This document shows positions 1 through 64,000 of a DNA stretch of 64,000 bases, piece by piece. This DNA comes from Kangiella geojedonensis (GTDB lineage: Bacteria > Pseudomonadota > Gammaproteobacteria > Enterobacterales > Kangiellaceae), in the NCBI RefSeq assembly GCF_000981765.1, contig NZ_CP010975.1, forward strand, positions 2,046,001 through 2,110,000, written 5' to 3'. A program made the position numbers and the translations under genes. Under the pieces are notes generated by a model. That model was not told the origin of the DNA, ran no database searches, and saw only the letters and a list, made by a program, of their open reading frames with translations. The first letter of the stretch is position 1; every line of letters starts with the position of its first letter.

Positions 1-574
1 TGTGCCCACTTTCCGCTTCAAAGGTCATGTTTGCCGTAATGATTCCACGATGAGCCAGCACCGCTTTCGCTTGTGTAGGCTCTGCGACGATAACGCCTTT
101 ATAAGGATGACTTTCCTTCAGGAAGGACTGAACACACACACTATTCCCATGCTCCTCGTCCGACGAAAATAATACAGCATAATCGTCAATGCCTGACTCA
201 ATGCACGCTAACATACAAGCAGCAGCACCTTTTATGTCGCAAGCACCTAAACCAAATAGCTTGCTATCTTTCTCAACCAAATCAAAAGGGTCAGTATCCC
301 ACCCTTCTGTTACAGGAACCGTATCGATATGATAGTTAAACAAGTATTCTGGTTGTCCTTTAGTAACCAAAATATTAATTGAACCATTGCCATAGTCGAT
401 GATTTCAATATCCGCGCCAGGCACATTATTTTCCAAGTAATGAACAATACCTGACTCCATAATTTTTCTTGGCGGATTGGTCGTGTCAAAGCTAACCAGA
501 GCCCTCAAGTGCTTTTTAACCAGCTCCATTGTGGGAGCTTTTTTTGTCTTGAGAAAAATATTCAATAATGACAT
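1..574 (-). CDS. argE: M20 family deacetylase, ArgE type (acetylcitrulline/acetylornithine deacetylase), 3' end outside window
   Basis: Only the N-terminal ~190 codons are in the window; the gene runs off the left edge. The minus-strand translation has the zinc-peptidase M20 pattern: LVSFDTTNPPR near the N-terminus, NYHIDTVPVT (metal-binding His and Asp), GLGACDIKG (bridging Asp), FSSDEEHG (catalytic Glu pair) and AEPTQAKAVLAHRG. The closest remembered pattern is the Xanthomonas enzyme that removes acetate from N-acetylcitrulline, which fits its place directly after argF' and argG. The ATG at 574 overlaps the argG stop as TGATG, implying translational coupling. A second in-frame ATG at 529 would remove 15 residues but lacks a good ribosome-binding site. 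Substrate is inferred from context. Confidence 0.88.
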   Translation of the reverse strand, partial: MSLLNIFLKTKKAPTMELVKKHLRALVSFDTTNPPRKIMESGIVHYLENNVPGADIEIIDYGNGSINILVTKGQPEYLFNYHIDTVPVTEGWDTDPFDLVEKDSKLFGLGACDIKGAAACMLACIESGIDDYAVLFSSDEEHGNSVCVQSFLKESHPYKGVIVAEPTQAKAVLAHRGIITANMTFEAESGH

Positions 575-1782
575 CAGGAACCACCGTTAACTTGCTGCAC
601 GCTCGACCAAGTGGCAGTGCTTTGACCAAATAATTTAATAAAGCCAGTTGCTTCTTCGATACCCCAGTTAGCCTTCTGGGCATATTCAACATCTTTGTTA
701 ATGATCATATGTGGGCTATTAACTGCCACCGCTTCAATGTGTCCAGCTGATATTTTCAACTCCACCGTGCCAGTGACGTTTTGTTGCGAGGACTGTAAAA
801 ACTGCTGAATATTGGTAGTTAGCGGATCGAAGTAAAACCCTTGGTAGACTAAATCGATCCATTTTTTAGCGAGGTTTGGTTTGAAATGGTTTTGCTGCTG
901 TGTCAACACGACTTCTTCCAGCGCCTTATGAGCTGCGAGTAACCCAAATAGAGCAGGTGCTTCGAATACAATCCGACCCTTCAAGCCAATAATCGTATCC
1001 CCTGTATAAATCCCCCGACCAACACCATAGTTTCCCAATGTTTGGTTTAACTGTTGCATGGCTTCTACGCCACTTACTTCATTACCATTGAGCTTTGTCA
1101 AAGCTCCCGCTACAAAATCAAGCGTGATGTAACTGGTATCATGACTAATATCTTCTGGGTTTTTCGTTAAAATGTATGTATTGCTTTCTGGTGCTTGCCA
1201 CTTATCGATCGCACCACCTGAAATGGTCACGCCCAATAAGTTTTCATTAACACTATAACTTTTGTGTACCGCGGAAACTTGATGTCCTTTTTGACTTAAG
1301 TAATCGATCTCATACTGCCTAACGTCTGTGACATTTTTTTGAATATCACGAATCGGTGATAAAACTGTTAAGTTACTTAATGCCTTAATCGATAGGTCGA
1401 AACGGACCTGATCATTGCCCATACCTGTGCAGCCGTGCGCGACGAAACCAGTTCCTAATCTTTTACACAGTTGAACGGCTTCTTTAGCAATTAAATAACG
1501 ATCAGCACACAACACTGGATATTGATCTTGATACAAAGCACTACCCCATATGAGCGGTTTCACAATGGTATCCCACAGCTCTTGCTGCCCGTCGACAGTC
1601 CAATGCTTTTCAGCCCCCAAATTAATAGCGGTTTGCTCAATCTCCTCAATGGTTTTTGTGCTAACACCACCAGTGTTGACAAATAACGTATGAACTTCGA
1701 AGCCTTGATCAATTAAATACGGCACACAAAAGCTGGTATCCAAGCCGCCTGAAAATGCTAAAACTACTTTTTCTTTACTCAC
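574..1782 (-). CDS. argG: Argininosuccinate synthase
   Basis: Joins citrulline and aspartate with ATP to make argininosuccinate, the penultimate step of arginine synthesis in the cytoplasm. The PP-loop AFSGGLDTSF lies near the N-terminus, followed by GCTGMGNDQVRFD and SYSVNENLLG, both typical of ArgG. About 402 residues, the usual length. Two GTG starts are possible: 1791 and 1782. I prefer 1782 because the AAGG overlapping the end of argF' then sits about 8 bases upstream; the 1791 start has no room for one. It is the middle gene of argF'-argG-argE, with a few bases or overlaps between genes. In this pathway its citrulline would come from deacetylation of acetylcitrulline by the downstream argE product. 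Confidence 0.95.
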   Translation of the reverse strand: MSKEKVVLAFSGGLDTSFCVPYLIDQGFEVHTLFVNTGGVSTKTIEEIEQTAINLGAEKHWTVDGQQELWDTIVKPLIWGSALYQDQYPVLCADRYLIAKEAVQLCKRLGTGFVAHGCTGMGNDQVRFDLSIKALSNLTVLSPIRDIQKNVTDVRQYEIDYLSQKGHQVSAVHKSYSVNENLLGVTISGGAIDKWQAPESNTYILTKNPEDISHDTSYITLDFVAGALTKLNGNEVSGVEAMQQLNQTLGNYGVGRGIYTGDTIIGLKGRIVFEAPALFGLLAAHKALEEVVLTQQQNHFKPNLAKKWIDLVYQGFYFDPLTTNIQQFLQSSQQNVTGTVELKISAGHIEAVAVNSPHMIINKDVEYAQKANWGIEEATGFIKLFGQSTATWSSVQQVNGGS

Positions 1783-1792
1783 AGTATTCACC

Positions 1793-2794
1793 TTAAGAAT
1801 GATTAATTAACGTATTCATCATGGATTTCTGTACATGCAGACGATTTTCCGCTTCTTGAATCGCAATACAGTTTTTAGAGTCGACAACACCATCAGTCGC
1901 TTTGACGTTTCTTCTCATGGGCAAGCAGTGACTGAACAAGGCATTGTTAGTCTTCGCCATTTTTGCTTCATCAACCATGAAGTGCTTGTATTGATCACGC
2001 ATAGGCTTTTCTTTTTCCCATTGTCCAAAATAAGGTAACGCGCCCCAGCTCTTGGCATACACCACATCAGCTCCCTCATAGGCACTATCGATATCATGCG
2101 AAACCGTTAGTTGATTACCATGTTGTGAGCTGTAGGTTTGACCAAGATCCATGTAATGCTGATCCAGCAAATAATCCTCATTGGGGCATAATAAAGTGAC
2201 ATCCATGCCAAATTTGCTCGCAATCATGAGAGAGGAGTTAGCCACCGCCGTATTCAATGGTTTAGGGTGATAGGTCCAAGTCAGCACATATTTCTTTCCT
2301 TTCAAATCGCCAAGGTTTTCTTGCAGCGCCATGATGTGCGCCAATTCTTGACACGGGTGGGTAATGGTTTCCATATTAATCACCGGAACCGTTGAGAACT
2401 GAGCCAAGCTTTTAATCAACTTGTCCTGACGATCGTCCTGCCAGTTCTGGAATTTTGGAAAGGCTCTGACGGCAATAATGTCACAGTACGCGGAAAGTAC
2501 TTGAGCCACTTCTTGAATGTGCTCTTCCGCTTCACCATCCATAATGGAGCCAAGCTCAAACTCAATGGGCCAAGCATCTTTTCCTGGCTGAAGCACGATG
2601 GCCTGGCCACCCAGTTGGTGAACACCCAGCTCGAAACTTGTGCGAGTTCGTAATGATGGATTGAAGAATAATAGCGCAACGGATTTATTTTTGAGCAAAG
2701 GCTGAAACTTCTCTTCTTTCAGTTCTTTGGCAAAGTCGATCATCTGCTGCAAATCATTTTGCGACCAATGCTCGGTGGTTAAAAAGTGTTTCAT
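1793..2794 (-). CDS. argF': N-acetylornithine carbamoyltransferase (AOTCase)
   Basis: Transfers carbamoyl from carbamoyl phosphate to N-acetylornithine, giving N-acetylcitrulline. It belongs to the transcarbamylase fold but carries marks of the acetyl-specific branch rather than ordinary ornithine transcarbamylase: FFNPSLRTRTSFELG instead of the STRTR loop, LQPGKDAWPIEFELGS, RAFPKFQNW, NMETITHPCQELAH, and LPMRRNVKATD, with Lys near residue 298 matching the carboxylated lysine of the Xanthomonas enzyme. 333 residues, a normal length. The start at 2794 has AGGA six bases upstream. It is first in the arg operon and lies 50 bases after the attenuator terminator at 2844-2870. The family assignment is from memory of the Xanthomonas protein; I am confident of it. 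Confidence 0.94.
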   Translation of the reverse strand: MKHFLTTEHWSQNDLQQMIDFAKELKEEKFQPLLKNKSVALLFFNPSLRTRTSFELGVHQLGGQAIVLQPGKDAWPIEFELGSIMDGEAEEHIQEVAQVLSAYCDIIAVRAFPKFQNWQDDRQDKLIKSLAQFSTVPVINMETITHPCQELAHIMALQENLGDLKGKKYVLTWTYHPKPLNTAVANSSLMIASKFGMDVTLLCPNEDYLLDQHYMDLGQTYSSQHGNQLTVSHDIDSAYEGADVVYAKSWGALPYFGQWEKEKPMRDQYKHFMVDEAKMAKTNNALFSHCLPMRRNVKATDGVVDSKNCIAIQEAENRLHVQKSMMNTLINHS

Positions 2795-2843
2795 GGCAAT
2801 TCCTGCTAGTCATGCCATCGGGAGGGAAATTTTAGACGTGCAT

Positions 2844-2870
2844 AAAAAAACCCAGCCGATGGCTGGGTTT
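2844..2870 (-). terminator. Attenuator terminator ahead of argF'
   Basis: On the minus strand AAACCCAGCC (2870-2861), loop ATC, GGCTGGGTTT (2857-2848), then a run of Ts to 2844. This is a canonical intrinsic terminator with a 10-bp stem. It sits between the leader peptide (stop at 2891) and the argF' start (2794), so it can only act as an attenuator of the arg operon, not as an end-of-gene terminator. Confidence 0.93.
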
Positions 2871-2936
2871 TAAATTCTGTTGTTTGAAGATTACTTAGAC
2901 AACACGATGCTACTCCCAGCCGGCTTGATTCGGCTG
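2844..2936 (-). promoter_or_regulatory. Arginine attenuator: protector, antiterminator and terminator arms
   Basis: Four arms can be read on the minus strand. Arm 1 CAGCCG (2936-2931) lies in Arg codons 15-17 of the leader. Arm 2 CGGCTGGG (2922-2915) pairs with arm 1 over 6 bp. Arm 3 (2870-2861) holds CCCAGCC, which pairs with GGCTGGG of arm 2 over 7 bp to form an antiterminator. Arm 4 (2857-2848) pairs with arm 3 as the terminator. A ribosome stalled at the first Arg codons would cover arm 1, freeing arm 2 to capture arm 3, so the operon is read when arginyl-tRNA is short. The pairing is seen directly; the mechanism is inferred by analogy with trp, his and leu leaders. Confidence 0.82.
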
Positions 2937-2980
2937 CGACGTCGTAGTTGTACTGTGTTAAAACGATTTACTGTTATCAT
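2891..2980 (-). CDS. Arginine leader peptide (29 aa)
   Basis: A short frame opens with ATG at 2980 and stops with TAA at 2891. The 29-residue product has Arg at codon 6 and at codons 13, 14, 15 and 17 (CGA CGT CGC AGC CGA, that is RRRSR). Five of 29 codons are Arg, four of them within five codons, and those codons overlap the first arm of the attenuator. A stop codon lies in frame five codons upstream, so the start cannot be moved far. The Shine-Dalgarno is weak (AAG about 4-6 bases upstream). The peptide is too small and basic to need a function of its own; its role is inferred to be arginyl-tRNA sensing. Confidence 0.82.
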   Translation of the reverse strand: MITVNRFNTVQLRRRSRIKPAGSSIVLSK

Positions 2981-3059
2981 TCGCTTGGAAACTTAGTTTT
3001 GGTTACTGAGTTGTAATCATCAATGTAAATATCGCGCACCTCTCTAACGGTGCCCAGCA

Positions 3060-3088
3060 AATGTACAACGAAATTTTTTAAGTGTAAA
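3060..3088 (-). promoter_or_regulatory. Predicted sigma-70 promoter of the arg operon
   Basis: On the minus strand TTTACA (3088-3083) and TACATT (3065-3060) are separated by exactly 17 bases, giving a start near 3053, about 75 bases before the leader peptide ATG. A small GCACC/GGTGC hairpin follows in the untranslated leader (about 3034-3055). No palindromic ARG box is obvious around it. Confidence 0.6.
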
Positions 3089-3129
3089 CCTTTTTTTATG
3101 TTGTATATTCTTAAAGAGTATAACGCGTC

Positions 3130-3163
3130 ATGTCATAACACTGTCACATTGACTGAGGATAAT
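3130..3163 (+). promoter_or_regulatory. Pho box and -10 element upstream of the choice-of-anchor lipoprotein
   Basis: ATGTCATAACACTGTCAC at 3130-3147 matches the PhoB consensus CTGTCATAWAWCTGTCAY at 16 of 18 positions, with both TGTCA half-sites 11 bases apart. GATAAT follows at 3158-3163, 10 bases after the box, the spacing usual for PhoB-activated promoters; a second -10 candidate TATAAT is at 3167-3172. The gene start is at 3196. Confidence 0.72.
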
Positions 3164-3195
3164 CACTATAATCCATTGATAATTAAACTACTCTT

Positions 3196-4944
3196 ATGAT
3201 AATTACTCGCATTGCCTTACCCCTATTACTGCTGAGTGGCTCGTTTGTCTTTAGTGGCTGTAAAACCACGAGTCACCAACCCTCGCAAGCTCAGAACTCA
3301 ACTCTCAAGATGGAGCTGGTGGCTCGCCATGTGTCAGGTCACTATGGTGAAGGTGCTGCTGAAATCGTAGCGTATGACGCACCCCATCAAAAATTATACG
3401 TCGTCAATGGTGCGGTTAACGCTATTGATATTATTGATATTTCAAACATTCCAACGCAGCCTTTATCGCTTCCCTTTAGCGGAACTAATCTCACAAGCGA
3501 ACGCCTAACATTACCAAAATCCGTTACAACAACTGAGCAACCTGACTTACCCCTTGGCAGTCCAAGCTCCTTGAGTATTCATAATAACCTTATGGCAGTG
3601 GCTACCGCTAACAAGGATAAACAACAGCTCGGAGCCGTTCTATTCTACCGCTTAAGTAGATCTAAGCCGGAGTTTATCAAAGCTGTTACCGTTGGTGCGC
3701 TCCCCGATATGATTACCTTCACTCACGGCGGACACAAAGTCATCGTGGCCAATGAAGGTGAACCGAGTAAAGACTACCGTCATGATCCAGAAGGTAGTGT
3801 AAGCATTATTAATATACAGCCAGAAATTGCAGGTTCAGCCAAGCACTTGAACTTCAAGCAGTTTAATGAAGTCAGAGAGCAACTCGCATCAACGGGTGTT
3901 AAGTTCGCCAGCCCTCAAGGAACAAGTGTGGCGCAGGATCTTGAACCAGAGTACATCACGGTTGCCGGGGATGACTCTAGAGCCTACGTCACCCTACAAG
4001 AAAATAATGCCATTGCCATTATCGATTTAACCACTGACTCAATACTTAATGTTTATGGCTTAGGTTTTAAAGACTGGGGACAGTACAAAATCGACGTCAG
4101 TAACAAAGATGGCGTCAACGCCGCGACTTATGAAAATGTTTATGGGATCTACCAGCCTGATGCAATCGTTTCTTATGACGTGAACGGTAAAACTTATATT
4201 TTAAGTGCTAATGAGGGGGATGCTCGAGAATATATTTATGATGCTAGCGAAGCAGACTGCAATGCCGCCGGTCATCAATACGACGGCGAAGATGGCTGCA
4301 TTAGCTACACGGAAGAATATCGAGCCAAGAAACTACCCATTAAATCGCCATCTGCTATTGACTCTTATTACCATAAAAATGGTATCGGCCGTTTAAAAGT
4401 TACCAGTGAGTTGGGCGACGATGACGGTGATGGTCTGTATGAAAAGCTTTATAGTTACGGTGCTCGCTCATTCAGTATTTGGGACGAAGATGTCCAGCAG
4501 GTCTACGATAGTGGTGATGATTTTGAACAGCTATTGATTGAACGCTACGGTGAGAACTTCAACAGTAATGAAAATGAAAACAAAGGCGATAGCCGCTCAG
4601 ATGATAAAGGTGCTGAGCCAGAAGCCATTACCACGGGTATTATCAATGGTAAAACCTATGCCTTTATCGGCCTAGAACGTCACGGGGGTATTATGGTTTA
4701 TGATATTTCGAACCCAACGAGTCCGACATTCGAAACTTACGTCAACAACCGCGATTTCAGTAAAGACTTTGAGATTGACGATGATAGCAACCCCGTGACA
4801 CTCAAAGGCGCTTATCAACAAGTCGGCGATTTAGCACCCGAAGGACTTGCTTTCATCGCAGCGGAAGACAGCCCTACGGGTAAAGCACTACTGGCAGTCG
4901 CCAATGAGGTTAGCGGCAGTGTTTCCATCTACCAGTTACACTAA
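3196..4944 (+). CDS. Choice-of-anchor I family lipoprotein, predicted Pho regulon
   Basis: A 582-residue exported protein. The N-terminus is a lipoprotein signal with lipobox FSGC (Cys about residue 22). The body has beta-propeller-like repeats: KLYVVNGAVNAIDIIDIS, TFTHGGHKVIVANEGEPS, ITVAGDDSRAYVTLQENN, KTYILSANEGDAREY and LLAVANEVSGSVSIYQ, the pattern of the choice-of-anchor I domain, often found attached to alkaline phosphatases or nucleotidases. DDDGDGLYEKL resembles a calcium-binding loop. No catalytic phosphatase motif is seen, so activity is unknown. A strong Pho box lies upstream, suggesting induction by phosphate starvation and a role in phosphate scavenging at the cell surface. The gene is monocistronic, ending in a terminator. 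Confidence 0.85.
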   Translation: MIITRIALPLLLLSGSFVFSGCKTTSHQPSQAQNSTLKMELVARHVSGHYGEGAAEIVAYDAPHQKLYVVNGAVNAIDIIDISNIPTQPLSLPFSGTNLTSERLTLPKSVTTTEQPDLPLGSPSSLSIHNNLMAVATANKDKQQLGAVLFYRLSRSKPEFIKAVTVGALPDMITFTHGGHKVIVANEGEPSKDYRHDPEGSVSIINIQPEIAGSAKHLNFKQFNEVREQLASTGVKFASPQGTSVAQDLEPEYITVAGDDSRAYVTLQENNAIAIIDLTTDSILNVYGLGFKDWGQYKIDVSNKDGVNAATYENVYGIYQPDAIVSYDVNGKTYILSANEGDAREYIYDASEADCNAAGHQYDGEDGCISYTEEYRAKKLPIKSPSAIDSYYHKNGIGRLKVTSELGDDDGDGLYEKLYSYGARSFSIWDEDVQQVYDSGDDFEQLLIERYGENFNSNENENKGDSRSDDKGAEPEAITTGIINGKTYAFIGLERHGGIMVYDISNPTSPTFETYVNNRDFSKDFEIDDDSNPVTLKGAYQQVGDLAPEGLAFIAAEDSPTGKALLAVANEVSGSVSIYQLH

Positions 4945-4964
4945 GCCTTTGATTCCTATTACTT

Positions 4965-4988
4965 AAGCCGCTTTTAAAGCGGCTTTTT
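4965..4988 (+). terminator. Terminator of the choice-of-anchor lipoprotein gene
   Basis: AAGCCGCTTT (4965-4974) pairs with AAAGCGGCTT (4976-4985), followed by a T run. It starts 20 bases after the stop codon. Confidence 0.88.
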
Positions 4989-5104
4989 CACATCTTGTTA
5001 CGATTTATTGGTGAGATAAACAACCCTTCTAACTTTGCCATAGCTGCTGAACTTGGTAGTCTCTAAGCTTACTTTGTTACGTCGTATGTTTTTGGGGAGA
5101 CACC

Positions 5105-6607
5105 ATGAAACAACTTGCATACTCAGCATTACTAGCCGTTAGCTTGAGCTTAAGCCACGCAGCATTCGCTGATGAGAAAAAAGATTCAGCGCCAAACCCA
5201 TATCCAGAAGAAAAAACCGTGGTTACCGAACACTCAACCGAAGTTGGTGGCCAGTCCATAAAATATAAAGCCACTACCGGCAACTCCTTTGTTTATAACG
5301 ATAAAAACGAGGTCATTGGTTCAATCTTCTTTACCGCTTATACCAAAAAAGGTGCCAACCCAAAGAACCGTCCTATCACGTTCGCTTATAACGGTGGCCC
5401 AGGCTCAGCATCAGTCTGGTTACACATGGGTGCGCTGGGGCCTAAGCGTGTGGTCATGGACAAAGAAGGTTTTCCGCTAAAGCCACCGTTCAACTTTATT
5501 GATAACGAATATTCGATTCTCGACTTAACTGATATCGTCTTTATCGATCCTGTCGGTACCGGTTACAGCCGCGCTCACGATAAAGGCAAGAATGAAGACT
5601 TCCATGGGGTTTGGGAAGATATCGAAACCATTTCTGAGTTTATTCGCCTTTACATGACCCGTAACGAGCGTTGGAGCTCACCTAAGTTCCTAGCAGGCGA
5701 AAGTTATGGCACCACTCGCTCAGCCGGTATCGCCTATAACATGGGACAAAACCATGGCGTTTATTTTAATGGCATCATGCTGATCTCAAGCGTTCTGGAT
5801 TTCCGTTTAGACGACTTTAGTGACCGCAACGGTATCTTAGCGCCTGTAACTATGCTGCCCAGCTATACCGCAGCAGCTTGGTATCACGATAAACTTAAAG
5901 CACCTCTGAGTAATGATTTAGAAGCGTCGATAGCGCAAGCAAAAGAGTTTGCCCTGAATGATTACGCACTAGCGTTATTACAAGGCGATAATCTTGAGCC
6001 TCGCCGTAAGCTCGCGATAGCTGAGCGTGTCGCTAATTTTACAGGTCTATCGGTGGATTTGGTGTTGGAAAAGAATTTGCGCATAACGTTGAATGACTTC
6101 CTTCACAACGTCAAACGCAAGGAAGGTGAAACCCTTGGTCGTTTAGACAGCCGCTTTACCACGCCTGAACTCGATGCCATGAATAAACCAGGTTATCGCG
6201 ATCCAAGCTATATGGCTATCCACGGCACTTACACCGAAACCTTGATGACCTACTTGTCACAAGAACTCAACTATAAGTCAGATTTGCCCTATTATATTCT
6301 TGGTGGCGGTGTGAAAAGCTGGAACTACAAAGACTTTAACCGTCAAAGCAACGACATCAGCGACAAGCTGACCAGCGCCATGTTGCGCAATCCTGATATG
6401 CAAGTCTATGTCGGTAATGGGTACTACGACTTCGCAACGCCGTTTTTCGCTACAGAGTACACCTTCTCACACATGGGTTTACCAGAAGAGTTGCAAGACA
6501 ATGTCCACATGTCGTATTACGAGTCAGGTCATATGATGTATATCCGTGAGCACGACTTGATTAAATTAAAGCAAGATTTGGCGGAATTCTTTAAGAAGTC
6601 GCTATAG
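5105..6607 (+). CDS. Exported S10-family serine carboxypeptidase-like protein
   Basis: 500 residues with a Sec signal peptide (cleavage probably after AAFA, about residue 22). Family S10 marks are clear: FAYNGGPGSASVWLHMGALGP (oxyanion region, residues 93-113), VFIDPVGTGYS, and GESYGTTR with the nucleophile Ser200. The acid and base are likely in NGYYDFATPF and YESGHMMY near the C-terminus. Bacterial members of this group are periplasmic or secreted carboxypeptidases that trim peptides; the exact substrate is unknown. A good GGGGAG ribosome site precedes the ATG. It stands alone between two non-coding stretches, the downstream one a repeat block. Confidence 0.9.
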   Translation: MKQLAYSALLAVSLSLSHAAFADEKKDSAPNPYPEEKTVVTEHSTEVGGQSIKYKATTGNSFVYNDKNEVIGSIFFTAYTKKGANPKNRPITFAYNGGPGSASVWLHMGALGPKRVVMDKEGFPLKPPFNFIDNEYSILDLTDIVFIDPVGTGYSRAHDKGKNEDFHGVWEDIETISEFIRLYMTRNERWSSPKFLAGESYGTTRSAGIAYNMGQNHGVYFNGIMLISSVLDFRLDDFSDRNGILAPVTMLPSYTAAAWYHDKLKAPLSNDLEASIAQAKEFALNDYALALLQGDNLEPRRKLAIAERVANFTGLSVDLVLEKNLRITLNDFLHNVKRKEGETLGRLDSRFTTPELDAMNKPGYRDPSYMAIHGTYTETLMTYLSQELNYKSDLPYYILGGGVKSWNYKDFNRQSNDISDKLTSAMLRNPDMQVYVGNGYYDFATPFFATEYTFSHMGLPEELQDNVHMSYYESGHMMYIREHDLIKLKQDLAEFFKKSL

Positions 6608-6645
6608 GCTTTGGCTCTTTACCCCCCTTTGAGTCAGCCGAAGCC
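6607..6645. repeat. Long hairpin at the 3' end of the S10 peptidase gene
   Basis: GGCTTTGGCT (6607-6616) pairs with AGCCGAAGCC (6636-6645), one position being a G-U wobble, with a 19-base loop. There is no T tract on either side, so it is not a normal intrinsic terminator. It may stabilise the mRNA end or belong to the repeat block that follows. Confidence 0.5.
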
Positions 6646-6660
6646 ATTATAAAATCATAG

Positions 6661-6724
6661 AGCAAATTAGGCAGGGAAGCCTAATTTAGTCAAAACGAAA
6701 CAGGACGTTTCGTTTGACGGCTCG
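6661..6724 (+). repeat. Dispersed repeat, module A, copy 1 (double hairpin)
   Basis: Two perfect 9-bp hairpins lie in series: AAATTAGGC (6664-6672) with GCCTAATTT (6679-6687), and AAACGAAAC (6693-6701) with GTTTCGTTT (6707-6715). The reverse complement of this stretch matches 50422-50486 at most positions, so it is one copy of a repeat family. It is non-coding; a short open frame through it has no ribosome site or family pattern. Confidence 0.75.
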
Positions 6725-6785
6725 TTATGATTTTTACTGGCAAGGGCAATCCGTAGGATCTGACGACGGGGGTAGCCTTCTTTTG

Positions 6786-6817
6786 GTTACTTTTCTTGGC
6801 TACGCAAGAAAAGTAAC
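6786..6817 (+). repeat. Dispersed repeat, module B, copy 1 (13-bp hairpin)
   Basis: GTTACTTTTCTTG (6786-6798) pairs perfectly with CAAGAAAAGTAAC (6805-6817) around a 6-base loop. A similar, less perfect copy is at 50711-50753 in the same orientation, also close to a module A copy. It lies 78 bases ahead of efpL and could affect that transcript. Confidence 0.7.
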
Positions 6818-6894
6818 AACCAATATACTTCCACTTTCCAAGACATCACCAAGCCATTACAATAAACTCAACTCAAAACACAGAGACCATTCCA

Positions 6895-7464
6895 ATGGCA
6901 AAAGCTAGTGATGTAAAAAGAAACATGGCCGTTGAGCATAACGGTAAACTATTAGTCGTAAAAAATATCGAGGTCAGCAGTCCTAGTGCTCGTGGTGCGG
7001 CGACTTTATACAAAATGCGTTTTACCGATGTGCAGGCTGGCTCTAAAGTTGAGCAGACCTTTAAAGGCGACGATCAGCTGACGTTAGTTGACCTGACAAA
7101 GCGTGCAGCAACCTACTCGTATGAAGAAGGCGACACCGTTATTTTCATGGACAGCGAAGACTACAGCCAATACACCTTTAATCGCGAAGACATCGAAGAC
7201 GAGTTACTGTTTATTACTGACGATATTCAAGACTTAAAAGTCGTGATTGCGGATGAGAAAGTCGTTGGTCTAGAGCTACCACAGTCCGTTGAAATGGTTA
7301 TTGAGCAGACCGATCCTTCTATTAAAGGTGCTTCGGCTACCGCTCGAACCAAACCCGCTGAATTTTCCACAGGCTTAACTATCCAGGTTCCTGAATATAT
7401 TTCGACTGGCGAGAAAGTCAAAATCAACGTCGAAGAAAAGAAATTTATGAGTCGCGCAGATTAA
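6895..7464 (+). CDS. efpL: Elongation factor P-like protein EfpL (YeiP)
   Basis: 189 residues with three beta-barrel (KOW/OB) domains of the EF-P family. EF-P relieves ribosome stalling at difficult motifs such as polyproline. Here the tip loop of domain I reads SSPSARGAATLYK, with Arg33 where classical EF-P carries a modified lysine; this and the C-terminal VKINVEEKKFMSR mark the EfpL/YeiP branch, which needs no lysine modification. The ATG follows the sequence CATTCCA, without a strong Shine-Dalgarno. It is separated by 27 bases from the downstream lipoprotein start and may be co-transcribed with it. A canonical efp gene is expected elsewhere in the genome. Confidence 0.92.
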   Translation: MAKASDVKRNMAVEHNGKLLVVKNIEVSSPSARGAATLYKMRFTDVQAGSKVEQTFKGDDQLTLVDLTKRAATYSYEEGDTVIFMDSEDYSQYTFNREDIEDELLFITDDIQDLKVVIADEKVVGLELPQSVEMVIEQTDPSIKGASATARTKPAEFSTGLTIQVPEYISTGEKVKINVEEKKFMSRAD

Positions 7465-7491
7465 TAAAAACCAACAATGAGGATGATTGTT

Positions 7492-7842
7492 ATGAAAAAA
7501 CTAGTTCTAATAATATTTTGGGGTATTTCTCTAGCTGCATGTTCTGCAATACAAACAAAGCCTGGCGCCGAGAATATAGAGCTTGTCAACGAAGTCCCCA
7601 GTAAAACCAAGTGTACTTATTTGGGTGAGATCGCTGGCTCACAAGGAAATTGGGCAACCGGTGACTTCACTTCAAATGAAAATCTAGTTGTTGGAGCAAG
7701 GAATGATCTTAGAAATAAAGCTTTCGACTTAGGGGGAAATTTAGTCTACATACAAGACCATAAAAACACCAATGCTTGGGGTTCACTTGGAACAACAAAC
7801 ACTACTGTTATAGGAAAAGTATATCGTTGTAATTTCCAATAG
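7492..7842 (+). CDS. DUF4156 domain lipoprotein
   Basis: About 116 residues. The signal peptide ends in a lipobox, SLAACS, so the mature protein is probably anchored to a membrane at its N-terminal Cys. The rest (CTYLGEIAGSQGNW, NDLRNKAFDLGGNLVYIQ, VIGKVYRCN) fits the DUF4156 family of small enterobacterial-type lipoproteins of unknown function. Start chosen at 7492, because GAGG lies nine bases ahead of that ATG; an upstream in-frame ATG at 7477 would overlap this ribosome site. It ends just before a terminator shared with the convergent catalase gene. Confidence 0.82.
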   Translation: MKKLVLIIFWGISLAACSAIQTKPGAENIELVNEVPSKTKCTYLGEIAGSQGNWATGDFTSNENLVVGARNDLRNKAFDLGGNLVYIQDHKNTNAWGSLGTTNTTVIGKVYRCNFQ

Positions 7843-7850
7843 TATTGTAA

Positions 7851-7875
7851 AAGGGTTAGGACAAGCCTAACCCTT
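7851..7875. terminator. Bidirectional terminator between DUF4156 and catalase genes
   Basis: AAGGGTTAGG (7851-7860) pairs with CCTAACCCTT (7866-7875) around a 5-base loop. It lies between two convergent genes, 8 bases from each stop. Confidence 0.85.
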
Positions 7876-7882
7876 CTTCTGA

Positions 7883-9367
7883 CTAAGACTTAATCTCTTC
7901 CACATCAATACCCATGGCTTTTGCGACACCTTCACCATAAGCAGGATCGGCTTTGTAGCAGTTGCGAGCGTGGCGGATTTTAATATGCTCTTCTGCTCCG
8001 TCGATCGCTCTAGCTGTATTGTCGAATAATACCTGCTGTTGCTCTTTCGACATGAGTCGGAACAAGTCACCTGGCTGACTGTAGTAATCGTCGTCATCTT
8101 CACGGAAGTCCCAGTTTTTAGCATCACCGCTAATTTTTAACGGTGGCTCTGCAAAGTCTGGCTGCTCTTCCCATAAGCCATAGCTGTTAGGGTTATAGCC
8201 TTTGGTCGACCCAAAGTTACCGTCAACACGCATAGCACCATCTCTGTGATAACTATGTACTGGACACTTAGGTTGGTTCACGGGAATTTGTGAGTGGTTC
8301 ACACCTAAGCGATAACGCGCGGCATCACCGTATGAAAACAGACGGCCCTGTAACATTCTGTCTGGTGAGAAACCAATACCAGGAACTACGTGCGCTGGAT
8401 TAAACGCGGCTTGTTCCACTTCAGCAAAATAGTTATCTGGATTACGGTTTAACTCTAAAATACCTACGTCCATGACGGGGTAATCATCATGCGGCCACAC
8501 TTTGGTTAAATCGAAAGGATGGATATGGTATTTTTCTGCATCTTCTTCAGGCATGATCTGAACCTGCATTTTCCATTGTGGGTAATCACCGTTATCAATC
8601 GCATCCATTAAATCCTTCTGATGAGACTCACGGTCCTTACCAACGATTTCCTCTGCTTCTTGGTCGGTTAGATTTTCAATGCCTTGCTGTGTTTTTAGGT
8701 GGAACTTAACCCAGTAACGCTTATTATCGTCGCTGATAAAGCTAAAAGTGTGGCTTCCATAACCATTCATGTGGCGATAGGTTTTGGGTAAGCCTCGATC
8801 ACTCATCACAACGGTCACCTGGTGTAACGCTTCTGGTAGTAAAGTCCAGAAGTCCCAGTTGGTGTTTGCCGAGCGCATGTTGGTTCTCGGGTCGCGCTTG
8901 ACGGCGTGATTTAGATCCGGAAATTTCAAAGGATCACGCAAGAAAAATACTGGAGTATTATTTCCCACTAAGTCCCAGTTACCCTGCTCCGTATAGAATT
9001 TAACAGCAAAACCACGAATATCGCGCTCAGCATCAGCCGCTCCACGCTCACCAGCAACCGTAGAAAATCGTACAAAAACATCGGTTTTCTTACCCACCTC
9101 TGAGAAAACTTTGGCTTTAGTGTATTTGGTAATATCGTGAGTGACAGTAAAGGTTCCGTAAGCACCAGAGCCTTTTGCATGCATACGGCGCTCAGGAATG
9201 ACTTCGCGGTCAAAGTGCGCCATTTTTTCTAAGAACCACGCATCCTGAAGTAGTAAGGGACCGCGAGGTCCCACGGTCATAGAGTTTTGATTATCGGCAA
9301 CGGGTGCACCGTTGCTTTGAGTTAAAAACGGGCATCCTGAATTATTGGGTTTATCTTTTTCGCTCAT
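7883..9367 (-). CDS. katA: Monofunctional heme catalase
   Basis: 494 residues; breaks down hydrogen peroxide to water and oxygen. Catalytic His63 sits in [13 protein letters not shown], Asn136 in VGNNTPVFF, and the proximal heme ligand Tyr346 in [14 protein letters not shown]. The small-subunit length and [19 protein letters not shown] region near the C-terminus fit a clade 3 catalase. No signal peptide, so cytoplasmic. AGAGGACCTACC before the ATG is a good ribosome site. The 170-base upstream region has a CTGTGG/CCACAG hairpin (9399-9415) and AT-rich DNA. Peroxide control by OxyR is likely from family knowledge, but I could not identify a convincing OxyR site. Confidence 0.97.
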
Positions 9368-9398
9368 GGTAGGTCCTCTTCTGCTATAAACAATTTTA

Positions 9399-9415
9399 CT
9401 GTGGTACTTCCACAG
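9399..9415. promoter_or_regulatory. Small hairpin in the katA 5' untranslated region
   Basis: CTGTGG (9399-9404) and CCACAG (9410-9415) form a perfect 6-bp inverted repeat about 30 bases ahead of the katA start. It could be an mRNA hairpin near the ribosome site or a protein site. Function unknown. Confidence 0.4.
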
Positions 9416-9541
9416 CTGTTTACTATATGACCTACTCTAGCAATAAATTATTGATAGTTATATTGCTTAATTATTATGACTTTAATAGTATTTTTTTATC
9501 GTTAGACATGAACTCTTAACTTTTAACTATAGTCTACAGGG

Positions 9542-9853
9542 TTAACTCTCAGCTATATACTGAAAGCGTTTAATGCTTTGACCATCTCTAGTGATTGTTT
9601 CACCGAACATTTCTAACGGTCGAGCCCATATACCGTAATCACCGTACAGAGCTTTATATACCACCAGCCATTCGCGAGTTTCTGAATGTCTTGCTAAATT
9701 CAAAACTTGGTATTTTTCACCTTTGAAGTGTTGATAAATCCCAGGCTTTAAGCTCGGTTCCGTATCATGATTATTATCTTTGTGTTTTTCGTTGCTGTTG
9801 TCTTTAAACATAGATTTCTTCTTCATGAGGTTAATTAATGGTTTGTAGCCCAT
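9542..9853 (-). CDS. DUF1653 domain protein
   Basis: 103 residues. The C-terminal two-thirds carries the DUF1653 pattern: [44 protein letters not shown]. This domain is small, beta-rich and of unknown function. The N-terminal 35 residues are polar and probably disordered. The ATG at 9853 lies inside the end of the upstream DUF418 gene and has AAAAGG six bases ahead; another ATG at 9826 would give a shorter product. The overlap with the DUF418 gene suggests co-transcription and translational coupling. Confidence 0.8.
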
Positions 9854-11034
9854 TCATAGCCTTTTCGCCAAATCGATTCTAAAGGACCACGCTTAAAGTA
9901 TTTAAACCATACTGCCACAAACATAAGCTGAAATGCCCAGATTGCTAGAGTCACAAGCCATAACTCGCTACGACTGACTTTTCCGAACCAATCAAAGCCA
10001 TAGCCATAGAAGAGCATTGCACAGATCAGGCTTTGCATAATGTACAGTGAAAAAGCCATACGCCCTGCTTTGGCTAAGATACTCTGTACCGAAGCGAGGA
10101 AACTGGTTCTCCCCCATAACATGATCAGTCCAAGATAGCCGAAAGCTAGGATGATACTCCCTAAGTAAAACCCTAAACTATTGACTCCCATAAACGCATC
10201 GTAACTAAAGCCCGAGTTAACAAACGCCCAAGTAGCGCCCAACGATATGACTAACCCTATAAGAAGCCCCCAAATAGCACACTGCTTAAGCGCTGCTTTA
10301 GAGGTCAATACACCAAGTTTCCATAAGCCCATACCAAGCATCATCAGGCCGCAGCAACGCCACACAGTGAAATAGACAAAATCTAATGACTGTCTTTGCC
10401 ACGCTGCCGCAACTCTGTCTGGTGTCAGTGCCCACCAAGAGCCTTGATATTTTTGTAACGCTTGCTGTTGCGTTGTAGTAGCCTCAGGCGACCACCAATC
10501 TGGAGTAGCCGGTGGGTTAGTCATGTTCTGGATGGCATTCCACATATCTGGAGCAACCGAACCAAAAGCAAGTAATAGTCCCAGGCCCACTAATACAGAC
10601 GCTGGGGTAGCTCGTAGCCAAAAAACAAGTAAACCACAAATCGCATAAGCGACAAGGATATCCCCATCCCAAATCAAATAGGCATGAGCTAAGCCAAATA
10701 ATAGGAGCAATAAGGATCGGTAAACAAAAGGCTTAGCTGGGCTCGCCCCTAACTTTTCATACTTGGCAGAGAACAGCATAATGCCGACGCCATATAGCAT
10801 GGCTAACAGAGTCATAAACCTTTGTTTGACTAAACTGTACTCGAGGAACCAAGCCCACTGATCAAGACTTGAAAACTCTCCGAACGCCAGTGGGTTATAT
10901 CGAAGCAAGCTAGGGGTGGAGAAGTAATTGATATTAATAATTAAGATCGCGAGGATGACAACACCACGAAGTATATCCAAGTTCGCTAACCGTGAGGTTT
11001 TAATTTCCATTGCTTCGGCATCTGGTTGTCGCAT
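9835..11034 (-). CDS. DUF418 family multi-pass membrane protein
   Basis: About 399 residues with roughly nine to ten hydrophobic segments. The N-terminus [18 protein letters not shown] and the C-terminal half ([36 protein letters not shown]) are the hallmarks of the DUF418 / YeiB-like family of inner-membrane proteins, distantly related to membrane acyltransferases; function unknown. Starts at 11094, 11034 and 11010 are possible. I chose 11034, which has AAGGATTAGG ahead and gives the usual short N-terminus; 11094 also has AAGGA. It follows the purA terminator, so it needs readthrough or a promoter inside the end of purA. Confidence 0.83.
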
Positions 11035-11107
11035 ATAGCCTAATCCTTGTTGTTTGTTACTACGTACCAATAAAGCGTGCACATCAATATACATCCTTGT
11101 CAGGCAT

Positions 11108-11134
11108 AAAAAAAGCGACCCAAGGGTCGCTTTT
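11108..11134 (-). terminator. purA terminator
   Basis: AAAAGCGACCC (11111-11121) and GGGTCGCTTTT (11124-11134) form an 11-bp stem with a 2-base loop. On the minus strand a T run follows down to 11108. It starts about 24 bases after the purA stop. Confidence 0.88.
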
Positions 11135-11157
11135 CTGTGCTTGCTAGCGCAGCGGTA

Positions 11158-12462
<1,305 letters not shown>

Positions 12463-12672
12463 TTAACTCTTACCCTACTTTTGTAGATGAATCGTTCGTT
12501 GTCCAAACATGGACACCAAACCGCGCATTTTACCGTTATCGTCAGCGAAAATCCCCCTTTTTTTTTATAAAAAGGTCAATTTTTCACCGCTCTAAAACTC
12601 TATCCAGTTATAGCCCCTGTTTTTCAACGAGTTAGTTATAACATCTACAGGTTGCTTTAACACAAACTATCG

Positions 12673-12858
12673 CTAGCTGACGAAAAACACCCAACCAAGA
12701 CCCAGCAACATTAAGACTAAACCGATCATTCGCAACTGGCCATCCGGTCTACTCGACATGTCACTCACCATTTTCTTCCAAGCTTTAGGAGCCAGCGTTG
12801 GAATCAAGCCCTCTAGCACCAGCACTAAGCCCATCGCTATTAACCATTCTTCTGACAT
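12673..12858 (-). CDS. DUF2065 (YjeT-like) small membrane protein
   Basis: 61 residues with two hydrophobic segments joined by a basic/polar loop (APKAWKKMVSDM, RPDGQLRMIGL). The pattern LVLVLEGLIPTLAP and GLVLMLLGLGW fits DUF2065, represented by YjeT of E. coli, which also sits between hflC and purA. Function unknown; the conserved position suggests a link to membrane quality control by HflKC or simply shared transcription. The gene lies just after the hflC terminator at 12875-12900. Confidence 0.88.
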   Translation of the reverse strand: MSEEWLIAMGLVLVLEGLIPTLAPKAWKKMVSDMSSRPDGQLRMIGLVLMLLGLGWVFFVS

Positions 12859-12874
12859 AAAGCCTCCAGCTCAT

Positions 12875-12900
12875 AAAAAAGGCCAGCTAGGCTGGCCTTT
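12875..12900 (-). terminator. Terminator after hflC
   Basis: GGCCAGC (12881-12887), loop TAG, GCTGGCC (12891-12897), flanked by A6 and T5 so the stem extends further. On the minus strand it ends in a T run 16 bases past the hflC stop. It sits before the DUF2065 start. Confidence 0.88.
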
Positions 12901-12915
12901 TTACTATTATCAATA

Positions 12916-13806
12916 TTAGTTTTTACCTTCAGCGTCTTTAAAGTACTTAAAGAACTCGCTATCAGGCTTAATCACTAACACATCTTCCTTACTCTTAAAC
13001 GACTCTTTGTAAGCGTCTAAGCTTCTCAAAAAAGCATAAAAGTCACGATTTTTATTATAGGTTTTAGCATACATTTCAGCTACTTCTGCATCAGCTTCAC
13101 CGCGACGAGTACGCGCATATTCATCCGCTTCCGCAAGTGTTTTCTTAACATCTGCATCAGTCTCTGAGCGAATAATGTTTGCTTTTTGTTGCCCTTCACT
13201 TCGTATTGCAATAGCTTTAGCCTTACGTTCAGAAATAATCTGATTGTAAACGTCAGCCAAAACTCTCGAAGTGTAGTTAACTTTTTTCACTCGCAAATCA
13301 ACTAACTCAATACCGTACTCTTTAACTCTCGGGTTAACGAAACCTTTAATGTCATCCATCAAATCATCACGCTGTTCCGAAATAGCTTCTTCTAAAGTTC
13401 GCTGACCAAATTGGTTACGTAAGCCGTTATCAATGAATCGCTCCAGACGACCTTCAGCTTCTTTAAAATCGCCATTCGTTTTTAAATAAAACTGTGAGAA
13501 GTCATTAATACGCCATTGCGCATAAGTGTCTACATCCAAAAACTCTTTGTTTTCAGTTGTAAACACATCCGGCTGACCATCCATTGTTTGTGTACGGGCA
13601 TCAAGTTTAATCACACTTTCAATATAAGGAAATTTAAAGTGTATACCTGGCTCATAAACAGTCGGCATATTATCAGCGTCACGCGCGACTTTACTAAATC
13701 GAAGCTTCAAAGCCCTTTCGCCTTCATCGATAACGAAAATAGAGCCTGATAGTATTAGCATTACGATGACAACGATGATCGCTACAAAGAAGTTTTTATT
13801 TGGCAT
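12916..13806 (-). CDS. hflC: HflC, SPFH-domain protease modulator
   Basis: 296 residues. One N-terminal membrane anchor (residues about 6-25), then an SPFH/band 7 domain (IDEGERALKLRFSKV, VDLRVKKVNYTSRV) and a long helical, Ala/Glu/Arg-rich stretch (RSEGQQKANIIRSETDADVKK region). With HflK it forms a large periplasm-facing cage around the FtsH protease and limits its access to membrane substrates. The start codon lies inside the end of hflK (11-base overlap), a sign of translational coupling. Followed by a terminator. Length and order match the family. Confidence 0.96.
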   Translation of the reverse strand: MPNKNFFVAIIVVIVMLILSGSIFVIDEGERALKLRFSKVARDADNMPTVYEPGIHFKFPYIESVIKLDARTQTMDGQPDVFTTENKEFLDVDTYAQWRINDFSQFYLKTNGDFKEAEGRLERFIDNGLRNQFGQRTLEEAISEQRDDLMDDIKGFVNPRVKEYGIELVDLRVKKVNYTSRVLADVYNQIISERKAKAIAIRSEGQQKANIIRSETDADVKKTLAEADEYARTRRGEADAEVAEMYAKTYNKNRDFYAFLRSLDAYKESFKSKEDVLVIKPDSEFFKYFKDAEGKN

Positions 13807-14836
13807 CGTTTACTCCTTTTGATCTTTTCATAATATTATCAAGAGGGATATACATCATGTTATTTCCACCCTCCACATCAAGGATGACCTTCGAAGTGTT
13901 TGCTAACACTTGTTCCATCATATCAATGTACAAGCGGGTACGAGTAATTTCAGGAGCCGCTTCGTACTGAGGTAATAACTGCTCAAAGCGTGCAACCTCA
14001 CCCTTTGCTTTACCCAAAACTTGTGAATAGTAACCATTAGCAAGTTGCTTAATTTCCTCAGCCTTTGAAATAGCCAATGGGAGCTCTCTATTCCTATATG
14101 CATCAGCCTCTTGCTCTAAACGTTTAGCATCTTGAGAAGCTCTGTTTACCTCTTCAAAAGCATCATTCACTTCTTTCGGTGGCTTAGCACTTTCTAAAGT
14201 AATAGTCCTCACTAACAAGCCACTATTATAAGACGCCAGAATCTCAGGTAATAAAGCCTGTAACTCGGCCTGAATTTTTGCCTTACCGTCAGTCAAAATC
14301 GGGTCGACTTCAGAGTTACCAACAACCTGTCTTAAAGCACTCTCAGAAGCTTGAATAAGCGCTGTTTTAGGATTCTTTAAGTTAAATAAGTAGTCTTTCG
14401 GTTTATTGACTTGATACTGAATACCGATATCAACTTCAATGATATTGATGTCTTTTGTCAGCATAATAGCGCTGATTCGTTCTTCACGAATCTGATCAAT
14501 ATTAACTTTCTTAATTTTTTGTACACCAAAAGGAAGCCAACCTAAGCCTGGTTCTACCGTTCTTGAGTACTCTCCAAAATGCAGGATTACGCCTCTTTCT
14601 GCTTCTTTAACGGTATAAAAACCTTTAATAATATAGAAAACAGCAAAGATCACGATTCCAATGACCAAAAAGTTTCTGCCACCGCCATCTGATTTGCCAT
14701 TGCCACCACCAAAAATACCGCCGATTTTTTCACCGGCTTTTTTGATCATGTCATCCAGATCATTATTGTTATTTGGGCGTTTTTTGCCCCATGGGTCTTG
14801 ATTGTTATTACCCGGTTCATTCCAGGCCATAGACAC
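13796..14836 (-). CDS. hflK: HflK, SPFH-domain protease modulator
   Basis: 346 residues. A Gly/Asn/Pro-rich cytoplasmic N-terminus (PWGKKRPNNNNDLDDM, then GGIFGGGNGKSDGGG) precedes a single membrane segment at about residues 57-76. The SPFH domain follows (VKEAERGVILHFGEYSRTVEPG) and a coiled region (FEEVNRASQDAKRLEQEADAY). Partner of HflC in the FtsH-HflKC complex. It is co-directional with hflX upstream, with a gap of 94 bases that might carry a promoter, and overlaps hflC downstream. Confidence 0.96.
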   Translation of the reverse strand: MSMAWNEPGNNNQDPWGKKRPNNNNDLDDMIKKAGEKIGGIFGGGNGKSDGGGRNFLVIGIVIFAVFYIIKGFYTVKEAERGVILHFGEYSRTVEPGLGWLPFGVQKIKKVNIDQIREERISAIMLTKDINIIEVDIGIQYQVNKPKDYLFNLKNPKTALIQASESALRQVVGNSEVDPILTDGKAKIQAELQALLPEILASYNSGLLVRTITLESAKPPKEVNDAFEEVNRASQDAKRLEQEADAYRNRELPLAISKAEEIKQLANGYYSQVLGKAKGEVARFEQLLPQYEAAPEITRTRLYIDMMEQVLANTSKVILDVEGGNNMMYIPLDNIMKRSKGVNDAK

Positions 14837-14930
14837 TTCTCCAATTACTGTTAAATTTGAATAACCATAAATAAATTAAGGGCTAAACAGCCCCAGCAAA
14901 TCGTTACTTCTCGCTCTGATAGCTATACTA

Positions 14931-16220
14931 TCATGAACTAAGGACAAACTGGCTCAAATCTTTATCCAGCTGTTTCCCTAAACGAATCCAGTCTGCTTGC
15001 TCAAGCCTGATATCCAGTAGCATGTCACCATTGTCGGCGACACCCTCTTCTTCTATTGCTTGTAGCTCGTACAATAATCCCCGTAAACGTCCTTCTTGTG
15101 GCGGTAATCGTAATTGAGCACTGAATTGTTGCTCTTCTGCAAGCTCTTCAATAGCCTCGAGCAACAGCTCGATGCCTTGTTCTTTAACGGCTGAAGTCCA
15201 TACGCGAATGGGAATGCCTTCATCATCGCGCTCAATTCTCGGCTCAGCGCCCTCTATCATATCAATTTTGTTATAGACTTCTAAAGTCCGTATTTCATTT
15301 GCGCCAATATCGGACAGAACTTCCCACACCTGCTCAATGTTCTCATCACGTCGTTCGCTCGCAGCATCAATCACGTGCAAAAGAATGTCAGCTTCAACGG
15401 ACTCTTCTAAGGTCGCGCGGAAAGCTGCCACTAACTCATGCGGCAAGTGGCGAATAAAACCCACAGTATCCGCTAAGATCACATCACTACCCTGCGGTAA
15501 AGAAACGCGGCGTAACGTAGGGTCCAGCGTTGCAAACAACTTATCTTCTGCGAGCACATCAGCTTCCGTTAACAGATTAAATAATGTCGATTTACCCGCA
15601 TTGGTATAACCCACAATAGAAACTGTTTTAATATTTGCACGTTTTCTAGAGCGACGCCCTTGCTCACGTTGGCGCCCTACTTTATCGAGCCGCTTTTCAA
15701 TATGCTTAATACGATCGCGTATCAGTCGTCTATCCGTTTCTAACTGAGTTTCACCCGGACCGCGCATACCAATACCACCTTTTTGACGCTCTAGGTGAGT
15801 CCAACCTCTTACTAGACGCGTCGACAAATGGCGTAGTTGGGCAAGCTCAACTTGTAATTTACCCTCAAAAGTAAAAGCGCGCTGTGCGAAAATATCCAGA
15901 ATCAAACCAATACGGTCAATGACACGGCATTTCGCAACTTTCTCAATATTACGCTCTTGGGTCGGCGAAAGGTTGTGGTTAAAAATAATGACATTAGCTT
16001 CGGTCGCTTCTTTAACACTCTGAATTTCTTCAATTTTACCCTTACCAATAAAAAACTTAGGATCGGGCGAATGGCGCTTGGCGGTGACGATATCCATCAC
16101 TTTTAGCCCCGCAGAGCGAACGAGTTCAACGAATTCTTGTAAATCTTCTTGATTGGATTCCTGATCGAAATCTATATGAACCAAGATGGCGGATTCGCCG
16201 CCACTATGACGGTCAAACAA
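14931..16220 (-). CDS. hflX: Ribosome-associated GTPase HflX
   Basis: 429 residues. N-terminal HflX domain (residues 1-190, with RHSPDPKFFIGKGKIEEI and LSPTQERNIEK), a glycine-rich linker GGIGMRGPGETQLE, then a GTPase domain: P-loop GYTNAGKSTLFN, switch DTVGFIRHLPHELVAAF, NKID. HflX splits stalled or heat-damaged ribosomes. The order hfq-hflX-hflK-hflC is the classical one. The gap to hfq is 116 bases and contains a hairpin (16268-16299), so part of transcription may stop or be reduced between hfq and hflX. Confidence 0.97.
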   Translation of the reverse strand: MFDRHSGGESAILVHIDFDQESNQEDLQEFVELVRSAGLKVMDIVTAKRHSPDPKFFIGKGKIEEIQSVKEATEANVIIFNHNLSPTQERNIEKVAKCRVIDRIGLILDIFAQRAFTFEGKLQVELAQLRHLSTRLVRGWTHLERQKGGIGMRGPGETQLETDRRLIRDRIKHIEKRLDKVGRQREQGRRSRKRANIKTVSIVGYTNAGKSTLFNLLTEADVLAEDKLFATLDPTLRRVSLPQGSDVILADTVGFIRHLPHELVAAFRATLEESVEADILLHVIDAASERRDENIEQVWEVLSDIGANEIRTLEVYNKIDMIEGAEPRIERDDEGIPIRVWTSAVKEQGIELLLEAIEELAEEQQFSAQLRLPPQEGRLRGLLYELQAIEEEGVADNGDMLLDIRLEQADWIRLGKQLDKDLSQFVLSS

Positions 16221-16267
16221 TAAACAACCTCAAAAGTCGGTAGTTAATTTAAGATAGGATAGTGTAA

Positions 16268-16299
16268 AACGACCCGCCGAAATAAACCAGCAGGTCGTT
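16268..16299 (-). terminator. Hairpin after hfq
   Basis: On the minus strand AACGACCTGC (16299-16290) pairs with GCGGGTCGTT (16277-16268), counting one U-G pair, followed by only two or three more Ts. It is probably a weak terminator that reduces readthrough from hfq into hflX. Confidence 0.6.
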
Positions 16300-16336
16300 G
16301 TATCAGAATATGTAAGATAGGTGTTTAGGTAATATG

Positions 16337-16690
16337 TTACAGACCGCCCATTGGGCCACCTGTGTATCCACCACCGCCACCTGAGCCGCTCGACATTGGG
16401 CCACCCATGCCACCAGAGCTACCCATGCCCCCTTGGCTGCCTTGGTCTTCGCGTGATCCACCATTTTCATTTTGGTAATGACTACGAACATTGCGGATAG
16501 GCACAACCGTTGAAATGGCATGCTTATAAACCATCTGACTCACAGTGTTCTTTAACAAAATGACGAATTGGTCAAAAGATTCGATTTGGCCCTGTAGCTT
16601 AATGCCATTAACCAAGTAAATCGATACGGGTACTTTCTCGCGTCTAAGTGCGTTCAAGAAAGGGTCTTGTAGTGATTGCCCTTTTGACAT
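16337..16690 (-). CDS. hfq: RNA chaperone Hfq with glycine-rich tail
   Basis: 117 residues. The Sm fold is complete: [19 protein letters not shown], Sm1 with [10 protein letters not shown], and Sm2 with [10 protein letters not shown]. Hfq hexamers bind small RNAs and mRNAs and promote their pairing. After residue 75 comes an unusual low-complexity tail made largely of Gly, Ser and Met ([20 protein letters not shown], ending GGPMGGL), longer and more glycine-rich than the E. coli tail. The ATG has GGAGAGAG upstream. The 180 bases between miaA and hfq include an inverted repeat TTGGAA/TTCCAA (16797-16812), and a separate hfq promoter is likely. Confidence 0.97.
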
Positions 16691-16872
16691 TACTCTCTCC
16701 TGTTCTTTATTAATTTATGTTTATTCAGATTAGCTTTTCTTATTGAAACTGTTGTAAAACTAACCTGCTCTTTATTCATTACTACTACAAATCGTTTTGG
16801 AACAAATTCCAAGTAAAAGTGTACATCATTTGGTCAAGCAGATCGAGATATATCAATAGGATATGGTAGCTT

Positions 16873-17820
16873 TTAGGCTAGTTTTAACAATTGCGTCACG
16901 TCTTGATAAATCTCAGATGGCGCCTTCTGAGAGTTAATCCAGTGTAAATTTGACCAACTCCTGAGCCATGTAAATTGACGCTTTGCCAGCTGACGAGTGG
17001 CAATAATTCCTCTCTCGATAGCGTGCTCTAAACTCATCTCACCTTCTAAATGCTGCCACATCTGGCGATAACCTACCGAACGAATAGCCGGTAAGTCAGC
17101 ATTAAGCTCTGCTCTTTGGTGCAACCGTTTGACCTCATCTAAAAATCCTTGTTCCATCATTAAACGGAACCGTGTCTCAATTCTTTGATGTAAAAAAGCA
17201 CGGTCTTCAGGGGCGATCGCTATCTGCGTGACATCATAGGGAAACTCTTCCTGTTCTTGTTCTTGGTGCAGTTTCGATAAGGGTTTCCCGGTAATATGAT
17301 AAACCTCAAGTGCTCGCAAGGTTCGTTGCGGATCATTCTCATGAATGCGCTTCGCGGAAATGGGGTCAATCGAGGCCAGTTCTTGATGTAAAACTGAAAG
17401 CCCCTTGGCATCTAAGCGCTTCTGAAGCTGCTGACGAATAATGGGGTCGGTATCAGGCAGGTTATTCATGCCTTCTAACAATGCTTTGTAGTAAAGCATT
17501 GTGCCACCGACCAACAATGGAGTGCGCCCTTTGTTGGTAATATCCTGCATTTCACGCAATGCATCGTCTCTGAATTGCGCGGCAGAATAAGGTTCGGCCG
17601 GATCACAAATATCGATCAGTCGGTGTGGTGCTAGCGCCAGTTCTTCCGCGGATGGTTTCGCAGAACCAATGTCCATCCCCTTATAGACCATGGCAGAGTC
17701 AACACTGATAATGTCACATTGATGCTCCTGCACAAGGCGAATAGCTAGTTCCGTTTTACCCGAAGCGGTTGGCCCCATAATAAAAAACGCTTTTGGTTTT
17801 CTCTCGCTGTTTGAGCTCAC
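16873..17820 (-). CDS. miaA: tRNA dimethylallyltransferase
   Basis: 315 residues. Adds a dimethylallyl group to A37 of tRNAs that read UNN codons. The P-loop [14 protein letters not shown] is at the N-terminus, followed by [27 protein letters not shown], and [15 protein letters not shown]. Start is GTG at 17820, four bases after the mutL stop, with GGGGTGATG just ahead, which suggests coupling to mutL. Order mutL-miaA-hfq is conserved in gammaproteobacteria. Confidence 0.97.
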
Positions 17821-17824
17821 ACCA

Positions 17825-19612
17825 TCACCCCGCCTGTGACTCAGATTTTTGCTTCAATGCCAGCCAACCAGCCAGCTCTTCTGCTAATACAAACTGGCAA
17901 TAGGGTGACTGCTGCCAGTTATGCGGCGTCAGAAAATCTGTCCAAGATTGCTTTGTATCCACCTGCCAGTAATCATCAAGGGCTTTAATCAGTCGAGTCT
18001 TTAGTTGTTCTAAGCTCACAACCGCAGTTTCATGAGTATCTGCTTGTGCCGTCTCATAAAGTACATTTTGCGTTAATTGCTTAATATCAACATGAAGTAT
18101 TGAAGCTGGGACTTTTCTTAAAGCTACCGACTGCGGCCCTGTAACGTTTAAATCAAACCCAAGTTTTGCCCAATTTGAAATGCTTTCATCAGAAAGCGTA
18201 TCCGCTGGAATACCTAAACGTTCAGGAATTAACAAAGGCCGTTGTTTCACATCACAACTCTGCCACTCTTTATGCAAAAGCTGAGCGGTGTAATCCAACC
18301 AAAAGCCTCGAACATCAAGTACCTGAAGTCCCTTATCTTTGGGCTGTATTAGAAAACGATCAGCGACTAAAATAAAATTCCCGACCTGACCAGCCCCTTT
18401 TGGAGCATAGGACTGAAAGTGACGCTCTTTTCCCGTAAGTTGTCGTGACTTATTGTCATCGGGGCGCACCATTGGCTCCTGCTCGACAGAAACTCCAGCC
18501 TCCAACCTCGGGTGATAATACTCATCCTTAAGTTCGTGGTTTTGCGGTATGTAGGCTCTATGGACTTCTTCCACCCGCCTTAAATCTTCCGCGTGCAATA
18601 CCTCACCTTGGGACAGCAAGCAGTCTGACACAGCCCTAGAAATAAAATCATGAACTTGTCTCGCATCAGAAAACCGGACCTCATGCTTAGTCGGATGAAC
18701 GTTGACATCCACCTTCTCAGCATCCAACTCAAGGTAAAGAACGTATGCAGGAACTCGCCCCGTGGGTAGCAAGTCTTGATAGGCTTGCCGAATGGCATGG
18801 TTCAGGGTGCGGTCTCGAACAGCACGACCGTTGACGAATACATACTGGCTCATGTTCGAATTTTGGTGAAAATCTGGGTGAGATAGCCACCCCCATAAAC
18901 GTAAGTGGTCAATACTGGCGTCTAAAACCAACGACTGACTTAGGAAGTTATTGCTAACAATCGAGCCAATACGCTGTTTTTGTTGCTCCTCAGACTGTGC
19001 GGCAGGGATTCGTTTTGTGACTTTGCCATTATGTTTTAAAGTGAAAGCTACCTGCGGCGAAGCCAAGGCGACTCGCTTCATGGTTTCTTCGATATGAACA
19101 TACTCAGTACGTTCAGCGCGCAAAAACTTTTGTCGAGCTGGCGTATTAAAAAATAAATCCCTGACCTCAACGATAGTCCCTACGGGCATTGGTCGAGGCT
19201 GGATGTCTACCGCCATATCTTGTCCCTGAGCGATGGCCGACCAACCGGTGGAATTATCACTTGCAGTACTTGCTTTAGAACTTAACGTTAATCGAGCTAC
19301 GGAACTAATACTGGCTAAAGCCTCTCCGCGAAACCCCAGTGTATGAATAGCCTTTAGATCTTCCGTGCGTTCGATTTTACTGGTGGCATGTCGCGCCAGA
19401 GCTAACCCAAGCTCTTCACGCTCAATACCATGACCATCGTCTGTAATCCGAATCAGTCGCGTTCCCCCGCGCTCGACATCCAGCTGAATTCGAGTAGCAC
19501 CAGCATCAACCGCATTTTCCAGCAGTTCTTTCACTACCGACGAAGGTCGCTCGACGACTTCACCAGCAGCAATCTGGTTCGCTAACAGTGGGGAAAGCTT
19601 TTTAATGTGCAT
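17825..19612 (-). CDS. mutL: DNA mismatch repair protein MutL
   Basis: 595 residues. N-terminal GHKL ATPase: [34 protein letters not shown], and [12 protein letters not shown] variable linker covers about residues 335-400, then a dimerisation domain. The place where endonuclease-type MutL proteins carry DQHA(X)2E(X)4E reads [15 protein letters not shown] here, so this is the nickase-free type that works with MutH in methyl-directed repair. Length is normal. It follows the amidase gene by 17 bases and leads into miaA, probably as one transcript. Confidence 0.96.
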
Positions 19613-19629
19613 ATCTGTCTGGGTAGCTG

Positions 19630-20946
19630 TTAGCTACGAGGGATCACTAACTTTTGACCAATTCGAACCGTATTCGAGGTCATTTTATTAGCTCTTTTGA
19701 TTTCATTAACGCTAGTATTAAAGCGCTTCGCAACCTTAATAAGATTATCGCCTCGCTTTACATGGTAAATGTTCTTTCGGTATAAGCTGGCAAACTTAGT
19801 ACCATCCGGCGCATGATTCTTAAAATAATCAACGATGCCGTCTCTAACCGCGCCTGCAAGTTTGCGGCGATACGATGAGGTTTTAAGCAAGCGCTCTTCA
19901 CCGGGATTAGAAATAAATCCAGACTCCACCAAAATCGATGGGATATCAGGGTTTTTAAGCACGAGTAGCGAGTTTTCTTCCACATAGTGCTTGTGCATCT
20001 TTGGGGCAACGCGCTTCATCGCTGAATGGACTTCTTTGCCAACTTTAAAGCTTTCCGCAATCGAACTTTCCATCTGCAAATCTAACAACACCGAACGCAC
20101 CGAATTATCATACTCGGATAAGACCACAGTACTGTCGACACCGCCCAACAGCTCTGATTTTTCTTCCTGCAACTTCATCCAGCGAGCTACTTCAGATTTA
20201 GCGCCGTAGAGGTTCAAGACCCAAACCGATGCCCCTCTGGCTTTAGGGCTTTTAAAACCGTCCGCATGCACCGATACAAATAAATCCGCACGGTGTTTTC
20301 GTGCAATGTCGGTACGTTTACGATGTGGAATATAATAATCTCCCTCACGCACCATAATAGCCTTTAAGCCGTTCACCGAGTTAATAGCATCGACCAAATC
20401 TCTAGACAACTTAAGCACAATATCTTTTTCGCGGGTACCGCTGGGGCCCATGGCACCGGGGTCTTCACCACCATGCCCCGCATCCACGGCAATCACAATA
20501 TCTCGCTCCGCACCAATAGCAGACTCGGGTGGCTTGATGACTTCGCGTTTCTTATCCAGCAAGTCGATAACCAGACGATCGCTGTACTCTTGATAAGGTT
20601 TTAAAGAAAAACTCTTGGGTTCCGCACTTTTATTTAAATCAAGTACTAACCTTAGGACCCCTTCTCTCGGTGGCTTGCTTTGGCGCACACGCTTTACTAG
20701 ATCACTTTTAATGTCTAGCTGATTCAAGTCAACAGAGACGCGGGACTCAGGGATATCGACCACAATTCGGTCAGGATTGGTAAGGACAGTTAATTCGTGC
20801 TCGACAGGAGAGGTCAGGTCGAAAACAACCCGTGTCGATTCTGGAGATTGCCAAAACCTCATGCTTTTGATGACCGCAGCTTGGGCTGCAAAGCCGAACA
20901 TCAAGGTAGCGGCGAATAATGTTTTTGTAAAATGCTTTTTTATCAT
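19630..20946 (-). CDS. amiB: N-acetylmuramoyl-L-alanine amidase with AMIN and LysM domains
   Basis: About 438 residues. Signal peptide (KTLFAATLMFGFAAQA), AMIN domain at roughly residues 20-125 (MRFWQSPESTRVVFDLTSP), Amidase_3 catalytic domain at about 165-390 (VAVDAGHGGEDPGAMGP with zinc His; SVHADGF; VESGFISNPGEE with catalytic Glu), and a C-terminal LysM repeat (YHVKRGDNLIKVAKRFN). It cleaves peptide stems from peptidoglycan in the periplasm during cell separation. I chose the ATG at 20946, which begins directly with the signal peptide; an upstream ATG at 20997 would add 17 residues. Part of tsaE-amiB-mutL-miaA. Confidence 0.95.
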   Translation of the reverse strand: MIKKHFTKTLFAATLMFGFAAQAAVIKSMRFWQSPESTRVVFDLTSPVEHELTVLTNPDRIVVDIPESRVSVDLNQLDIKSDLVKRVRQSKPPREGVLRLVLDLNKSAEPKSFSLKPYQEYSDRLVIDLLDKKREVIKPPESAIGAERDIVIAVDAGHGGEDPGAMGPSGTREKDIVLKLSRDLVDAINSVNGLKAIMVREGDYYIPHRKRTDIARKHRADLFVSVHADGFKSPKARGASVWVLNLYGAKSEVARWMKLQEEKSELLGGVDSTVVLSEYDNSVRSVLLDLQMESSIAESFKVGKEVHSAMKRVAPKMHKHYVEENSLLVLKNPDIPSILVESGFISNPGEERLLKTSSYRRKLAGAVRDGIVDYFKNHAPDGTKFASLYRKNIYHVKRGDNLIKVAKRFNTSVNEIKRANKMTSNTVRIGQKLVIPRS

Positions 20947-21001
20947 TGTCACTTTGCAGTTACTGCTCCATTTGATTTTGGCACAAATTAGCGTCACTTG
21001 G

Positions 21002-21502
21002 CTAGTTTTTGGCTAACTTTTGACGTATTTTCTGTGCCAGATCTTGCCCTAACACCGAATCGGTAAAAGCCAACTCTGCTTTTCGCCCTAAGTCTTGATA
21101 CGTCAGTTCTATTACCAAGTCAGCTTTAGGGATCATACCGTCGCCTTTGTCTGGCCACTCAAAAACCAGTAAAGAGTCCTCATCTTGATATTCCCGAATA
21201 CCGATAAACTCAAGCTCTTCTGGGTCTGCCAAGCGGTATAAATCAAAGTGATAAACACTGTGACCGTTTAATTCATAAGGTTCAACCAGCGTATACGTCG
21301 GGCTTTTCACTGCCCCTGTATGGCCAAGGCCCTGCAACAGACCGCGGACAAACGTCGTTTTACCAGCCCCCAAATCGCCATACATATAGATGGTAAAAGG
21401 TCGCGGTAACAACTCTGATAAAGCCAAGCCGAGGCCTACCGTTTCAGTGTCATTCTCTAAAAAAAAACTTAATTGTGGTTTGTCTAATACCGTATTTTCC
21501 AC
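21002..21502 (-). CDS. tsaE: tRNA threonylcarbamoyladenosine biosynthesis ATPase TsaE
   Basis: 166 residues. Walker A GDLGAGKTTFVRG, then SPTYTLVEPYE, VYHFDLYRL, and LLVFEWPDKGDG: the TsaE pattern. It works with TsaB and TsaD in making t6A37 of tRNAs. Start is GTG at 21502 with AGGGAG six to seven bases ahead; that ribosome site overlaps the stop codon of the nnr remnant. In most gammaproteobacteria tsaE follows nnr directly, as here. Confidence 0.95.
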   Translation of the reverse strand: MENTVLDKPQLSFFLENDTETVGLGLALSELLPRPFTIYMYGDLGAGKTTFVRGLLQGLGHTGAVKSPTYTLVEPYELNGHSVYHFDLYRLADPEELEFIGIREYQDEDSLLVFEWPDKGDGMIPKADLVIELTYQDLGRKAELAFTDSVLGQDLAQKIRQKLAKN

Positions 21503-21512
21503 CCCAAACTCC

Positions 21513-22090
21513 CTAGTTCGAAGATTGCTCCAGCTGCTTGAGCCAAATTACTAATTCATCAATCACTTCTGAGGCCAGTAAACCTCGGCGCCTGCCGTTA
21601 GCGACGCCAACTTTGCAGCTTTGATCCCATTAAGCAGGTCAATCAGCTGACAATAGTCATCCTTAAGCTCTCCGGTAACGCCAGTTCCCAACAAAGCATC
21701 AACGATCACATCAGCGAAAGACAACTCCTGCGTTTTAGCTTCTTCAATACCTAAAATATCAAACGTTTGATGGGATTCTTTTTTTATCGAAAGCAGATCT
21801 TGCCACGCCTTTTGAGGATCACCGCTAAACTCCGAATAAGCTTTAAGTGCTACCAGAGTGACGTTAAATCCCGCTTGAAGCGCATGTTTAGCAACGACTA
21901 AACCATCGCCAGCGTTGTTACCTGCTCCAGTCGCAATCAGCCAATGCTGGGCTTGTGGCCACAGCCGGCGAGCCCGCTCAAAAGCGCTGGCGCCTGCTCT
22001 TTGCATCAATTCATACAGCTCAATACCTTGCTCATCGACAAAGGCTTGCTCAATCTGCTTGATACTGTCAACGGAGAACAAAGGTTGCAT
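21513..22090 (-). pseudogene. nnr: nnr remnant: bifunctional NAD(P)HX epimerase/dehydratase with large internal deletion
   Basis: The intact family is about 500 residues: an N-terminal epimerase and a C-terminal ADP-dependent dehydratase that repair hydrated NAD(P)H. Here only the first ~150 residues of the epimerase remain (IKQIEQAFVDEQGIELYELM, GAGNNAGDGLVVAKHALQ, DVIVDALLGTGVTGEL), then the frame drifts and stops at 21563. In another frame, 21513-21610 encodes RGLLASEVIDELV and about 15 more residues to a TAG at 21513, which is the typical C-terminal end of the dehydratase. So roughly 300 middle codons, including both active sites' later parts, are gone and the frame is shifted. Not expected to be functional. 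Confidence 0.85.
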
Positions 22091-22097
22091 AGTAAGC

Positions 22098-22655
22098 TTA
22101 ATTCGATTCCGTCAGATCAATAAGGTGCTCACGATAATAGGCACATTCAGCAATAGACTCACGAATATCGTCCAGCGCTAAATGCGTCGCACTCTTTTTA
22201 AACCCTGGCAGAATCCCTGGCTTCCAGCGACGTGCCAGCTCCTTTAAGGTGCTTACGTCCAAATGACGGTAATGAAAATAGCGTTCAAGTTCCGGCATAT
22301 GCTTCACCATAAAGCGGCGATCTTGGCAGATCGAGTTACCACACATTGGCGACTTACCTTCCGGCACCCACTGTTTCAAAAACTCGATGGTTTGGCGAGA
22401 CGCTTCGGCCTCACTAACGGTGCTATCCTTAACACGTTGAGTAAGTCCTGACTTACCATGTTGCTCAACGCACCACTCATTCATGTTAGCCAGCGTATCG
22501 TCGTCCTGATGAATGGCCAACACTGGGCCTTCGGCCAATATGTTCAAATCCTTATCGGTTACGATGGTGGCGATTTCAATCACTTTATCGGTTTCAGGAT
22601 CCAATCCCGTCATTTCGAGATCCAGCCAAATTAAATTATCTGCGTTTTGTGCCAC
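22098..22655 (-). CDS. orn: Oligoribonuclease
   Basis: 185 residues. DEDDh 3'-5' exonuclease that finishes RNA decay by removing mono-nucleotides from very short RNAs: [21 protein letters not shown] (first D and E), [12 protein letters not shown] (second D), and [17 protein letters not shown] (H and last D). Full length. Divergent from phhB; close to the nnr remnant downstream (7 bases). In E. coli orn is also adjacent to rsgA and the nnr cluster. Confidence 0.97.
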
Positions 22656-22762
22656 AAAACACTCCTGTTCGTTGAGTTTTGCTAAAAATATGGTGTCACT
22701 TCAGTTATTATAGACACAATTTAAAATACATGCAGATCAAAGCAACCTATTTTGGAGTATTT

Positions 22763-23146
22763 ATGGAACAGTTAGCATCAGTGCAACTCTCTAAACAGGA
22801 GTGTGTACATAACGACGACTCAAAAAAGCCATTGGGTGATGACACTCGCGATACACTATTAAAAGAACAGCTTCCTGAGTGGAATTACGATGCTGATAAA
22901 GGCGAAGTATCGCGTAAATTCAAGTTTAAAAACTATTATCACACCATGGCTTTCGTTAATGCGGTGGCTTGGATTGCCAATAAACAAGCACACCACCCTG
23001 ATCTCGAAGTGAGCTATGGTCACTGTCTTGTACGTTACACCACACATGACGCTGGCAATAGCTTGTGTCTCAACGACCTGATTTGTGCTGCGCATATTGA
23101 TGCGTTAGACAATAACGGTTCATTCGGTCCGAACTTTCAAGACTAA
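22763..23146 (+). CDS. phhB: Pterin-4a-carbinolamine dehydratase
   Basis: About 127 residues. Dehydrates 4a-hydroxytetrahydropterin, recycling the cofactor of aromatic amino acid hydroxylases. The core reads FVNAVAWIANKQAHHPDLEVSYG, with the catalytic His-His pair, then VRYTTHDAGNSLCLNDL. Start chosen at 22763, with TGGAG seven bases upstream; ATGs further up would add an unlikely N-terminus. No aromatic hydroxylase gene is next to it, so its pterin partner must be elsewhere. Confidence 0.93.
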   Translation: MEQLASVQLSKQECVHNDDSKKPLGDDTRDTLLKEQLPEWNYDADKGEVSRKFKFKNYYHTMAFVNAVAWIANKQAHHPDLEVSYGHCLVRYTTHDAGNSLCLNDLICAAHIDALDNNGSFGPNFQD

Positions 23147-23166
23147 TATCACACAAGGCCTGAGCA

Positions 23167-24144
23167 TTGGGAAAAAAACGTAAGCACAATAAAAAACAGC
23201 GTCAGGAAGCTTCTGACGAGGTCAATATCAACTCCGAAGAGCTTGGGCCTGAAGAACAAGGGATCGTGATCAGTCGCTTTGGTCAGCAGGTCGATATTGC
23301 TGACCAAAACTTCGAGACCATTCGTTGTTTTCTAAGACGCGCCAAAGAAGTTCCCGTTGTGGGCGATAAAGCAACTTTTCAGCGCCAAGAGAAGCTTGAT
23401 ACGGGTGTTCTGGTTAGATTTGAAGAGCGCACATCACTATTAAAACGCCCAACCCCACACCATGGCATTAAACCTGTGGCGGCCAATATTGACTTAGTGG
23501 CCCTACTTTTAGCACCAGAGCTTGGTTTTTCCGAAATGCTACTCGATCGTTATTTGGTCGCAGCCGAATCAAGTAATATCCCCGTTTGGTTGGTATTTAA
23601 TAAGTGGGACCTTTTAAACGACGAAGAGCGTGCCGACATACAACAACGCTTGAAAACCTACCAAGATATCGGTTACCCGATTTACTACATCAGCGCCAAG
23701 CATGGCGATCAAGTAGATGAGCTGGTTAAGGACTTACGTGGTAAACAACTCTTATTGGCAGGACAATCTGGCGTGGGTAAATCCACTCTGATTAAGTATT
23801 TATTTCCAGAGCTCGAAGTCGCCACCGCTGATATTTCAGAAACCTCAGGTCTTGGCACTCACACCACCACCGCCTCAAGACTCTACAAACTCGACGATGA
23901 GACTTATCTCGTCGACTCGCCAGGGGTTCGTGAGTTTGGTTTGTGGCACCTCGAAGATCACGACATCCAGCAAGGTTTTGTGGAAATTTATAAGCTCGCC
24001 GAAAACTGCAAATTCCGTGACTGTAAACACATCAAAGAGCCTGGCTGCGCAGTACTCGCTGCTGCTAAAAACGGCGAGATCGCAGAATCACGTATGAAAA
24101 ACTACCACCACCTAATTCAAAACTACGATCAGCAGTTTAGTTAA
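23167..24144 (+). CDS. rsgA: Ribosome small subunit-dependent GTPase RsgA
   Basis: 325 residues. Late assembly factor of the 30S subunit. Basic N-terminus (KKRKHNKKQRQ), OB domain, then a circularly permuted GTPase: NKWD (G4) precedes GQSGVGKSTLIKYL (P-loop) and DSPGVREFGL (G3). The C-terminal zinc site is CKFRDCKHIKEPGCAV. The start codon is TTG at 23167, with AAGG about nine bases ahead. Lies 20 bases after phhB. A long imperfect hairpin, AAACAGAC (24163-24170) to GTCTGTTT (24196-24203), follows and may end the transcript. Confidence 0.96.
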   Translation: MGKKRKHNKKQRQEASDEVNINSEELGPEEQGIVISRFGQQVDIADQNFETIRCFLRRAKEVPVVGDKATFQRQEKLDTGVLVRFEERTSLLKRPTPHHGIKPVAANIDLVALLLAPELGFSEMLLDRYLVAAESSNIPVWLVFNKWDLLNDEERADIQQRLKTYQDIGYPIYYISAKHGDQVDELVKDLRGKQLLLAGQSGVGKSTLIKYLFPELEVATADISETSGLGTHTTTASRLYKLDDETYLVDSPGVREFGLWHLEDHDIQQGFVEIYKLAENCKFRDCKHIKEPGCAVLAAAKNGEIAESRMKNYHHLIQNYDQQFS

Positions 24145-24253
24145 GCGATAAGAAAAGCTCACAAACAGACGAATGTGTAACCATCCTTACCATTAGTCTG
24201 TTTGAATAATTTAAGTTACAATCCATTCATCTAAAGTAACGATTGAAACCACC

Positions 24254-25105
24254 ATGGCTGACAAACTTAAAGTCTTATTACAATACCTAATTCCCCAGCA
24301 CGGAATTTCTCTTTTAATGGGGAAGGTTGCTGAGAGTAAAAACGCTACCATCAAAAATACTTTTGCCAAATGGTTCATCAAAAAGTACGGCATCGACATG
24401 AGTATTGCCGAGCGCGAAAATCCTGAAGATTATGAAACCTTTAATGATTTTTTTACGCGCAGCTTAAAAGACGGTGTTCGTCCGATTGCAGAAGGTGACT
24501 CGGTTATCGTCAACCCTGCTGACGGTAATGTGAGCCAGCTGGGTCCTATTGATAATGACTTTATATTTCAAGCGAAAGGCCATCGTTATAGCGCCAAGAC
24601 GTTATTAGGTGGCGATGCTGAACTTGCGAAGCCCTTTGAGAATGGCGAGTTTGCGACTATTTATTTGTCCCCGAAAGATTACCACCGCGTGCACATGCCG
24701 ATGACAGGCAAGCTGACGAAAATGCTTCATGTGCCAGGCAAGCTATTCAGCGTCAATCCTTTAACCGCACGCAATGTTCCTAACCTATTTGCGCGCAATG
24801 AACGCGTAGTCGCCATGTTTGACACGGACTTAGGTCCAATGGCGATGGTGTTGGTCGGCGCAACCATTGTTGGCAGCATCGAAACCGTTTGGGAAGGCAC
24901 TATCACGCCACCGACGCGTGATGATGTCAAAGTGTGGGACTATCAAGATCAAAACATAACTCTTGAGAAAGGGGCTGAAATGGGCCGCTTTAAGCTGGGC
25001 TCTACGGTGATTTTATTATTCCCTAAAGACACCATGACTTGGGAAGACTCCATGAAAGCTAATGCTCCAACCGTCATGGGCACTGCGTTAGCTCGCAAAA
25101 GTTAG
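24254..25105 (+). CDS. psd: Phosphatidylserine decarboxylase
   Basis: 283 residues, synthesised as a proenzyme that cuts itself to form a pyruvoyl group. The cleavage site RFKLGSTVILLF has Gly-Ser near residue 252. Other family motifs: FNDFFTRSLKDGVRP, NPADGNVSQLG, LSPKDYHRVHMPMTGKL, and GATIVGSIETVWEGTI. It makes phosphatidylethanolamine at the inner membrane. rsgA and psd are adjacent in many gammaproteobacteria. Confidence 0.97.
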   Translation: MADKLKVLLQYLIPQHGISLLMGKVAESKNATIKNTFAKWFIKKYGIDMSIAERENPEDYETFNDFFTRSLKDGVRPIAEGDSVIVNPADGNVSQLGPIDNDFIFQAKGHRYSAKTLLGGDAELAKPFENGEFATIYLSPKDYHRVHMPMTGKLTKMLHVPGKLFSVNPLTARNVPNLFARNERVVAMFDTDLGPMAMVLVGATIVGSIETVWEGTITPPTRDDVKVWDYQDQNITLEKGAEMGRFKLGSTVILLFPKDTMTWEDSMKANAPTVMGTALARKS

Positions 25106-25238
25106 TCCCAAAGAAAGTCGCTCCTAATAACAGCCCCTCAATCGGTGCTAAGACGACTTAGCACCGACTTGCCTTTATCATACATCTCTGCCATTCTTAT
25201 CCAAGCAATTGATAATTAAAACAATTGGAGTCAAGACT

Positions 25239-25778
25239 ATGGCCACAGAGAGCACCAAATACACCTTATTAATGCGTATCCTGCACTGGCTCATCGCCGT
25301 CCTAATTTTGGGCATGATTGGGGTTGGCTGGTACATGGCGGGATTGCCTGATGAGCACCCAACTAAATACGACATCTACCCCATCCACAAATCCATTGGC
25401 ATCACCTTATTGGGGTTAGTCGTTATCCGTTTACTGGTTAGGTTTTTCAGCCCAATCCCCAAGCTGCCACGAGAACTGTCAGGCTGGGAAAAAGTTTTAA
25501 CTAAAACCGTGCACTTCCTGCTTTATCTATTAATGATATTAGTACCGATCTCTGGCTATATGATGTCTGACTTCGCTGGCTTCCCGGTAGAATGGTTCGG
25601 TATTGAAATCCCTGGTTTTGTTGAGGACAACATGGACAACTCCCAGAGTGCTCTCGATGCTCACGGCATTTTACCCTACATCTTATTAGGATTAATCGCA
25701 CTGCACCTGCTTGGTTCTTTAAAACACCGCTTCCTAGATAAAGGTAAGAATACTGACGTTTTAAAGCGAATGTTATAA
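25239..25778 (+). CDS. Cytochrome b561 family protein
   Basis: About 179 residues with four membrane segments. The bacterial b561 pattern is seen: LMRILHWLIAVLILGMIGVGWYM (heme His in the first helix), YPIHKSIGITLLGLVVIRLLVR, VHFLLYLLMILVPISGYMMSD, and LHLLGSLKHRF. These proteins carry two b hemes and move electrons, often from quinol, in the inner membrane. Start set at 25239, which has TGGAG eight bases ahead; the in-frame ATG at 25209 has none. Confidence 0.92.
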   Translation: MATESTKYTLLMRILHWLIAVLILGMIGVGWYMAGLPDEHPTKYDIYPIHKSIGITLLGLVVIRLLVRFFSPIPKLPRELSGWEKVLTKTVHFLLYLLMILVPISGYMMSDFAGFPVEWFGIEIPGFVEDNMDNSQSALDAHGILPYILLGLIALHLLGSLKHRFLDKGKNTDVLKRML

Positions 25779-25808
25779 CAACCACTGAAAACACTCGCTC
25801 AGAATAAA

Positions 25809-25835
25809 AAAAGCCCTAATATGCATTAGGGCTTT
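25809..25835. terminator. Bidirectional terminator between cytochrome b561 and DUF937 genes
   Basis: AAGCCCTAAT (25811-25820) pairs with ATTAGGGCTT (25825-25834) around ATGC, with A and T flanks on both sides. It serves both convergent genes. Confidence 0.88.
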
Positions 25836-25842
25836 ATTTCAA

Positions 25843-26352
25843 TTAACGAAATAGCTTGCTCGCCATACCTGCGACGTCATCCAGTACAGAGCCGTCATTA
25901 TCTGAATCGAGCAAACCTTGCTGACTTTGCTGGCTGTTCGTTTCTTTAGTGAGTGAGCCCATCAGCATATTGGCAGCCAAAGGTAAGATTTGCTTTAAAA
26001 TACCGCTATCAATCCCAGTTTTGCTTGAAGCTTGCTCAGCTACTTGGCGACTGGTTTCTTTGCTCCCCAGCAAGTGACCTAATATTGCGTTACCATTATC
26101 AACAGCTTGTGGTTCGGTTAAGCGCTGTGGCTGCTCAATGTATTCTTGATTCTTGCTATTGGACAAGGCGCCTAGTAATGACTCGAGTCCACCCTGTTGT
26201 TGCGTATTATGTTGTATCCCTTTCTTTAAAGAGGGTAACAGTTGCTCTAAGGCGTTACTGGTTTGTTGTTTGTCTAAATTAAACTGTTTCGCTATTTGCT
26301 CTACAGCCCCTGAGTTTTGTGACCCTAAAACCATATTCACTAAATCCTGCAT
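25843..26352 (-). CDS. DUF937 domain protein
   Basis: About 169 residues. DUF937/YidB-like pattern: LVNMVLGSQNSGAVEQIAKQF, NALEQLLPSLKKGIQ, ILGHLLGSKETSRQVAEQ, and LKQILPLAANMLMGSL, followed by a DNDGSVLDDVAGMASKLF C-terminus. Mostly helical, Gln-rich, no signal peptide; function not established. Start chosen at 26352 because TAGGAG lies five bases upstream; an ATG at 26376 would put that ribosome site inside the gene. Confidence 0.85.
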   Translation of the reverse strand: MQDLVNMVLGSQNSGAVEQIAKQFNLDKQQTSNALEQLLPSLKKGIQHNTQQQGGLESLLGALSNSKNQEYIEQPQRLTEPQAVDNGNAILGHLLGSKETSRQVAEQASSKTGIDSGILKQILPLAANMLMGSLTKETNSQQSQQGLLDSDNDGSVLDDVAGMASKLFR

Positions 26353-26502
26353 ACCCGCTCCTAAGATTCCATACAAAAAATAACTATACCCCCAGATGAA
26401 ATTGTTGGCAAAAGTGCTATCCTAAGTTTTAACTTTATTTACTTTTTTTATTGATACCTCATTATCATTAGGTACCGACTAAAGACGATAGAGAGAAGTT
26501 CT

Positions 26503-26886
26503 ATGAGCGATCGGATGGAGCATTTCAAGCAACAAGTGTATTACTGGGTCAGCAAAATACCGAAAGGTAAAGTCACCAGTTATGGTGCTATAGCAAAGTT
26601 GTCCGGTTTCCCTCGACATGCTCGCCATGTCAGTAAAGCATTGGGGTCTGCCCCCAACCGAAAGCAGCTTCCATGGCAACGAGTCATTGGTGCGGATGGT
26701 AAAATAGCCTTTAATCCCGATAGCGAGCACTTTGCTATCCAGCAAACTTTATTAGAACAAGAAGGCGTTAAAGTGGTAAAAGGTAAAGTGGATCTAAAAC
26801 AATATGCTTGGGAGCATCCACTTATGGAGAAAGCCAGCTCATCAAAAGGTGAGAACGGCATGCAGGCTGAGGAGTTCTTTAGATAA
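26503..26886 (+). CDS. atl: Alkyltransferase-like protein (ATL), catalytically dead MGMT homologue
   Basis: 127 residues. It has the DNA-binding domain of O6-alkylguanine-DNA alkyltransferases (GKVTSYGAIAKLSG, ARHVSKALGSAP), but the reactive PCHRV motif reads PWQRVIG, with Trp58 replacing the acceptor Cys. Such proteins bind O6-alkylguanine and hand it to nucleotide excision repair instead of repairing it themselves. The start has GAGAGAAG upstream. The last ~25 residues are low-complexity and not part of the family core. Confidence 0.93.
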   Translation: MSDRMEHFKQQVYYWVSKIPKGKVTSYGAIAKLSGFPRHARHVSKALGSAPNRKQLPWQRVIGADGKIAFNPDSEHFAIQQTLLEQEGVKVVKGKVDLKQYAWEHPLMEKASSSKGENGMQAEEFFR

Positions 26887-26896
26887 CGTGAAGAAA

Positions 26897-27259
26897 TTAA
26901 AGCGGTTGGCGTTGCTCCTGTAACGACTGGCAGTCAAGACAAAGCTCCGTTTCTGGGGCCACATCAAGACGCTTAAGGTTAATAGCTTCGCCACACTCTA
27001 AACAGAAACCAAAATCATCAGTCTCAGTTCGCTTCAGAGCTTTTCTTACAGCAATCAAACGCTTTTCGTCACGCTGATGGGCCGCACTAACCATCGCTTG
27101 CTGCTGCATAGCATCACCTCTGGATACTCTTCCCATGCGCGCCTGATCCAACTCAACTGCTTGACTGGCTTCAGATGACAAGCCTAAAAACTCCATCAAT
27201 TCTGCTTCTAGCTGAATTAAATCTTTTGAGTATTTTTGAACTTGAGACTTTTTCATCAA
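26897..27259 (-). CDS. TraR/DksA-type zinc finger protein
   Basis: 120 residues. N-terminal helices with a coiled coil, then a C4 zinc finger CLECGEAINLKRLDVAPETELCLDCQ (residues about 88-113, split by a 17-residue loop). This places it in the DksA/TraR family that enters the RNA polymerase secondary channel, but it is shorter than true DksA and lacks its extended coiled-coil tip. Likely a small paralogue; target unknown. It follows the YqcC gene with a gap of 6 bases, so the two are probably co-transcribed. Confidence 0.85.
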   Translation of the reverse strand: MMKKSQVQKYSKDLIQLEAELMEFLGLSSEASQAVELDQARMGRVSRGDAMQQQAMVSAAHQRDEKRLIAVRKALKRTETDDFGFCLECGEAINLKRLDVAPETELCLDCQSLQEQRQPL

Positions 27260-27265
27260 TGAATT

Positions 27266-27613
27266 CTAGTGTAAATGACTCAAGTGAGACACTTCATCAA
27301 ACTTTCGTATCGCACCAATCAACTTGTCAGAGTCTGGATTTTCTTTAAACGCTTCTTGTGCTATTGGTGCTATTTGCGCAGGTCCCGGCGGTAGTTGCTT
27401 ACGCTCAACGCTACGGCGCATTCTTGGTAAGAATACAAACTGCAACCATTGCTCCAGCTTTAAGGTATCCACACAAAAAGGCATGGAGCTTTCCAGAGCC
27501 TCAGGCGCAGGTCGCTTTTGTGACCACAAACCCAATTCCATCAGTCGCTTTTCGATCGTATCGAACACTTTTAAATATTCATCAAACCAATCTATCTGTT
27601 TCATCCGTATCAC
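27266..27613 (-). CDS. yqcC: YqcC family protein
   Basis: 115 residues. The pattern FDTIEKRLMELGLWSQKRPAPEALESSMPF, then LEQWLQFVFLPRMRRSVE and LPPGPAQIAPIAQEAF, is typical of YqcC (DUF446), a small cytoplasmic helical protein of unknown role. A second start is possible at codon 4. First gene of a probable two-gene unit with the DksA-type zinc finger. Confidence 0.86.
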   Translation of the reverse strand: MIRMKQIDWFDEYLKVFDTIEKRLMELGLWSQKRPAPEALESSMPFCVDTLKLEQWLQFVFLPRMRRSVERKQLPPGPAQIAPIAQEAFKENPDSDKLIGAIRKFDEVSHLSHLH

Positions 27614-27687
27614 TAACCTTCTTGTATTAAAACCAATTTTACACCATTTGACTCATAATTTCAGATTCGGTTACTAACCACTAGGCA

Positions 27688-27715
27688 TAAAAAAAGCCCG
27701 CCATAAGACGGGCTT
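27688..27715 (-). terminator. Terminator of the TonB receptor gene
   Basis: AAGCCCG (27694-27700) pairs with CGGGCTT (27709-27715); on the minus strand a run of seven Ts follows to 27689. Located about 20 bases past the receptor stop. Confidence 0.85.
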
Positions 27716-27734
27716 CTGACGCTATTGAACACGC

Positions 27735-29960
27735 TTAGAAAGATAGCTTAACACCAACTTTCGCTGTTCTTGGCTTGTCTGGACGTGCGCCATAAGGCTC
27801 ACGAGCAACGATTGAGTCTTCATCAGTGATATTCTCAATAGTCGCGTAGAAAGCGACATTCTCATTCGCTTGAATTTCACCAGATAGATCAATTAAAGTG
27901 CGTTCATCTGTGCGTTCAAACTCACCGCATGCAGGCTTAGTGCAAAGCGAGTCAAAATAGTTAATGCTAGCTAACACACTCCACTCAGAGTTATCGTAGC
28001 CAAGCATCAACTGCGCTTGGTTTTCAGGGATGTAAGGAATCGGTTGACCCGCTGTGACATCGCCCCAAACGTTACTGTCGAACGAGCTACCGAACTCAGT
28101 ATCCGTAAATGTATAGCTTAAACGTGCAGGCCAGTTTTCAGCTAACTCACCCGTAACCAACAGCTCAACACCTTTAACTTCAGCTTTACCGCCGTTAAAT
28201 TTGTCACCTTCGTTGTTAATGTCACAACCACTGTTAGCTAAAGTACACTCGCCAAGTAAGTTCTCGTAGTCACTGAAAAATGCGATCAACTCACTTGAGT
28301 ACTGAGAACCACTAAAGCGTAGCCCCATCTCATAGTTCCAGCTTTCTTCAGGCTTGTCACTAGCGCTACTTCCTGGAGGTGCAAAACCTTTGTGTGCACC
28401 GAACAATACGCTCGTTGTATCATTGATTGCCCACACAGCACCGAAGCCTGGAAGGACTTCTGAAACGCTATTAGTACGAATGCTTGCTGCCGCTGAGCGG
28501 TCTGGCGCAGAACTCCAATCTTCACGCTTTAGCTCAACGTCTTCATAACGCACGCCTGGTGTTAACGTCCAGTCACCCCATGTAATGGTGTCTGTTAAGT
28601 AGTAAGAGTTAGCTTCTGCCGAATCAATACGGTTACCCGCATCACCCCACACACCTGCATCGACGACGACTAGCTGACCGTTTTCTTGTGCGAAGAAGCC
28701 TTGACGTTGGAATCGATCCGCTTCGTCTTCGTGTACGCGAATACCTAGCTGCATGTAGTGGTCTGCATCACCCGTCATAAAGTTCCAGTCTAGGCGAGCC
28801 TGAATACCTTCACTTAAATAAGAGCGGTTACCGTCAACTTTATCAATTAAGTCATTGCCGCTATCTGCGCCATTAAGGATTGACTGGTAATAATTCGCTA
28901 ACGAACTGCCTCGGTTAGTATTAATTTCACCAATCACCGACGACCAACTAACACTGTTATAGCTACCAGGGTTAGCCGTATCTTCTACATAAAACTTACC
29001 CGTTTTATACCAGTTACGCGCAAAATCATTCTGATAAGCAGTAATGTTCAAATCAAAGCTATCGCTTAGGTCAGCAAAGTAGCTCAATACCACTTGCTGA
29101 TGCTTACCCTTGAAGTTATCGCCAGCTGAAACGCCATACATTCTGTATGGATCCGCCGCATAATCAACGTCAGTCAAACCCATGTAAGACTGATCTGACT
29201 CTTCATAAGAGTTCTGCAATTTAATATCAAGTTGCTGGTAAACGTTGGCATCAGAATCTGTGTTAAAACGTAACTTTACGATTTGATCAGACTTTTCGAA
29301 GCCTGTGTCCTGACCAATGCGGTCAATTGTTTTAAAGCCGTCAGACTGATGATCATTCACTTCGAGTAAGTAACCAAAGTTATCGAAGCTGTCGCCATAA
29401 TAGAAGTAGCCATGAAGCTCTTCATGCTGGCCTTTTTCTAACTTCAACTGACCTTCGCCATCTTGTGGGATCTGACGAGAAATCAAGTTAACTGCGCCGC
29501 CTACGGTAAATGGACCATACTTAATATTGGCTGGGCCTTTTAAGACTTCGATGCCGGTAATGCGATCAAAGGTTGGGAAGTAATAAGCCGATGATGCTGC
29601 ATAAGGCGCTGGCGCGATGAGTACACCATCTTCCATCAAGCTAACACGACCAGTACGACTCGTACCCGTACCACGTAAACCAATATTAGGACGTAGTCCT
29701 AAACCATCTTCTAGCTGGACATACACACCAGGAACTTGACGAACAGCACGATTGACGTCGCTATACTTGAATTGCTCTAACTCAGCTTCCGTTACAATAT
29801 GTGCAGAGCCCGCAACTTTTTTTGCGCTAGAACTATCACCAATAATAGTGATCGTCTCTAAATCTTCCTTTTGTTTTTCTTCAGCAATTGCAGGTGATGC
29901 AGTTGCCATCCCCAATACCACGGCAGAGGCCACGATACTAAAATGAAAAGGAGCTTTCAT
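27735..29960 (-). CDS. TonB-dependent outer-membrane receptor, FecA-like, iron-regulated
   Basis: 741 residues with a signal peptide (cleavage near ASPAIAEE). TonB box candidate DLETITIIG at the start of the mature protein, plug domain (DVNRAVRQVPGVYVQ, NIGLRGTGTSRTGRVSLMEDG, GIEVLKGPANIKYGPFTVGGAVNLIS), and a 22-strand barrel ending in KPRTAKVGVKLSF. The plug wording resembles FecA-type ferric citrate receptors, but no FecR-style N-terminal signalling domain is present. A Fur box precedes it at 30021-30036. Imports an iron chelate through the outer membrane; the ligand is not known. Monocistronic, with terminator. Confidence 0.93.
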   Translation of the reverse strand: MKAPFHFSIVASAVVLGMATASPAIAEEKQKEDLETITIIGDSSSAKKVAGSAHIVTEAELEQFKYSDVNRAVRQVPGVYVQLEDGLGLRPNIGLRGTGTSRTGRVSLMEDGVLIAPAPYAASSAYYFPTFDRITGIEVLKGPANIKYGPFTVGGAVNLISRQIPQDGEGQLKLEKGQHEELHGYFYYGDSFDNFGYLLEVNDHQSDGFKTIDRIGQDTGFEKSDQIVKLRFNTDSDANVYQQLDIKLQNSYEESDQSYMGLTDVDYAADPYRMYGVSAGDNFKGKHQQVVLSYFADLSDSFDLNITAYQNDFARNWYKTGKFYVEDTANPGSYNSVSWSSVIGEINTNRGSSLANYYQSILNGADSGNDLIDKVDGNRSYLSEGIQARLDWNFMTGDADHYMQLGIRVHEDEADRFQRQGFFAQENGQLVVVDAGVWGDAGNRIDSAEANSYYLTDTITWGDWTLTPGVRYEDVELKREDWSSAPDRSAAASIRTNSVSEVLPGFGAVWAINDTTSVLFGAHKGFAPPGSSASDKPEESWNYEMGLRFSGSQYSSELIAFFSDYENLLGECTLANSGCDINNEGDKFNGGKAEVKGVELLVTGELAENWPARLSYTFTDTEFGSSFDSNVWGDVTAGQPIPYIPENQAQLMLGYDNSEWSVLASINYFDSLCTKPACGEFERTDERTLIDLSGEIQANENVAFYATIENITDEDSIVAREPYGARPDKPRTAKVGVKLSF

Positions 29961-30020
29961 GTTATTACCTAACTGGTTATCTATAGAATATGACTTTCGG
30001 GTGAGATTATAAATCTAAAT

Positions 30021-30039
30021 GATAATGATTACCATCACA
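30021..30039. promoter_or_regulatory. Fur box upstream of the TonB receptor
   Basis: GATAATGATTACCATCACA matches the 19-base Fur consensus at 14 positions, including the whole first nine bases GATAATGAT. It lies 61 bases ahead of the receptor start, which is where a repressor of iron uptake would act. Confidence 0.75.
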
Positions 30040-30043
30040 TATT

Positions 30044-30580
30044 TTATTTTTTTGACGGTTTCTTAGCTAGCTTTCGTTGCAGGGTTCGTCGATGCATTCC
30101 TAAAGCTCTAGCGGTGGCAGAAACATTGCCCTCATGCTGGGCCAGTACAGTTTGGATATGCTCCCACTCAAGCCTATCAACTGATAAAGGTTCTGCCTCA
30201 TGCTCCTTATCGGTTGCTGTTGGTGCCTCTTCAAGAGCTTGCAGTATTTGCTTCGTTGTGGCGGGTTTTGGCAGGTAATTATCTGCACCAAGCTTAATCG
30301 CCTGTACCGTAGTGGCAATACTGGCGTATCCGGTTAAAACAAGGATGTTACTGCTGGGGTGATGCTCTCGTAGCTCTGTTAATATTGAAAGTCCTGAGTC
30401 ATCTCCTAGAAAGAGATCTAAAATGATGTAATCCAGTTGAAGCGTTTGATGTCGCTGTTTTGCTTCCTCAACCGAGTGACACACGACGACACTGATGGCT
30501 TTTGTAGACAAAGATCGACTTAACACCTGGGCAAAGACTTCATCATCTTCAACCAATAACAGTTGTTTATTCTCGCTCAA
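30044..30580 (-). CDS. regA: RegA/PrrA/ActR-type redox response regulator
   Basis: 178 residues. Receiver domain with acidic pocket LVEDDE, phosphoacceptor Asp55 in YIILDLFLGDDSG, Thr in LVLTGYASIATTVQAIKLGA, and Lys in YLPKPAT. A short linker leads to a Fis-like helix-turn-helix: HEGNVSATARALGMHRRTLQRKL, the conserved RegA recognition helix. Such regulators control respiration and redox-balancing genes. The start overlaps the end of the sensor gene by four bases (ATGA). A RegA-like palindrome lies in the regB upstream region (31922-31938). Confidence 0.92.
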   Translation of the reverse strand: MSENKQLLLVEDDEVFAQVLSRSLSTKAISVVVCHSVEEAKQRHQTLQLDYIILDLFLGDDSGLSILTELREHHPSSNILVLTGYASIATTVQAIKLGADNYLPKPATTKQILQALEEAPTATDKEHEAEPLSVDRLEWEHIQTVLAQHEGNVSATARALGMHRRTLQRKLAKKPSKK

Positions 30581-31836
30581 GACTGGTCTCCCTCGTCTTT
30601 GCCGTGACTCTGAGTCTGTAGCGGTAAAGCAACGCGAACCTTAGCTCCGGGCTTGTGTGGCATAACTCTTAAGTGCCCACCGACCTGCTCTATACTGGCA
30701 TTAGAAATCAAAGTGCCAATTCCCATACCGCTAGGACCAGTGCGTTCATCACGAGGACGCCACCCATAGTGTTCTATAACATCTTCTGCTAACCCTGCTC
30801 CCTGATCGACGATATCAATACAGCAATAATGTCCATCTTCACTGAGTTGCAAGTGGACCTCATGTTTGCCCGAATCTTTTGATGCTTTAGCAGCGTTGTC
30901 CAGTAAATTCAGTAGCGCACTGTGCAAGCCAATATGGCTGTGCACCCAGCCCTGTATGGCTTGGTCATCTATCACCAGCTGAATGTCAGGGTAGAGTAAT
31001 CGGAAGTTTCGAGACACAATACCTATCAATTCTTTAATCGCGATAGTTCTAAACTGGCCGGATTTAAGCTCGTCAAATTGTTGCTGTATCGATTGCGTAA
31101 TCTGATGGCACCGCTGAACCTGCTGTTGCATGAGTTGCATGTCTTGTTTGTCGTGGCGATCACTTTCCATCATGTCAGCGAGTAACACCGTCAAAGACGA
31201 CAAAGGCGTATTTAACTGATGAGCTGCATCTGCTGCTGATAATCCAAGAGCCATCAGGTAATCGTCTCGCAACTGGCGCTGCTCGTGTTGCTGAATTCGC
31301 TTTTGTTGTTGCCGAATGGCATTAGATAAGTAACTTGCGACATAAAAAATCAAGCCCGCACTGGCGATAAATACCAGCCACATACCTAGAAGGTGGGATG
31401 AGAAGTTACTGGCATGATGATGTTGTGGTTGGTCGATAACATACAATAAAGAGTACACCAGTCCGGCCGCGACAAGCACCACCACCGCCAAATAGCGCTT
31501 TAAAGCCACCGAAGCGGTAACAATCGGTAGTAATAATAAAGAAATCAGTGGGTTGGATGCGCCACCAGTCAAATAAACATAACCACCAAGAAGCGCGACA
31601 TCTAATAGTAAGTTAATTAACAGTGCCTTTTGACTTAGCCGTAATTTTTGGTTAATCCACCCCGACAATAGCAGACAAACCTGCACCACGATCAGCACCC
31701 ACACCATCATGTGGATAGGGTTGACAAACCACAGCATGTAAACCACTTGCATGATAAGCGCGATCGCCCTGATCCAACTCAAGGAAATTAAAATGCTTTG
31801 TGTAAATTTCTTATGATCGATCACGGTGGTTTGCAC
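30577..31836 (-). CDS. regB: RegB/PrrB/ActS-type redox sensor histidine kinase
   Basis: 419 residues. Six hydrophobic segments in the first 170 residues, with GGASNPL (91-97) matching the quinone-sensing GGXXNPF motif. Then the H-box with His206 in AADAAHQLNTPLSSL and, further on, RCHQI with Cys243, matching the redox-active Cys of RegB (RCREI). The kinase core is complete (NLLDNAAKASKD, DIVDQGAGLAEDV, GPSGMGIGTLIS). Start codon is GTG. Operon with regA. Together these features strongly suggest sensing of quinone or thiol redox state. Confidence 0.92.
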   Translation of the reverse strand: MQTTVIDHKKFTQSILISLSWIRAIALIMQVVYMLWFVNPIHMMVWVLIVVQVCLLLSGWINQKLRLSQKALLINLLLDVALLGGYVYLTGGASNPLISLLLLPIVTASVALKRYLAVVVLVAAGLVYSLLYVIDQPQHHHASNFSSHLLGMWLVFIASAGLIFYVASYLSNAIRQQQKRIQQHEQRQLRDDYLMALGLSAADAAHQLNTPLSSLTVLLADMMESDRHDKQDMQLMQQQVQRCHQITQSIQQQFDELKSGQFRTIAIKELIGIVSRNFRLLYPDIQLVIDDQAIQGWVHSHIGLHSALLNLLDNAAKASKDSGKHEVHLQLSEDGHYCCIDIVDQGAGLAEDVIEHYGWRPRDERTGPSGMGIGTLISNASIEQVGGHLRVMPHKPGAKVRVALPLQTQSHGKDEGDQS

Positions 31837-31921
31837 TCGCAGTTAATACGGCAGTTATTCTGACTGATTATAATTCAAGCAAGCCCTATTCCCTATAGCT
31901 AGCCCTCACTTTATGGTTTGG

Positions 31922-31938
31922 TGCGACAATTTGTCGCA
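31922..31938. promoter_or_regulatory. Inverted repeat matching the RegA consensus, between regB and the Met-rich outer-membrane gene
   Basis: TGCGACA (31922-31928), ATT, TGTCGCA (31932-31938): a perfect 7-3-7 palindrome. The inner 15 bases fit the published Rhodobacter RegA site GNGRCRTTNNGNCGC at all but one specified position. It lies 86 bases ahead of regB and 62 bases ahead of the divergent gene at 32000. Confidence 0.65.
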
Positions 31939-31999
31939 TGTTCAGATGGTCCATAAGACACTAAAATCACCTCAGTTTAATTAACCACCCCACGACACA

Positions 32000-32983
32000 A
32001 TGAATACTCCACTTAAAGCATTATTTGCGTTATCAACGACCCTATTAACTGCCACAGCCCTAGCAGATAACAGTTCACGACCAGACAGTCACGCACCGAT
32101 TTCCATTATGGGCGATCATACCCATAGCGAAGGCGAATGGATGGTGTCTTATCGTTTTATGCGTATGAATATGGCTGATAACTACATAGGTAGTAACGAA
32201 GTGAGCACTGAGCAGATCTTGCAAGACTTTATGGTTGCTCCCGAAACTATGGACATGGATATGCACATGATCGGCGCTATGTACGCGCCCAGCGATGATG
32301 TGACACTCATGTTAATGGCAAACTATCTCAGTACTTCCATGGACCATGTCACGCGTATGGGCATGAACTTCACCACTGAAACATCTGGAGTATCAGACAC
32401 TAAGTTAGGCGCGCTACTGAATATTAACCAAAGTGAGCACTCTTCGAGTCATATCAACCTAGCCTTGTCGATACCCACGGGAAGTGTCAAAGAGCAAGAT
32501 CAAACGCCAATGGGCTACACTCGTCTCCCCTACCCCATGCAGCTTGGTTCAGGTACTTACGACATAGAAGTTGGCGCGACTCATACGGAATTCTTTGAAC
32601 AATCTTCTTGGGGAATACAAGCTAAACAGCTATTTAGGACGGGCTATAATGACTTAGACTACCGTTTAGGTAACCGTTTTAACGTCAATAGCTGGTATGC
32701 GCATAATTTAAACCAGAGCGTATCGCTAAATACAACGGTTGCTTACACCAACCAAAGAGATATCAAAGGTCAAGATGACTCACTGAACCCTATGATGGTA
32801 CCGACAGCTCGTACGGACCTACGCAGTGGTTACTTTTGGGATCTTGGTATTGGTGCCAATATAAAAGTTAATTCACACCACCGAATTGCCATTGACTTGG
32901 CGAAAACGGTTCACCAGAACTTAGAAGGCCCACAGCTCGGTCGTGATTGGAGCGCAACATTCGGTTGGCAGTACTTGTTTTAA
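32000..32983 (+). CDS. Met- and His-rich outer-membrane beta-barrel, PF13557-like transporter
   Basis: 327 residues with a signal peptide (TATALADN). The remainder alternates hydrophobic and polar residues and ends in an aromatic strand, FGWQYLF, as in outer-membrane barrels of the Phenol_MetA_deg/transporter family. Residues 38-125 are unusually rich in Met and His: MGDHTHSEGEWMVSYRFMRM and MDMDMHMIGAM, with further MxM spacings near 110 and 125. Such spacing often binds Cu(I) or silver, so a copper link is plausible but inferred. Divergent from regBA, with a RegA-type palindrome between, suggesting redox control. Confidence 0.75.
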   Translation: MNTPLKALFALSTTLLTATALADNSSRPDSHAPISIMGDHTHSEGEWMVSYRFMRMNMADNYIGSNEVSTEQILQDFMVAPETMDMDMHMIGAMYAPSDDVTLMLMANYLSTSMDHVTRMGMNFTTETSGVSDTKLGALLNINQSEHSSSHINLALSIPTGSVKEQDQTPMGYTRLPYPMQLGSGTYDIEVGATHTEFFEQSSWGIQAKQLFRTGYNDLDYRLGNRFNVNSWYAHNLNQSVSLNTTVAYTNQRDIKGQDDSLNPMMVPTARTDLRSGYFWDLGIGANIKVNSHHRIAIDLAKTVHQNLEGPQLGRDWSATFGWQYLF

Positions 32984-33055
32984 TTAGCATCACACTCAAG
33001 AGATCAATCATTCCCCTATAGTTCAATTACAATAAGACAAGTCTCCACTACCATT

Positions 33056-33080
33056 GCTGGCCCTAGGCCAGCTTTTTTTT
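33056..33080 (+). terminator. Terminator of the Met-rich outer-membrane gene
   Basis: GCTGGCC (33056-33062), loop CTA, GGCCAGC (33066-33072), then eight Ts. About 70 bases after the stop. Confidence 0.9.
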
Positions 33081-33182
33081 GTCATTATTAACTTTTGACC
33101 TAAGCTCACAGTCCTATCGCAAATGGTTGTTGTTATCTGCTTACCTTCTATAATAAGGGTTTAAATCACAAGCAGGTGAATC

Positions 33183-33395
33183 ATGAAGTACTACAGCTAT
33201 TTAATCCTCGCGAGTGTCTTTCTGACAATATCTGGGTGCAGTTCCGAGCCAGAAGAAAACACCACCTTGAGCGATTACAAAGAACGTCAACTAGACAAAG
33301 CCAAAGCCGTCGAAGATGAGATGAATAAGCGAGTTGATACTATCAATAAGCAACTAGAACCACAGAACCAAGAAAAAGACGACGACACACAGTAA
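33183..33395 (+). CDS. Small lipoprotein of unknown function
   Basis: 70 residues. Signal peptide with lipobox TISGCSS, then an acidic and charged, mostly helical tail (ERQLDKAKAVEDEMNKRVDTI, ending KDDDTQ). It has AGGTGAATC before the ATG. The helical segment could form a short coiled coil. No family recognised. It precedes greB by nine bases and may be co-transcribed. Confidence 0.75.
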   Translation: MKYYSYLILASVFLTISGCSSEPEENTTLSDYKERQLDKAKAVEDEMNKRVDTINKQLEPQNQEKDDDTQ

Positions 33396-33404
33396 TTCTA
33401 TATC

Positions 33405-33890
33405 ATGAAACGATCGAACCTGATTACAGCGGCAGGAGCTGTTCGCTTACGCAATGAATTAGCCCATCTGTGGAAAAACTTACGACCAGAAGTTACTCGT
33501 GCAATTAACGTCGCAGCCGCCGAAGGTGATCGCAGCGAGAACGCCGAATATATTTACCGTAAAAAACAACTCAGAGAGATTGATCGCCGGGTCCGATACT
33601 TACAAAAACGAACGGCTGAAATGCAAGTTATAGAACATACGCCAAGCAACCAGAATAAAGTGTTCTTTGGCGCTCAAGTAACTGTGTCCGATGACCATAA
33701 CAACGAAACCGTTTATCGGATTGTCGGCTCGGATGAGTTTGATGCGCACCCCGAATATATTAGTGTCGACTCGCCAATGGCTCGGGCATTGCTGGGCAAA
33801 GAATTGGATGATGAAGTTATCGTCAAACTTCCCGAGGAGACAAAGAGGTTATGGATAGTGGATTTACACTACCCAAGCCCTCATGAGTAA
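33405..33890 (+). CDS. greB: Transcription elongation factor GreB
   Basis: 161 residues. N-terminal coiled coil with the acidic tip: LITAAGAVRLRNELAHLW, then AAEGDRSENAEYIYRKKQLREIDRRVRYL, whose DRSENAEY carries the residues that hold Mg2+ in the polymerase channel. The C-terminal FKBP-like domain follows (YRIVGSDEFDAHPEYISVDSPMARALLGK). GreB reactivates backtracked RNA polymerase by stimulating transcript cleavage; the tyrosine-rich GreB tip distinguishes it from GreA. Confidence 0.96.
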   Translation: MKRSNLITAAGAVRLRNELAHLWKNLRPEVTRAINVAAAEGDRSENAEYIYRKKQLREIDRRVRYLQKRTAEMQVIEHTPSNQNKVFFGAQVTVSDDHNNETVYRIVGSDEFDAHPEYISVDSPMARALLGKELDDEVIVKLPEETKRLWIVDLHYPSPHE

Positions 33891-33905
33891 AGTTGCTAAA
33901 GACCT

Positions 33906-34931
33906 CTAAAAGCGATAAGTAATACTCAGTGATCCAAAGCGCCCTTTACCTTCCCTTTCTTCAAAAGGAGAACTTGTTTCAGCAACCGAAAACAGCATTC
34001 CCCACTGCTCCCAATTCCACACGGCTCCGGCAGAAACCGTAAACCCTTCGTGTTTTAGAGTGACTGAGTGACTATCCCGATAAGTGTTTCCATCAACAAA
34101 GATATCATTAAACACATAACGAGCTTGCGCTCCTAAAAACATATAAAAATGATCGCCTGCAGAGCCTGCTAAAGGATTGATATCGCGACCGGGCAAAATG
34201 CTTACCGCTGGGAATGTTTCTTCCAAGCCAGAGCCAAAGCGAACCATGGCAGAAGTAGCCACTTCAGAATTATAAGTGCCAACACTACCGCTAACAAAGG
34301 TGAGAAAGTCAGTACCAAAACCTTCCCCATTGCTCATATCGAACCGCCAGCTACGCTGGCCTGTAATACTAAACACTAATTCATTATGCAGCTGGTTATC
34401 CCATCCTTGCGGTTTCTTCGACCCTGTCAATCTATGCACGACCTTCTGCGTATCTTCTGCTAAAGACGCTGGGCCAACGATACCTAGAATAATAGAAAAC
34501 TGATCAGCAACATCGTTGTCCCAAGCATACAAGGTACTGCGCCATCCGAGTAATCCTGCATAGGGTAAGTCGTCTTCAATCAGTCCCTCCGCCTGAATAT
34601 CCTCAGGTGTTTGCATTCCCTGAAAAATACTAAAGCTCACTGCTTTTTCGCGGGGGTCATCGCGCTCAATGAACAATAAGTCGCTCATGCCAATAAACCA
34701 ATCCGGAGCGCTGGTATCAGCATAATCATCATAAGGTCCGTAACCCCAGCTATAACCAATACCGTTGGTATAACCACCATCTTTGCCCGCGAAAAGATCA
34801 TTCTCCAAGGTTAATGTAGCAAAAGCCCCAACGCCTGGCTCTTCGCCTGTGAAAGCTTCTTCTTTTGGTTCTGCTTTTAATACCATTATAGGTAATACTG
34901 TTAAACCGAATGCTACTACAAGATACCGCAT
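33906..34931 (-). CDS. lpxR: LpxR-like outer-membrane lipid A deacylase
   Basis: About 341 residues. Signal peptide (MRYLVVAFGLTVLPIMVLKA), then the LpxR (DUF2219) pattern: LTLENDLFAGKDGGYTNGI (catalytic Asn/Asp region), DDLPYAGLLGWRSTLY, GIVGPASLAE and GWDNQLHNE. The last strand ends in SLSITYRF, as expected of a barrel. LpxR removes the 3'-acyloxyacyl chain of lipid A in a calcium-dependent way. Start chosen at 34931, with AAGGA eight bases ahead; upstream ATGs would overlap the neighbouring gene. The gene lies right after the unknown membrane protein gene. Confidence 0.86.
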   Translation of the reverse strand: MRYLVVAFGLTVLPIMVLKAEPKEEAFTGEEPGVGAFATLTLENDLFAGKDGGYTNGIGYSWGYGPYDDYADTSAPDWFIGMSDLLFIERDDPREKAVSFSIFQGMQTPEDIQAEGLIEDDLPYAGLLGWRSTLYAWDNDVADQFSIILGIVGPASLAEDTQKVVHRLTGSKKPQGWDNQLHNELVFSITGQRSWRFDMSNGEGFGTDFLTFVSGSVGTYNSEVATSAMVRFGSGLEETFPAVSILPGRDINPLAGSAGDHFYMFLGAQARYVFNDIFVDGNTYRDSHSVTLKHEGFTVSAGAVWNWEQWGMLFSVAETSSPFEEREGKGRFGSLSITYRF

Positions 34932-34947
34932 CTGGGGTTTCCTTATA

Positions 34948-35394
34948 TTAATCTTGACGAGACTTATCTTGACGAGAGTTATCATGAAAAGACGCATCGT
35001 GACGAAACTGTGTTTTAACACGTTGTTTAATGGTTTCAACTAACTGCTGAGTACTTTGCGATTGCTTAACATCTTTTTTCAAGACGTCTTCCACGATATC
35101 AGCTAAGTCATCCACAGTTACCGACTTCTTTTGACCGAATGACTTGTGTTGGAACAAGTTAATGTGATGGTCGCTTTGACGCCCCCACTTCATTAATCGA
35201 TTCCAGTAGTAATCTTCTTTTTTATCACTCACGAGATCCAATAAGTAACACACGAGTCCTATTGGCATTAAAGCAAAGTCTCGTAGCGCATCAATCCAAA
35301 GCTTAAGTTGTAATAGCAATAAATTACGTGTCTTGCGCCAAGTGCTCGACGACTCTTCTTGAGTCAATACCAGCACCTTCTCTTTCTGTGACAT
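34948..35394 (-). CDS. Unknown membrane-associated protein
   Basis: 148 residues, no family recognised. One hydrophobic segment near residues 40-57 (FALMPIGLVCYLLDLVS) follows an amphipathic stretch (RNLLLLQLKLWIDALRD). The C-terminal half is charged and helical, and the last 15 residues contain a duplicated SRQDK motif (NSRQDKSRQD) encoded by a short tandem DNA repeat. It is in an operon-like run with smrA upstream and lpxR downstream. Confidence 0.65.
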   Translation of the reverse strand: MSQKEKVLVLTQEESSSTWRKTRNLLLLQLKLWIDALRDFALMPIGLVCYLLDLVSDKKEDYYWNRLMKWGRQSDHHINLFQHKSFGQKKSVTVDDLADIVEDVLKKDVKQSQSTQQLVETIKQRVKTQFRHDASFHDNSRQDKSRQD

Positions 35395-35403
35395 AGTTAA
35401 TCC

Positions 35404-35985
35404 TTAAGTCGTTTTATTATAGACTTCACGATTTAACTGCTTATCCAATTCATTTTTCTTAAGCAGTACATAAACCGAGCCTAAACCACCGTGCTTTTGT
35501 TGCGCACTGTGGAAAGCCATCACTAAATCATGTTGCTGCAACCAGTGATTAACATGACTCTTTAATACAGCCTGAGGCACACTTCTTTCACCCTTGCCGT
35601 GAGTAATCAATACCATTCGCTTACCCCGTTTAACGCAGGCTTTAATGAAATAAAAAACTTCATCTCGCGCCTCCTTAACGGTCAAGCGGTGCAAATCGGT
35701 ATGAGCTTGTATATCATACTTACCCAACCTCAATTTTTTGTAAACGCCTTCTTGAACTCCCGAACGTTTATATTCCAACCAGGTATTTGGCTCAACAGGC
35801 TCGACAAAATCAGTGCTTAAGTAGTTGGGGTCATGACTCGGTTTACGCCCTACAGCTGACTCTTGTCGTGCCAGCTGTGATAGAGAAGGCTCATCACTTG
35901 GCTGATGCAAGTTGACACGATCATTCTTGATCCGCTTAACATCGCCAAGTACTTTTTTAAATAAGTCTAAATCATCTTGTGCCAT
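35404..35985 (-). CDS. smrA: Smr-domain DNA endonuclease SmrA
   Basis: 193 residues. The C-terminal Smr domain reads HTDLHRLTVKEARDEVFYFI, MVLITHGKGERS, VNHWLQQHDLVMAFHSA and HGGLGSVYVLL, fitting the SmrA/YdaL group (DLH and THGKG are the conserved blocks). The usual DLHG is DLHR here. The N-terminal 70 residues are polar and variable. Smr proteins nick or bind branched DNA or, in some cases, mRNA; the exact role of SmrA is not settled. Confidence 0.88.
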   Translation of the reverse strand: MAQDDLDLFKKVLGDVKRIKNDRVNLHQPSDEPSLSQLARQESAVGRKPSHDPNYLSTDFVEPVEPNTWLEYKRSGVQEGVYKKLRLGKYDIQAHTDLHRLTVKEARDEVFYFIKACVKRGKRMVLITHGKGERSVPQAVLKSHVNHWLQQHDLVMAFHSAQQKHGGLGSVYVLLKKNELDKQLNREVYNKTT

Positions 35986-36040
35986 AACATCACCAACTTA
36001 ATTCCAATAGTGGTTACCGTCATCATTGACGATCTTGGTC

Positions 36041-37939
36041 TTAACCACCCGTTTCAAGCGTTTCTTTCTTAGCTTCCAACTCTTCCCAACGTTCAAAGCA
36101 ACGCTCTAGCTTTTGCTCCAAATTTTCTAACTCCGCATTTACCTCAGCAATCGTATCCTTATCCTGTTGGTAAAACTCTGGAGACGCCATATCTGCTTGT
36201 ACCGCCTCAATCTTTTTCTCGACGTCTGCAATATCTGAGGGCAACTTATCCAGCTCACGCTGGTCTTTATAACTCAGCTTAGCAGATTTCTGACGAGGCT
36301 TAACTTTCGCAGATTGGTCTTTATGAGCTTTATCATTGCTGGATGTTTTTTGCGGAGACTTCCTCTGACGCAACCAATCATCATAGCCACCAATATACTC
36401 TTTTACTTGTCCCTCACCTTCAAACACAATACTGCTAGTAACAACGTTGTTAATAAAGTCACGGTCATGCGACACCAGTAACATGGTACCGCCATAGTTC
36501 TCTAGCATATCTTCGAGTAACTCTAAGGTTTCAATATCAAGATCGTTGGTCGGCTCATCCAGAATGAGCAAATTAGAAGGTCTCGCTAAAATCTTAGCTA
36601 GTAGTAAACGGTTGCGCTCACCGCCCGACAGTGCCGTAATCGGCGCTCGCGCTCTTTCTGGTGTGAATAAAAAGTCCTGCATATAGCTGATAACATGACG
36701 TTCTTTTCCATTAATCATCATCATGTCCTTGCCTTCGGACACATTATCCATTGCCGACTTCGTTTCATCGAGCTGTGCTCGGTGTTGATCAAAGTACGCA
36801 ATATCTAGCTTAGTGCCTAAAGTGACCGCTCCTTGGTCCGGCTTCAAGTCGCCCAATAAAATTTTGATCAAGGTCGATTTGCCACAACCGTTAGGTCCGA
36901 CGATACCAATTTTGTCACCACGCATAATCAGCGTAGAAAAATCATCAATCAGTTGGCGCCCTTGGTAGTTGATGCTGACGCTAGTGGCTTCAATCACTTT
37001 CTTTCCAGAAAGCTCAGCTTGTTGCGCCTTCATGTCAACATTACCAATCAGATTACGTCGCTCCGACCGTTCTTTGCGAGCCGCTTCTAAACGCCTTACA
37101 CGCCCTTCATTACGAGTACGTCGGGCTTTAATGCCTTGTCGGATCCAGGTTTCTTCTTGTGCCAGTTTTTTATCGAACTCAGCGTTTTGCTTTTCCTCAG
37201 CGGCTAAGCGCTCCTCTTTTCGGCGCAGATAATTACTATAATCTCCTGGCCACGACGTTAATTCACCTCGGTCAATTTCAACGATTCGTGTGGCCAAGCT
37301 TTTTAGGAAGCGACGATCGTGCGTAATAAATAAAATGCTACCTTTGTAAGCTTTCAAGAAGCCCTCTAGCCATTCGATAGACTCAATATCCAAATGGTTG
37401 GTTGGCTCATCCAACAACAAGACGTCAGGTTGCTCAACTAACGCTTGCGCTAGTAATACTCGGCGCTTCATACCGCCTGACAAAGCTTTAAAGTCAGCGT
37501 CGGCTTCTAATCCTAGCCGGTTGATCACAGACTGTACCCTCTGGTCCATCGCCCAACCATCTTCGGCTTCGATTTTTTGCTGCACTTGAGCCATTCTGTC
37601 CAATGCCGACGCCTCGGTACTGACACTGAGTTCTCTGAATTGCTGCAGTAGCTCTCCGACATGGCCTAAGCCAGAAGACACCACTTGAAACACAGAGCCG
37701 GTTGTATCGGACGGTACTTCCTGCGTTAACTTGGCGACTTTGACGCCTTCTTGAAAACGCAAAGAGCCATCATCAGGAATAATTTCTCGGTTCACGACTT
37801 TAAGCAGTGTGGATTTACCGACGCCATTACGCCCGATAATACAAATTCTTTCGCCTGGTTCTATGGTGAAATCGACTTTATTCAGTAGTGCTGGACCACC
37901 GTAGCCAACCTCGACTTGTTGTAAGGTAACTAAAGACAT
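36041..37939 (-). CDS. uup: ABC-F ATPase Uup
   Basis: 632 residues. Two ATP-binding domains without membrane parts: Walker A GRNGVGKSTLLK and GPNGCGKSTLIK, signatures LSGGMKRRVLLAQALV and LSGGERNRLLLAKIL, Walker B LLLDEPTNHLD and LILDEPTNDLD. The linker between them and the long C-terminal coiled coil (about residues 560-630) identify Uup. It acts on ribosomes and affects precise transposon excision. The gene is divergent from the methyltransferase at 37983. Confidence 0.95.
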   Translation of the reverse strand: MSLVTLQQVEVGYGGPALLNKVDFTIEPGERICIIGRNGVGKSTLLKVVNREIIPDDGSLRFQEGVKVAKLTQEVPSDTTGSVFQVVSSGLGHVGELLQQFRELSVSTEASALDRMAQVQQKIEAEDGWAMDQRVQSVINRLGLEADADFKALSGGMKRRVLLAQALVEQPDVLLLDEPTNHLDIESIEWLEGFLKAYKGSILFITHDRRFLKSLATRIVEIDRGELTSWPGDYSNYLRRKEERLAAEEKQNAEFDKKLAQEETWIRQGIKARRTRNEGRVRRLEAARKERSERRNLIGNVDMKAQQAELSGKKVIEATSVSINYQGRQLIDDFSTLIMRGDKIGIVGPNGCGKSTLIKILLGDLKPDQGAVTLGTKLDIAYFDQHRAQLDETKSAMDNVSEGKDMMMINGKERHVISYMQDFLFTPERARAPITALSGGERNRLLLAKILARPSNLLILDEPTNDLDIETLELLEDMLENYGGTMLLVSHDRDFINNVVTSSIVFEGEGQVKEYIGGYDDWLRQRKSPQKTSSNDKAHKDQSAKVKPRQKSAKLSYKDQRELDKLPSDIADVEKKIEAVQADMASPEFYQQDKDTIAEVNAELENLEQKLERCFERWEELEAKKETLETGG

Positions 37940-37982
37940 TAAAATACATCATCAAAATTTTGGGACATTTTAACGCAAAACC

Positions 37983-38621
37983 ATGACTATCGCTTGCCCT
38001 CTTTGCCTATCAGTTCAGACTGAGGGCTATTTTCAAGACAAAATAAGGTCTTATCTTGCCTGTAGTAGCTGCTATTTAATTTTTGTCCCAGAAAAATACC
38101 ACCTAGACAACCTTCAAGAAAAAGCAATCTATGACTTCCACCAGAACTCCCCCGAAGATTTCGGCTATCAACAGTTCCTCAACAAGTTACTGATTCCATT
38201 AACATCAAAGCTCCCTACCGCAGCTAAAGGACTCGACTTTGGGTGTGGCCCAGGACCGACAATTAAGCCGATGCTCGAATCAAAAGGTTATCACGTTAGC
38301 AATTACGACCTCTATTACCCAAGCGATGAAGGGGCCCTTCAAAGCCACTACGATTTTATAACGTGCACCGAGGCTATTGAACACTTTAACCAACCACGTA
38401 AAGAATTGATGTTAATGGACTCCCTACTTAAACCACAAGGCGTTCTGGGCTTTATGACCAAACGATCAACTGGGAAAGAAGCCTTTGCTAACTGGCACTA
38501 TAAAAACGATCAGACGCACATCTGCTTTTTCTCAGAAGAGACTTTCCAATGGATTGCTGACTGGTTAGGTTACAGCCTTGAGTTTCCCGGCAAAGACACC
38601 GCTATCCTGCGAAAGCCGTAG
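37983..38621 (+). CDS. Class I SAM-dependent methyltransferase with N-terminal zinc ribbon
   Basis: 212 residues. Four Cys at residues 5, 8, 27 and 30 (CPLC, CSSC) form a small zinc ribbon. The SAM-binding motif is GLDFGCGPGPTIKPM (about residues 79-93), followed by CTEAIEHFNQPRKEL and LGFMTKRS, typical of Rossmann methyltransferases. The substrate is not known. The start lies 43 bases from uup's start on the other strand. The convergent gene downstream shares a terminator. Confidence 0.88.
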   Translation: MTIACPLCLSVQTEGYFQDKIRSYLACSSCYLIFVPEKYHLDNLQEKAIYDFHQNSPEDFGYQQFLNKLLIPLTSKLPTAAKGLDFGCGPGPTIKPMLESKGYHVSNYDLYYPSDEGALQSHYDFITCTEAIEHFNQPRKELMLMDSLLKPQGVLGFMTKRSTGKEAFANWHYKNDQTHICFFSEETFQWIADWLGYSLEFPGKDTAILRKP

Positions 38622-38639
38622 TATTTATTTTTAAACACA

Positions 38640-38668
38640 AAAAAAGCGACCATAATGGCCGCTTTTTA
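38640..38668. terminator. Bidirectional terminator between methyltransferase and DUF4097 genes
   Basis: AAAAAGCG (38642-38649) pairs with CGCTTTTT (38661-38668); inside, CC/GG add two pairs past one mismatch. T runs are on both strands, matching its position between convergent genes. Confidence 0.8.
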
Positions 38669-38691
38669 AAGTTTAGCTAAAGGCTAAAATA

Positions 38692-39459
38692 CTACTTTTT
38701 ACGAACGTCAATATCGCCATTTACGGTATCGAACTTCAGGCTGGCACCACCATTTTTGTAGCTGCCATCCATTTCCGCACCCACGTACTCACCTTCATCC
38801 ACTTCAATTCCGAAGTCATTAGTTAAATCGCCATTCACCGTTTCTGAGCGCAGCTCAAAGCCATCGTTCTCAGGCAAGTAAACTTCAATATCACCATTTA
38901 CGCTGTCACCTTTAATACGATTTGAGCTATGTAATTCGTCAAGATGCACTTCAACACTACCATTCACGGTGCCGAACTTCACATCTTGTGCAGCGTTTTT
39001 AATAACAATTTTACCGTTCACGGTTTCAGCTTTAATTTCACCTGAAACACTGGCAATTTTAATATTGCCATTAACCGACTCTATGGAATCTAAGCGCGAG
39101 CCTTTAGGCACCTTTAAAGAAAAGGAAACTTCGCCAGAACTACCGCCCCAGTTCATAAAATCACTAGACTCTATATCAACGTCTACATCAAAGTCCTGCT
39201 TACTGTGGTCTACCTCAACTTTGACATTTTCAATGTCATCGGCACTATCAGCAGTGATAGTATACTCCAAAAGAATTTCATCCTTGTCCCAGCCAGTGAC
39301 TTCAACATTGCCATTGATGTTATCTAGGTTAATGCTGCCGTTCTGAGAGAACTCGTAAGTTTTAGAGAACTTTTTAGTTTCATCCGCCAACACAGCCAAG
39401 GAAGAAATCCCTAGCGCCACCGCTGAGGCCACACCTAGCCATTTATTTACTGTTTTCAT
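38692..39459 (-). CDS. DUF4097 exported beta-strand repeat protein
   Basis: About 255 residues. Signal peptide (ALGISSLAVLADE), then a right-handed beta-helix type repeat with the phrase VNGxI/VNGDL occurring about seven times: INGNVEVTG, VNGNIKIAS, VNGKIVIKN, VNGSVEVH, VNGDIEVYL, VNGDLTNDF and VNGDIDVRK. This is the DUF4097 fold, found in many exported or adhesin-like proteins of unknown role. Start at 39459, with GAGG seven bases upstream. Follows the AsmA gene by about 58 bases; both products act in the envelope. Confidence 0.85.
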   Translation of the reverse strand: MKTVNKWLGVASAVALGISSLAVLADETKKFSKTYEFSQNGSINLDNINGNVEVTGWDKDEILLEYTITADSADDIENVKVEVDHSKQDFDVDVDIESSDFMNWGGSSGEVSFSLKVPKGSRLDSIESVNGNIKIASVSGEIKAETVNGKIVIKNAAQDVKFGTVNGSVEVHLDELHSSNRIKGDSVNGDIEVYLPENDGFELRSETVNGDLTNDFGIEVDEGEYVGAEMDGSYKNGGASLKFDTVNGDIDVRKK

Positions 39460-39517
39460 AACATACCTCAATTATTGCTACCATTTACTCCTTTGATGCA
39501 AACGATAGCCAAAGGGT

Positions 39518-41365
39518 TTACTGGTCTGTATCTTTTTTTCGATTGAAGAGGTCACCAAGCTTATCTTTCAACTCATCCTTGGCCTTATCTTCTAACTCTT
39601 TTTTCTTCTCATCAATCTTTCCCTGGTACTCTGCTTTTAGTAAGGCTTCAATATCGATGCTCGCTTTCGGCTCCGTCCAAGTCCCTTTCAGCTCAAATGG
39701 TAGTTTTTTGCCTTTGAGCTTTGGATATTTTGCTTCCATTGCTTCTTTAATCTTCCCTTTTAACACTAGCTGGAAATTTCCCGCTAATGTCTCTTTGTTG
39801 GCATTGGTCGAGGCTTTACCAGTCAAATCAAACACCGGGGAATTTAACTTAAAGTCAGGCATTTCTATGAATCCCTGATTGGCTTTAATATTACTACTCA
39901 GGTTAGCGAAACTGGTTTTCCCACTATAATTGTCTTTATTCAAAGACTGTAAGCTCAACCCTGACTGAATCAGCTTCTCAATATCAATACCGTTAAAGGC
40001 ACCATCGCTTAATGTCAGATTCCCTGTACCGTTAAGGTTCTGAAGCATCTGCTTAACGTCAGCACCCTTAGTTTTCATATTCAAGTCTAACTCACCCAGA
40101 CCCGATAATTTATCCAGCTCAAAGAATGCCACCAACAAATCACCAATCTGAATATTATCGAAGTCAGGTTGTACCGAAAGCGCGAGCGGTTGTGACGCAA
40201 AATTAACACTGGCAATCGTTTCCATGTGTCCTTGGAAAGCATCAGCTTTAAAAGGGTCTAAGAAAAGCGTGCTGCCTTTATTGCGCAAGTTTGCAGACAC
40301 ATTACTAAAAGTCGCGTTTTTAAGTATCAGTTCACCAACATCTAGCTGACCTTTTACTCGAGCGCGTTTTAAGAAATCCGCGACAGGCGATAAGTCTAAA
40401 CCTCCAGATTGTGTTGGTGCTTTCTCACCACCAGTAGCCGCCAAGAAGTTTTCTAACTGCAAACGCTCAGTGCTAAGCTTAACGTCGATATCTTTAAAGG
40501 TGCTAAATCCGGCGTTTAATTGAAAATCGATCGGCTGACCATTAAGGTCGATCTTTCCTTTATGGCTAAGTTTGGTGGTTTTATCCTCCATGCTTAACTC
40601 AAGATCACCCGTTAGGCCAATGTTTTGCAATTGCTTACTCAGCCCTTCCAGCTCAGCATCTAATTGACTGACTTTAAACTGCTTGAAGTTCGAGCCAACC
40701 CACAAATCACCTGATAAACCCCATTCTGATTGTGAATTTCCAGCTTGTAAACTGCCTTCAGCAGTTACTGGTGTTAGCGTCTCAGGTTCAAAGTCACTGA
40801 CTTCCAGACTGGTAAGACGAAAGCTCTGACTCAACTGTTGGTTGTAGTCATATTGATTAAGCGTGAAATCTTTTAGCGATAAACTATCAAGACTTAAAGC
40901 GCCAGGCTGACTCGAGCTATCCGTCTCGCCTTCATTCGCGGCTGGCTTCTTGTCTTTTGCATTCACTAAAGCTTCGATATTGGAACGGCCACTCTTGTCG
41001 CGTAGCAAATTCAGTTCGGCTCCTGATAACTCTACCGAGCCCACCTCAATATCACCGCTCAACAGTGGCATTAACTTAATACTCGCTGACACTTGTTCCA
41101 CTTTGAGTAATTGCTTATCACTCTTAAAAGTAGCAGGTTGGGATAAAGTTACACCGCCGGTTTCCACCTGTAACCAAGGAAAGAAACCTAGTGAAAGTTC
41201 CTGCTCAATCACAAGATCTGCCGTGGTTTCAGCTTTTACTGTCTTAACTATTTGATTTTTAAGCTCATCACTGTTGAAAAATATGACGGCTACGATGCCT
41301 AAAACTAGGATTAAAGCTACCAAAGTGCCAAGTAGACCTAAAATCCATTTAAATATTCGCTTCAT
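39518..41365 (-). CDS. AsmA family envelope protein
   Basis: 615 residues. One N-terminal membrane anchor (KWILGLLGTLVALILVLGIVAVIFF), then AsmA domains: LGFFPWLQVETGGVTLS near residue 60, MPLLSGDIEVGSVELSGAEL, and the AsmA_2 C-terminal part (LTLSDGAFNGIDIEKLIQSGL, FNLTG-like repeats). The last 35 residues are highly charged and Lys/Glu-rich. AsmA-like proteins form long grooves in the periplasm that help move phospholipids to the outer membrane. Start at ATG 41365. It is separated from glnS by a 356-base gap. Confidence 0.9.
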   Translation of the reverse strand: MKRIFKWILGLLGTLVALILVLGIVAVIFFNSDELKNQIVKTVKAETTADLVIEQELSLGFFPWLQVETGGVTLSQPATFKSDKQLLKVEQVSASIKLMPLLSGDIEVGSVELSGAELNLLRDKSGRSNIEALVNAKDKKPAANEGETDSSSQPGALSLDSLSLKDFTLNQYDYNQQLSQSFRLTSLEVSDFEPETLTPVTAEGSLQAGNSQSEWGLSGDLWVGSNFKQFKVSQLDAELEGLSKQLQNIGLTGDLELSMEDKTTKLSHKGKIDLNGQPIDFQLNAGFSTFKDIDVKLSTERLQLENFLAATGGEKAPTQSGGLDLSPVADFLKRARVKGQLDVGELILKNATFSNVSANLRNKGSTLFLDPFKADAFQGHMETIASVNFASQPLALSVQPDFDNIQIGDLLVAFFELDKLSGLGELDLNMKTKGADVKQMLQNLNGTGNLTLSDGAFNGIDIEKLIQSGLSLQSLNKDNYSGKTSFANLSSNIKANQGFIEMPDFKLNSPVFDLTGKASTNANKETLAGNFQLVLKGKIKEAMEAKYPKLKGKKLPFELKGTWTEPKASIDIEALLKAEYQGKIDEKKKELEDKAKDELKDKLGDLFNRKKDTDQ

Positions 41366-41721
41366 AATCACTCACAATATCAATAACTTGGATAATACAG
41401 ATTAGAGTACATGCCTTAAATAAATGTTCCAACCGAATTTATCACTATTTGTTTGAACTATTTGTAAAAACTGATGACTAATCTAGTGAAAGGATAAGAT
41501 TTCTTTGTTGTTGTTCTTCGAAAGAAGAGTTTTAAGAAGCAAGTTTTAAGATACAAGTTATTGAAAGTGCTACAAAGTTTTGTCGTGTAAATTTTCTTTG
41601 TAAGTGTTTAAGAGTGTTTTAAAGAGTTGTTAGTCATAAAGAATCAGGCCAACCCAAGGGTTGGCCTTTCTTTTGCCCGAGTGTTTTATTCTTTCGTTAT
41701 TTTACCAACAAAATCAATATA
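41366..41721. other. Non-coding gap between glnS and the AsmA gene
   Basis: 356 bases, AT-rich on the AsmA side. Near 41528-41551 the 10-base AGTTTTAAGA occurs twice, 14 bases apart. A terminator-like hairpin is at 41646-41667. The rest likely holds the AsmA promoter, but I could not find a convincing -35/-10 pair. No small open frame with a ribosome site stands out. Confidence 0.6.
41646..41667 (-). terminator. Hairpin after glnS
   Basis: AGGCCAACCC (41646-41655) and GGGTTGGCCT (41658-41667) form a perfect 10-bp stem with AA loop. The T-rich flank is on the plus strand; on the minus strand only GATTCTTT follows. It lies about 55 bases past the glnS stop and probably ends that transcript. 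Confidence 0.6.
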
Positions 41722-43404
41722 CTAACCGTTCCAAGAATCTCGTAGCGTTACTGTACGGTTCAACACCAAGTTGTCCGAGCTATTCTCATAACGATCGGTG
41801 GTAAAATAACCTTCTCGCTCAAACTGAAAGCGAGTCTCAGGCTCCGCATCTGCAACGCTTGGCTCTACCATCGCTTTGATCACTGATAACGAGTCAGGGT
41901 TTAAAGCTTGATTAAAGTCGTCCATAGCACCAGGGTTTGGCACATTGAATAAGCGATCATACAGCCGCACAGTCGCTTCTTTGGCGTATTTCGCTGAAAC
42001 CCAGTGAATCACACCTCGAACCTTACGACCTTCTGGGTTCTTACCCAAGGTATCAGGATCATAAGTGCAGTGTAGCTCTTTAACCTCGCCATTATCGTCT
42101 AGAATCGCCTCATCAGCGCGGATCACGTAAGCGTTGCGCAATCGTACCTCGCCATCTTTAACCAAACGCTTGTACTTTTTATTGGCACTTTCACGATAGT
42201 CGGCACGGTCAATGTACAGCTCACGAGTAAATGGTAAGTCACGCGTGCCCATTTCTTCGATTTTAGGATGATTCATTCCCTGAAGCATTTCTTCTTTATC
42301 TTCAGGGTAATTGGTAATAATCACCTTTATCGGGTCAAGCACCGCCATTCGACGCTCTGCCGTATCGTTTAGATCGTTTCGAACAGCATCTTCGAGTAGA
42401 GTCATGTCACTGACGCTATTCACTTTACTGATTCCAACAGCTTTACAGAAATTTCGAATCGACTGTGGCGTGTAACCGCGACGACGCATACCTGCAATGG
42501 TTGGCATACGAGGGTCATCCCAGCCATCAACTTTACCTTCATCGACCAACTGTGTCAGTTTGCGTTTCGAAGTAATAGTGTAAGCTAAATTTAAGCGCGA
42601 AAATTCAATTTGCTGTGGCCTTGAAGGCGCATCAATATGGTCCAACACCCAGTCGTAAAGAGGGCGATTCACTTCAAACTCAAGAGTACACAGTGAGTGC
42701 GTAATGTTTTCTATTGCATCAGAAATACAATGAGTAAAGTCATACATGGGATAAATGCACCACTTATCACCGGTGCGAATATGATGTAAACGACGAATGC
42801 GATACAAAACCGGATCGCGCATCAGCATATTGGGATGCGACATATCAATTTTAGCACGTAATACCATTTGCCCATCAGCGTACTCGCCCGCCTTCATCTT
42901 GCGGAACTGCTCCAAGCTTTCTTCCGCTGGGCGCTCACGATAAGGGCTATTTTTACCCGGGGTTTGGAAGTTACCTCGGTTTTTAGCAATGTCTTCAGCC
43001 GGTTGCTCATCAACATACGCCAAGCCTTTGCGAATCAAATCTTCAGCAAAGCCATATAAATCATCAAAATAGTCCGAAGAATGGCGCACGTCACCATCCC
43101 ACTCAAAGCCTAGCCAGCGAACGTCATCTTCAATTGAACGCGCGAACTCTTCGCTTTCTTTAGCGGGATTCGTATCATCAAAGCGCAAGTTACATGGCGC
43201 CTGATAATCTTCAGCAATTCCAAAGTTTAAACAGATGGATTTCGCATGACCTACGTGTAAGTAGCCGTTCGGCTCAGGTGGGAAACGCGTATGCACTCGA
43301 CCATCGTTTTTACCGTCGGCTAGATCTTGATTGATCTTATTGCGGATAAAGTTCGTTGGTGTTGAATTTTCAGTGGTTTTTTCCGTTGAGTTAGTCTCAG
43401 ACAT
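41722..43404 (-). CDS. glnS: Glutaminyl-tRNA synthetase
   Basis: About 560 residues. Class I signatures: [20 protein letters not shown] (HIGH-type HVGH) and ITSKRKL (KMSKS-type loop). [10 protein letters not shown] and [10 protein letters not shown] are also GlnRS features. Charges tRNA-Gln with glutamine. I placed the start at ATG 43404; a GTG at 43419 is in frame but has no better ribosome site. The N-terminus is slightly longer and Thr/Ser-rich ([16 protein letters not shown]). Confidence 0.97.
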
Positions 43405-43519
43405 ATAGGAATTGCTCACACAGTATCAAGTTGATTCAATCAAGCCACAGGCTTGTCCGCCCATCCTAGTTAGAACAGGCAAATTCATTTCACAAGCCAG
43501 TGATTTTAACGGGATTTAA

Positions 43520-43544
43520 AGGCTAATGCGATAGCTATTAGCCT
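43520..43544 (-). terminator. Hairpin at the end of the MCE transport operon
   Basis: AGGCTAAT (43520-43527) pairs with ATTAGCCT (43537-43544) around a 9-base loop, about 30 bases past the pqiC-like stop. Few Ts follow, so it is probably a weak terminator. Confidence 0.55.
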
Positions 43545-43574
43545 AAAATGGGGGCTTTAGGTAAAAATGCAAGA

Positions 43575-44150
43575 CTATTGCTGCTGGACAATTTCGGCGA
43601 TCTGTTTAGCCAGTTGTTGCAACAACCGACGTTCAGCCGATACCACAGCCACATAAGTATTACTGCTCAAGCTTTCAGTGGTAGCAAAAGCACGGGCAAC
43701 GGACTGTCCTTGCGGACTCGTCAGCACCATTTTGGCCTCTATATAAGCGGATGATTCATCAAAGCTGGCGTCAAAACGATGAATATCGAGCTGGATGGCA
43801 TAATCAACCTGATCGGACTTACGCCAAGGGTATTCAAAAACATTGTCAGTCTTTAATTCATTGCCTAAATCATACTGTAAAGAATTGATAATCAAGCCTC
43901 TCAGGTCCGACGCCCAGCGCTCAAACTCAGAAAATATAATTTGGCTGGTTTTGGTACGAATCGCAATTTGCGGTTTTTGCAAATAATCAGCAACCTTTAC
44001 CGGACCAAGGCCAATGCGAAGATTGCCCGTATTTTCAACTTGATTTAGCTCATTTTCCAATAAATAAAAGTTGGAGTTTGGGGAGCGGCTTGAGCAAGCA
44101 TTTACTAATAGTAAAGCTGATGACAACAAACTAATCAGTACATATTTCAT
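43575..44150 (-). CDS. pqiC: PqiC-like lipoprotein of the MCE transporter
   Basis: 191 residues. Lipobox LVNACSS near residue 19, then the PqiC/ABC-transport-auxiliary pattern: NSNFYLLENE, LRIGLGPVKVADYLQKPQIAIR, EFERWASDLRGLIINSL, and RRLLQQLAKQIAEIV. In the Pqi system this outer-membrane lipoprotein docks the MCE tunnel. Its start overlaps the end of the MlaD-like gene by four bases. Last gene of the four-gene operon. Confidence 0.88.
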   Translation of the reverse strand: MKYVLISLLSSALLLVNACSSRSPNSNFYLLENELNQVENTGNLRIGLGPVKVADYLQKPQIAIRTKTSQIIFSEFERWASDLRGLIINSLQYDLGNELKTDNVFEYPWRKSDQVDYAIQLDIHRFDASFDESSAYIEAKMVLTSPQGQSVARAFATTESLSSNTYVAVVSAERRLLQQLAKQIAEIVQQQ

Positions 44151-45124
44151 TGTTTATCCTTACCATAAATCAATGCTTCTGGATGACGCTCTAAGTAATC
44201 CGTCAATACGCGTATGGAGTGAGCTGCTTTGGATAACTCTTCAAGCGTTTGATTCAGTTGATATTGCAACTCAGAATCCTGCCCATAGGAATGATTAATC
44301 GAGGCTACTAGCTGTTGCGTATCAGTCAAAACCTTTTCAAGCCCATTAAAACTGTTCTCCATGCTGCCCACTAGGTTTGGCACTTTGCTATTTAAGTTCT
44401 TTGCTAAGGCTTCGTACTCGTCCATGGTTTGCTTAAATTCATCAGCAACTGGCTTGATTTCTGTATTAAAAGTCTCCGCCACCTCGCGATAACGATTAAT
44501 GGTTTCATTTAAATTAGCCAGGCTACTGTCTAAATCGGTGCTGGTGATAAGGCTGTTGCCATTTTCCAGCAGGGTATTCATATTTTCTGCGATATCGGCT
44601 AATGGTAGCTTCGACACCTCATCCGCAAAGACACTTAAAGCACTAGGAGCCGTTGGAAATTCAGTCACGTCGTTAATGATCCCTTTCCTTTTAATAGGTA
44701 CTTCCGGACGAAACTCTAACGCGATACGCATTTTACCTGTGACCAGACTTTGCGTTTCTAAAGTACCTTTTAACCCTTTCTCAACAATTCGGTTGGTGAT
44801 GTCTTTCATGTCGGCTTCGCCATCATGCCCATTTAAGCCTTTAAAGCTATCAGGGTAGATATTGACGTAGACTGGGGTATAAATATCCAAGTTTTCACGA
44901 TCAGAAACCACTTCAATTTTCTTCACTGAGCCAACTTTAACGCCCTTGAACACCACCGGAGAACCTTCATCCAACCCCGCAAGGGAGCCATCAAAAAACA
45001 TCACAAAATGATTCACAGGTTCATTGAACCGTGCTTTTGCAAAGAACAAAATAGCTCCCACGAGCAGTACAATGGCGCCTAAAACAAAACCGCCAATAGC
45101 TGTGGATTGTGATTTATTACTCAT
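44147..45124 (-). CDS. mlaD: MCE domain protein, MlaD-like
   Basis: 325 residues. One N-terminal membrane segment (IGGFVLGAIVLLVGAILFFAKA), then an MCE domain (VMFFDGSLAGLDEGSPVVFKGVKVGSV) and long helical segments (LANLNETINRYREVAE, PNLVGSMENSFNGLEKVLTD) that may form a tunnel or needle. It would bind phospholipid between the ABC core and the outer membrane. Longer than E. coli MlaD (about 183), because of the helical C-terminus. Middle of mlaE-mlaF-mlaD-pqiC. Confidence 0.9.
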   Translation of the reverse strand: MSNKSQSTAIGGFVLGAIVLLVGAILFFAKARFNEPVNHFVMFFDGSLAGLDEGSPVVFKGVKVGSVKKIEVVSDRENLDIYTPVYVNIYPDSFKGLNGHDGEADMKDITNRIVEKGLKGTLETQSLVTGKMRIALEFRPEVPIKRKGIINDVTEFPTAPSALSVFADEVSKLPLADIAENMNTLLENGNSLITSTDLDSSLANLNETINRYREVAETFNTEIKPVADEFKQTMDEYEALAKNLNSKVPNLVGSMENSFNGLEKVLTDTQQLVASINHSYGQDSELQYQLNQTLEELSKAAHSIRVLTDYLERHPEALIYGKDKQ

Positions 45125-45143
45125 CGCTTGTTATTCCTTACCC

Positions 45144-45944
45144 TTACTCGCTTTCGCCGCGAGTTAAAAACCGTCTAACGGTGTCGTGCTCTGAATGCTT
45201 CACTAATTCGTTGGGATCGCCAGTGGTCAGCATGGTTTTGGTTTCCGCATCTAAGAACACCGAGTTATTACCAATGGTAAAAATACTCGCTAACTCGTGA
45301 GTTACTACCACCAAAGTACAGCCCAAATTATCTCTTAACTGTAATATCAGATCATCCAACAGTCGAGCGCTAATCGGGTCGAGCCCCGCTGATGGCTCAT
45401 CTAAAAATAATATATCCGGCTCTAGCGCTAGCGCTCTCGCTAAACCGGCACGCTTACGCATACCGCCACTGATTTCAGCAGGGTAGTAATCCTCAAAACC
45501 ATTTAAACCAACCAAAGCCAGTTTCAGAGATGCCAAGTGTGAAATATCTTTTTCCGATAAGTCGGTAAACTCACCAAGCGGCAACGCTATGTTTTCCGCT
45601 AATGTCATTGAACTCCACAAGGCACCGCTTTGATATAAGACTCCGCATCGCTGCATTAACCGCTGCTTTTGGCTTTCTGTGGACTGCCAAAAGTCGATGT
45701 AATCAGGAGCGGACTGGACCTCACTGGGGTCTGCGTGAAATAACACACGCCCTTCTGCGGGCTGCTTTAAGCCAATAAAGTGCTTCAATAGAGTACTTTT
45801 ACCACAACCACTGCCCCCCATAATGATAAAAATATCTTGTGGCTTAATATCGAAGGATAGGTTCTTTTGCACCACATAGTCGCCATAAGCCATCGTTATA
45901 TCATCAGCCTTGATAATGCTATTGCTTGATGATTTATCAATCAT
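45144..45944 (-). CDS. mlaF: MlaF-like ABC transporter ATPase
   Basis: 266 residues. Walker A GGSGCGKSTLLKHF, signature ISGGMRKRAGLARALA, Walker B ILFLDEPSAGLDP, and H-loop VVVTHEL. The MRKR in the signature region is characteristic of MlaF-type ATPases. Powers lipid movement together with the MlaE-like permease encoded just upstream, two bases away. Cytoplasmic face of the inner membrane. Confidence 0.93.
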   Translation of the reverse strand: MIDKSSSNSIIKADDITMAYGDYVVQKNLSFDIKPQDIFIIMGGSGCGKSTLLKHFIGLKQPAEGRVLFHADPSEVQSAPDYIDFWQSTESQKQRLMQRCGVLYQSGALWSSMTLAENIALPLGEFTDLSEKDISHLASLKLALVGLNGFEDYYPAEISGGMRKRAGLARALALEPDILFLDEPSAGLDPISARLLDDLILQLRDNLGCTLVVVTHELASIFTIGNNSVFLDAETKTMLTTGDPNELVKHSEHDTVRRFLTRGESE

Positions 45945-45946
45945 GA

Positions 45947-47083
45947 TTAAATCCCTAACAAACTGGTGACGATGGCGAACAAACCATCAATAACAATAAT
46001 AAATACCACCCCTGCCACGACAGCTGAGGTCGCTGCATTACCGACAGCAGAAGCACTTCGTCCCGATAACATGCCGTTCATGCAGCCCGTGATGGCAATG
46101 ACGACACCGAATATAAACGCTTTGATAAGCCCCAAGCTAATATCGGTCATATCAATGGCATTGACCGTTTGTGTCCAGTATTCGGTAAAACTCAATCCCA
46201 TGGCACCAATACTGATCATTGCACCGCCTAGAATTCCCAGAACATTAGCGTACATACAGAGCAATGGCATCATGATAATCAGCGCCAAAATTCGTGGTAA
46301 CACAATAAAGTCCATGGGTGAGATGCCCAAAGTCTTATAGGCATCGATTTCTTCATTAACCTGCATGGTGCCGATTCGAGCGGCAAAAGCAGCCCCTGTA
46401 CGGCCCGCCATGATGATACCTGTCATCATACAGCCCATTTCACGCACCATGGCAATTCCCACAAGATCCGCGACATACACTTCTGCGCCAAATTGCTTTA
46501 ATTGTACCGCTCCGACAAAAGCTAAAATGATACCGATGAGAACACTAATAAGCGTCACAATGGGTAGTGCTTCGGGGCCTGTGTCAGACAGGATTTCTCT
46601 TAGATCGCGGGCGCGGAATCGAGCTCGCCCCCTAATCAGGCGATAAAAACTTTTAACGCTTTCTCCGAGAAAGAAGAAGAAACTCAGGGCTTCACGATAA
46701 TCGGTTATAACCTTATCCCCTATGTGCGCAAGTAATGTTGGCTGTGGCTTTTCTTTGCCTGCGCCTTGACGCTCCGGCACCTTTTTAGCTAACTCAACTA
46801 ACTCCAGAGCACCATTTGGCAAGGACTGGAATCGGACGTCTCGCGCCTGTTCCTTGCTCAAATTATCCAGTCGTAACAATAGACTGATTAGCGAGCTGTC
46901 CCAATGAGTAATAGCACCACCATCAACCGAGACAAACGGAGTCTGCCGGAAATGGTCTAGGATAGCCTCAGCATCACGACCATCATGGCGAATCGTCCAG
47001 TCACCACAAAGCTTCAAAACTTTCTGGCCATTGTCATCACTAATCTGATACCGGCTTGTGTTTATTCCCAAGTCTTTGTTCAA
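45947..47083 (-). CDS. mlaE: MlaE-like permease fused to an N-terminal STAS domain
   Basis: 378 residues. The first ~115 residues look like an MlaB-type STAS domain (VLKLCGDWTIRHDGRDAE, VSVDGGAITHWDSSLISLLL), then the MlaE permease: LREILSDTGPEALPIVTLISVLIG, REMGCMMTGIIMAGRTGAAFAARIGTM, EEIDAYKTLGISPMDFIVLPRI, and GCMNGMLSGRSASAVGNAATSAVV. E. coli keeps MlaE (260 residues) and MlaB separate; this fusion is seen in other bacteria. It begins the operon; 177 bases separate it from divergent xseB. Direction of lipid flow is not settled. Confidence 0.9.
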   Translation of the reverse strand: MNKDLGINTSRYQISDDNGQKVLKLCGDWTIRHDGRDAEAILDHFRQTPFVSVDGGAITHWDSSLISLLLRLDNLSKEQARDVRFQSLPNGALELVELAKKVPERQGAGKEKPQPTLLAHIGDKVITDYREALSFFFFLGESVKSFYRLIRGRARFRARDLREILSDTGPEALPIVTLISVLIGIILAFVGAVQLKQFGAEVYVADLVGIAMVREMGCMMTGIIMAGRTGAAFAARIGTMQVNEEIDAYKTLGISPMDFIVLPRILALIIMMPLLCMYANVLGILGGAMISIGAMGLSFTEYWTQTVNAIDMTDISLGLIKAFIFGVVIAITGCMNGMLSGRSASAVGNAATSAVVAGVVFIIVIDGLFAIVTSLLGI

Positions 47084-47260
47084 TTATGAGCCTAAGTTGT
47101 TGATGATAATAATTTTTCTAGCTGCACTTCATCCATAGTAGCCAAGGAAGGGGGAAGCCGCAACTTCACAAGCTTGTATGCATCAACAAGGCGAGTTGCT
47201 TTTCTTTTCAGCCACAATATAGGACAATAGCAAGCCTTAATGAATTCTTCGTGAAGACCT

Positions 47261-47509
47261 ATGTCTGCAAAAAAAGCGCCTGCAAAACCATCTTCTACAA
47301 CTAACTTCGAAACTCAGCTCACGGAGTTAGAGTCAATCGTCGAACAGTTAGAGTCCGGCGAATTGCCACTGGAAGATGCCTTAAAAGTCTTTGAGAAAGG
47401 GGTCAAGCTATCTCGACAATGCCAACAACTACTATCTGAAGCTGAGCAGAAAGTTACTATTTTGATGGATAACCAAGAGCAAGAATTCGACGCTCCTGAC
47501 GAAGCCTAA
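47261..47509 (+). CDS. xseB: Exodeoxyribonuclease VII small subunit
   Basis: 82 residues. FETQLTELESIVEQLESGELPLEDALKVFEKGVKLSRQCQQLL is a perfect fit to XseB, a helical hairpin that binds the large subunit XseA. Removes nucleotides from single-stranded DNA ends. First gene of xseB-ispA-dxs, a common gammaproteobacterial order. Confidence 0.96.
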   Translation: MSAKKAPAKPSSTTNFETQLTELESIVEQLESGELPLEDALKVFEKGVKLSRQCQQLLSEAEQKVTILMDNQEQEFDAPDEA

Positions 47510-47518
47510 ACCACGACC

Positions 47519-48409
47519 ATGACCATTGAACAACACTTGCAGCAATGGCAAGAGCAAGTCGCACAGTTGCTCGAAGCTCGCTTACCGCAAAGCGCCTCGG
47601 TTCCGCATACGTTACACCAAGCCATGCGCTACGGTGCGTTAAATGGTGGCAAGCGTATAAGACCGATTCTGGTGTTTGCAACAGGCGAAGCTTTAGGTGC
47701 AACTCTCCATGACCTTAGCTCTCCAGCATTGGCCGTCGAGCTAATCCATTGCTACTCTCTGGTGCATGACGACTTACCTGCCATGGATGACGATGATTTA
47801 CGTCGCGGCAAACCAACCTGTCACATTCAGTTTAATGAAGCTACCGCCATTCTTGCTGGCGATGCTCTTCACACGCAAGCCTTTCAGGAGCTATCCTCCT
47901 TTGAATTTAGCCCTCAAGCACAGCCCCAACAGCTGGAAATGATTCGCGTGCTAGCAGAAGCTAGTGGCTCTTTGGGTATGGGTGGCGGCCAGGCGATTGA
48001 TCTTGAGTCTACCCAGAAAGTGATCGACTTGCCGATGTTGGAAAACATGCATCGCATGAAAACCGGTGCCTTAATTAAGGCGAGTGTTTTACTGGGTGCT
48101 TTGAGTGCAGGCCCTTTAAAGGAAGAAGAACGTCAAGCACTGGTCGACTATGCCGATGCCATCGGCTTGGCATTTCAAGTCAAAGACGATATTTTAGACA
48201 TTGAGTCGGACACCGAAACACTGGGTAAGCCGCAAGGCTCAGACCTTGAGAAGGAAAAAAACACCTATCCCGCTTTACTCGGTATTGAGGGCTCATGTCA
48301 AAAACTCGACGATTTATTACAATTAGCGCTACAAGCTTTGGCCCAGTTACCCTACAATACGCAGTTATTAGCCGATTTGGCTGAATTTATTGTCCATCGA
48401 AAATCCTAA
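47519..48409 (+). CDS. ispA: Farnesyl diphosphate synthase
   Basis: 296 residues. The two Asp-rich motifs are present: LVHDDLPAMDDDDLRRGKPT (first) and FQVKDDILDIESD (second), with GGKRIRP near the N-terminus. Adds isopentenyl diphosphate to make C15 farnesyl diphosphate for quinones, undecaprenyl carriers and hemes. Nine bases after xseB and eighteen before dxs, so one transcript. Confidence 0.96.
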   Translation: MTIEQHLQQWQEQVAQLLEARLPQSASVPHTLHQAMRYGALNGGKRIRPILVFATGEALGATLHDLSSPALAVELIHCYSLVHDDLPAMDDDDLRRGKPTCHIQFNEATAILAGDALHTQAFQELSSFEFSPQAQPQQLEMIRVLAEASGSLGMGGGQAIDLESTQKVIDLPMLENMHRMKTGALIKASVLLGALSAGPLKEEERQALVDYADAIGLAFQVKDDILDIESDTETLGKPQGSDLEKEKNTYPALLGIEGSCQKLDDLLQLALQALAQLPYNTQLLADLAEFIVHRKS

Positions 48410-48427
48410 TGGCATCTATCTAAACCT

Positions 48428-50269
48428 ATGAGCACTGATCTTTACCCACTATTGACGCACATCAATAACCCACACGACCTAAGAAAACTTGATAAAAGTC
48501 AATTGGTTGACGTGGCTGATGAGCTTCGCCAATACCTCATTAATACGATCAGTCAATGTGGCGGTCACTTTGCCGCAGGCTTAGGAACAGTAGAGCTAAC
48601 GGTGGCACTGCATTATATGTTCGAAACGCCGGAAGACCGAATTGTGTGGGATGTGGGCCATCAAGCTTATCCGCACAAAGTCTTGACTGAGCGCCGTGAG
48701 CAACTTCACACGATCCGCCAAACCGATGGCTTGCATCCTTTCCCAGTACGCTCAGAGTCCAAGTACGACACTTTTGCTGTAGGACATTCCAGTACCTCTA
48801 TCAGCGCTGCGCTAGGCATGGCATTGGCTGCAAAACAGCGCGGTGAAGACCGCCAATGTGTCGCAGTTATTGGCGACGGTGCTCTAACCGGTGGCATGGC
48901 GTTTGAAGCCATGAATCATGCTGCCGATACGGATGCTAACCTATTGGTCATCCTCAACGACAACGAAATGTCGATTTCGGAAAATGTCGGCGGTATGAAT
49001 CGTTATTTAGCCAAACTCCTTGCCGGTCGCTTTTACCAACGGGTTCGCGAAACAGGTAAAAAAGCTTTGCATGGCATCAAGCCATTATCCGAATTTGTGA
49101 GTCGTGCCGAAGAGCATATGAAAGGTATGGTTTTGCCTGGTACTTTATTTGAAGAGCTTGGCTTTAACTACAATGGGCCTATCGACGGTCATGACCTTCC
49201 GACGTTACTCAGCACCCTCAATAACATCAAACAATTAAAGGGCCCACAGTTTTTGCATGTGGTCACGCGAAAAGGCAAAGGCTACGCACCGGCGGAAAAT
49301 GATCCGATCGCATATCATGGCGTTCCTATCTTTGATCCAAAAACCAGCGAATTACCGAAAGGTGTCAAACCAAAAACTTACTCCAATATTTTTGGTGACT
49401 TTATGTGTGATATCGCCGCCAAAGACGAACGTGTTGTCGGTATTACGCCGGCCATGAGAGAAGGCTCTGATCTGATTCGCTTCTCGAAAGAATTTCCAGA
49501 TCGTTATTATGATGTCGGCATCGCCGAACAGCATGCGGTTACCGTATCTGCTGGGCTTGCCTGTGAAGGCCTGAAGCCAGTATGTGCGATTTACTCGACA
49601 TTCCTGCAGCGCGGCTATGACCAGCTGATTCATGACGTTGCGTTGCAAAACCTAGATGTTCTGTTTGCGATTGACCGTGGTGGCCTAGTCGGTGGCGACG
49701 GTGCAACGCACAATGGTGCTTTCGACTTAAGTTATCTCCGCTGTATTCCAAACATGGTCATCATGGCTCCAAGCGACGAAAACGAATGTCGCCAATGCTT
49801 ATATACAGGCTACTTATACGAAGGCCCTGTCGCCGTGCGTTATCCGCGAGGTATGGGCTCGGGTATCGAAGCTGAAAAATCTTTCACTCCGTTTGAAATT
49901 GGTAAAGGTGAAGTGAAGCATCAAGGCGAAACGATCGCTATCCTAGCCTTCGGTTCTATGGTCGCAACCGCTCTCGAAGCCGCCGAAAAAATCAACGCCA
50001 CTGTCGCTGACATGCGTTTCGTCAAACCCCTCGATGAACAACTCATCCGTGAGTTAGCGGAAACTCACGACCAGTTTATTACCATCGAAGAAAACGCCGT
50101 ACAAGGCGGGGCTGGAAGCGCCATTAACGAATTTATCCTTAACAACGACATTCAAGTTAAAGTCAAAAACCTAGGGCTACCGGATCGCTTTGTTGAGCAT
50201 GGCAGCACTGGAGATTTGCTGGAAAGAATTCATTTAACCGCAGACGATCTTGTTAAGGTTGTTTCTTAG
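48428..50269 (+). CDS. dxs: 1-Deoxy-D-xylulose-5-phosphate synthase
   Basis: 613 residues. Thiamine-diphosphate enzyme that joins pyruvate and glyceraldehyde-3-phosphate, the first step of the MEP isoprenoid pathway. Motifs: [28 protein letters not shown], the ThDP site [15 protein letters not shown] with NDNEMSIS, then the transketolase-like middle domain [18 protein letters not shown] and the C-terminal domain [13 protein letters not shown]. Full length. Followed by a long non-coding repeat region. Confidence 0.98.
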
Positions 50270-50280
50270 TTTTTTTGTAG

Positions 50281-50309
50281 GTTGGGTTAGCCGATAGGCG
50301 TAACCCAAC
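50281..50309 (+). terminator. GGTTGGGTTA hairpin, probable dxs terminator
   Basis: GTTGGGTTA (50281-50289) pairs with TAACCCAAC (50301-50309), and the inner CC/GG extends the stem. The T run TTTTTTTG is before the stem, not after it, so efficiency as a terminator is unclear. The arm sequence is of a type that recurs as a dispersed repeat in many bacterial genomes. Confidence 0.5.
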
Positions 50310-50421
50310 ATTACTTGTTGTTTGTGCTTTGTCATTCCAAACTTAGACTGGAATCTTAATTTAACTTCCTATTTCGCCCCAGACGTTAGGTCCTCACTCC
50401 CCTCGCTCCAAAAAGTTACCC

Positions 50422-50486
50422 ACGCGCCGTCAAACTCGACCTCCTGTCTCGCTTTGACTAAATTAGGCATCCTGCCTAATTTACGC
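50422..50486 (-). repeat. Dispersed repeat, module A, copy 2
   Basis: Inverted relative to the copy at 6661-6724 and similar at most positions. The AAATTAGGC (50460-50468) and GCCTAATTT (50474-50482) stem is perfectly kept; the second hairpin is degraded. Confidence 0.72.
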
Positions 50487-50710
50487 TATAACTTTTCCTC
50501 AATCAGCTCAGATTTAAAAGCACGAGCCTATAGGCTTGAACCAAGTATCCCCTTATATTGAGGTGTTCAATTTCCAAAATATTGCTAGTAAAATCAGGAC
50601 GATTTTGCTAAGAGTTTTCAGCACAAGGAAGTGTTGTAAACTCTGGTGCGTTAAGTATGTTGGAAATAGAGAAGGAAGTCATGTTTACATGACCTCAATA
50701 TCAGGGTGCC

Positions 50711-50753
50711 TTTCTTTTGGTTTCTTTTCTTGAACAAGCAAAAAAAAAGAAAC
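50711..50753 (+). repeat. Dispersed repeat, module B, copy 2
   Basis: TTTCTTTTGGTTTCTTTTCTTG followed, after a short loop, by a Ca. 15-base A-rich arm ending AAGAAAC. Similar to 6780-6817 but with an imperfect stem. Confidence 0.6.
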
Positions 50754-50787
50754 TCGCTAAAAAAGCGAAACTAATACGGAAATATGA

Positions 50788-51285
50788 CTAACTAAAATAA
50801 AGAAGAGCTAAGTGCAAAACTCCCAGAGCAAACACCCCAGCTAATAAATCATCCACCATAATCCCAAAGCCACCATGGACTTTTTTGTCGAGCCATTTAA
50901 TCGGCCATGGTTTTAGAATGTCGAAGAAGCGAAAGAGAATAAAGCCAGCAAGCGCCCAATGCCATGCTGTTGGTATAGCGAACATGGTGACGAGGTAGCC
51001 ACAGATTTCGTCCCAGACAATACCGGGGTGATCGTGTACGCCGAGTTTTTTGGCAGTGTAGTGGCACAGGCCGATGCCGATAATCGATAGCGCCAATGTC
51101 ACGATTAAATAGTAGGGCAAGGTTAAGAAAGATAATCCGTACCAGAGGGGTATTGCGGCGAGAGTTCCCCAAGTACCCGGCGCTTTAGGCATCAGCCCGG
51201 AGCCAAAACCGAATGACAAAAAGTGTGCAGGGTTGGTAAAAACCATTCTGCTGACAAGGGCTTTATCGGCCAGAGGTATCGTCAT
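50788..51285 (-). CDS. pgpA: Phosphatidylglycerophosphatase A
   Basis: 165 residues. PgpA pattern: FLSFGFGSGLMPKAPGTWGTL, VHDHPGIVWDEICGYLVTM, and WPIKWLDKKVHGGFGIMVDDLLAGV (metal-binding acidic residues). Four hydrophobic segments. Removes phosphate from phosphatidylglycerol phosphate at the inner membrane. It ends the glyA-...-thiL-pgpA run; thiL-pgpA adjacency is conserved widely. Confidence 0.95.
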   Translation of the reverse strand: MTIPLADKALVSRMVFTNPAHFLSFGFGSGLMPKAPGTWGTLAAIPLWYGLSFLTLPYYLIVTLALSIIGIGLCHYTAKKLGVHDHPGIVWDEICGYLVTMFAIPTAWHWALAGFILFRFFDILKPWPIKWLDKKVHGGFGIMVDDLLAGVFALGVLHLALLYFS

Positions 51286-51311
51286 AGCGTTATTATGATA
51301 TCCGTTATTTA

Positions 51312-52343
51312 TTAGTTGAAATGCTGCCAGCTTGAGCGACTACTTTGGAACGGCTGACCATAGAGTGTTAACTCTAAGCCACTTCCTATGATTTTGCCAA
51401 TACGAGTGACGTTAACGCCACACTGCTCAGCTAAGTTAAGCACTTTGTTTCTAACATTAGATAGAGCTGTAAAGCATAGCTCGTAATCATCACCGCCATT
51501 GACTGCATATTGCCTTGCTTGATCAATACCGACGCTATTCACTAGCGCGTCAGATAGCGGCAGAGACTCCACGAAAATCTTGGCGCCACACTGACTTTGA
51601 GACAGTACATGCCCTAAGTCAGCGGCTAAGCCGTCAGAAATATCCAAACCACAGCACGATAGTTTAGTGAGCTTACGAGCGAACTTTAAGGGCGGAATTG
51701 GTTGCGTCAAAGCACTCCACAAAACTTGTTCTGCATCAGTAAGATTGTTACGGCTACCTAAAGCTTTTTTCTCTAACTCGAGCGCTGCAGCCGCCTCTCC
51801 TAAATAACCCGTAACCCAGATATCATCTCCGCTGACGGCTTGATTGCGCTCTAGCAAGCGTCCTTTTTTAACCACTCCATAAGCAGTGATATTAATATTC
51901 AGCGGTCCTTGCGTGGTATCACCACCCACTAGCGGTATTTTGAACAGTTTACTTACTTTCTGTAGACCTTTGCTAAAACTCGCTAGCCAATGCTCGTTTA
52001 TTTCAGGCAAGCTAATGGACAAGGTAAAGGCCAAAGGTTTAGCCCCCATGGCTGCCAGGTCGCTGACATTAGCAGCTAAAGCTTTATGGGCGATCAGCTC
52101 AGGAGGTAGTTTGGAAAAAAAATGAACGCCATCGACCAATGTGTCAGTCGAGGTGACCAGTTGATAGTTATTGGGAATGTCGAAAACAGCACAGTCATCA
52201 CCAACTCCTTTGACGACGCGTGGCTTGGCTGTGTTTTTGGAAGACTTGGAACTGGCCTGCTCAGCATCAATATTCCCTTTCAAGTTTTGATCAAAATCAT
52301 ACTCGAAAGTGAAGTATTGTTTTATGAGATCAAATTCGGCCAT
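51312..52343 (-). CDS. thiL: Thiamine-monophosphate kinase
   Basis: 343 residues. VKGVGDDCAVFDIP and TLVDGVHFFSKLPPELIAHKALAANVSDLAAMGAKPLAF are the ThiL signature region; LVGGDTTQGPLNIN and DISDGLAADLGHVL follow. Makes thiamine diphosphate. The N-terminus has a short extra insert, rich in Ser and Lys (residues about 18-45). Located between nusB and pgpA, as in E. coli. Confidence 0.95.
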   Translation of the reverse strand: MAEFDLIKQYFTFEYDFDQNLKGNIDAEQASSKSSKNTAKPRVVKGVGDDCAVFDIPNNYQLVTSTDTLVDGVHFFSKLPPELIAHKALAANVSDLAAMGAKPLAFTLSISLPEINEHWLASFSKGLQKVSKLFKIPLVGGDTTQGPLNINITAYGVVKKGRLLERNQAVSGDDIWVTGYLGEAAAALELEKKALGSRNNLTDAEQVLWSALTQPIPPLKFARKLTKLSCCGLDISDGLAADLGHVLSQSQCGAKIFVESLPLSDALVNSVGIDQARQYAVNGGDDYELCFTALSNVRNKVLNLAEQCGVNVTRIGKIIGSGLELTLYGQPFQSSRSSWQHFN

Positions 52344-52381
52344 ACACCATTAACTCAAATCCTTTACTTACGTACTGCAGT

Positions 52382-52810
52382 TTATTCGTGAGGACGTAGC
52401 TCTTTGCTAATTTTATCCAAGACACCATTAATAAATTTATGCCCGTCAGTGGCGCCAAACGTTTTAGCTAACTCAATACCTTCGTTAATCACTACGCGGC
52501 GCGGAATGTCTATACGGTTTTTAAGTTCAAACGCAGATAAACGAATAATCGCACGCTCAACAGGATCAATATGTTCCATCTCACGGTCAATCGCCGGAGA
52601 AACAGCTTCATCAATATCGTGCAAACTGGTTAAAACACCATTAAACAATTCCTGAAAATACACAATGTCTACTTTCTTGCTGTTCATGGTTGCGAGATAC
52701 TGCGCTTCGATTTCATTCAAAGCATTACCCGTCATTTGCCACTGATAAATTGCCTGCATAGCATATTCTCGTGCTTTACGGCGTGCTGCTGGTTTAAAAT
52801 TTTGTTCCAT
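52382..52810 (-). CDS. nusB: Transcription antitermination factor NusB
   Basis: 142 residues. All-helical NusB pattern: ARRKAREYAMQAIYQWQMTGN, DPVERAIIRLSAFELKNR, RVVINEGIELAKTFGATDGHKFINGVLDKI. Binds boxA with NusE for rRNA antitermination. Placed after ribH in the classic order. Confidence 0.96.
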   Translation of the reverse strand: MEQNFKPAARRKAREYAMQAIYQWQMTGNALNEIEAQYLATMNSKKVDIVYFQELFNGVLTSLHDIDEAVSPAIDREMEHIDPVERAIIRLSAFELKNRIDIPRRVVINEGIELAKTFGATDGHKFINGVLDKISKELRPHE

Positions 52811-52842
52811 AATAAACGCTCTTACTCTCAGTTAGCTTAGGT

Positions 52843-53316
52843 TTAACCTAGTTTACGAGTTAAATTAATCATCTCTATTGCGGTTGCTGCAGCTTCACCA
52901 CCCTTATTCATTTTCTTTGGGTTAGCGCGCTCTTCAGCCTGTTCATCAGTATTAACCGTTAAAATGCCGAATATAACCGGCAAGTTATGCTTTATCGAAA
53001 CATCCATCAAACCACGACTGGACTCCGCACAAACATAGTCAAAGTGTGGTGTGTCACCACGAATAACCACGCCAATTGCAATCACGGCATCATATTCACC
53101 ACTTAGAGCAACTTGTTGTGTCGCGTACGGTAACTCATAAGCACCGGCAACATCAAAGCGCGAGACCTTATCAGCAGGCACTTCAAGCTCCGCAAACTTC
53201 TGCTCAACCCCGTCAATCATCATATCGATAATCGGTTGATTGAAGCGGGCATGCACAATAGCAATTTTGCCACCCTGATACTGGGTCTTGGAAAAGTCTA
53301 ATTTAAAGTCGCTCAT
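52843..53316 (-). CDS. ribH: 6,7-Dimethyl-8-ribityllumazine synthase
   Basis: 157 residues. KIAIVHARFNQPIIDMMIDG, VAGAYELPYATQQVA, and AIGVVIRGDTPHFDYVCAESSRG are the lumazine synthase motifs. It forms a large shell that makes the riboflavin precursor. A 125-base gap, with a 12-bp inverted repeat, separates it from ribBA. Confidence 0.96.
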   Translation of the reverse strand: MSDFKLDFSKTQYQGGKIAIVHARFNQPIIDMMIDGVEQKFAELEVPADKVSRFDVAGAYELPYATQQVALSGEYDAVIAIGVVIRGDTPHFDYVCAESSRGLMDVSIKHNLPVIFGILTVNTDEQAEERANPKKMNKGGEAAATAIEMINLTRKLG

Positions 53317-53372
53317 GTGACATTAGGCTCTTAACGTAGGTATGAACTAATGTGTGATCAAATAAGGCTTGA

Positions 53373-53408
53373 CCACGGTTATAAGCGCGTATTGTATTAT
53401 AACCGTGG
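53373..53408. promoter_or_regulatory. 12-bp perfect inverted repeat between ribBA and ribH
   Basis: CCACGGTTATAA (53373-53384) and TTATAACCGTGG (53397-53408) are separated by 12 bases. No T tract follows on the minus strand, so it is not an intrinsic terminator. It could be an operator or an mRNA stem in the rib transcript. Role unknown. Confidence 0.6.
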
Positions 53409-53441
53409 CATAATCACTAATGATTCGAGCTATTTTTCAGC

Positions 53442-54560
53442 CTATTTTTGTGGCGTAATGTGCTCGACAATCTCTAAGCCGTAGCCACCAAGAGCGGTAT
53501 ACTGGGTTCCTGAGCTCAATAAGCGCATTTTTCTTACGCCTAAATTGACTAAGATCTGAGAGCCAATACCGACCGTGCGCTTCTTCTTACGCTGCTGCTC
53601 TTGAGTCAGTGTCTCGCCATGGTCTTCACGCTCAAACTGTCGAACACGATCCAAAAGTTCATCGCTCGACTCTTTTTTCGCAATAAGAACCAGAACGCCT
53701 TCACCCTCTTCAGAAATCTTTTCAATCGAGTCACTCACCGTCCAGCTTTGGCTCTTGCCTCGCTGAGACTCCAATAAATCAGAAAGGCTGTCGGTTAAGT
53801 GAACACGTACTAACGTCGATTTATCGTTGGTAGGGTTACCTTTAACTAAAGCAAAGTGTATCTGCTCATCGATGGTGTCCTTGAACGTATGAAGCCTAAA
53901 ATCACCATGCTCCGTTGGCCAGTGACACTCGCTGATTTTTTCAACCGTTTGCTCTTTTTCAGTGCGGTATTCGATTAAGTCAGCAATAGTGCCCATCTTT
54001 AACCCATGCTCTTGGGCAAACACTTCTAAATCAGGTCGACGAGCCATGGTGCCGTCTTCATTCAAAATCTCAACAATCACAGCCGCAGGGTCAAATCCTG
54101 CTAAACGCGCCAAGTCACAGCTCGCTTCAGTATGACCAGCACGGTTTAAGACTCCACCCTCTTGCGCCATAATTGGAAAAATGTGGCCTGGCTGCACAAT
54201 ATCTTCGGGCTTAGCATTAGGAGCCACGGCAGCTTGTACCGTTCTCGCACGATCTGCCGCAGAAATGCCAGTCGTTACGCCAGTTGCAGCCTCAATGGAC
54301 ACCGTAAAGTTGGTGCTAAACTTTGCACCATTACTGGCTGACATCAACGGCAGATTGATTTGCTCACAGCGCTCACGCGTCATGGGTAAACAAATCAGGC
54401 CACGACCATAGCGCGCCATAAAGTTAATATCTTCAGGACGCACTTGGCTTGCTGCCATAACCAAATCGCCTTCATTTTCACGATCTTCATCGTCCATCAA
54501 AATGACCATTTTGCCCTGACGGATATCTTCGATGATTTCTTCAATACTATTTAGCTTCAT
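53442..54560 (-). CDS. ribB: RibBA-like: 3,4-dihydroxy-2-butanone-4-phosphate synthase with degenerate GTP cyclohydrolase II domain
   Basis: 372 residues. The N-terminal RibB half is complete: [28 protein letters not shown]-type segment near 80, [22 protein letters not shown], and CDLARLAGF. The second half (from about residue 205) aligns with GTP cyclohydrolase II by length and position but lacks the zinc-binding Cys triad CX2GX8CXC and the RQEGRGIG motif, reading [15 protein letters not shown] there instead. So it should only make the four-carbon unit; a true RibA is needed elsewhere. Nine bases after ribE. Confidence 0.92.
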
Positions 54561-54569
54561 AACGGTGGC

Positions 54570-55172
54570 CTACTCGGCTTTATCTGCGTTCATTAAGCGC
54601 TCAAGGTAGCGCGCGATGAGATCAATCTCTAAATTAACCTGCGTCCCTACTTGATAACTATCGGCGATAGTTTCCTGTAATGTGTGAGGTACTAAATTAA
54701 GGCTAAACTGGTCTTTTTCAAGGTCATTCACCGTTAAACTGGTACCATCAACCGTAATTGAGCCTTTTGTGGCGATATATTTAAGCACCTCTTTAGGCGC
54801 TCTAATTTTATACTGGATCGACCGTGCAGCTTCTTCAATCGACACCACTTCACCAATGGCATCAACATGACCACTGACCATATGCCCACCAAATCGTGTC
54901 GTCGGTAACATCGCCTTCTCAAAATTAACAGGGTCTTTTGCTTGGTAATTTTTCATGCAGGTGACCTCAATCGTCTCAACAGAAACGTCAGCCGCAAACC
55001 CCTGAGGTAACAGCTCTATGACCGTCAAACAAACGCCATTGCAGGCAATACTGTCGCCCAACGCCACATCACCAAGCGCTAACTTGCCGGTATTAAAAAC
55101 ATAGCGAGCGTCGCCACCCTTTGCTTCGATCGACTCAATAAATCCAGTCGCTTCAATAATTCCAGTAAACAC
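54570..55172 (-). CDS. ribE: Riboflavin synthase alpha chain
   Basis: 200 residues. Two lumazine-binding repeats: MFTGIIEATGFIES and GHMVSGHVDAIGEVVS, each followed by related blocks (ACNGVCLTVIEL, TVDGTSLTVNDL). Joins two lumazine molecules to make riboflavin. Three bases after ribD. Confidence 0.96.
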   Translation of the reverse strand: MFTGIIEATGFIESIEAKGGDARYVFNTGKLALGDVALGDSIACNGVCLTVIELLPQGFAADVSVETIEVTCMKNYQAKDPVNFEKAMLPTTRFGGHMVSGHVDAIGEVVSIEEAARSIQYKIRAPKEVLKYIATKGSITVDGTSLTVNDLEKDQFSLNLVPHTLQETIADSYQVGTQVNLEIDLIARYLERLMNADKAE

Positions 55173-55175
55173 AGT

Positions 55176-56297
55176 TTAGTCCACTCGGTTGTAAGTTAAT
55201 TTTAAGTCCTTTCCGATTTGTCGTACGTCCCTAAGTTCTAAATTTATCGCTTGGCTCATGCTGTCCAGCGGTAACTTAGCCATGGCTTTGGCAGTATTAC
55301 CTAGTAATTTTGGTGCCATAAACACCTGCAATTCATCAACCAGACCTTTTATTAAGAAAGCACCAAGCAGCTCACTTCCAGCTTCGATCAAGACGTCATT
55401 TACCCCGTCTTCCGCCAACCTCCGTAAAAGTCTTTCAAGGTTAACATAACCGGAGTCGCATGCTTCCAGGTTTTGCAACGAAACATTGTGACTGAATGAG
55501 TCACTCTCTCTTTTTGTTCCAGACACTAACCAACATTGCCCTTGGCCCTTGAAAATTTTTGCGCTGGGGTTAACTTGGTGTTTAGAGTCAACCACCACTC
55601 GAACCGGTTGCTCAAAATAAGGGTCAGGAATAATAGCCTCATCTCGGACGTTCATTGAAGGATCATCAAACATCACTGTGCCCGAACCGGTAATAACGGC
55701 TCCACTTTGCGCCCTTAACCGCTGTACGTCTGCCCGAGCTTCTGGGCCAGTAATCCATTGGCTTTCACCACTGGCCATCGCAGTCCTACCGTCCAAACTT
55801 ATCGCCGCTTTAGCGGTAACCCTTGGTAAGCCTGTTGTCATGCGTTTAACAAAACCTGCATTTAAATCAAGCGCTTCTTGCTCCATCAATCCACACTCAA
55901 CAAGCACCTCAGACTCCCGTAACATATCAATGCCTCGCCCCGAAACTTGAGGGTTTGGGTCAGTCATCGCGCAAATGACTTTGCTTACACCGGCGTCGAT
56001 CAAGCCCTGAGCACAGGGTGGCGTTTTCCCAACGTGTGAGCAAGGCTCTAAAGTCACATAGGCGGTAGCGCCACTAGTGTCATGGCCATTGGCTTGAGCA
56101 GCATTGATAGCATTCACTTCTGCGTGGGCAAGACCAGGCTTTTGGTGCCAGCCTTCGCCGATAATTTGAAGTTCATTATTGATTGTTTTGACTAATACGC
56201 AGCCGACCCGAGGATTCGAGCGTGTGGTAAACCAGCCCTTTCGAGCTAATTGAATGGCTCGCGCCATAAAGCGCGCATCGTTTGAATTAAAACCCAT
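55176..56297 (-). CDS. ribD: RibD, bifunctional deaminase-reductase
   Basis: 373 residues. N-terminal deaminase with HAEVNAI and EPCSHVGKTPPCAQ (zinc His and Cys), then a reductase (RVTAKAAISLDGRTAM, GVNDVLIEAGSELLGAFL). Two steps of riboflavin synthesis. Follows nrdR by 14 bases. No FMN riboswitch could be found ahead of the rib genes. Confidence 0.96.
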   Translation of the reverse strand: MGFNSNDARFMARAIQLARKGWFTTRSNPRVGCVLVKTINNELQIIGEGWHQKPGLAHAEVNAINAAQANGHDTSGATAYVTLEPCSHVGKTPPCAQGLIDAGVSKVICAMTDPNPQVSGRGIDMLRESEVLVECGLMEQEALDLNAGFVKRMTTGLPRVTAKAAISLDGRTAMASGESQWITGPEARADVQRLRAQSGAVITGSGTVMFDDPSMNVRDEAIIPDPYFEQPVRVVVDSKHQVNPSAKIFKGQGQCWLVSGTKRESDSFSHNVSLQNLEACDSGYVNLERLLRRLAEDGVNDVLIEAGSELLGAFLIKGLVDELQVFMAPKLLGNTAKAMAKLPLDSMSQAINLELRDVRQIGKDLKLTYNRVD

Positions 56298-56311
56298 AAA
56301 TTCCGAGCGAG

Positions 56312-56767
56312 TTACTTATCGCTCTGTAACTTATCAATTTCCTCACGGAACGCCTGGACATCCTGGAAGCGGCGATATACTGAAGCAAAGCGCACATAGG
56401 CAACATCGTCTAGTGCGCGTAATGCCTTCATGATTTCTTCACCCACAACACTAGCTGACACTTCACGCTCACCCAGTGCTCGAAGGTTAGAAAGAATTTT
56501 GTTGATAGCGGCTTCTAAATCTTCAACGCTAACAGGACGCTTTTCTACAGCTTTCGCTAGTCCCGTTCGCATCTTTAGCTCATCGAACGGCTCACGAGTG
56601 CCGTCCGACTTGATGATTTTAGGCATAACCAACTCTGCACTCTCAAAGGTCGTATAACGTTCACCGCAAGATAAACATTCACGACGGCGTCTAACTTGAC
56701 TACCATCAGCCACTAACCGCGAATCAATCACTTTGGTATCCGTATGAGCACAAAAAGGGCAATACAT
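56312..56767 (-). CDS. nrdR: Transcriptional repressor NrdR
   Basis: 151 residues. N-terminal zinc ribbon [13 protein letters not shown]...[12 protein letters not shown], then an ATP-cone ([27 protein letters not shown]). Senses dATP/ATP and represses ribonucleotide reductase genes. Sits between glyA and ribD, its usual place. Confidence 0.97.
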
Positions 56768-56790
56768 AGCCGCTAATCCTTCCTAATCAA

Positions 56791-58041
56791 TTATTTGTAA
56801 ACAGGGAATCGCTTGGTTAACTCCATCACTTTAGCTTTAACGTCGCTAATAACCTGCTCGTTATTAATGTCGTCAAGAATATCACAAATCCATCCTGCAA
56901 GCTCTGTGACTTCTGCTTCTTTGAAACCACGAGTGGTTACTGCTGGCGTTCCTAAACGTAAGCCACTAGTAACAAATGGTGAACGTGGCTCGTTTGGAAC
57001 CGTGTTTTTGTTTACCGTGATATTCGCTTTACCTAAAGCAGCTTCGGCGTCTTTACCGGTAATGTCTTTGCTGATCAAGTTGACCAGGAACAAGTGGTTT
57101 TCAGTACCACCCGAAACAATGTCTACACCACGCTCAACGAACACTTTTGTCATGGCCTGAGCATTTGCTTTAACCTGCTTTTGCATCGCTTTAAATTCAT
57201 CACTCAAGGCCTCTTTGAACGCAACTGCTTTCGCCGCAATAACGTGCATCAAAGGACCGCCCTGACCGCCAGGGAACACTGCTGAGTTAAGCTTCTTCTC
57301 TAACTCAGGGTTGGCTTGAGCTAGAATCACACCGCCTCGAGGACCCGCTAACGTTTTGTGCGTGGTCGACGTTACAACGTGAGCATGTGGCACTGGGTTA
57401 GGATATTCACCAGCTGCGATTAATCCAGCAACGTGCGCCATATCAACAAATAAGTAAGCACCTACTTTGTCGGCAATCTCGCGGAACTTTGACCAATCCA
57501 CCGTACGAGAGTACGCAGAGAAGCCAGCCACCAACATTTTTGGCTTGTGCTCAAGCGCCAAGCTTTCTACTTCGTCGTAATCGATATAGCCATTTTCATC
57601 AACGCCATACTCAACGGAATTATAAATTTTACCGGAGAAGCTCACTTTCGAGCCGTGAGTTAGGTGACCACCGTCAGATAGGCTCATGCCCAAAATCGTA
57701 TCGCCTGGCTTAATCAACGCCATGTATACAGCAGCGTTCGCCTGAGAGCCTGAGTGTGGCTGAACGTTGGCATAATCGGCGCCAAACAACTCTTTAACAC
57801 GCTCAATGGCTAATTTCTCAGCAACATCAACGTATTCACAGCCGCCGTAATAGCGCTTATCTGGGTAGCCTTCGGCATACTTGTTCGTTAAAACAGAACC
57901 TTGTGCTTCCATGACACGTTTACTGGTGTAATTTTCTGATGCAATCAACTCAATATGCTCTTCTTGACGCTTTTCTTCAGCATCAATTGAAGCAACCAAT
58001 TCTGGGTCAAAATCTCTTAGAGAAGTAGTATTACCCAACAT
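56791..58041 (-). CDS. glyA: Serine hydroxymethyltransferase
   Basis: 416 residues. PLP enzyme converting serine and tetrahydrofolate to glycine and methylene-THF. [39 protein letters not shown], the PLP lysine in [16 protein letters not shown], and [19 protein letters not shown] are all present. First gene of the minus-strand run toward pgpA. Confidence 0.98.
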
Positions 58042-58185
58042 ACCTAAATTCCTCTGGTGTTAGTTTTAAAAATTGGGCTCATTCTAACTGATTCCATAGC
58101 GAAATGCGCCATAATTAGACCGCATATCTTACCACTTATCGTCCTATATATAACCTAACACTATATCCACAACCCAAGGCTGAGC

Positions 58186-58788
58186 TCAGAACCAGCCTCG
58201 GATGTTATCATCAAGCTGAGGACGGCAGCGTTTATATTGCCGAGCATACTCCAATGAGCGCCTCTTAACCTTCTCAGACACTCGCAATAACCATGATTTA
58301 CTGCGGTATGTACCGCGCTTATAACCACCCCAACCCTCGTGGTAAGCAAGATATTGAGCTTTAGCATCCCACTTAGAAATCCCCAGCTTTTTATGAGACT
58401 GGAAGGTATACCAACCTATAAAGTGTATCGCGTCATCAAACTCATCACGCTTTGCGTTCCAGTTGCCGGTCGAACGAATGTAGGTTTCCCACGTACTTTC
58501 TAGCGCTTGGGCATAGCCATAAGCGTCCGACGGACGTCCGATTGGAATAAACCCGAGGAACCACTCCATATCCGGACGAATGGTGCGGTTAAACTTTGAT
58601 TCTTGATGCATGATCGCAAGTTGAACATGGAGTGGCGTGCCCCACTCCTCCTGCGAGTCCAAAGCAGATTCGTACCAATCCTCTTCCGACAAGATGCTGC
58701 ATAAGTCATTAACATTACTCGGCTTATAGGTCGCGCACGAACTTAACAGACTGGTTATTGTCAGTATTATTAACACTTTCTTAATCAA
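58186..58788 (-). CDS. Lytic transglycosylase-like (SLT) lipoprotein
   Basis: 200 residues. Lipobox TSLLSSCAT. The SLT fold is seen: WGTPLHVQLAIMHQESKFN with catalytic Glu63, SDAYGYAQALESTWETY, FDDAIHFIGWYTFQS, and AYHEGWGGYKRG. It would cleave peptidoglycan glycan strands at the membrane. A Glu/Ser/Arg-rich tail ends the protein. Gene is alone on this strand next to glyA. Confidence 0.88.
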   Translation of the reverse strand: MIKKVLIILTITSLLSSCATYKPSNVNDLCSILSEEDWYESALDSQEEWGTPLHVQLAIMHQESKFNRTIRPDMEWFLGFIPIGRPSDAYGYAQALESTWETYIRSTGNWNAKRDEFDDAIHFIGWYTFQSHKKLGISKWDAKAQYLAYHEGWGGYKRGTYRSKSWLLRVSEKVKRRSLEYARQYKRCRPQLDDNIRGWF

Positions 58789-58956
58789 AAACGTATCCTT
58801 TCACAATTTCTAACAAGTTTTTTTGATAAATGAATTTATCATCACTGGAACAATGCTAAAATGCCCGCGAAAATAAGGCTTCACTGACATCAGGTTAGTC
58901 TCCACGACTAACGAGGGATATTCAACTACTGGAATACAATATTAAGCAGCTGACGT

Positions 58957-59511
58957 ATGAGCACAATTTTATTAGTCGATGACAATAGCAACATTTTAGC
59001 AAACACTGCCAAACACTTGGAGCAGTCAGGCTATAAATATGACTATGTCGACGATTATAAAACAGCGCTTAATTTCCTTAGATTGTCGCGACCATCCATT
59101 CAGATTGTTGTTATAACCTTAAATAACTCCCTAGGCTACCCAGTCATGCGCAAACTGCAAGCGCTAATGTCTGATCGAGCGACCATCATCGTCTACTCCA
59201 AAGACAGCGATGGTGCCATCTCCACTTGGGTAAAGAAGCACAATGTCCCCTATTTCTTCAAACACGATATTGAAGAGTTGCAACTTTTCAATCGCATTAA
59301 GCGCACGCTATTCAGTAAAGGACAGTTTTTTACTCACCAACAACTCAACAAGCTTGCTAAAATTCTGTCAAAGTATACCGACCAAGCAGAGAGCTTAGTG
59401 AAGTCTACGGCACCTCACTCAAAAAGCTTGCAAGAGTTGCAACACAAGCTAGCCCGTAAGTTAGAAGGCATTGAAAACCAACGACGTTTTTTAATCGACG
59501 TTCAAAAATAA
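58957..59511 (+). CDS. Degenerate receiver-domain protein
   Basis: 184 residues. N-terminal receiver fold starting STILLVDDNSNILANTAKHL, with Asp8-Asp9 kept, but the phosphoacceptor strand reads QIVVITLNNSLGY, with Thr54 where Asp is expected. The later Lys (VPYFFKHDIEEL) is plausible. The C-terminal 60 residues are helical (ESLVKSTAPHSKSLQELQHKL) with no output domain recognised. It is likely a pseudo-receiver working by protein contact; function unknown. No kinase gene is next to it. Confidence 0.75.
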   Translation: MSTILLVDDNSNILANTAKHLEQSGYKYDYVDDYKTALNFLRLSRPSIQIVVITLNNSLGYPVMRKLQALMSDRATIIVYSKDSDGAISTWVKKHNVPYFFKHDIEELQLFNRIKRTLFSKGQFFTHQQLNKLAKILSKYTDQAESLVKSTAPHSKSLQELQHKLARKLEGIENQRRFLIDVQK

Positions 59512-59521
59512 AGCGATAATC

Positions 59522-60460
59522 TTACTTTACCGCGGTATCCACACAGGTCACAGCATCGGTATTTTCTAAACAACTTGTGCGCTCAATTTGAATGGTAGCA
59601 TGCACAAGCCCATGCTTGACTCGAAGTTGCTCCAACATCACATCAATCATGGTATCACCTTCATAGTCGTCCTTGATCAGAGCGTGAAACGTCATCAATG
59701 GCTCTTGCTCACTGATACTCCACAAATGCATATGGTGGATATCAACCACACCTTCTAAAGCCATCAAGTCCTCTCGAATTTTCAGAGTATCCAATTCCTG
59801 TGGCTTACCCTCGAGTAATATATGCGAGGAGTCTTTAATAACATGGTAAGCACTACGAAGAATCAACATTGAGACAACAATTGATAACAGCGGATCTACC
59901 CATAAAAGCCCCCACTGCCAAATGATCAGTGCCGCTACTATTGCACCGACTGAGCCTAACAGATCCCCGATCACGTGCAGCAAAGCACTGCGAACATTAA
60001 TATTCGAGCCACTGGCGCTATGTAAGACTTTGAATACCACAATATTAACGATTAAGCCGAGTATCGCGACGAACAGCATGGTCGTGCTTTGAATAGGGTT
60101 CGGCTCATAAAAACGCTGAATACTTTCCCACACAATCCATATCGTGAGGCCTATTAAGAAAATCCCATTGGTATAAGCTGCCAAAACTTGCAGCCGTCCA
60201 TAACCAAATGTTCTCTGGCTATCTGCAGGCTTAGCACTTAGAGTCATCGCGTAAAAAGCTAACAGTAACGCTGCGGAATCCGTAAGCATATGTCCTGCAT
60301 CCGCTAACAACGCTAGCGATCCCGATATGATGCCACCTACAACCTCTACTAACATAAAAGAGCTAGTTAGAATAACGGCCCACAACATTTGCTTACGACT
60401 GGCTACTGGGTGCTCATGATTTTCATCATCATTGGCATGGGAATGACCGTGGTGATGCAT
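59522..60460 (-). CDS. Cation diffusion facilitator, zinc/cadmium efflux (CzcD/ZitB-like)
   Basis: 312 residues. His-rich N-terminus (HHHGHSHANDDENHEHP), six membrane segments, and the CDF metal sites: SLALLADAGHMLTDSAALLLAF (HxxxD in TM2) and SALLHVIGDLLGSVGAIVAAL (HxxxD in TM5). The cytoplasmic C-terminal domain is present (LMALEGVVDIHHMHLWSIS). Exports Zn2+ or Cd2+ by proton exchange. No regulator gene is adjacent. Confidence 0.93.
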   Translation of the reverse strand: MHHHGHSHANDDENHEHPVASRKQMLWAVILTSSFMLVEVVGGIISGSLALLADAGHMLTDSAALLLAFYAMTLSAKPADSQRTFGYGRLQVLAAYTNGIFLIGLTIWIVWESIQRFYEPNPIQSTTMLFVAILGLIVNIVVFKVLHSASGSNINVRSALLHVIGDLLGSVGAIVAALIIWQWGLLWVDPLLSIVVSMLILRSAYHVIKDSSHILLEGKPQELDTLKIREDLMALEGVVDIHHMHLWSISEQEPLMTFHALIKDDYEGDTMIDVMLEQLRVKHGLVHATIQIERTSCLENTDAVTCVDTAVK

Positions 60461-60548
60461 AAAACTCCTTAGTGAATTTTAGGTCTTAACTATATCAGCC
60501 AATCACTTGTTTTGTAAAAACAGTGCATTATCCAAGTAGGTATTCCAC

Positions 60549-60917
60549 ATGACACAGACTCCTTCTGGTAGCGAAGAGAACCTATCAAAAGCAAAGAAAT
60601 ACTATTCCGATCAAAACTTCTGGTTAAAACTCAAGAAAGCCCCTCAGGCTATTGGCAAAGAAGCGCTTGAGAAATTACTGATTCTCTACTATTGTTTCCA
60701 AGACCCAAGTACGCCGAACAAAGAGAAAGGAGTCATACTTGGAGCTTTAGGCTATTTTATCATGCCTTTTGATCTAATCCCTGACATTCTACCCGGTGGC
60801 TGGACCGATGATTTAGGGGGTTTAGCCTTAGCCGTTGCCAAAGTGACTGGCGCTATCAATGAGACACACATCGAAAAAGCTCGCCACAAACTTAACAAAC
60901 TGTCGAACAAAGCCTAA
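60549..60917 (+). CDS. YkvA/DUF1232 family protein
   Basis: 122 residues. The DUF1232 core GVILGALGYFIMPFDLIPDILPGGWTDDLGGLALAVAKV is clear: a short helix with the PFDLIPDxLP turn. N-terminal 45 residues are charged. Membrane-associated, function unknown. Runs in the same direction as the methyltransferase 30 bases downstream. Confidence 0.85.
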   Translation: MTQTPSGSEENLSKAKKYYSDQNFWLKLKKAPQAIGKEALEKLLILYYCFQDPSTPNKEKGVILGALGYFIMPFDLIPDILPGGWTDDLGGLALAVAKVTGAINETHIEKARHKLNKLSNKA

Positions 60918-60947
60918 ACTGTAGAAAACTGTTAACAATACAATCAG

Positions 60948-61592
60948 ATGCCACTACTACAGGAATTGCCCGAGAAAAACATTTTTCAAGCATACGGTAT
61001 ACTGCTACTTCAGAATAATCATCGTTTTGTGCGCAAACTTAAAAAGCATTACACCCCTTCCATACACGGCCACAAAACATGGAACAGTAGCTTCGTACTG
61101 ATGGACTACTTCTTACACAATGAAACCCTTGAGTATGAACAAAGCATCATGGAGCTTGGCTGCGGTTGGGGTCCTGCCAGCATATTCTGCGCACAACATG
61201 CCTCAGCTAAAGTAACTGGTGTTGATCGTGACGATGAAGTTTTTCCTTTTTTAGAGGTCCAAGCAGCGTTAAATGAAGTCGACGTTACAACCAAACAAGC
61301 AAGTTTTGAAAAACTGACTAAGAAAGAGTTGTCTAACTATGACATTCTGATTGGTGCGGATATTTGCTTTTGGGATAAGTTGACAGGCATTCACTTTAAC
61401 CTTATCAAACGAGCTTTCCAAGCTGGAGTCAAAGAAGTTATCATAGCCGATCCAGGCCGCGAGCCATTCTATGCGCTTGCTGAAAAGTGTTTAGAGTTTT
61501 TCGAGGAGTGCGAGCTTATTGATTGGTACGCCAGTGAACCTGAGTACTTTGAAGCTGATATTCTGCATATCAAAAACTCAAGTGATAGTTAA
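60948..61592 (+). CDS. Class I SAM-dependent methyltransferase
   Basis: 214 residues. SAM-binding motif SIMELGCGWGPASIFCAQHA (about residues 65-84), acidic AKVTGVDRDDE, then NYDILIGADICFWDKLTGIHF and KEVIIADPGREPFYALAEK, a pattern seen in lysine-methyltransferase-like (METTL) families. Substrate unknown. The stop TAA is directly followed by the ATG of the next gene. Confidence 0.86.
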   Translation: MPLLQELPEKNIFQAYGILLLQNNHRFVRKLKKHYTPSIHGHKTWNSSFVLMDYFLHNETLEYEQSIMELGCGWGPASIFCAQHASAKVTGVDRDDEVFPFLEVQAALNEVDVTTKQASFEKLTKKELSNYDILIGADICFWDKLTGIHFNLIKRAFQAGVKEVIIADPGREPFYALAEKCLEFFEECELIDWYASEPEYFEADILHIKNSSDS

Positions 61593-62279
61593 ATGCCGAT
61601 AATTATACTACTAGCTCTATTAACCGCCATTAGTGGTTGCTCTCCGAAGTCAGACGTTGTTTACGACCCTTTTGCACAAGTTGAAATGATCGATGAAGAA
61701 CAGGTCAATACGACTGAACGAATTGAGTATTTAGCCTTTCGATATTATCACGATATGCAAGAACCTAGTTATCTAAACTATTTGCAGGGCATTAAAGAGA
61801 GTTATCGTTTCACCTTTACAGGTGATTATGAACCAGACTTAATTATAAGGATAAATCACTGGGCTTGGAGTGATAGCTACTCTATTTCAGTAAAGAAACG
61901 TAAACGAAATAGTTATCATGTATCCGAGTGTATTAGGGATGCAAAAACTGAAAATATATATAACTGTCCACCAACAAGCTATTCTAAGATTTCGAACAAG
62001 CAAATCTCAAAAGCAGAGTGGGATCACTTCAAGTTGCTACTAAATAAAGCAAAGTTTTGGAGTGAAGATAATGAACTACACCCTCCAAAAAAGTTCTTTA
62101 TCTTGCATGGCACTCATTGGGCAGTTGAAGCGTATAGGGATATTAGGGATGTTGAAATGAATAAAGAATACAGTATAAATACACCGAGATACGGAACCAA
62201 TATCTATAAAATTGGTTCCTATATTCTAGCCTTAACCGATGAGGAATCTTGGTTAGACAGGACAAAAGAGGCACAATAA
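61593..62279 (+). CDS. Unknown lipoprotein
   Basis: 228 residues, no family recognised. Lipobox ISGCSPK near residue 16 follows a short hydrophobic leader. The rest is rich in Tyr, Lys and Asp, low in Gly; it has WAWSDSYSISVKKRKRNSYH, two Cys in the middle (positions about 112 and 123), and FFILHGTHWAVEAYRDIRD. Codon use is more AT-rich than the neighbours, which hints at recent acquisition. Translation start is adjacent to the methyltransferase stop; no separate ribosome site. Confidence 0.72.
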   Translation: MPIIILLALLTAISGCSPKSDVVYDPFAQVEMIDEEQVNTTERIEYLAFRYYHDMQEPSYLNYLQGIKESYRFTFTGDYEPDLIIRINHWAWSDSYSISVKKRKRNSYHVSECIRDAKTENIYNCPPTSYSKISNKQISKAEWDHFKLLLNKAKFWSEDNELHPPKKFFILHGTHWAVEAYRDIRDVEMNKEYSINTPRYGTNIYKIGSYILALTDEESWLDRTKEAQ

Positions 62280-62280
62280 A

Positions 62281-62305
62281 AAAGCCAGCGTAAGCTGGCT
62301 TTTTA
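62281..62305. terminator. Bidirectional terminator, unknown lipoprotein / secreted protein
   Basis: GCCAGC (62284-62289), GTAA, GCTGGC (62294-62299), with A and T runs outside it. Nearly identical to the hairpin at 63052-63080. Confidence 0.85.
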
Positions 62306-62311
62306 AATTAA

Positions 62312-62950
62312 CTATTTAGGTTCAGGTCCTCCCCCGTTCCAACAACCAGGCACATAAACACTGTAATTATGCCAGCTTCCTGTTTGGCCGTTAACGGTTG
62401 CACGTAGTCTCAATTGGTAACTTTTGCCGTTAGGTCCTGGAACCTTGTTAAACATGGTTGCTGAACTACTTCCGGAATAGACCGTATACCAAGACGAACC
62501 ATTTTTTTCTTGTAATAAATAACTAGCCCCTGAGATGTGCTCCCACCACATACTTCCTTGTCGTGTATAATAATTGCAGGCGCCATACTCATAATGGAAA
62601 TAGTCAATATCCGTAACGCTTTGAGTCCCCATTTTACAGCTTGAGCCTAACTTAGACTCGCTATAGGAGTACGGAACATTTGCAATACAAGAATTACCAG
62701 TAGTAGGCGACTTTAGTTCTACTTGCGATTTACCAGTTATAGGAACGAATTGCTTTAACAACTCTTCCTCACTTTCTTCAGTCTTAGCCGTTGAGCAAAC
62801 TGCGAACCCTTCATACTTTGGTTGAGCTATTTCAACTGAGGACTTACAACTTGCAGTGCGCATATCAGTATTTTGCGATTTTGCAATTGCAGTAACTGCT
62901 AAAAGCTGTGCAGCTAATCCTAACGCTATGGTGGGTAATATAACCTTCAT
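62312..62950 (-). CDS. Unknown secreted protein with FN3-like C-terminal half
   Basis: About 212 residues. Signal peptide (MKVILPTIALGLAAQLLAVTAIA), then a region with six to seven Cys that could form disulfides (SCKSSV, GFAVCSTA, NSCIANV, SSCKMG, GACNYY, PGCWNG). The C-terminal half, SYLLQEKNGSSWYTVYSGSS and YQLRLRATVNGQTGSW, resembles a fibronectin type III strand pattern. Start at 62950, with AGAAGGAG seven bases ahead. Function unknown. Confidence 0.72.
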   Translation of the reverse strand: MKVILPTIALGLAAQLLAVTAIAKSQNTDMRTASCKSSVEIAQPKYEGFAVCSTAKTEESEEELLKQFVPITGKSQVELKSPTTGNSCIANVPYSYSESKLGSSCKMGTQSVTDIDYFHYEYGACNYYTRQGSMWWEHISGASYLLQEKNGSSWYTVYSGSSSATMFNKVPGPNGKSYQLRLRATVNGQTGSWHNYSVYVPGCWNGGGPEPK

Positions 62951-63051
62951 TTTTTTCTCCTTCTGTAAATGAAACCTATTCATAGCATCGATCCATGATA
63001 TATCTCAAGTTGTTCTTGATTGTTTTTTATATTTTGTGAACCTTTACGTAT

Positions 63052-63080
63052 AAAAAAAGCCAGCTAATGCTGGCTTTTTT
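63052..63080. terminator. Terminator after rplQ (bidirectional)
   Basis: GCCAGC (63059-63064), TAAT, GCTGGC (63069-63074), between A7 and T7. Ends the ribosomal operon on the minus strand 20 bases past the rplQ stop. Confidence 0.9.
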
Positions 63081-63099
63081 TATTATCACGATCTAGAAA

Positions 63100-63504
63100 C
63101 TATTCTTCAGTCTCTTCGATGTCCAAATCGTCTTCTTCTTCAACGATTGGGCGGTCAACCAATTCAACGTATGCCATAGGAGCATTGTCGCCTGGACGGT
63201 TGCCACACTTTAAGATACGCAGGTAACCACCTGGACGATCTTGATAACGAACACCTAGCTCGCTGAATAACTTTGCGACAGCTTCGTTGCTACGAATACG
63301 GGCAAAAGCTAAACGACGATTAGCGACAGTGTCATTTTTCGCTAAAGTGATTAACGGCTCAGCCACACGACGTAGTTCTTTTGCTTTTGGCAAAGTCGTA
63401 CGAATCAATTCATGTTCGATCAATGACGCAGTCATGTTACGGAACATAGCTTTACGGTGTGAACTGTTACGGTTTAATTTACGACCTGATTTTTGATGAC
63501 GCAT
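63100..63504 (-). CDS. rplQ: 50S ribosomal protein L17
   Basis: 134 residues. [20 protein letters not shown] at the start and [24 protein letters not shown] are diagnostic of bacterial L17. A C-terminal acidic tail ([14 protein letters not shown]) extends it beyond the E. coli protein's core. Last gene of the rpsM-rpsK-rpsD-rpoA-rplQ operon. 192 bases, with a terminator-like hairpin, separate it from rpoA. Confidence 0.98.
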
Positions 63505-63625
63505 ATTGAGTTCCTCACTCTATTTAATTCCAGCCTACTGTAGTACTGGAAAAACGGTAAATTTAAATCAGCTTCTCATTCAAAATTTTGGTTAAGTCAA
63601 AACTTTCAACAATGACTAACTTAGT

Positions 63626-63653
63626 AAAAAAGCGCAAGGAGACCCTTGCGCTT
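63626..63653 (-). terminator. Terminator-like hairpin between rpoA and rplQ
   Basis: On the minus strand AAGCGCAAGG (63653-63644), loop GTCT, CCTTGCGCTT (63639-63630), then Ts to 63626. A perfect 10-bp stem with T run. It lies 43 bases after the rpoA stop and about 120 bases before the rplQ start, so rplQ would need readthrough or its own promoter. Confidence 0.85.
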
Positions 63654-63696
63654 AATTTGATACAGAAAACTTAGCTTGCTAAAGCTTACTTAGTGA

Positions 63697-64000
63697 TTAC
63701 TCACCAAGAATGCTTGATGGAGGCCAGTTCTCTAGACGCATACCTAATGACAAACCACGTGAAGCAAGAACGTCTTTAATTTCAGTCAAAGATTTCTTAC
63801 CTAGGTTTGGAGTCTTAAGTAACTCAACTTCGGTACGCTGAACCAAGTCACCAATGTAATGGATATTCTCAGTTTTCAAACAGTTTGCAGAACGTACTGT
63901 AAGCTCCAGGTCATCAACCGGACGCAATAGAATCGGATCGATTTCTGGCTCTTCTTTCTCAGGCTCAGCTTGTTTTTCATCTTTTAAGTCAACGAATGCT
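63697..64000 (-). CDS. rpoA: RNA polymerase alpha subunit, C-terminal part (5' end outside window)
   Basis: The last ~100 codons of alpha are present; the gene runs off the right edge. The C-terminal domain reads [40 protein letters not shown], and [10 protein letters not shown], the helix-hairpin-helix that binds UP elements and activators. The acidic linker [13 protein letters not shown] joins it to the missing N-terminal domain. Stop TAA at 63697-63699. Confidence 0.97.

What the first reader, a model, noticed from the sequence alone, without database searches (positions are those of the whole stretch)
2844..2980. Complete arginine transcription attenuator with an RRRSR leader peptide upstream of argF'-argG-argE
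Seen directly: a 29-codon frame with four Arg codons in five (CGA CGT CGC AGC CGA), a protector stem 2936-2931:2922-2917, an antiterminator option 2921-2915:2867-2861 (GGCTGGG with CCCAGCC), and an intrinsic terminator 2870-2848 with a T run, 50 bases before argF'. A 17-base-spaced promoter lies upstream. Known attenuators control his, leu, ilv, thr, trp and phe operons; arginine biosynthesis is usually under ArgR. An arginyl-tRNA-sensing leader for an acetyl-pathway arg operon would be a new regulatory element, as far as I know.
Basis: partly seen in the sequence, partly recalled or inferred. Interest (0 to 1): 0.92.

Follow-up and report, generated by a model that had tools for sequence, protein, structure and literature searches.

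The report
Arginine-sensing leader controls arginine genes
A short arginine-rich test peptide in front of the arginine-making genes very probably lets these bacteria stop transcribing them when arginine is plentiful; related bacteria carry the same leader, and in Xanthomonas its first part had been catalogued as a small RNA.

Summary
A 29-codon frame with RRRSR precedes an intrinsic terminator whose 5' arm can also pair with a segment just after the Arg codons. It lies 49 nt before argF'-argG-argE-argB(A)-argC-argH. The leader stands before this acetylornithine carbamoyltransferase in 22 of 23 loci of the genus, family and order (own included), and in 73 of 80 named loci, nine of them repeats of the first set. 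In 46 genomes, 17 of 17 with the enzyme have it and 0 of 29 without. No leader-bearing genome tested has ArgR; six enzyme-less family members do. The Xanthomonadales leader overlaps Rfam Xoo5, an "sRNA" mapped in Xanthomonas: its model starts 2 nt before the leader ATG but ends 25-34 nt short of the terminator's T run. Best reading: classical ribosome-mediated attenuation with arginine as the sensed amino acid. The protector stem is the weakest part; no arginine response has been measured. Confidence was lowered from 0.85 to 0.83 when the Xoo5 3' end was checked.

The parts
3060..3088 (-). promoter-like site TTTACA-17-TACATT for the leader transcript
   Evidence: same hexamer pattern and spacing in 12 of 12 Kangiella-type loci; no transcription start is mapped in this genome
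2891..2980 (-). leader peptide ORF, 29 aa, MITVNRFNTVQLRRRSRIKPAGSSIVLSK
   Evidence: Arg run with synonymous codon changes in relatives
2930..2944 (-). Arg codon cluster CGA CGT CGC AGC CGA
2931..2936 (-). segment 1 (protector, 5' arm) CAGCCG, overlapping the Arg codons
   Evidence: the weakest-supported pairing
2915..2922 (-). segment 2 CGGCTGGG: pairs with segment 1 (2922-2917) or with segment 3 (2921-2915)
2861..2867 (-). segment 3 CCCAGCC: antiterminator partner of segment 2, or terminator 5' arm
2844..2857 (-). segment 4 GGCTGGG plus seven T: terminator 3' arm and T run
   Evidence: compensatory changes of 3:4 in relatives
2814..2821 (-). CCGATGGC, complementary to GCCATCGG of the terminator; possible fifth segment, Kangiella only
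   Evidence: complement of 8 nt or more in 10 of 12 Kangiella-type loci; other groups not above shuffles
1793..2794 (-). argF', N-acetylornithine carbamoyltransferase, first gene of the operon
   Evidence: NF003384, 577.6 bits, cut-off 288
574..1791 (-). argG, argininosuccinate synthase
   Evidence: NF003385, 623.8 bits, cut-off 603
1..529 (-). argE, acetylornithine deacetylase, 5' part; likely ATG at 529; the operon goes on outside the window with argB(A), argC and argH (L141)
   Evidence: (NF006439, NF003387, TIGR01850, TIGR00838)

Best explanation
It is a ribosome-mediated transcription attenuator that senses charged arginyl-tRNA. RNA polymerase starts near 3050 and a ribosome begins the leader peptide. 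If arginyl-tRNA is short, the ribosome stalls on the Arg codons (2944-2930) and covers segment 1; segment 2 is then free to pair with segment 3 as soon as that is made, the terminator does not form in time, and the six-gene arginine operon is transcribed. If arginyl-tRNA is plentiful, the ribosome runs over segment 2 to the stop codon beyond it; segment 3 pairs with segment 4 and transcription ends in the T run at 2850-2844. Shown by sequence: the elements, their conservation, their co-occurrence with the enzyme, and the absence of ArgR. Inferred: translation of the leader, stalling on Arg codons, timing, termination at the T run and the response to arginine.
For: Leader before argF' in 22 of 23 loci L001-L023, own included (21 read; G011's found on another contig by model R1; L022/G029 lacks it), and in 73 of 80 named loci (61 MTSRARR type, 12 Arg-run type; nine of the 73 are the same loci as in the first set). 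17 of 17 genomes with the enzyme have a model hit of 68 bits or more and 0 of 29 without exceed 51.2 (16 of the 17 were in the model, G011 was not; the line was drawn afterwards). ArgR: 0 in the own complete genome; 0 of 22 family genomes with the enzyme, 6 of 15 without; 0 of 13 leader-bearing genomes reached through loci, two of them repeats of family genomes. 2:3 complementarity far above shuffles. Segment 2 begins 18, 21, 24 or 27 nt after the start of the Arg run in the 23 Kangiellaceae-type leaders and 26-39 nt after it, 30 in 41 of 60, in Xanthomonadales. With a stalled ribosome masked, predicted 2:3 pairing exceeds 0.5 in 82 of 83. The his operon of the same genome has a leader of the same plan with a His run. 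Arg is 61 of 2238 operon residues against 4.7% in 34 other window ORFs, and CGA/CGC/CGT are 32 of 61 operon Arg codons against 501 of 631.
Against: No arginine-response data. Without a ribosome, 2:3 still exceeds 0.5 in 61 of 83 leaders, so 1:2 is not a strong default; and in the complete RNA with the ribosome masked the terminator still has median probability 0.81 (Kangiellaceae type) and 0.68 (Xanthomonadales) at equilibrium, so antitermination must rest on timing. In 10 of 83 complete unmasked leaders the terminator is below 0.5. 1:2 has no both-side changes in 11 leaders; for 18 others 1:2 and 3:4 together are matched by 51 of 500 shuffles; for 2:3, 47 of 500 reach the score. Segment 2 was picked as the best complement of segment 3, which favours pairing; with a foreign, different segment 3 it still pairs 6/6 in 2015 of 3600 cases against 69 of 83 with its own. 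Published Xoo5 ends stop 8-15 nt before segment 3 and 25-34 nt before the T run in 14 loci checked, and the Northern sizes (~130, ~100) are below the 148-157 nt from model start to T run, so they do not show termination there. No clear Shine-Dalgarno before most leader ATGs (by eye). Non-Arg residues of the Xanthomonadales peptide are conserved, which plain attenuation does not need.
Confidence: 0.83

Rival explanations
1. Nascent-peptide sensor: the leader peptide in the exit tunnel stalls the ribosome in response to arginine or a related metabolite (as recalled for TnaC and SpeFL), and the Arg residues matter rather than the supply of charged tRNA.
For: In the 63 tabulated of 64 distinct Xanthomonadales leaders M-T-S-R-A-R-R is constant while codons vary (T: ACC 33, ACG 21, ACT 7, ACA 2; A: GCG 41, GCC 17, GCA 3, GCT 2); upstream A is 63 of 63 at two positions and G 59 of 63.
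Against: The loci were selected by MTSRARR, so its constancy is partly by construction. Kangiellaceae-type leaders share no such peptide beyond the Arg run. A stall at these codons frees segment 2 and raises expression, the wrong sign for a stall caused by excess arginine.
Confidence: 0.1
2. The short leader RNA is mainly a trans-acting small RNA, as Xoo5 is now catalogued, and the leader ORF is incidental.
For: Rfam lists Xoo5 as an sRNA gene; a discrete RNA is seen on Northern blots, its sizes change with growth phase, and its cloned 3' end lies before the terminator.
Against: In every locus found it lies before argF' (the loci were found through argF', so this is partly by construction; the R1 search of 46 whole genomes gave no strong copy elsewhere); the Arg frame with synonymous changes is conserved.
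Confidence: 0.05
3. An ordinary terminator before the operon with an Arg-rich frame by chance.
For: Short frames with several Arg are common by chance in GC-rich DNA (several spurious ones).
Against: Co-occurrence, spacing and complementarity above shuffles.
Confidence: 0.01

Closest known systems
his operon attenuator (and the one before hisG in the same Kangiella genomes)
   Same: short ORF with a run of the cognate codon and a terminator before the biosynthetic operon; the second-tier hits of R1 that were fetched, eight in eight genomes, were all His-run leaders before hisG
   Different: His run instead of Arg run; other operon
RF02242 Xanthomonadaceae sRNA Xoo5
   Same: 5' part of the Xanthomonadales leader: 16 of 22 such loci given reach the gathering score there; model start 2 nt before the leader ATG in 15 of 15 checked; upstream of PXO_00353, which a table of the same paper names N-acetylornithine carbamoyltransferase
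   Different: catalogued as an sRNA gene; ends before segment 3; the window does not match the model
Salmonella speF orf34 leader
   Same: ribosome pausing at two consecutive Arg codons reports arginine (PMC6386406; abstract and outline seen)
   Different: acts on a Rho site, a ribosome-binding site and RNase G decay of a polyamine gene
S. aureus rbfL leader peptide
   Same: rare Arg codons sense arginine limitation (PMC13009471; passages seen)
   Different: blocks translation of rbf; opposite sign; not arginine synthesis
Pseudomonas carAB leader
   Same: leader peptide (P. aeruginosa) and predicted attenuation (P. syringae) at a gene of arginine and pyrimidine supply (PMC4997734; passages seen)
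   Different: other gene; in P. syringae DC3000 the authors saw no leader start codon; no Arg-run leader next to a terminator was seen before carA in nine Kangiellaceae and Xanthomonadales genomes
ArgR repression
   Same: turns arginine synthesis down when arginine is plentiful
   Different: protein repressor; absent from the leader-bearing genomes tested

Membership tests
Ribosome-mediated transcription attenuators of amino-acid operons (his/trp type) | short leader ORF rich in codons of the pathway's product | tested here: met
Ribosome-mediated transcription attenuators of amino-acid operons (his/trp type) | intrinsic terminator between leader ORF and first structural gene | tested here: met
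   (sequence only)
Ribosome-mediated transcription attenuators of amino-acid operons (his/trp type) | antiterminator 2:3 that excludes the terminator | tested here: met
   69 of 83 with 6/6 pairs, 14 with 5/6; covariation alone not decisive
Ribosome-mediated transcription attenuators of amino-acid operons (his/trp type) | protector 1:2 that forms when no ribosome stalls | tested here: inconclusive
   seen in MFE folds of many of 28 leaders, but weaker than 2:3 at equilibrium in most of 83 and without both-side changes
Ribosome-mediated transcription attenuators of amino-acid operons (his/trp type) | downstream operon makes the sensed amino acid | tested here: met
Ribosome-mediated transcription attenuators of amino-acid operons (his/trp type) | leader is translated and read-through responds to the amino acid | not testable with these tools
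   needs reporter, RNA-seq or ribosome profiling
RF02242 Xoo5 | score at or above Rfam's gathering score | tested here: not met
   window: none; Kangiellaceae-type loci 0 of 5; Xanthomonadales-type loci 16 of 22
ArgR regulon | argR in the genome | tested here: not met
   0 of 1 own, 0 of 22 family genomes with argF'; control rings in 8 of 14 genomes, E. coli included
T-box or riboswitch families of Rfam | match at gathering score | tested here: not met
   no Rfam match in the window

The most novel reading that the evidence does not exclude
In Kangiellaceae with this pathway and across Xanthomonadales, arginine synthesis is run by an RNA-only, operon-carried arginine attenuator that stands in for ArgR; the 'sRNA' Xoo5 is the 5' part of it; and in Xanthomonadales the leader starts at its own first codon and its conserved peptide MTSRARR takes part in the stalling, so that tRNA supply and nascent chain are read together.
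Probability: 0.22. Interest if true: 0.85.

Novelty: new variant of a known kind. Interest (0 to 1): 0.74.

Why it matters
Arginine is not on the usual list of amino acids with transcription attenuators (his, trp, leu, ilv, thr, phe; recalled). If right, this tells how Xanthomonadales and Kangiellaceae control arginine synthesis without ArgR, shows a protein repressor and an RNA switch alternating at one pathway within a family, gives an orphan sRNA family a likely function, and provides a regulator carried by its own operon.

Tried and rejected
Rfam scan of the window: nothing at gathering scores. Arg leaders before carA (9 genomes) and argD (5 genomes): no Arg run next to a terminator seen. 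Class-level, weaker carbamoyltransferases L036-L046 (11 loci): no Arg-run leader seen by eye. Of the 80 named loci, seven lack it: L066, L079, L124 (titled Myxococcales), L085, L088 (Phycisphaerales), L109 (Alphaproteobacteria), and L095, which has no upstream DNA. L088 has an ArgR-like ORF directly upstream (by eye) and its genome has ArgR; L066 has neither leader nor ArgR. The eight second-tier R1 hits that were fetched are his leaders; the many hits of about 30-37 bits were not examined. Claim dropped on checking: that the Xoo5 3' end is the terminator. Arg codon usage in relatives' argF' is not used for Kangiella, with only 100 Arg codons in 12 genes. That the leaders' first three Arg codons are CGA, CGC or CGT is partly by construction, because the search pattern asked for CGN; only the lack of CGG is a finding. 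A hairpin over GGC ATG ACG TCG CGT GCC as the reason for peptide conservation was put aside: CGC variants break it (by eye).

Literature: ten searches (one search listed 25 of 48 papers) of open-licence PMC papers listed no title or abstract describing an arginine transcription attenuator before arginine biosynthesis genes. Subscription papers are not in that library. Passages only were seen of PMC3039613, PMC4997734, PMC1262725, PMC8632094, PMC4619228, PMC5343134, PMC1382215, PMC13009471 and PMC6337395; abstract and outline of PMC6386406.

Full report
What is there. The window's minus strand carries a promoter-like site (3088-3060), a 29-codon ORF with R-R-R-S-R (2980-2891), a terminator (2867-2844) and argF' (2794-1793). 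After argG and argE the operon runs out of the window to an argB-like gene with a second domain (NF003387), argC and argH (L141), so one leader would govern six genes. argD and carA lie elsewhere and showed no Arg leader.

Conservation near home. Among 61 genomes, 23 loci carry a close argF' (L001-L023, own included). In 21 the upstream DNA shows a short frame with three to five clustered Arg codons and then a CCCAGC, CCCGGC or CCCGAC terminator. L011 is cut by a contig end; its leader was found on another contig by the model (G011:C42, 84.6 bits). L022 (G029) has repeats there and no leader. Covariance model R1 (14 pairs; 23 leaders) scores 68 bits or more in 17 of 17 genomes with the enzyme and at most 51.2 in the 29 without (one search read). 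Sixteen of the 17 had given a leader to the model, G011 had not. All genomes also have many weak hits, which are mostly unexamined.

Conservation afar. Nine of the 12 are loci of the first set again. Six with upstream DNA lack it and by their titles lie outside the gammaproteobacteria; one has no upstream DNA. Four more of the MTSRARR type came from the class search (L031-L034). Being the best hits only, these are not frequencies in nature.

The Xoo5 link. L031-L033 and 13 of 18 further MTSRARR loci reach the gathering score of RF02242, 'Xanthomonadaceae sRNA Xoo5'; L034 is below it (31.3 bits); of five Kangiellaceae-type loci none reaches it. Model position 1 lies 2 nt before the leader ATG in 15 of 15 loci checked. 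Liang et al. 2011 (PMC3039613; passages) mapped the 5' end of sRNA-Xoo5 by RACE and its 3' end from clones, gave 124 nt, saw ~130 and ~100 nt bands early and only the short one later, and list PXO_00353 as the downstream gene, which another table names N-acetylornithine carbamoyltransferase. A term search found no 'arginine' or 'leader' and two 'attenuat' (general) in the text. The model, also 124 long, ends 8-15 nt before segment 3 and 25-34 nt before the T run in the 14 loci measured. So Xoo5 is the leader from its start to just short of the terminator. Its 5' end suggests a leaderless ORF (taking model start as the RACE end, an inference); its 3' end does not show termination at the T run and could be processing, cloning loss or something else.

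Pairings. For 83 distinct leaders segment 2, picked as the best complement of segment 3, matches it in six of six positions in 69 and five of six in 14. Sequence variants go together (GCTGGG with CCCAGC or CCCGGC, GCCGGG with CCCGGC, GTCGGG or ATCGGG with CCCGAC). The picking favours this; the nearly constant place of segment 2 and the shuffles show that it is not all of it. Covariation: 3:4 in 11 Kangiellaceae-type leaders has four cells with both sides changed, 0 of 500 shuffles; 2:3 has three, 55 of 500; 1:2 none. In 18 Rhodanobacteraceae-type leaders 1:2 and 3:4 are 96.7% paired but covariation is poor (51 of 500). By inspection 1:2 is rebuilt in Kangiella relatives with an inserted codon (L009, L012: CAGCTTTC with GAAGGCTG). 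At equilibrium 2:3 exceeds 0.5 without a ribosome in 61 of 83 and with a masked one in 82 of 83; masking raises it by more than 0.1 in 35 and lowers it so in none. In complete RNA the terminator exceeds 0.5 in 73 of 83 without a mask; with a mask the medians are still 0.81 and 0.68. So a switch must rest on timing, as in known attenuators (recalled). The mask position was my choice.

Supporting context. The genome's his operon has a leader of the same plan (L157), met through the Arg model. The arg operon's proteins are poor in Arg (61 of 2238 residues, argE taken from an internal start) and in CGA/CGC/CGT (32 of 61 against 501 of 631 in 34 other ORFs, Fisher p = 9e-6). This fits the recalled idea that biosynthetic genes avoid the codons that starve first.

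ArgR. PF02863 is absent from the own complete genome. In the family 6 of 40 genomes have it. Of the 37 also, 22 have the enzyme and none of these ArgR; 15 lack the enzyme and six of them have ArgR, each with a distant carbamoyltransferase match 1.2-2.3 kb away on the same contig, presumably the ornithine type (argC and an argE-like ORF lie beside argR in the two loci read). Through loci, 0 of 13 leader-bearing genomes have ArgR, two of them repeats of family genomes; a Phycisphaerales genome with the enzyme but no leader has it, a Myxococcales-titled one has neither. Genomes may be incomplete.

What is not shown. No measurement of arginine response, leader translation, stalling or termination. 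The conserved T, S and A of the Xanthomonadales peptide, with changing codons, are unexplained by plain attenuation; loci were chosen by that motif, which inflates the figure. The last Arg codon there is CGA in 58 of 63 while CGA is 1.3% of 1155 Arg codons in 60 argF' genes; slow codon or part of stem 1, open.

Novelty. The mechanism is old; the sensed amino acid, the operon, the alternation with ArgR and the reading of Xoo5 are new as far as ten searches of an open-licence library tell. Leaders that read Arg codons in other ways exist. On checking, confidence went from 0.85 to 0.83 and the novel case from 0.25 to 0.22, because the Xoo5 3' end is not the terminator.

Noticed in passing
G000:C1:1653319-1653425 (L157), also L158-L164: His-run leader with terminator before hisG, followed by a second His-rich short ORF (in L157 read by eye as SQLHHHHHTLRERRWDEL) before the gene: possibly two his leaders in tandem.
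   Followed up: partly
window 2821-2814: CCGATGGC, complementary to GCCATCGG of the terminator; 8 nt or more in 10 of 12 Kangiella-type loci, not above shuffles in other groups. Might be a fifth pairing segment.
   Followed up: partly
window 2818-2793: Inverted repeat ATGGCA/TGCCAT around the argF' ribosome-binding region and start codon, similar by eye in the closest relatives.
   Followed up: no
L166 upstream of carA (G000:C1:203183), also L165 and L167: A hairpin-like stretch and a run of seven T shortly before carA, alike in three Kangiella genomes; a possible carA attenuator without an Arg leader (by eye).
   Followed up: no
G003, G007, G010, G012, G015, G017, G019: Seven genomes of the same genus without the acetyl-type enzyme and without ArgR; perhaps arginine auxotrophs.
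   Followed up: no
L031, L033 and 13 further Xoo5-matching loci: The catalogued Xoo5 RNA starts 2 nt before the leader ATG and ends just before segment 3; the cause of that 3' end is unknown.
   Followed up: partly
L110: A record titled Bacillus subtilis SK7B5 carries a Stenotrophomonas-like argF' and leader: probably a contaminated assembly.
   Followed up: no
L066, L079, L085, L088, L109, L124: argF' 67-70% identical to the window's in MAGs titled Myxococcales, Phycisphaerales and Alphaproteobacteria, without the leader: gene transfer or misbinned contigs.
   Followed up: no
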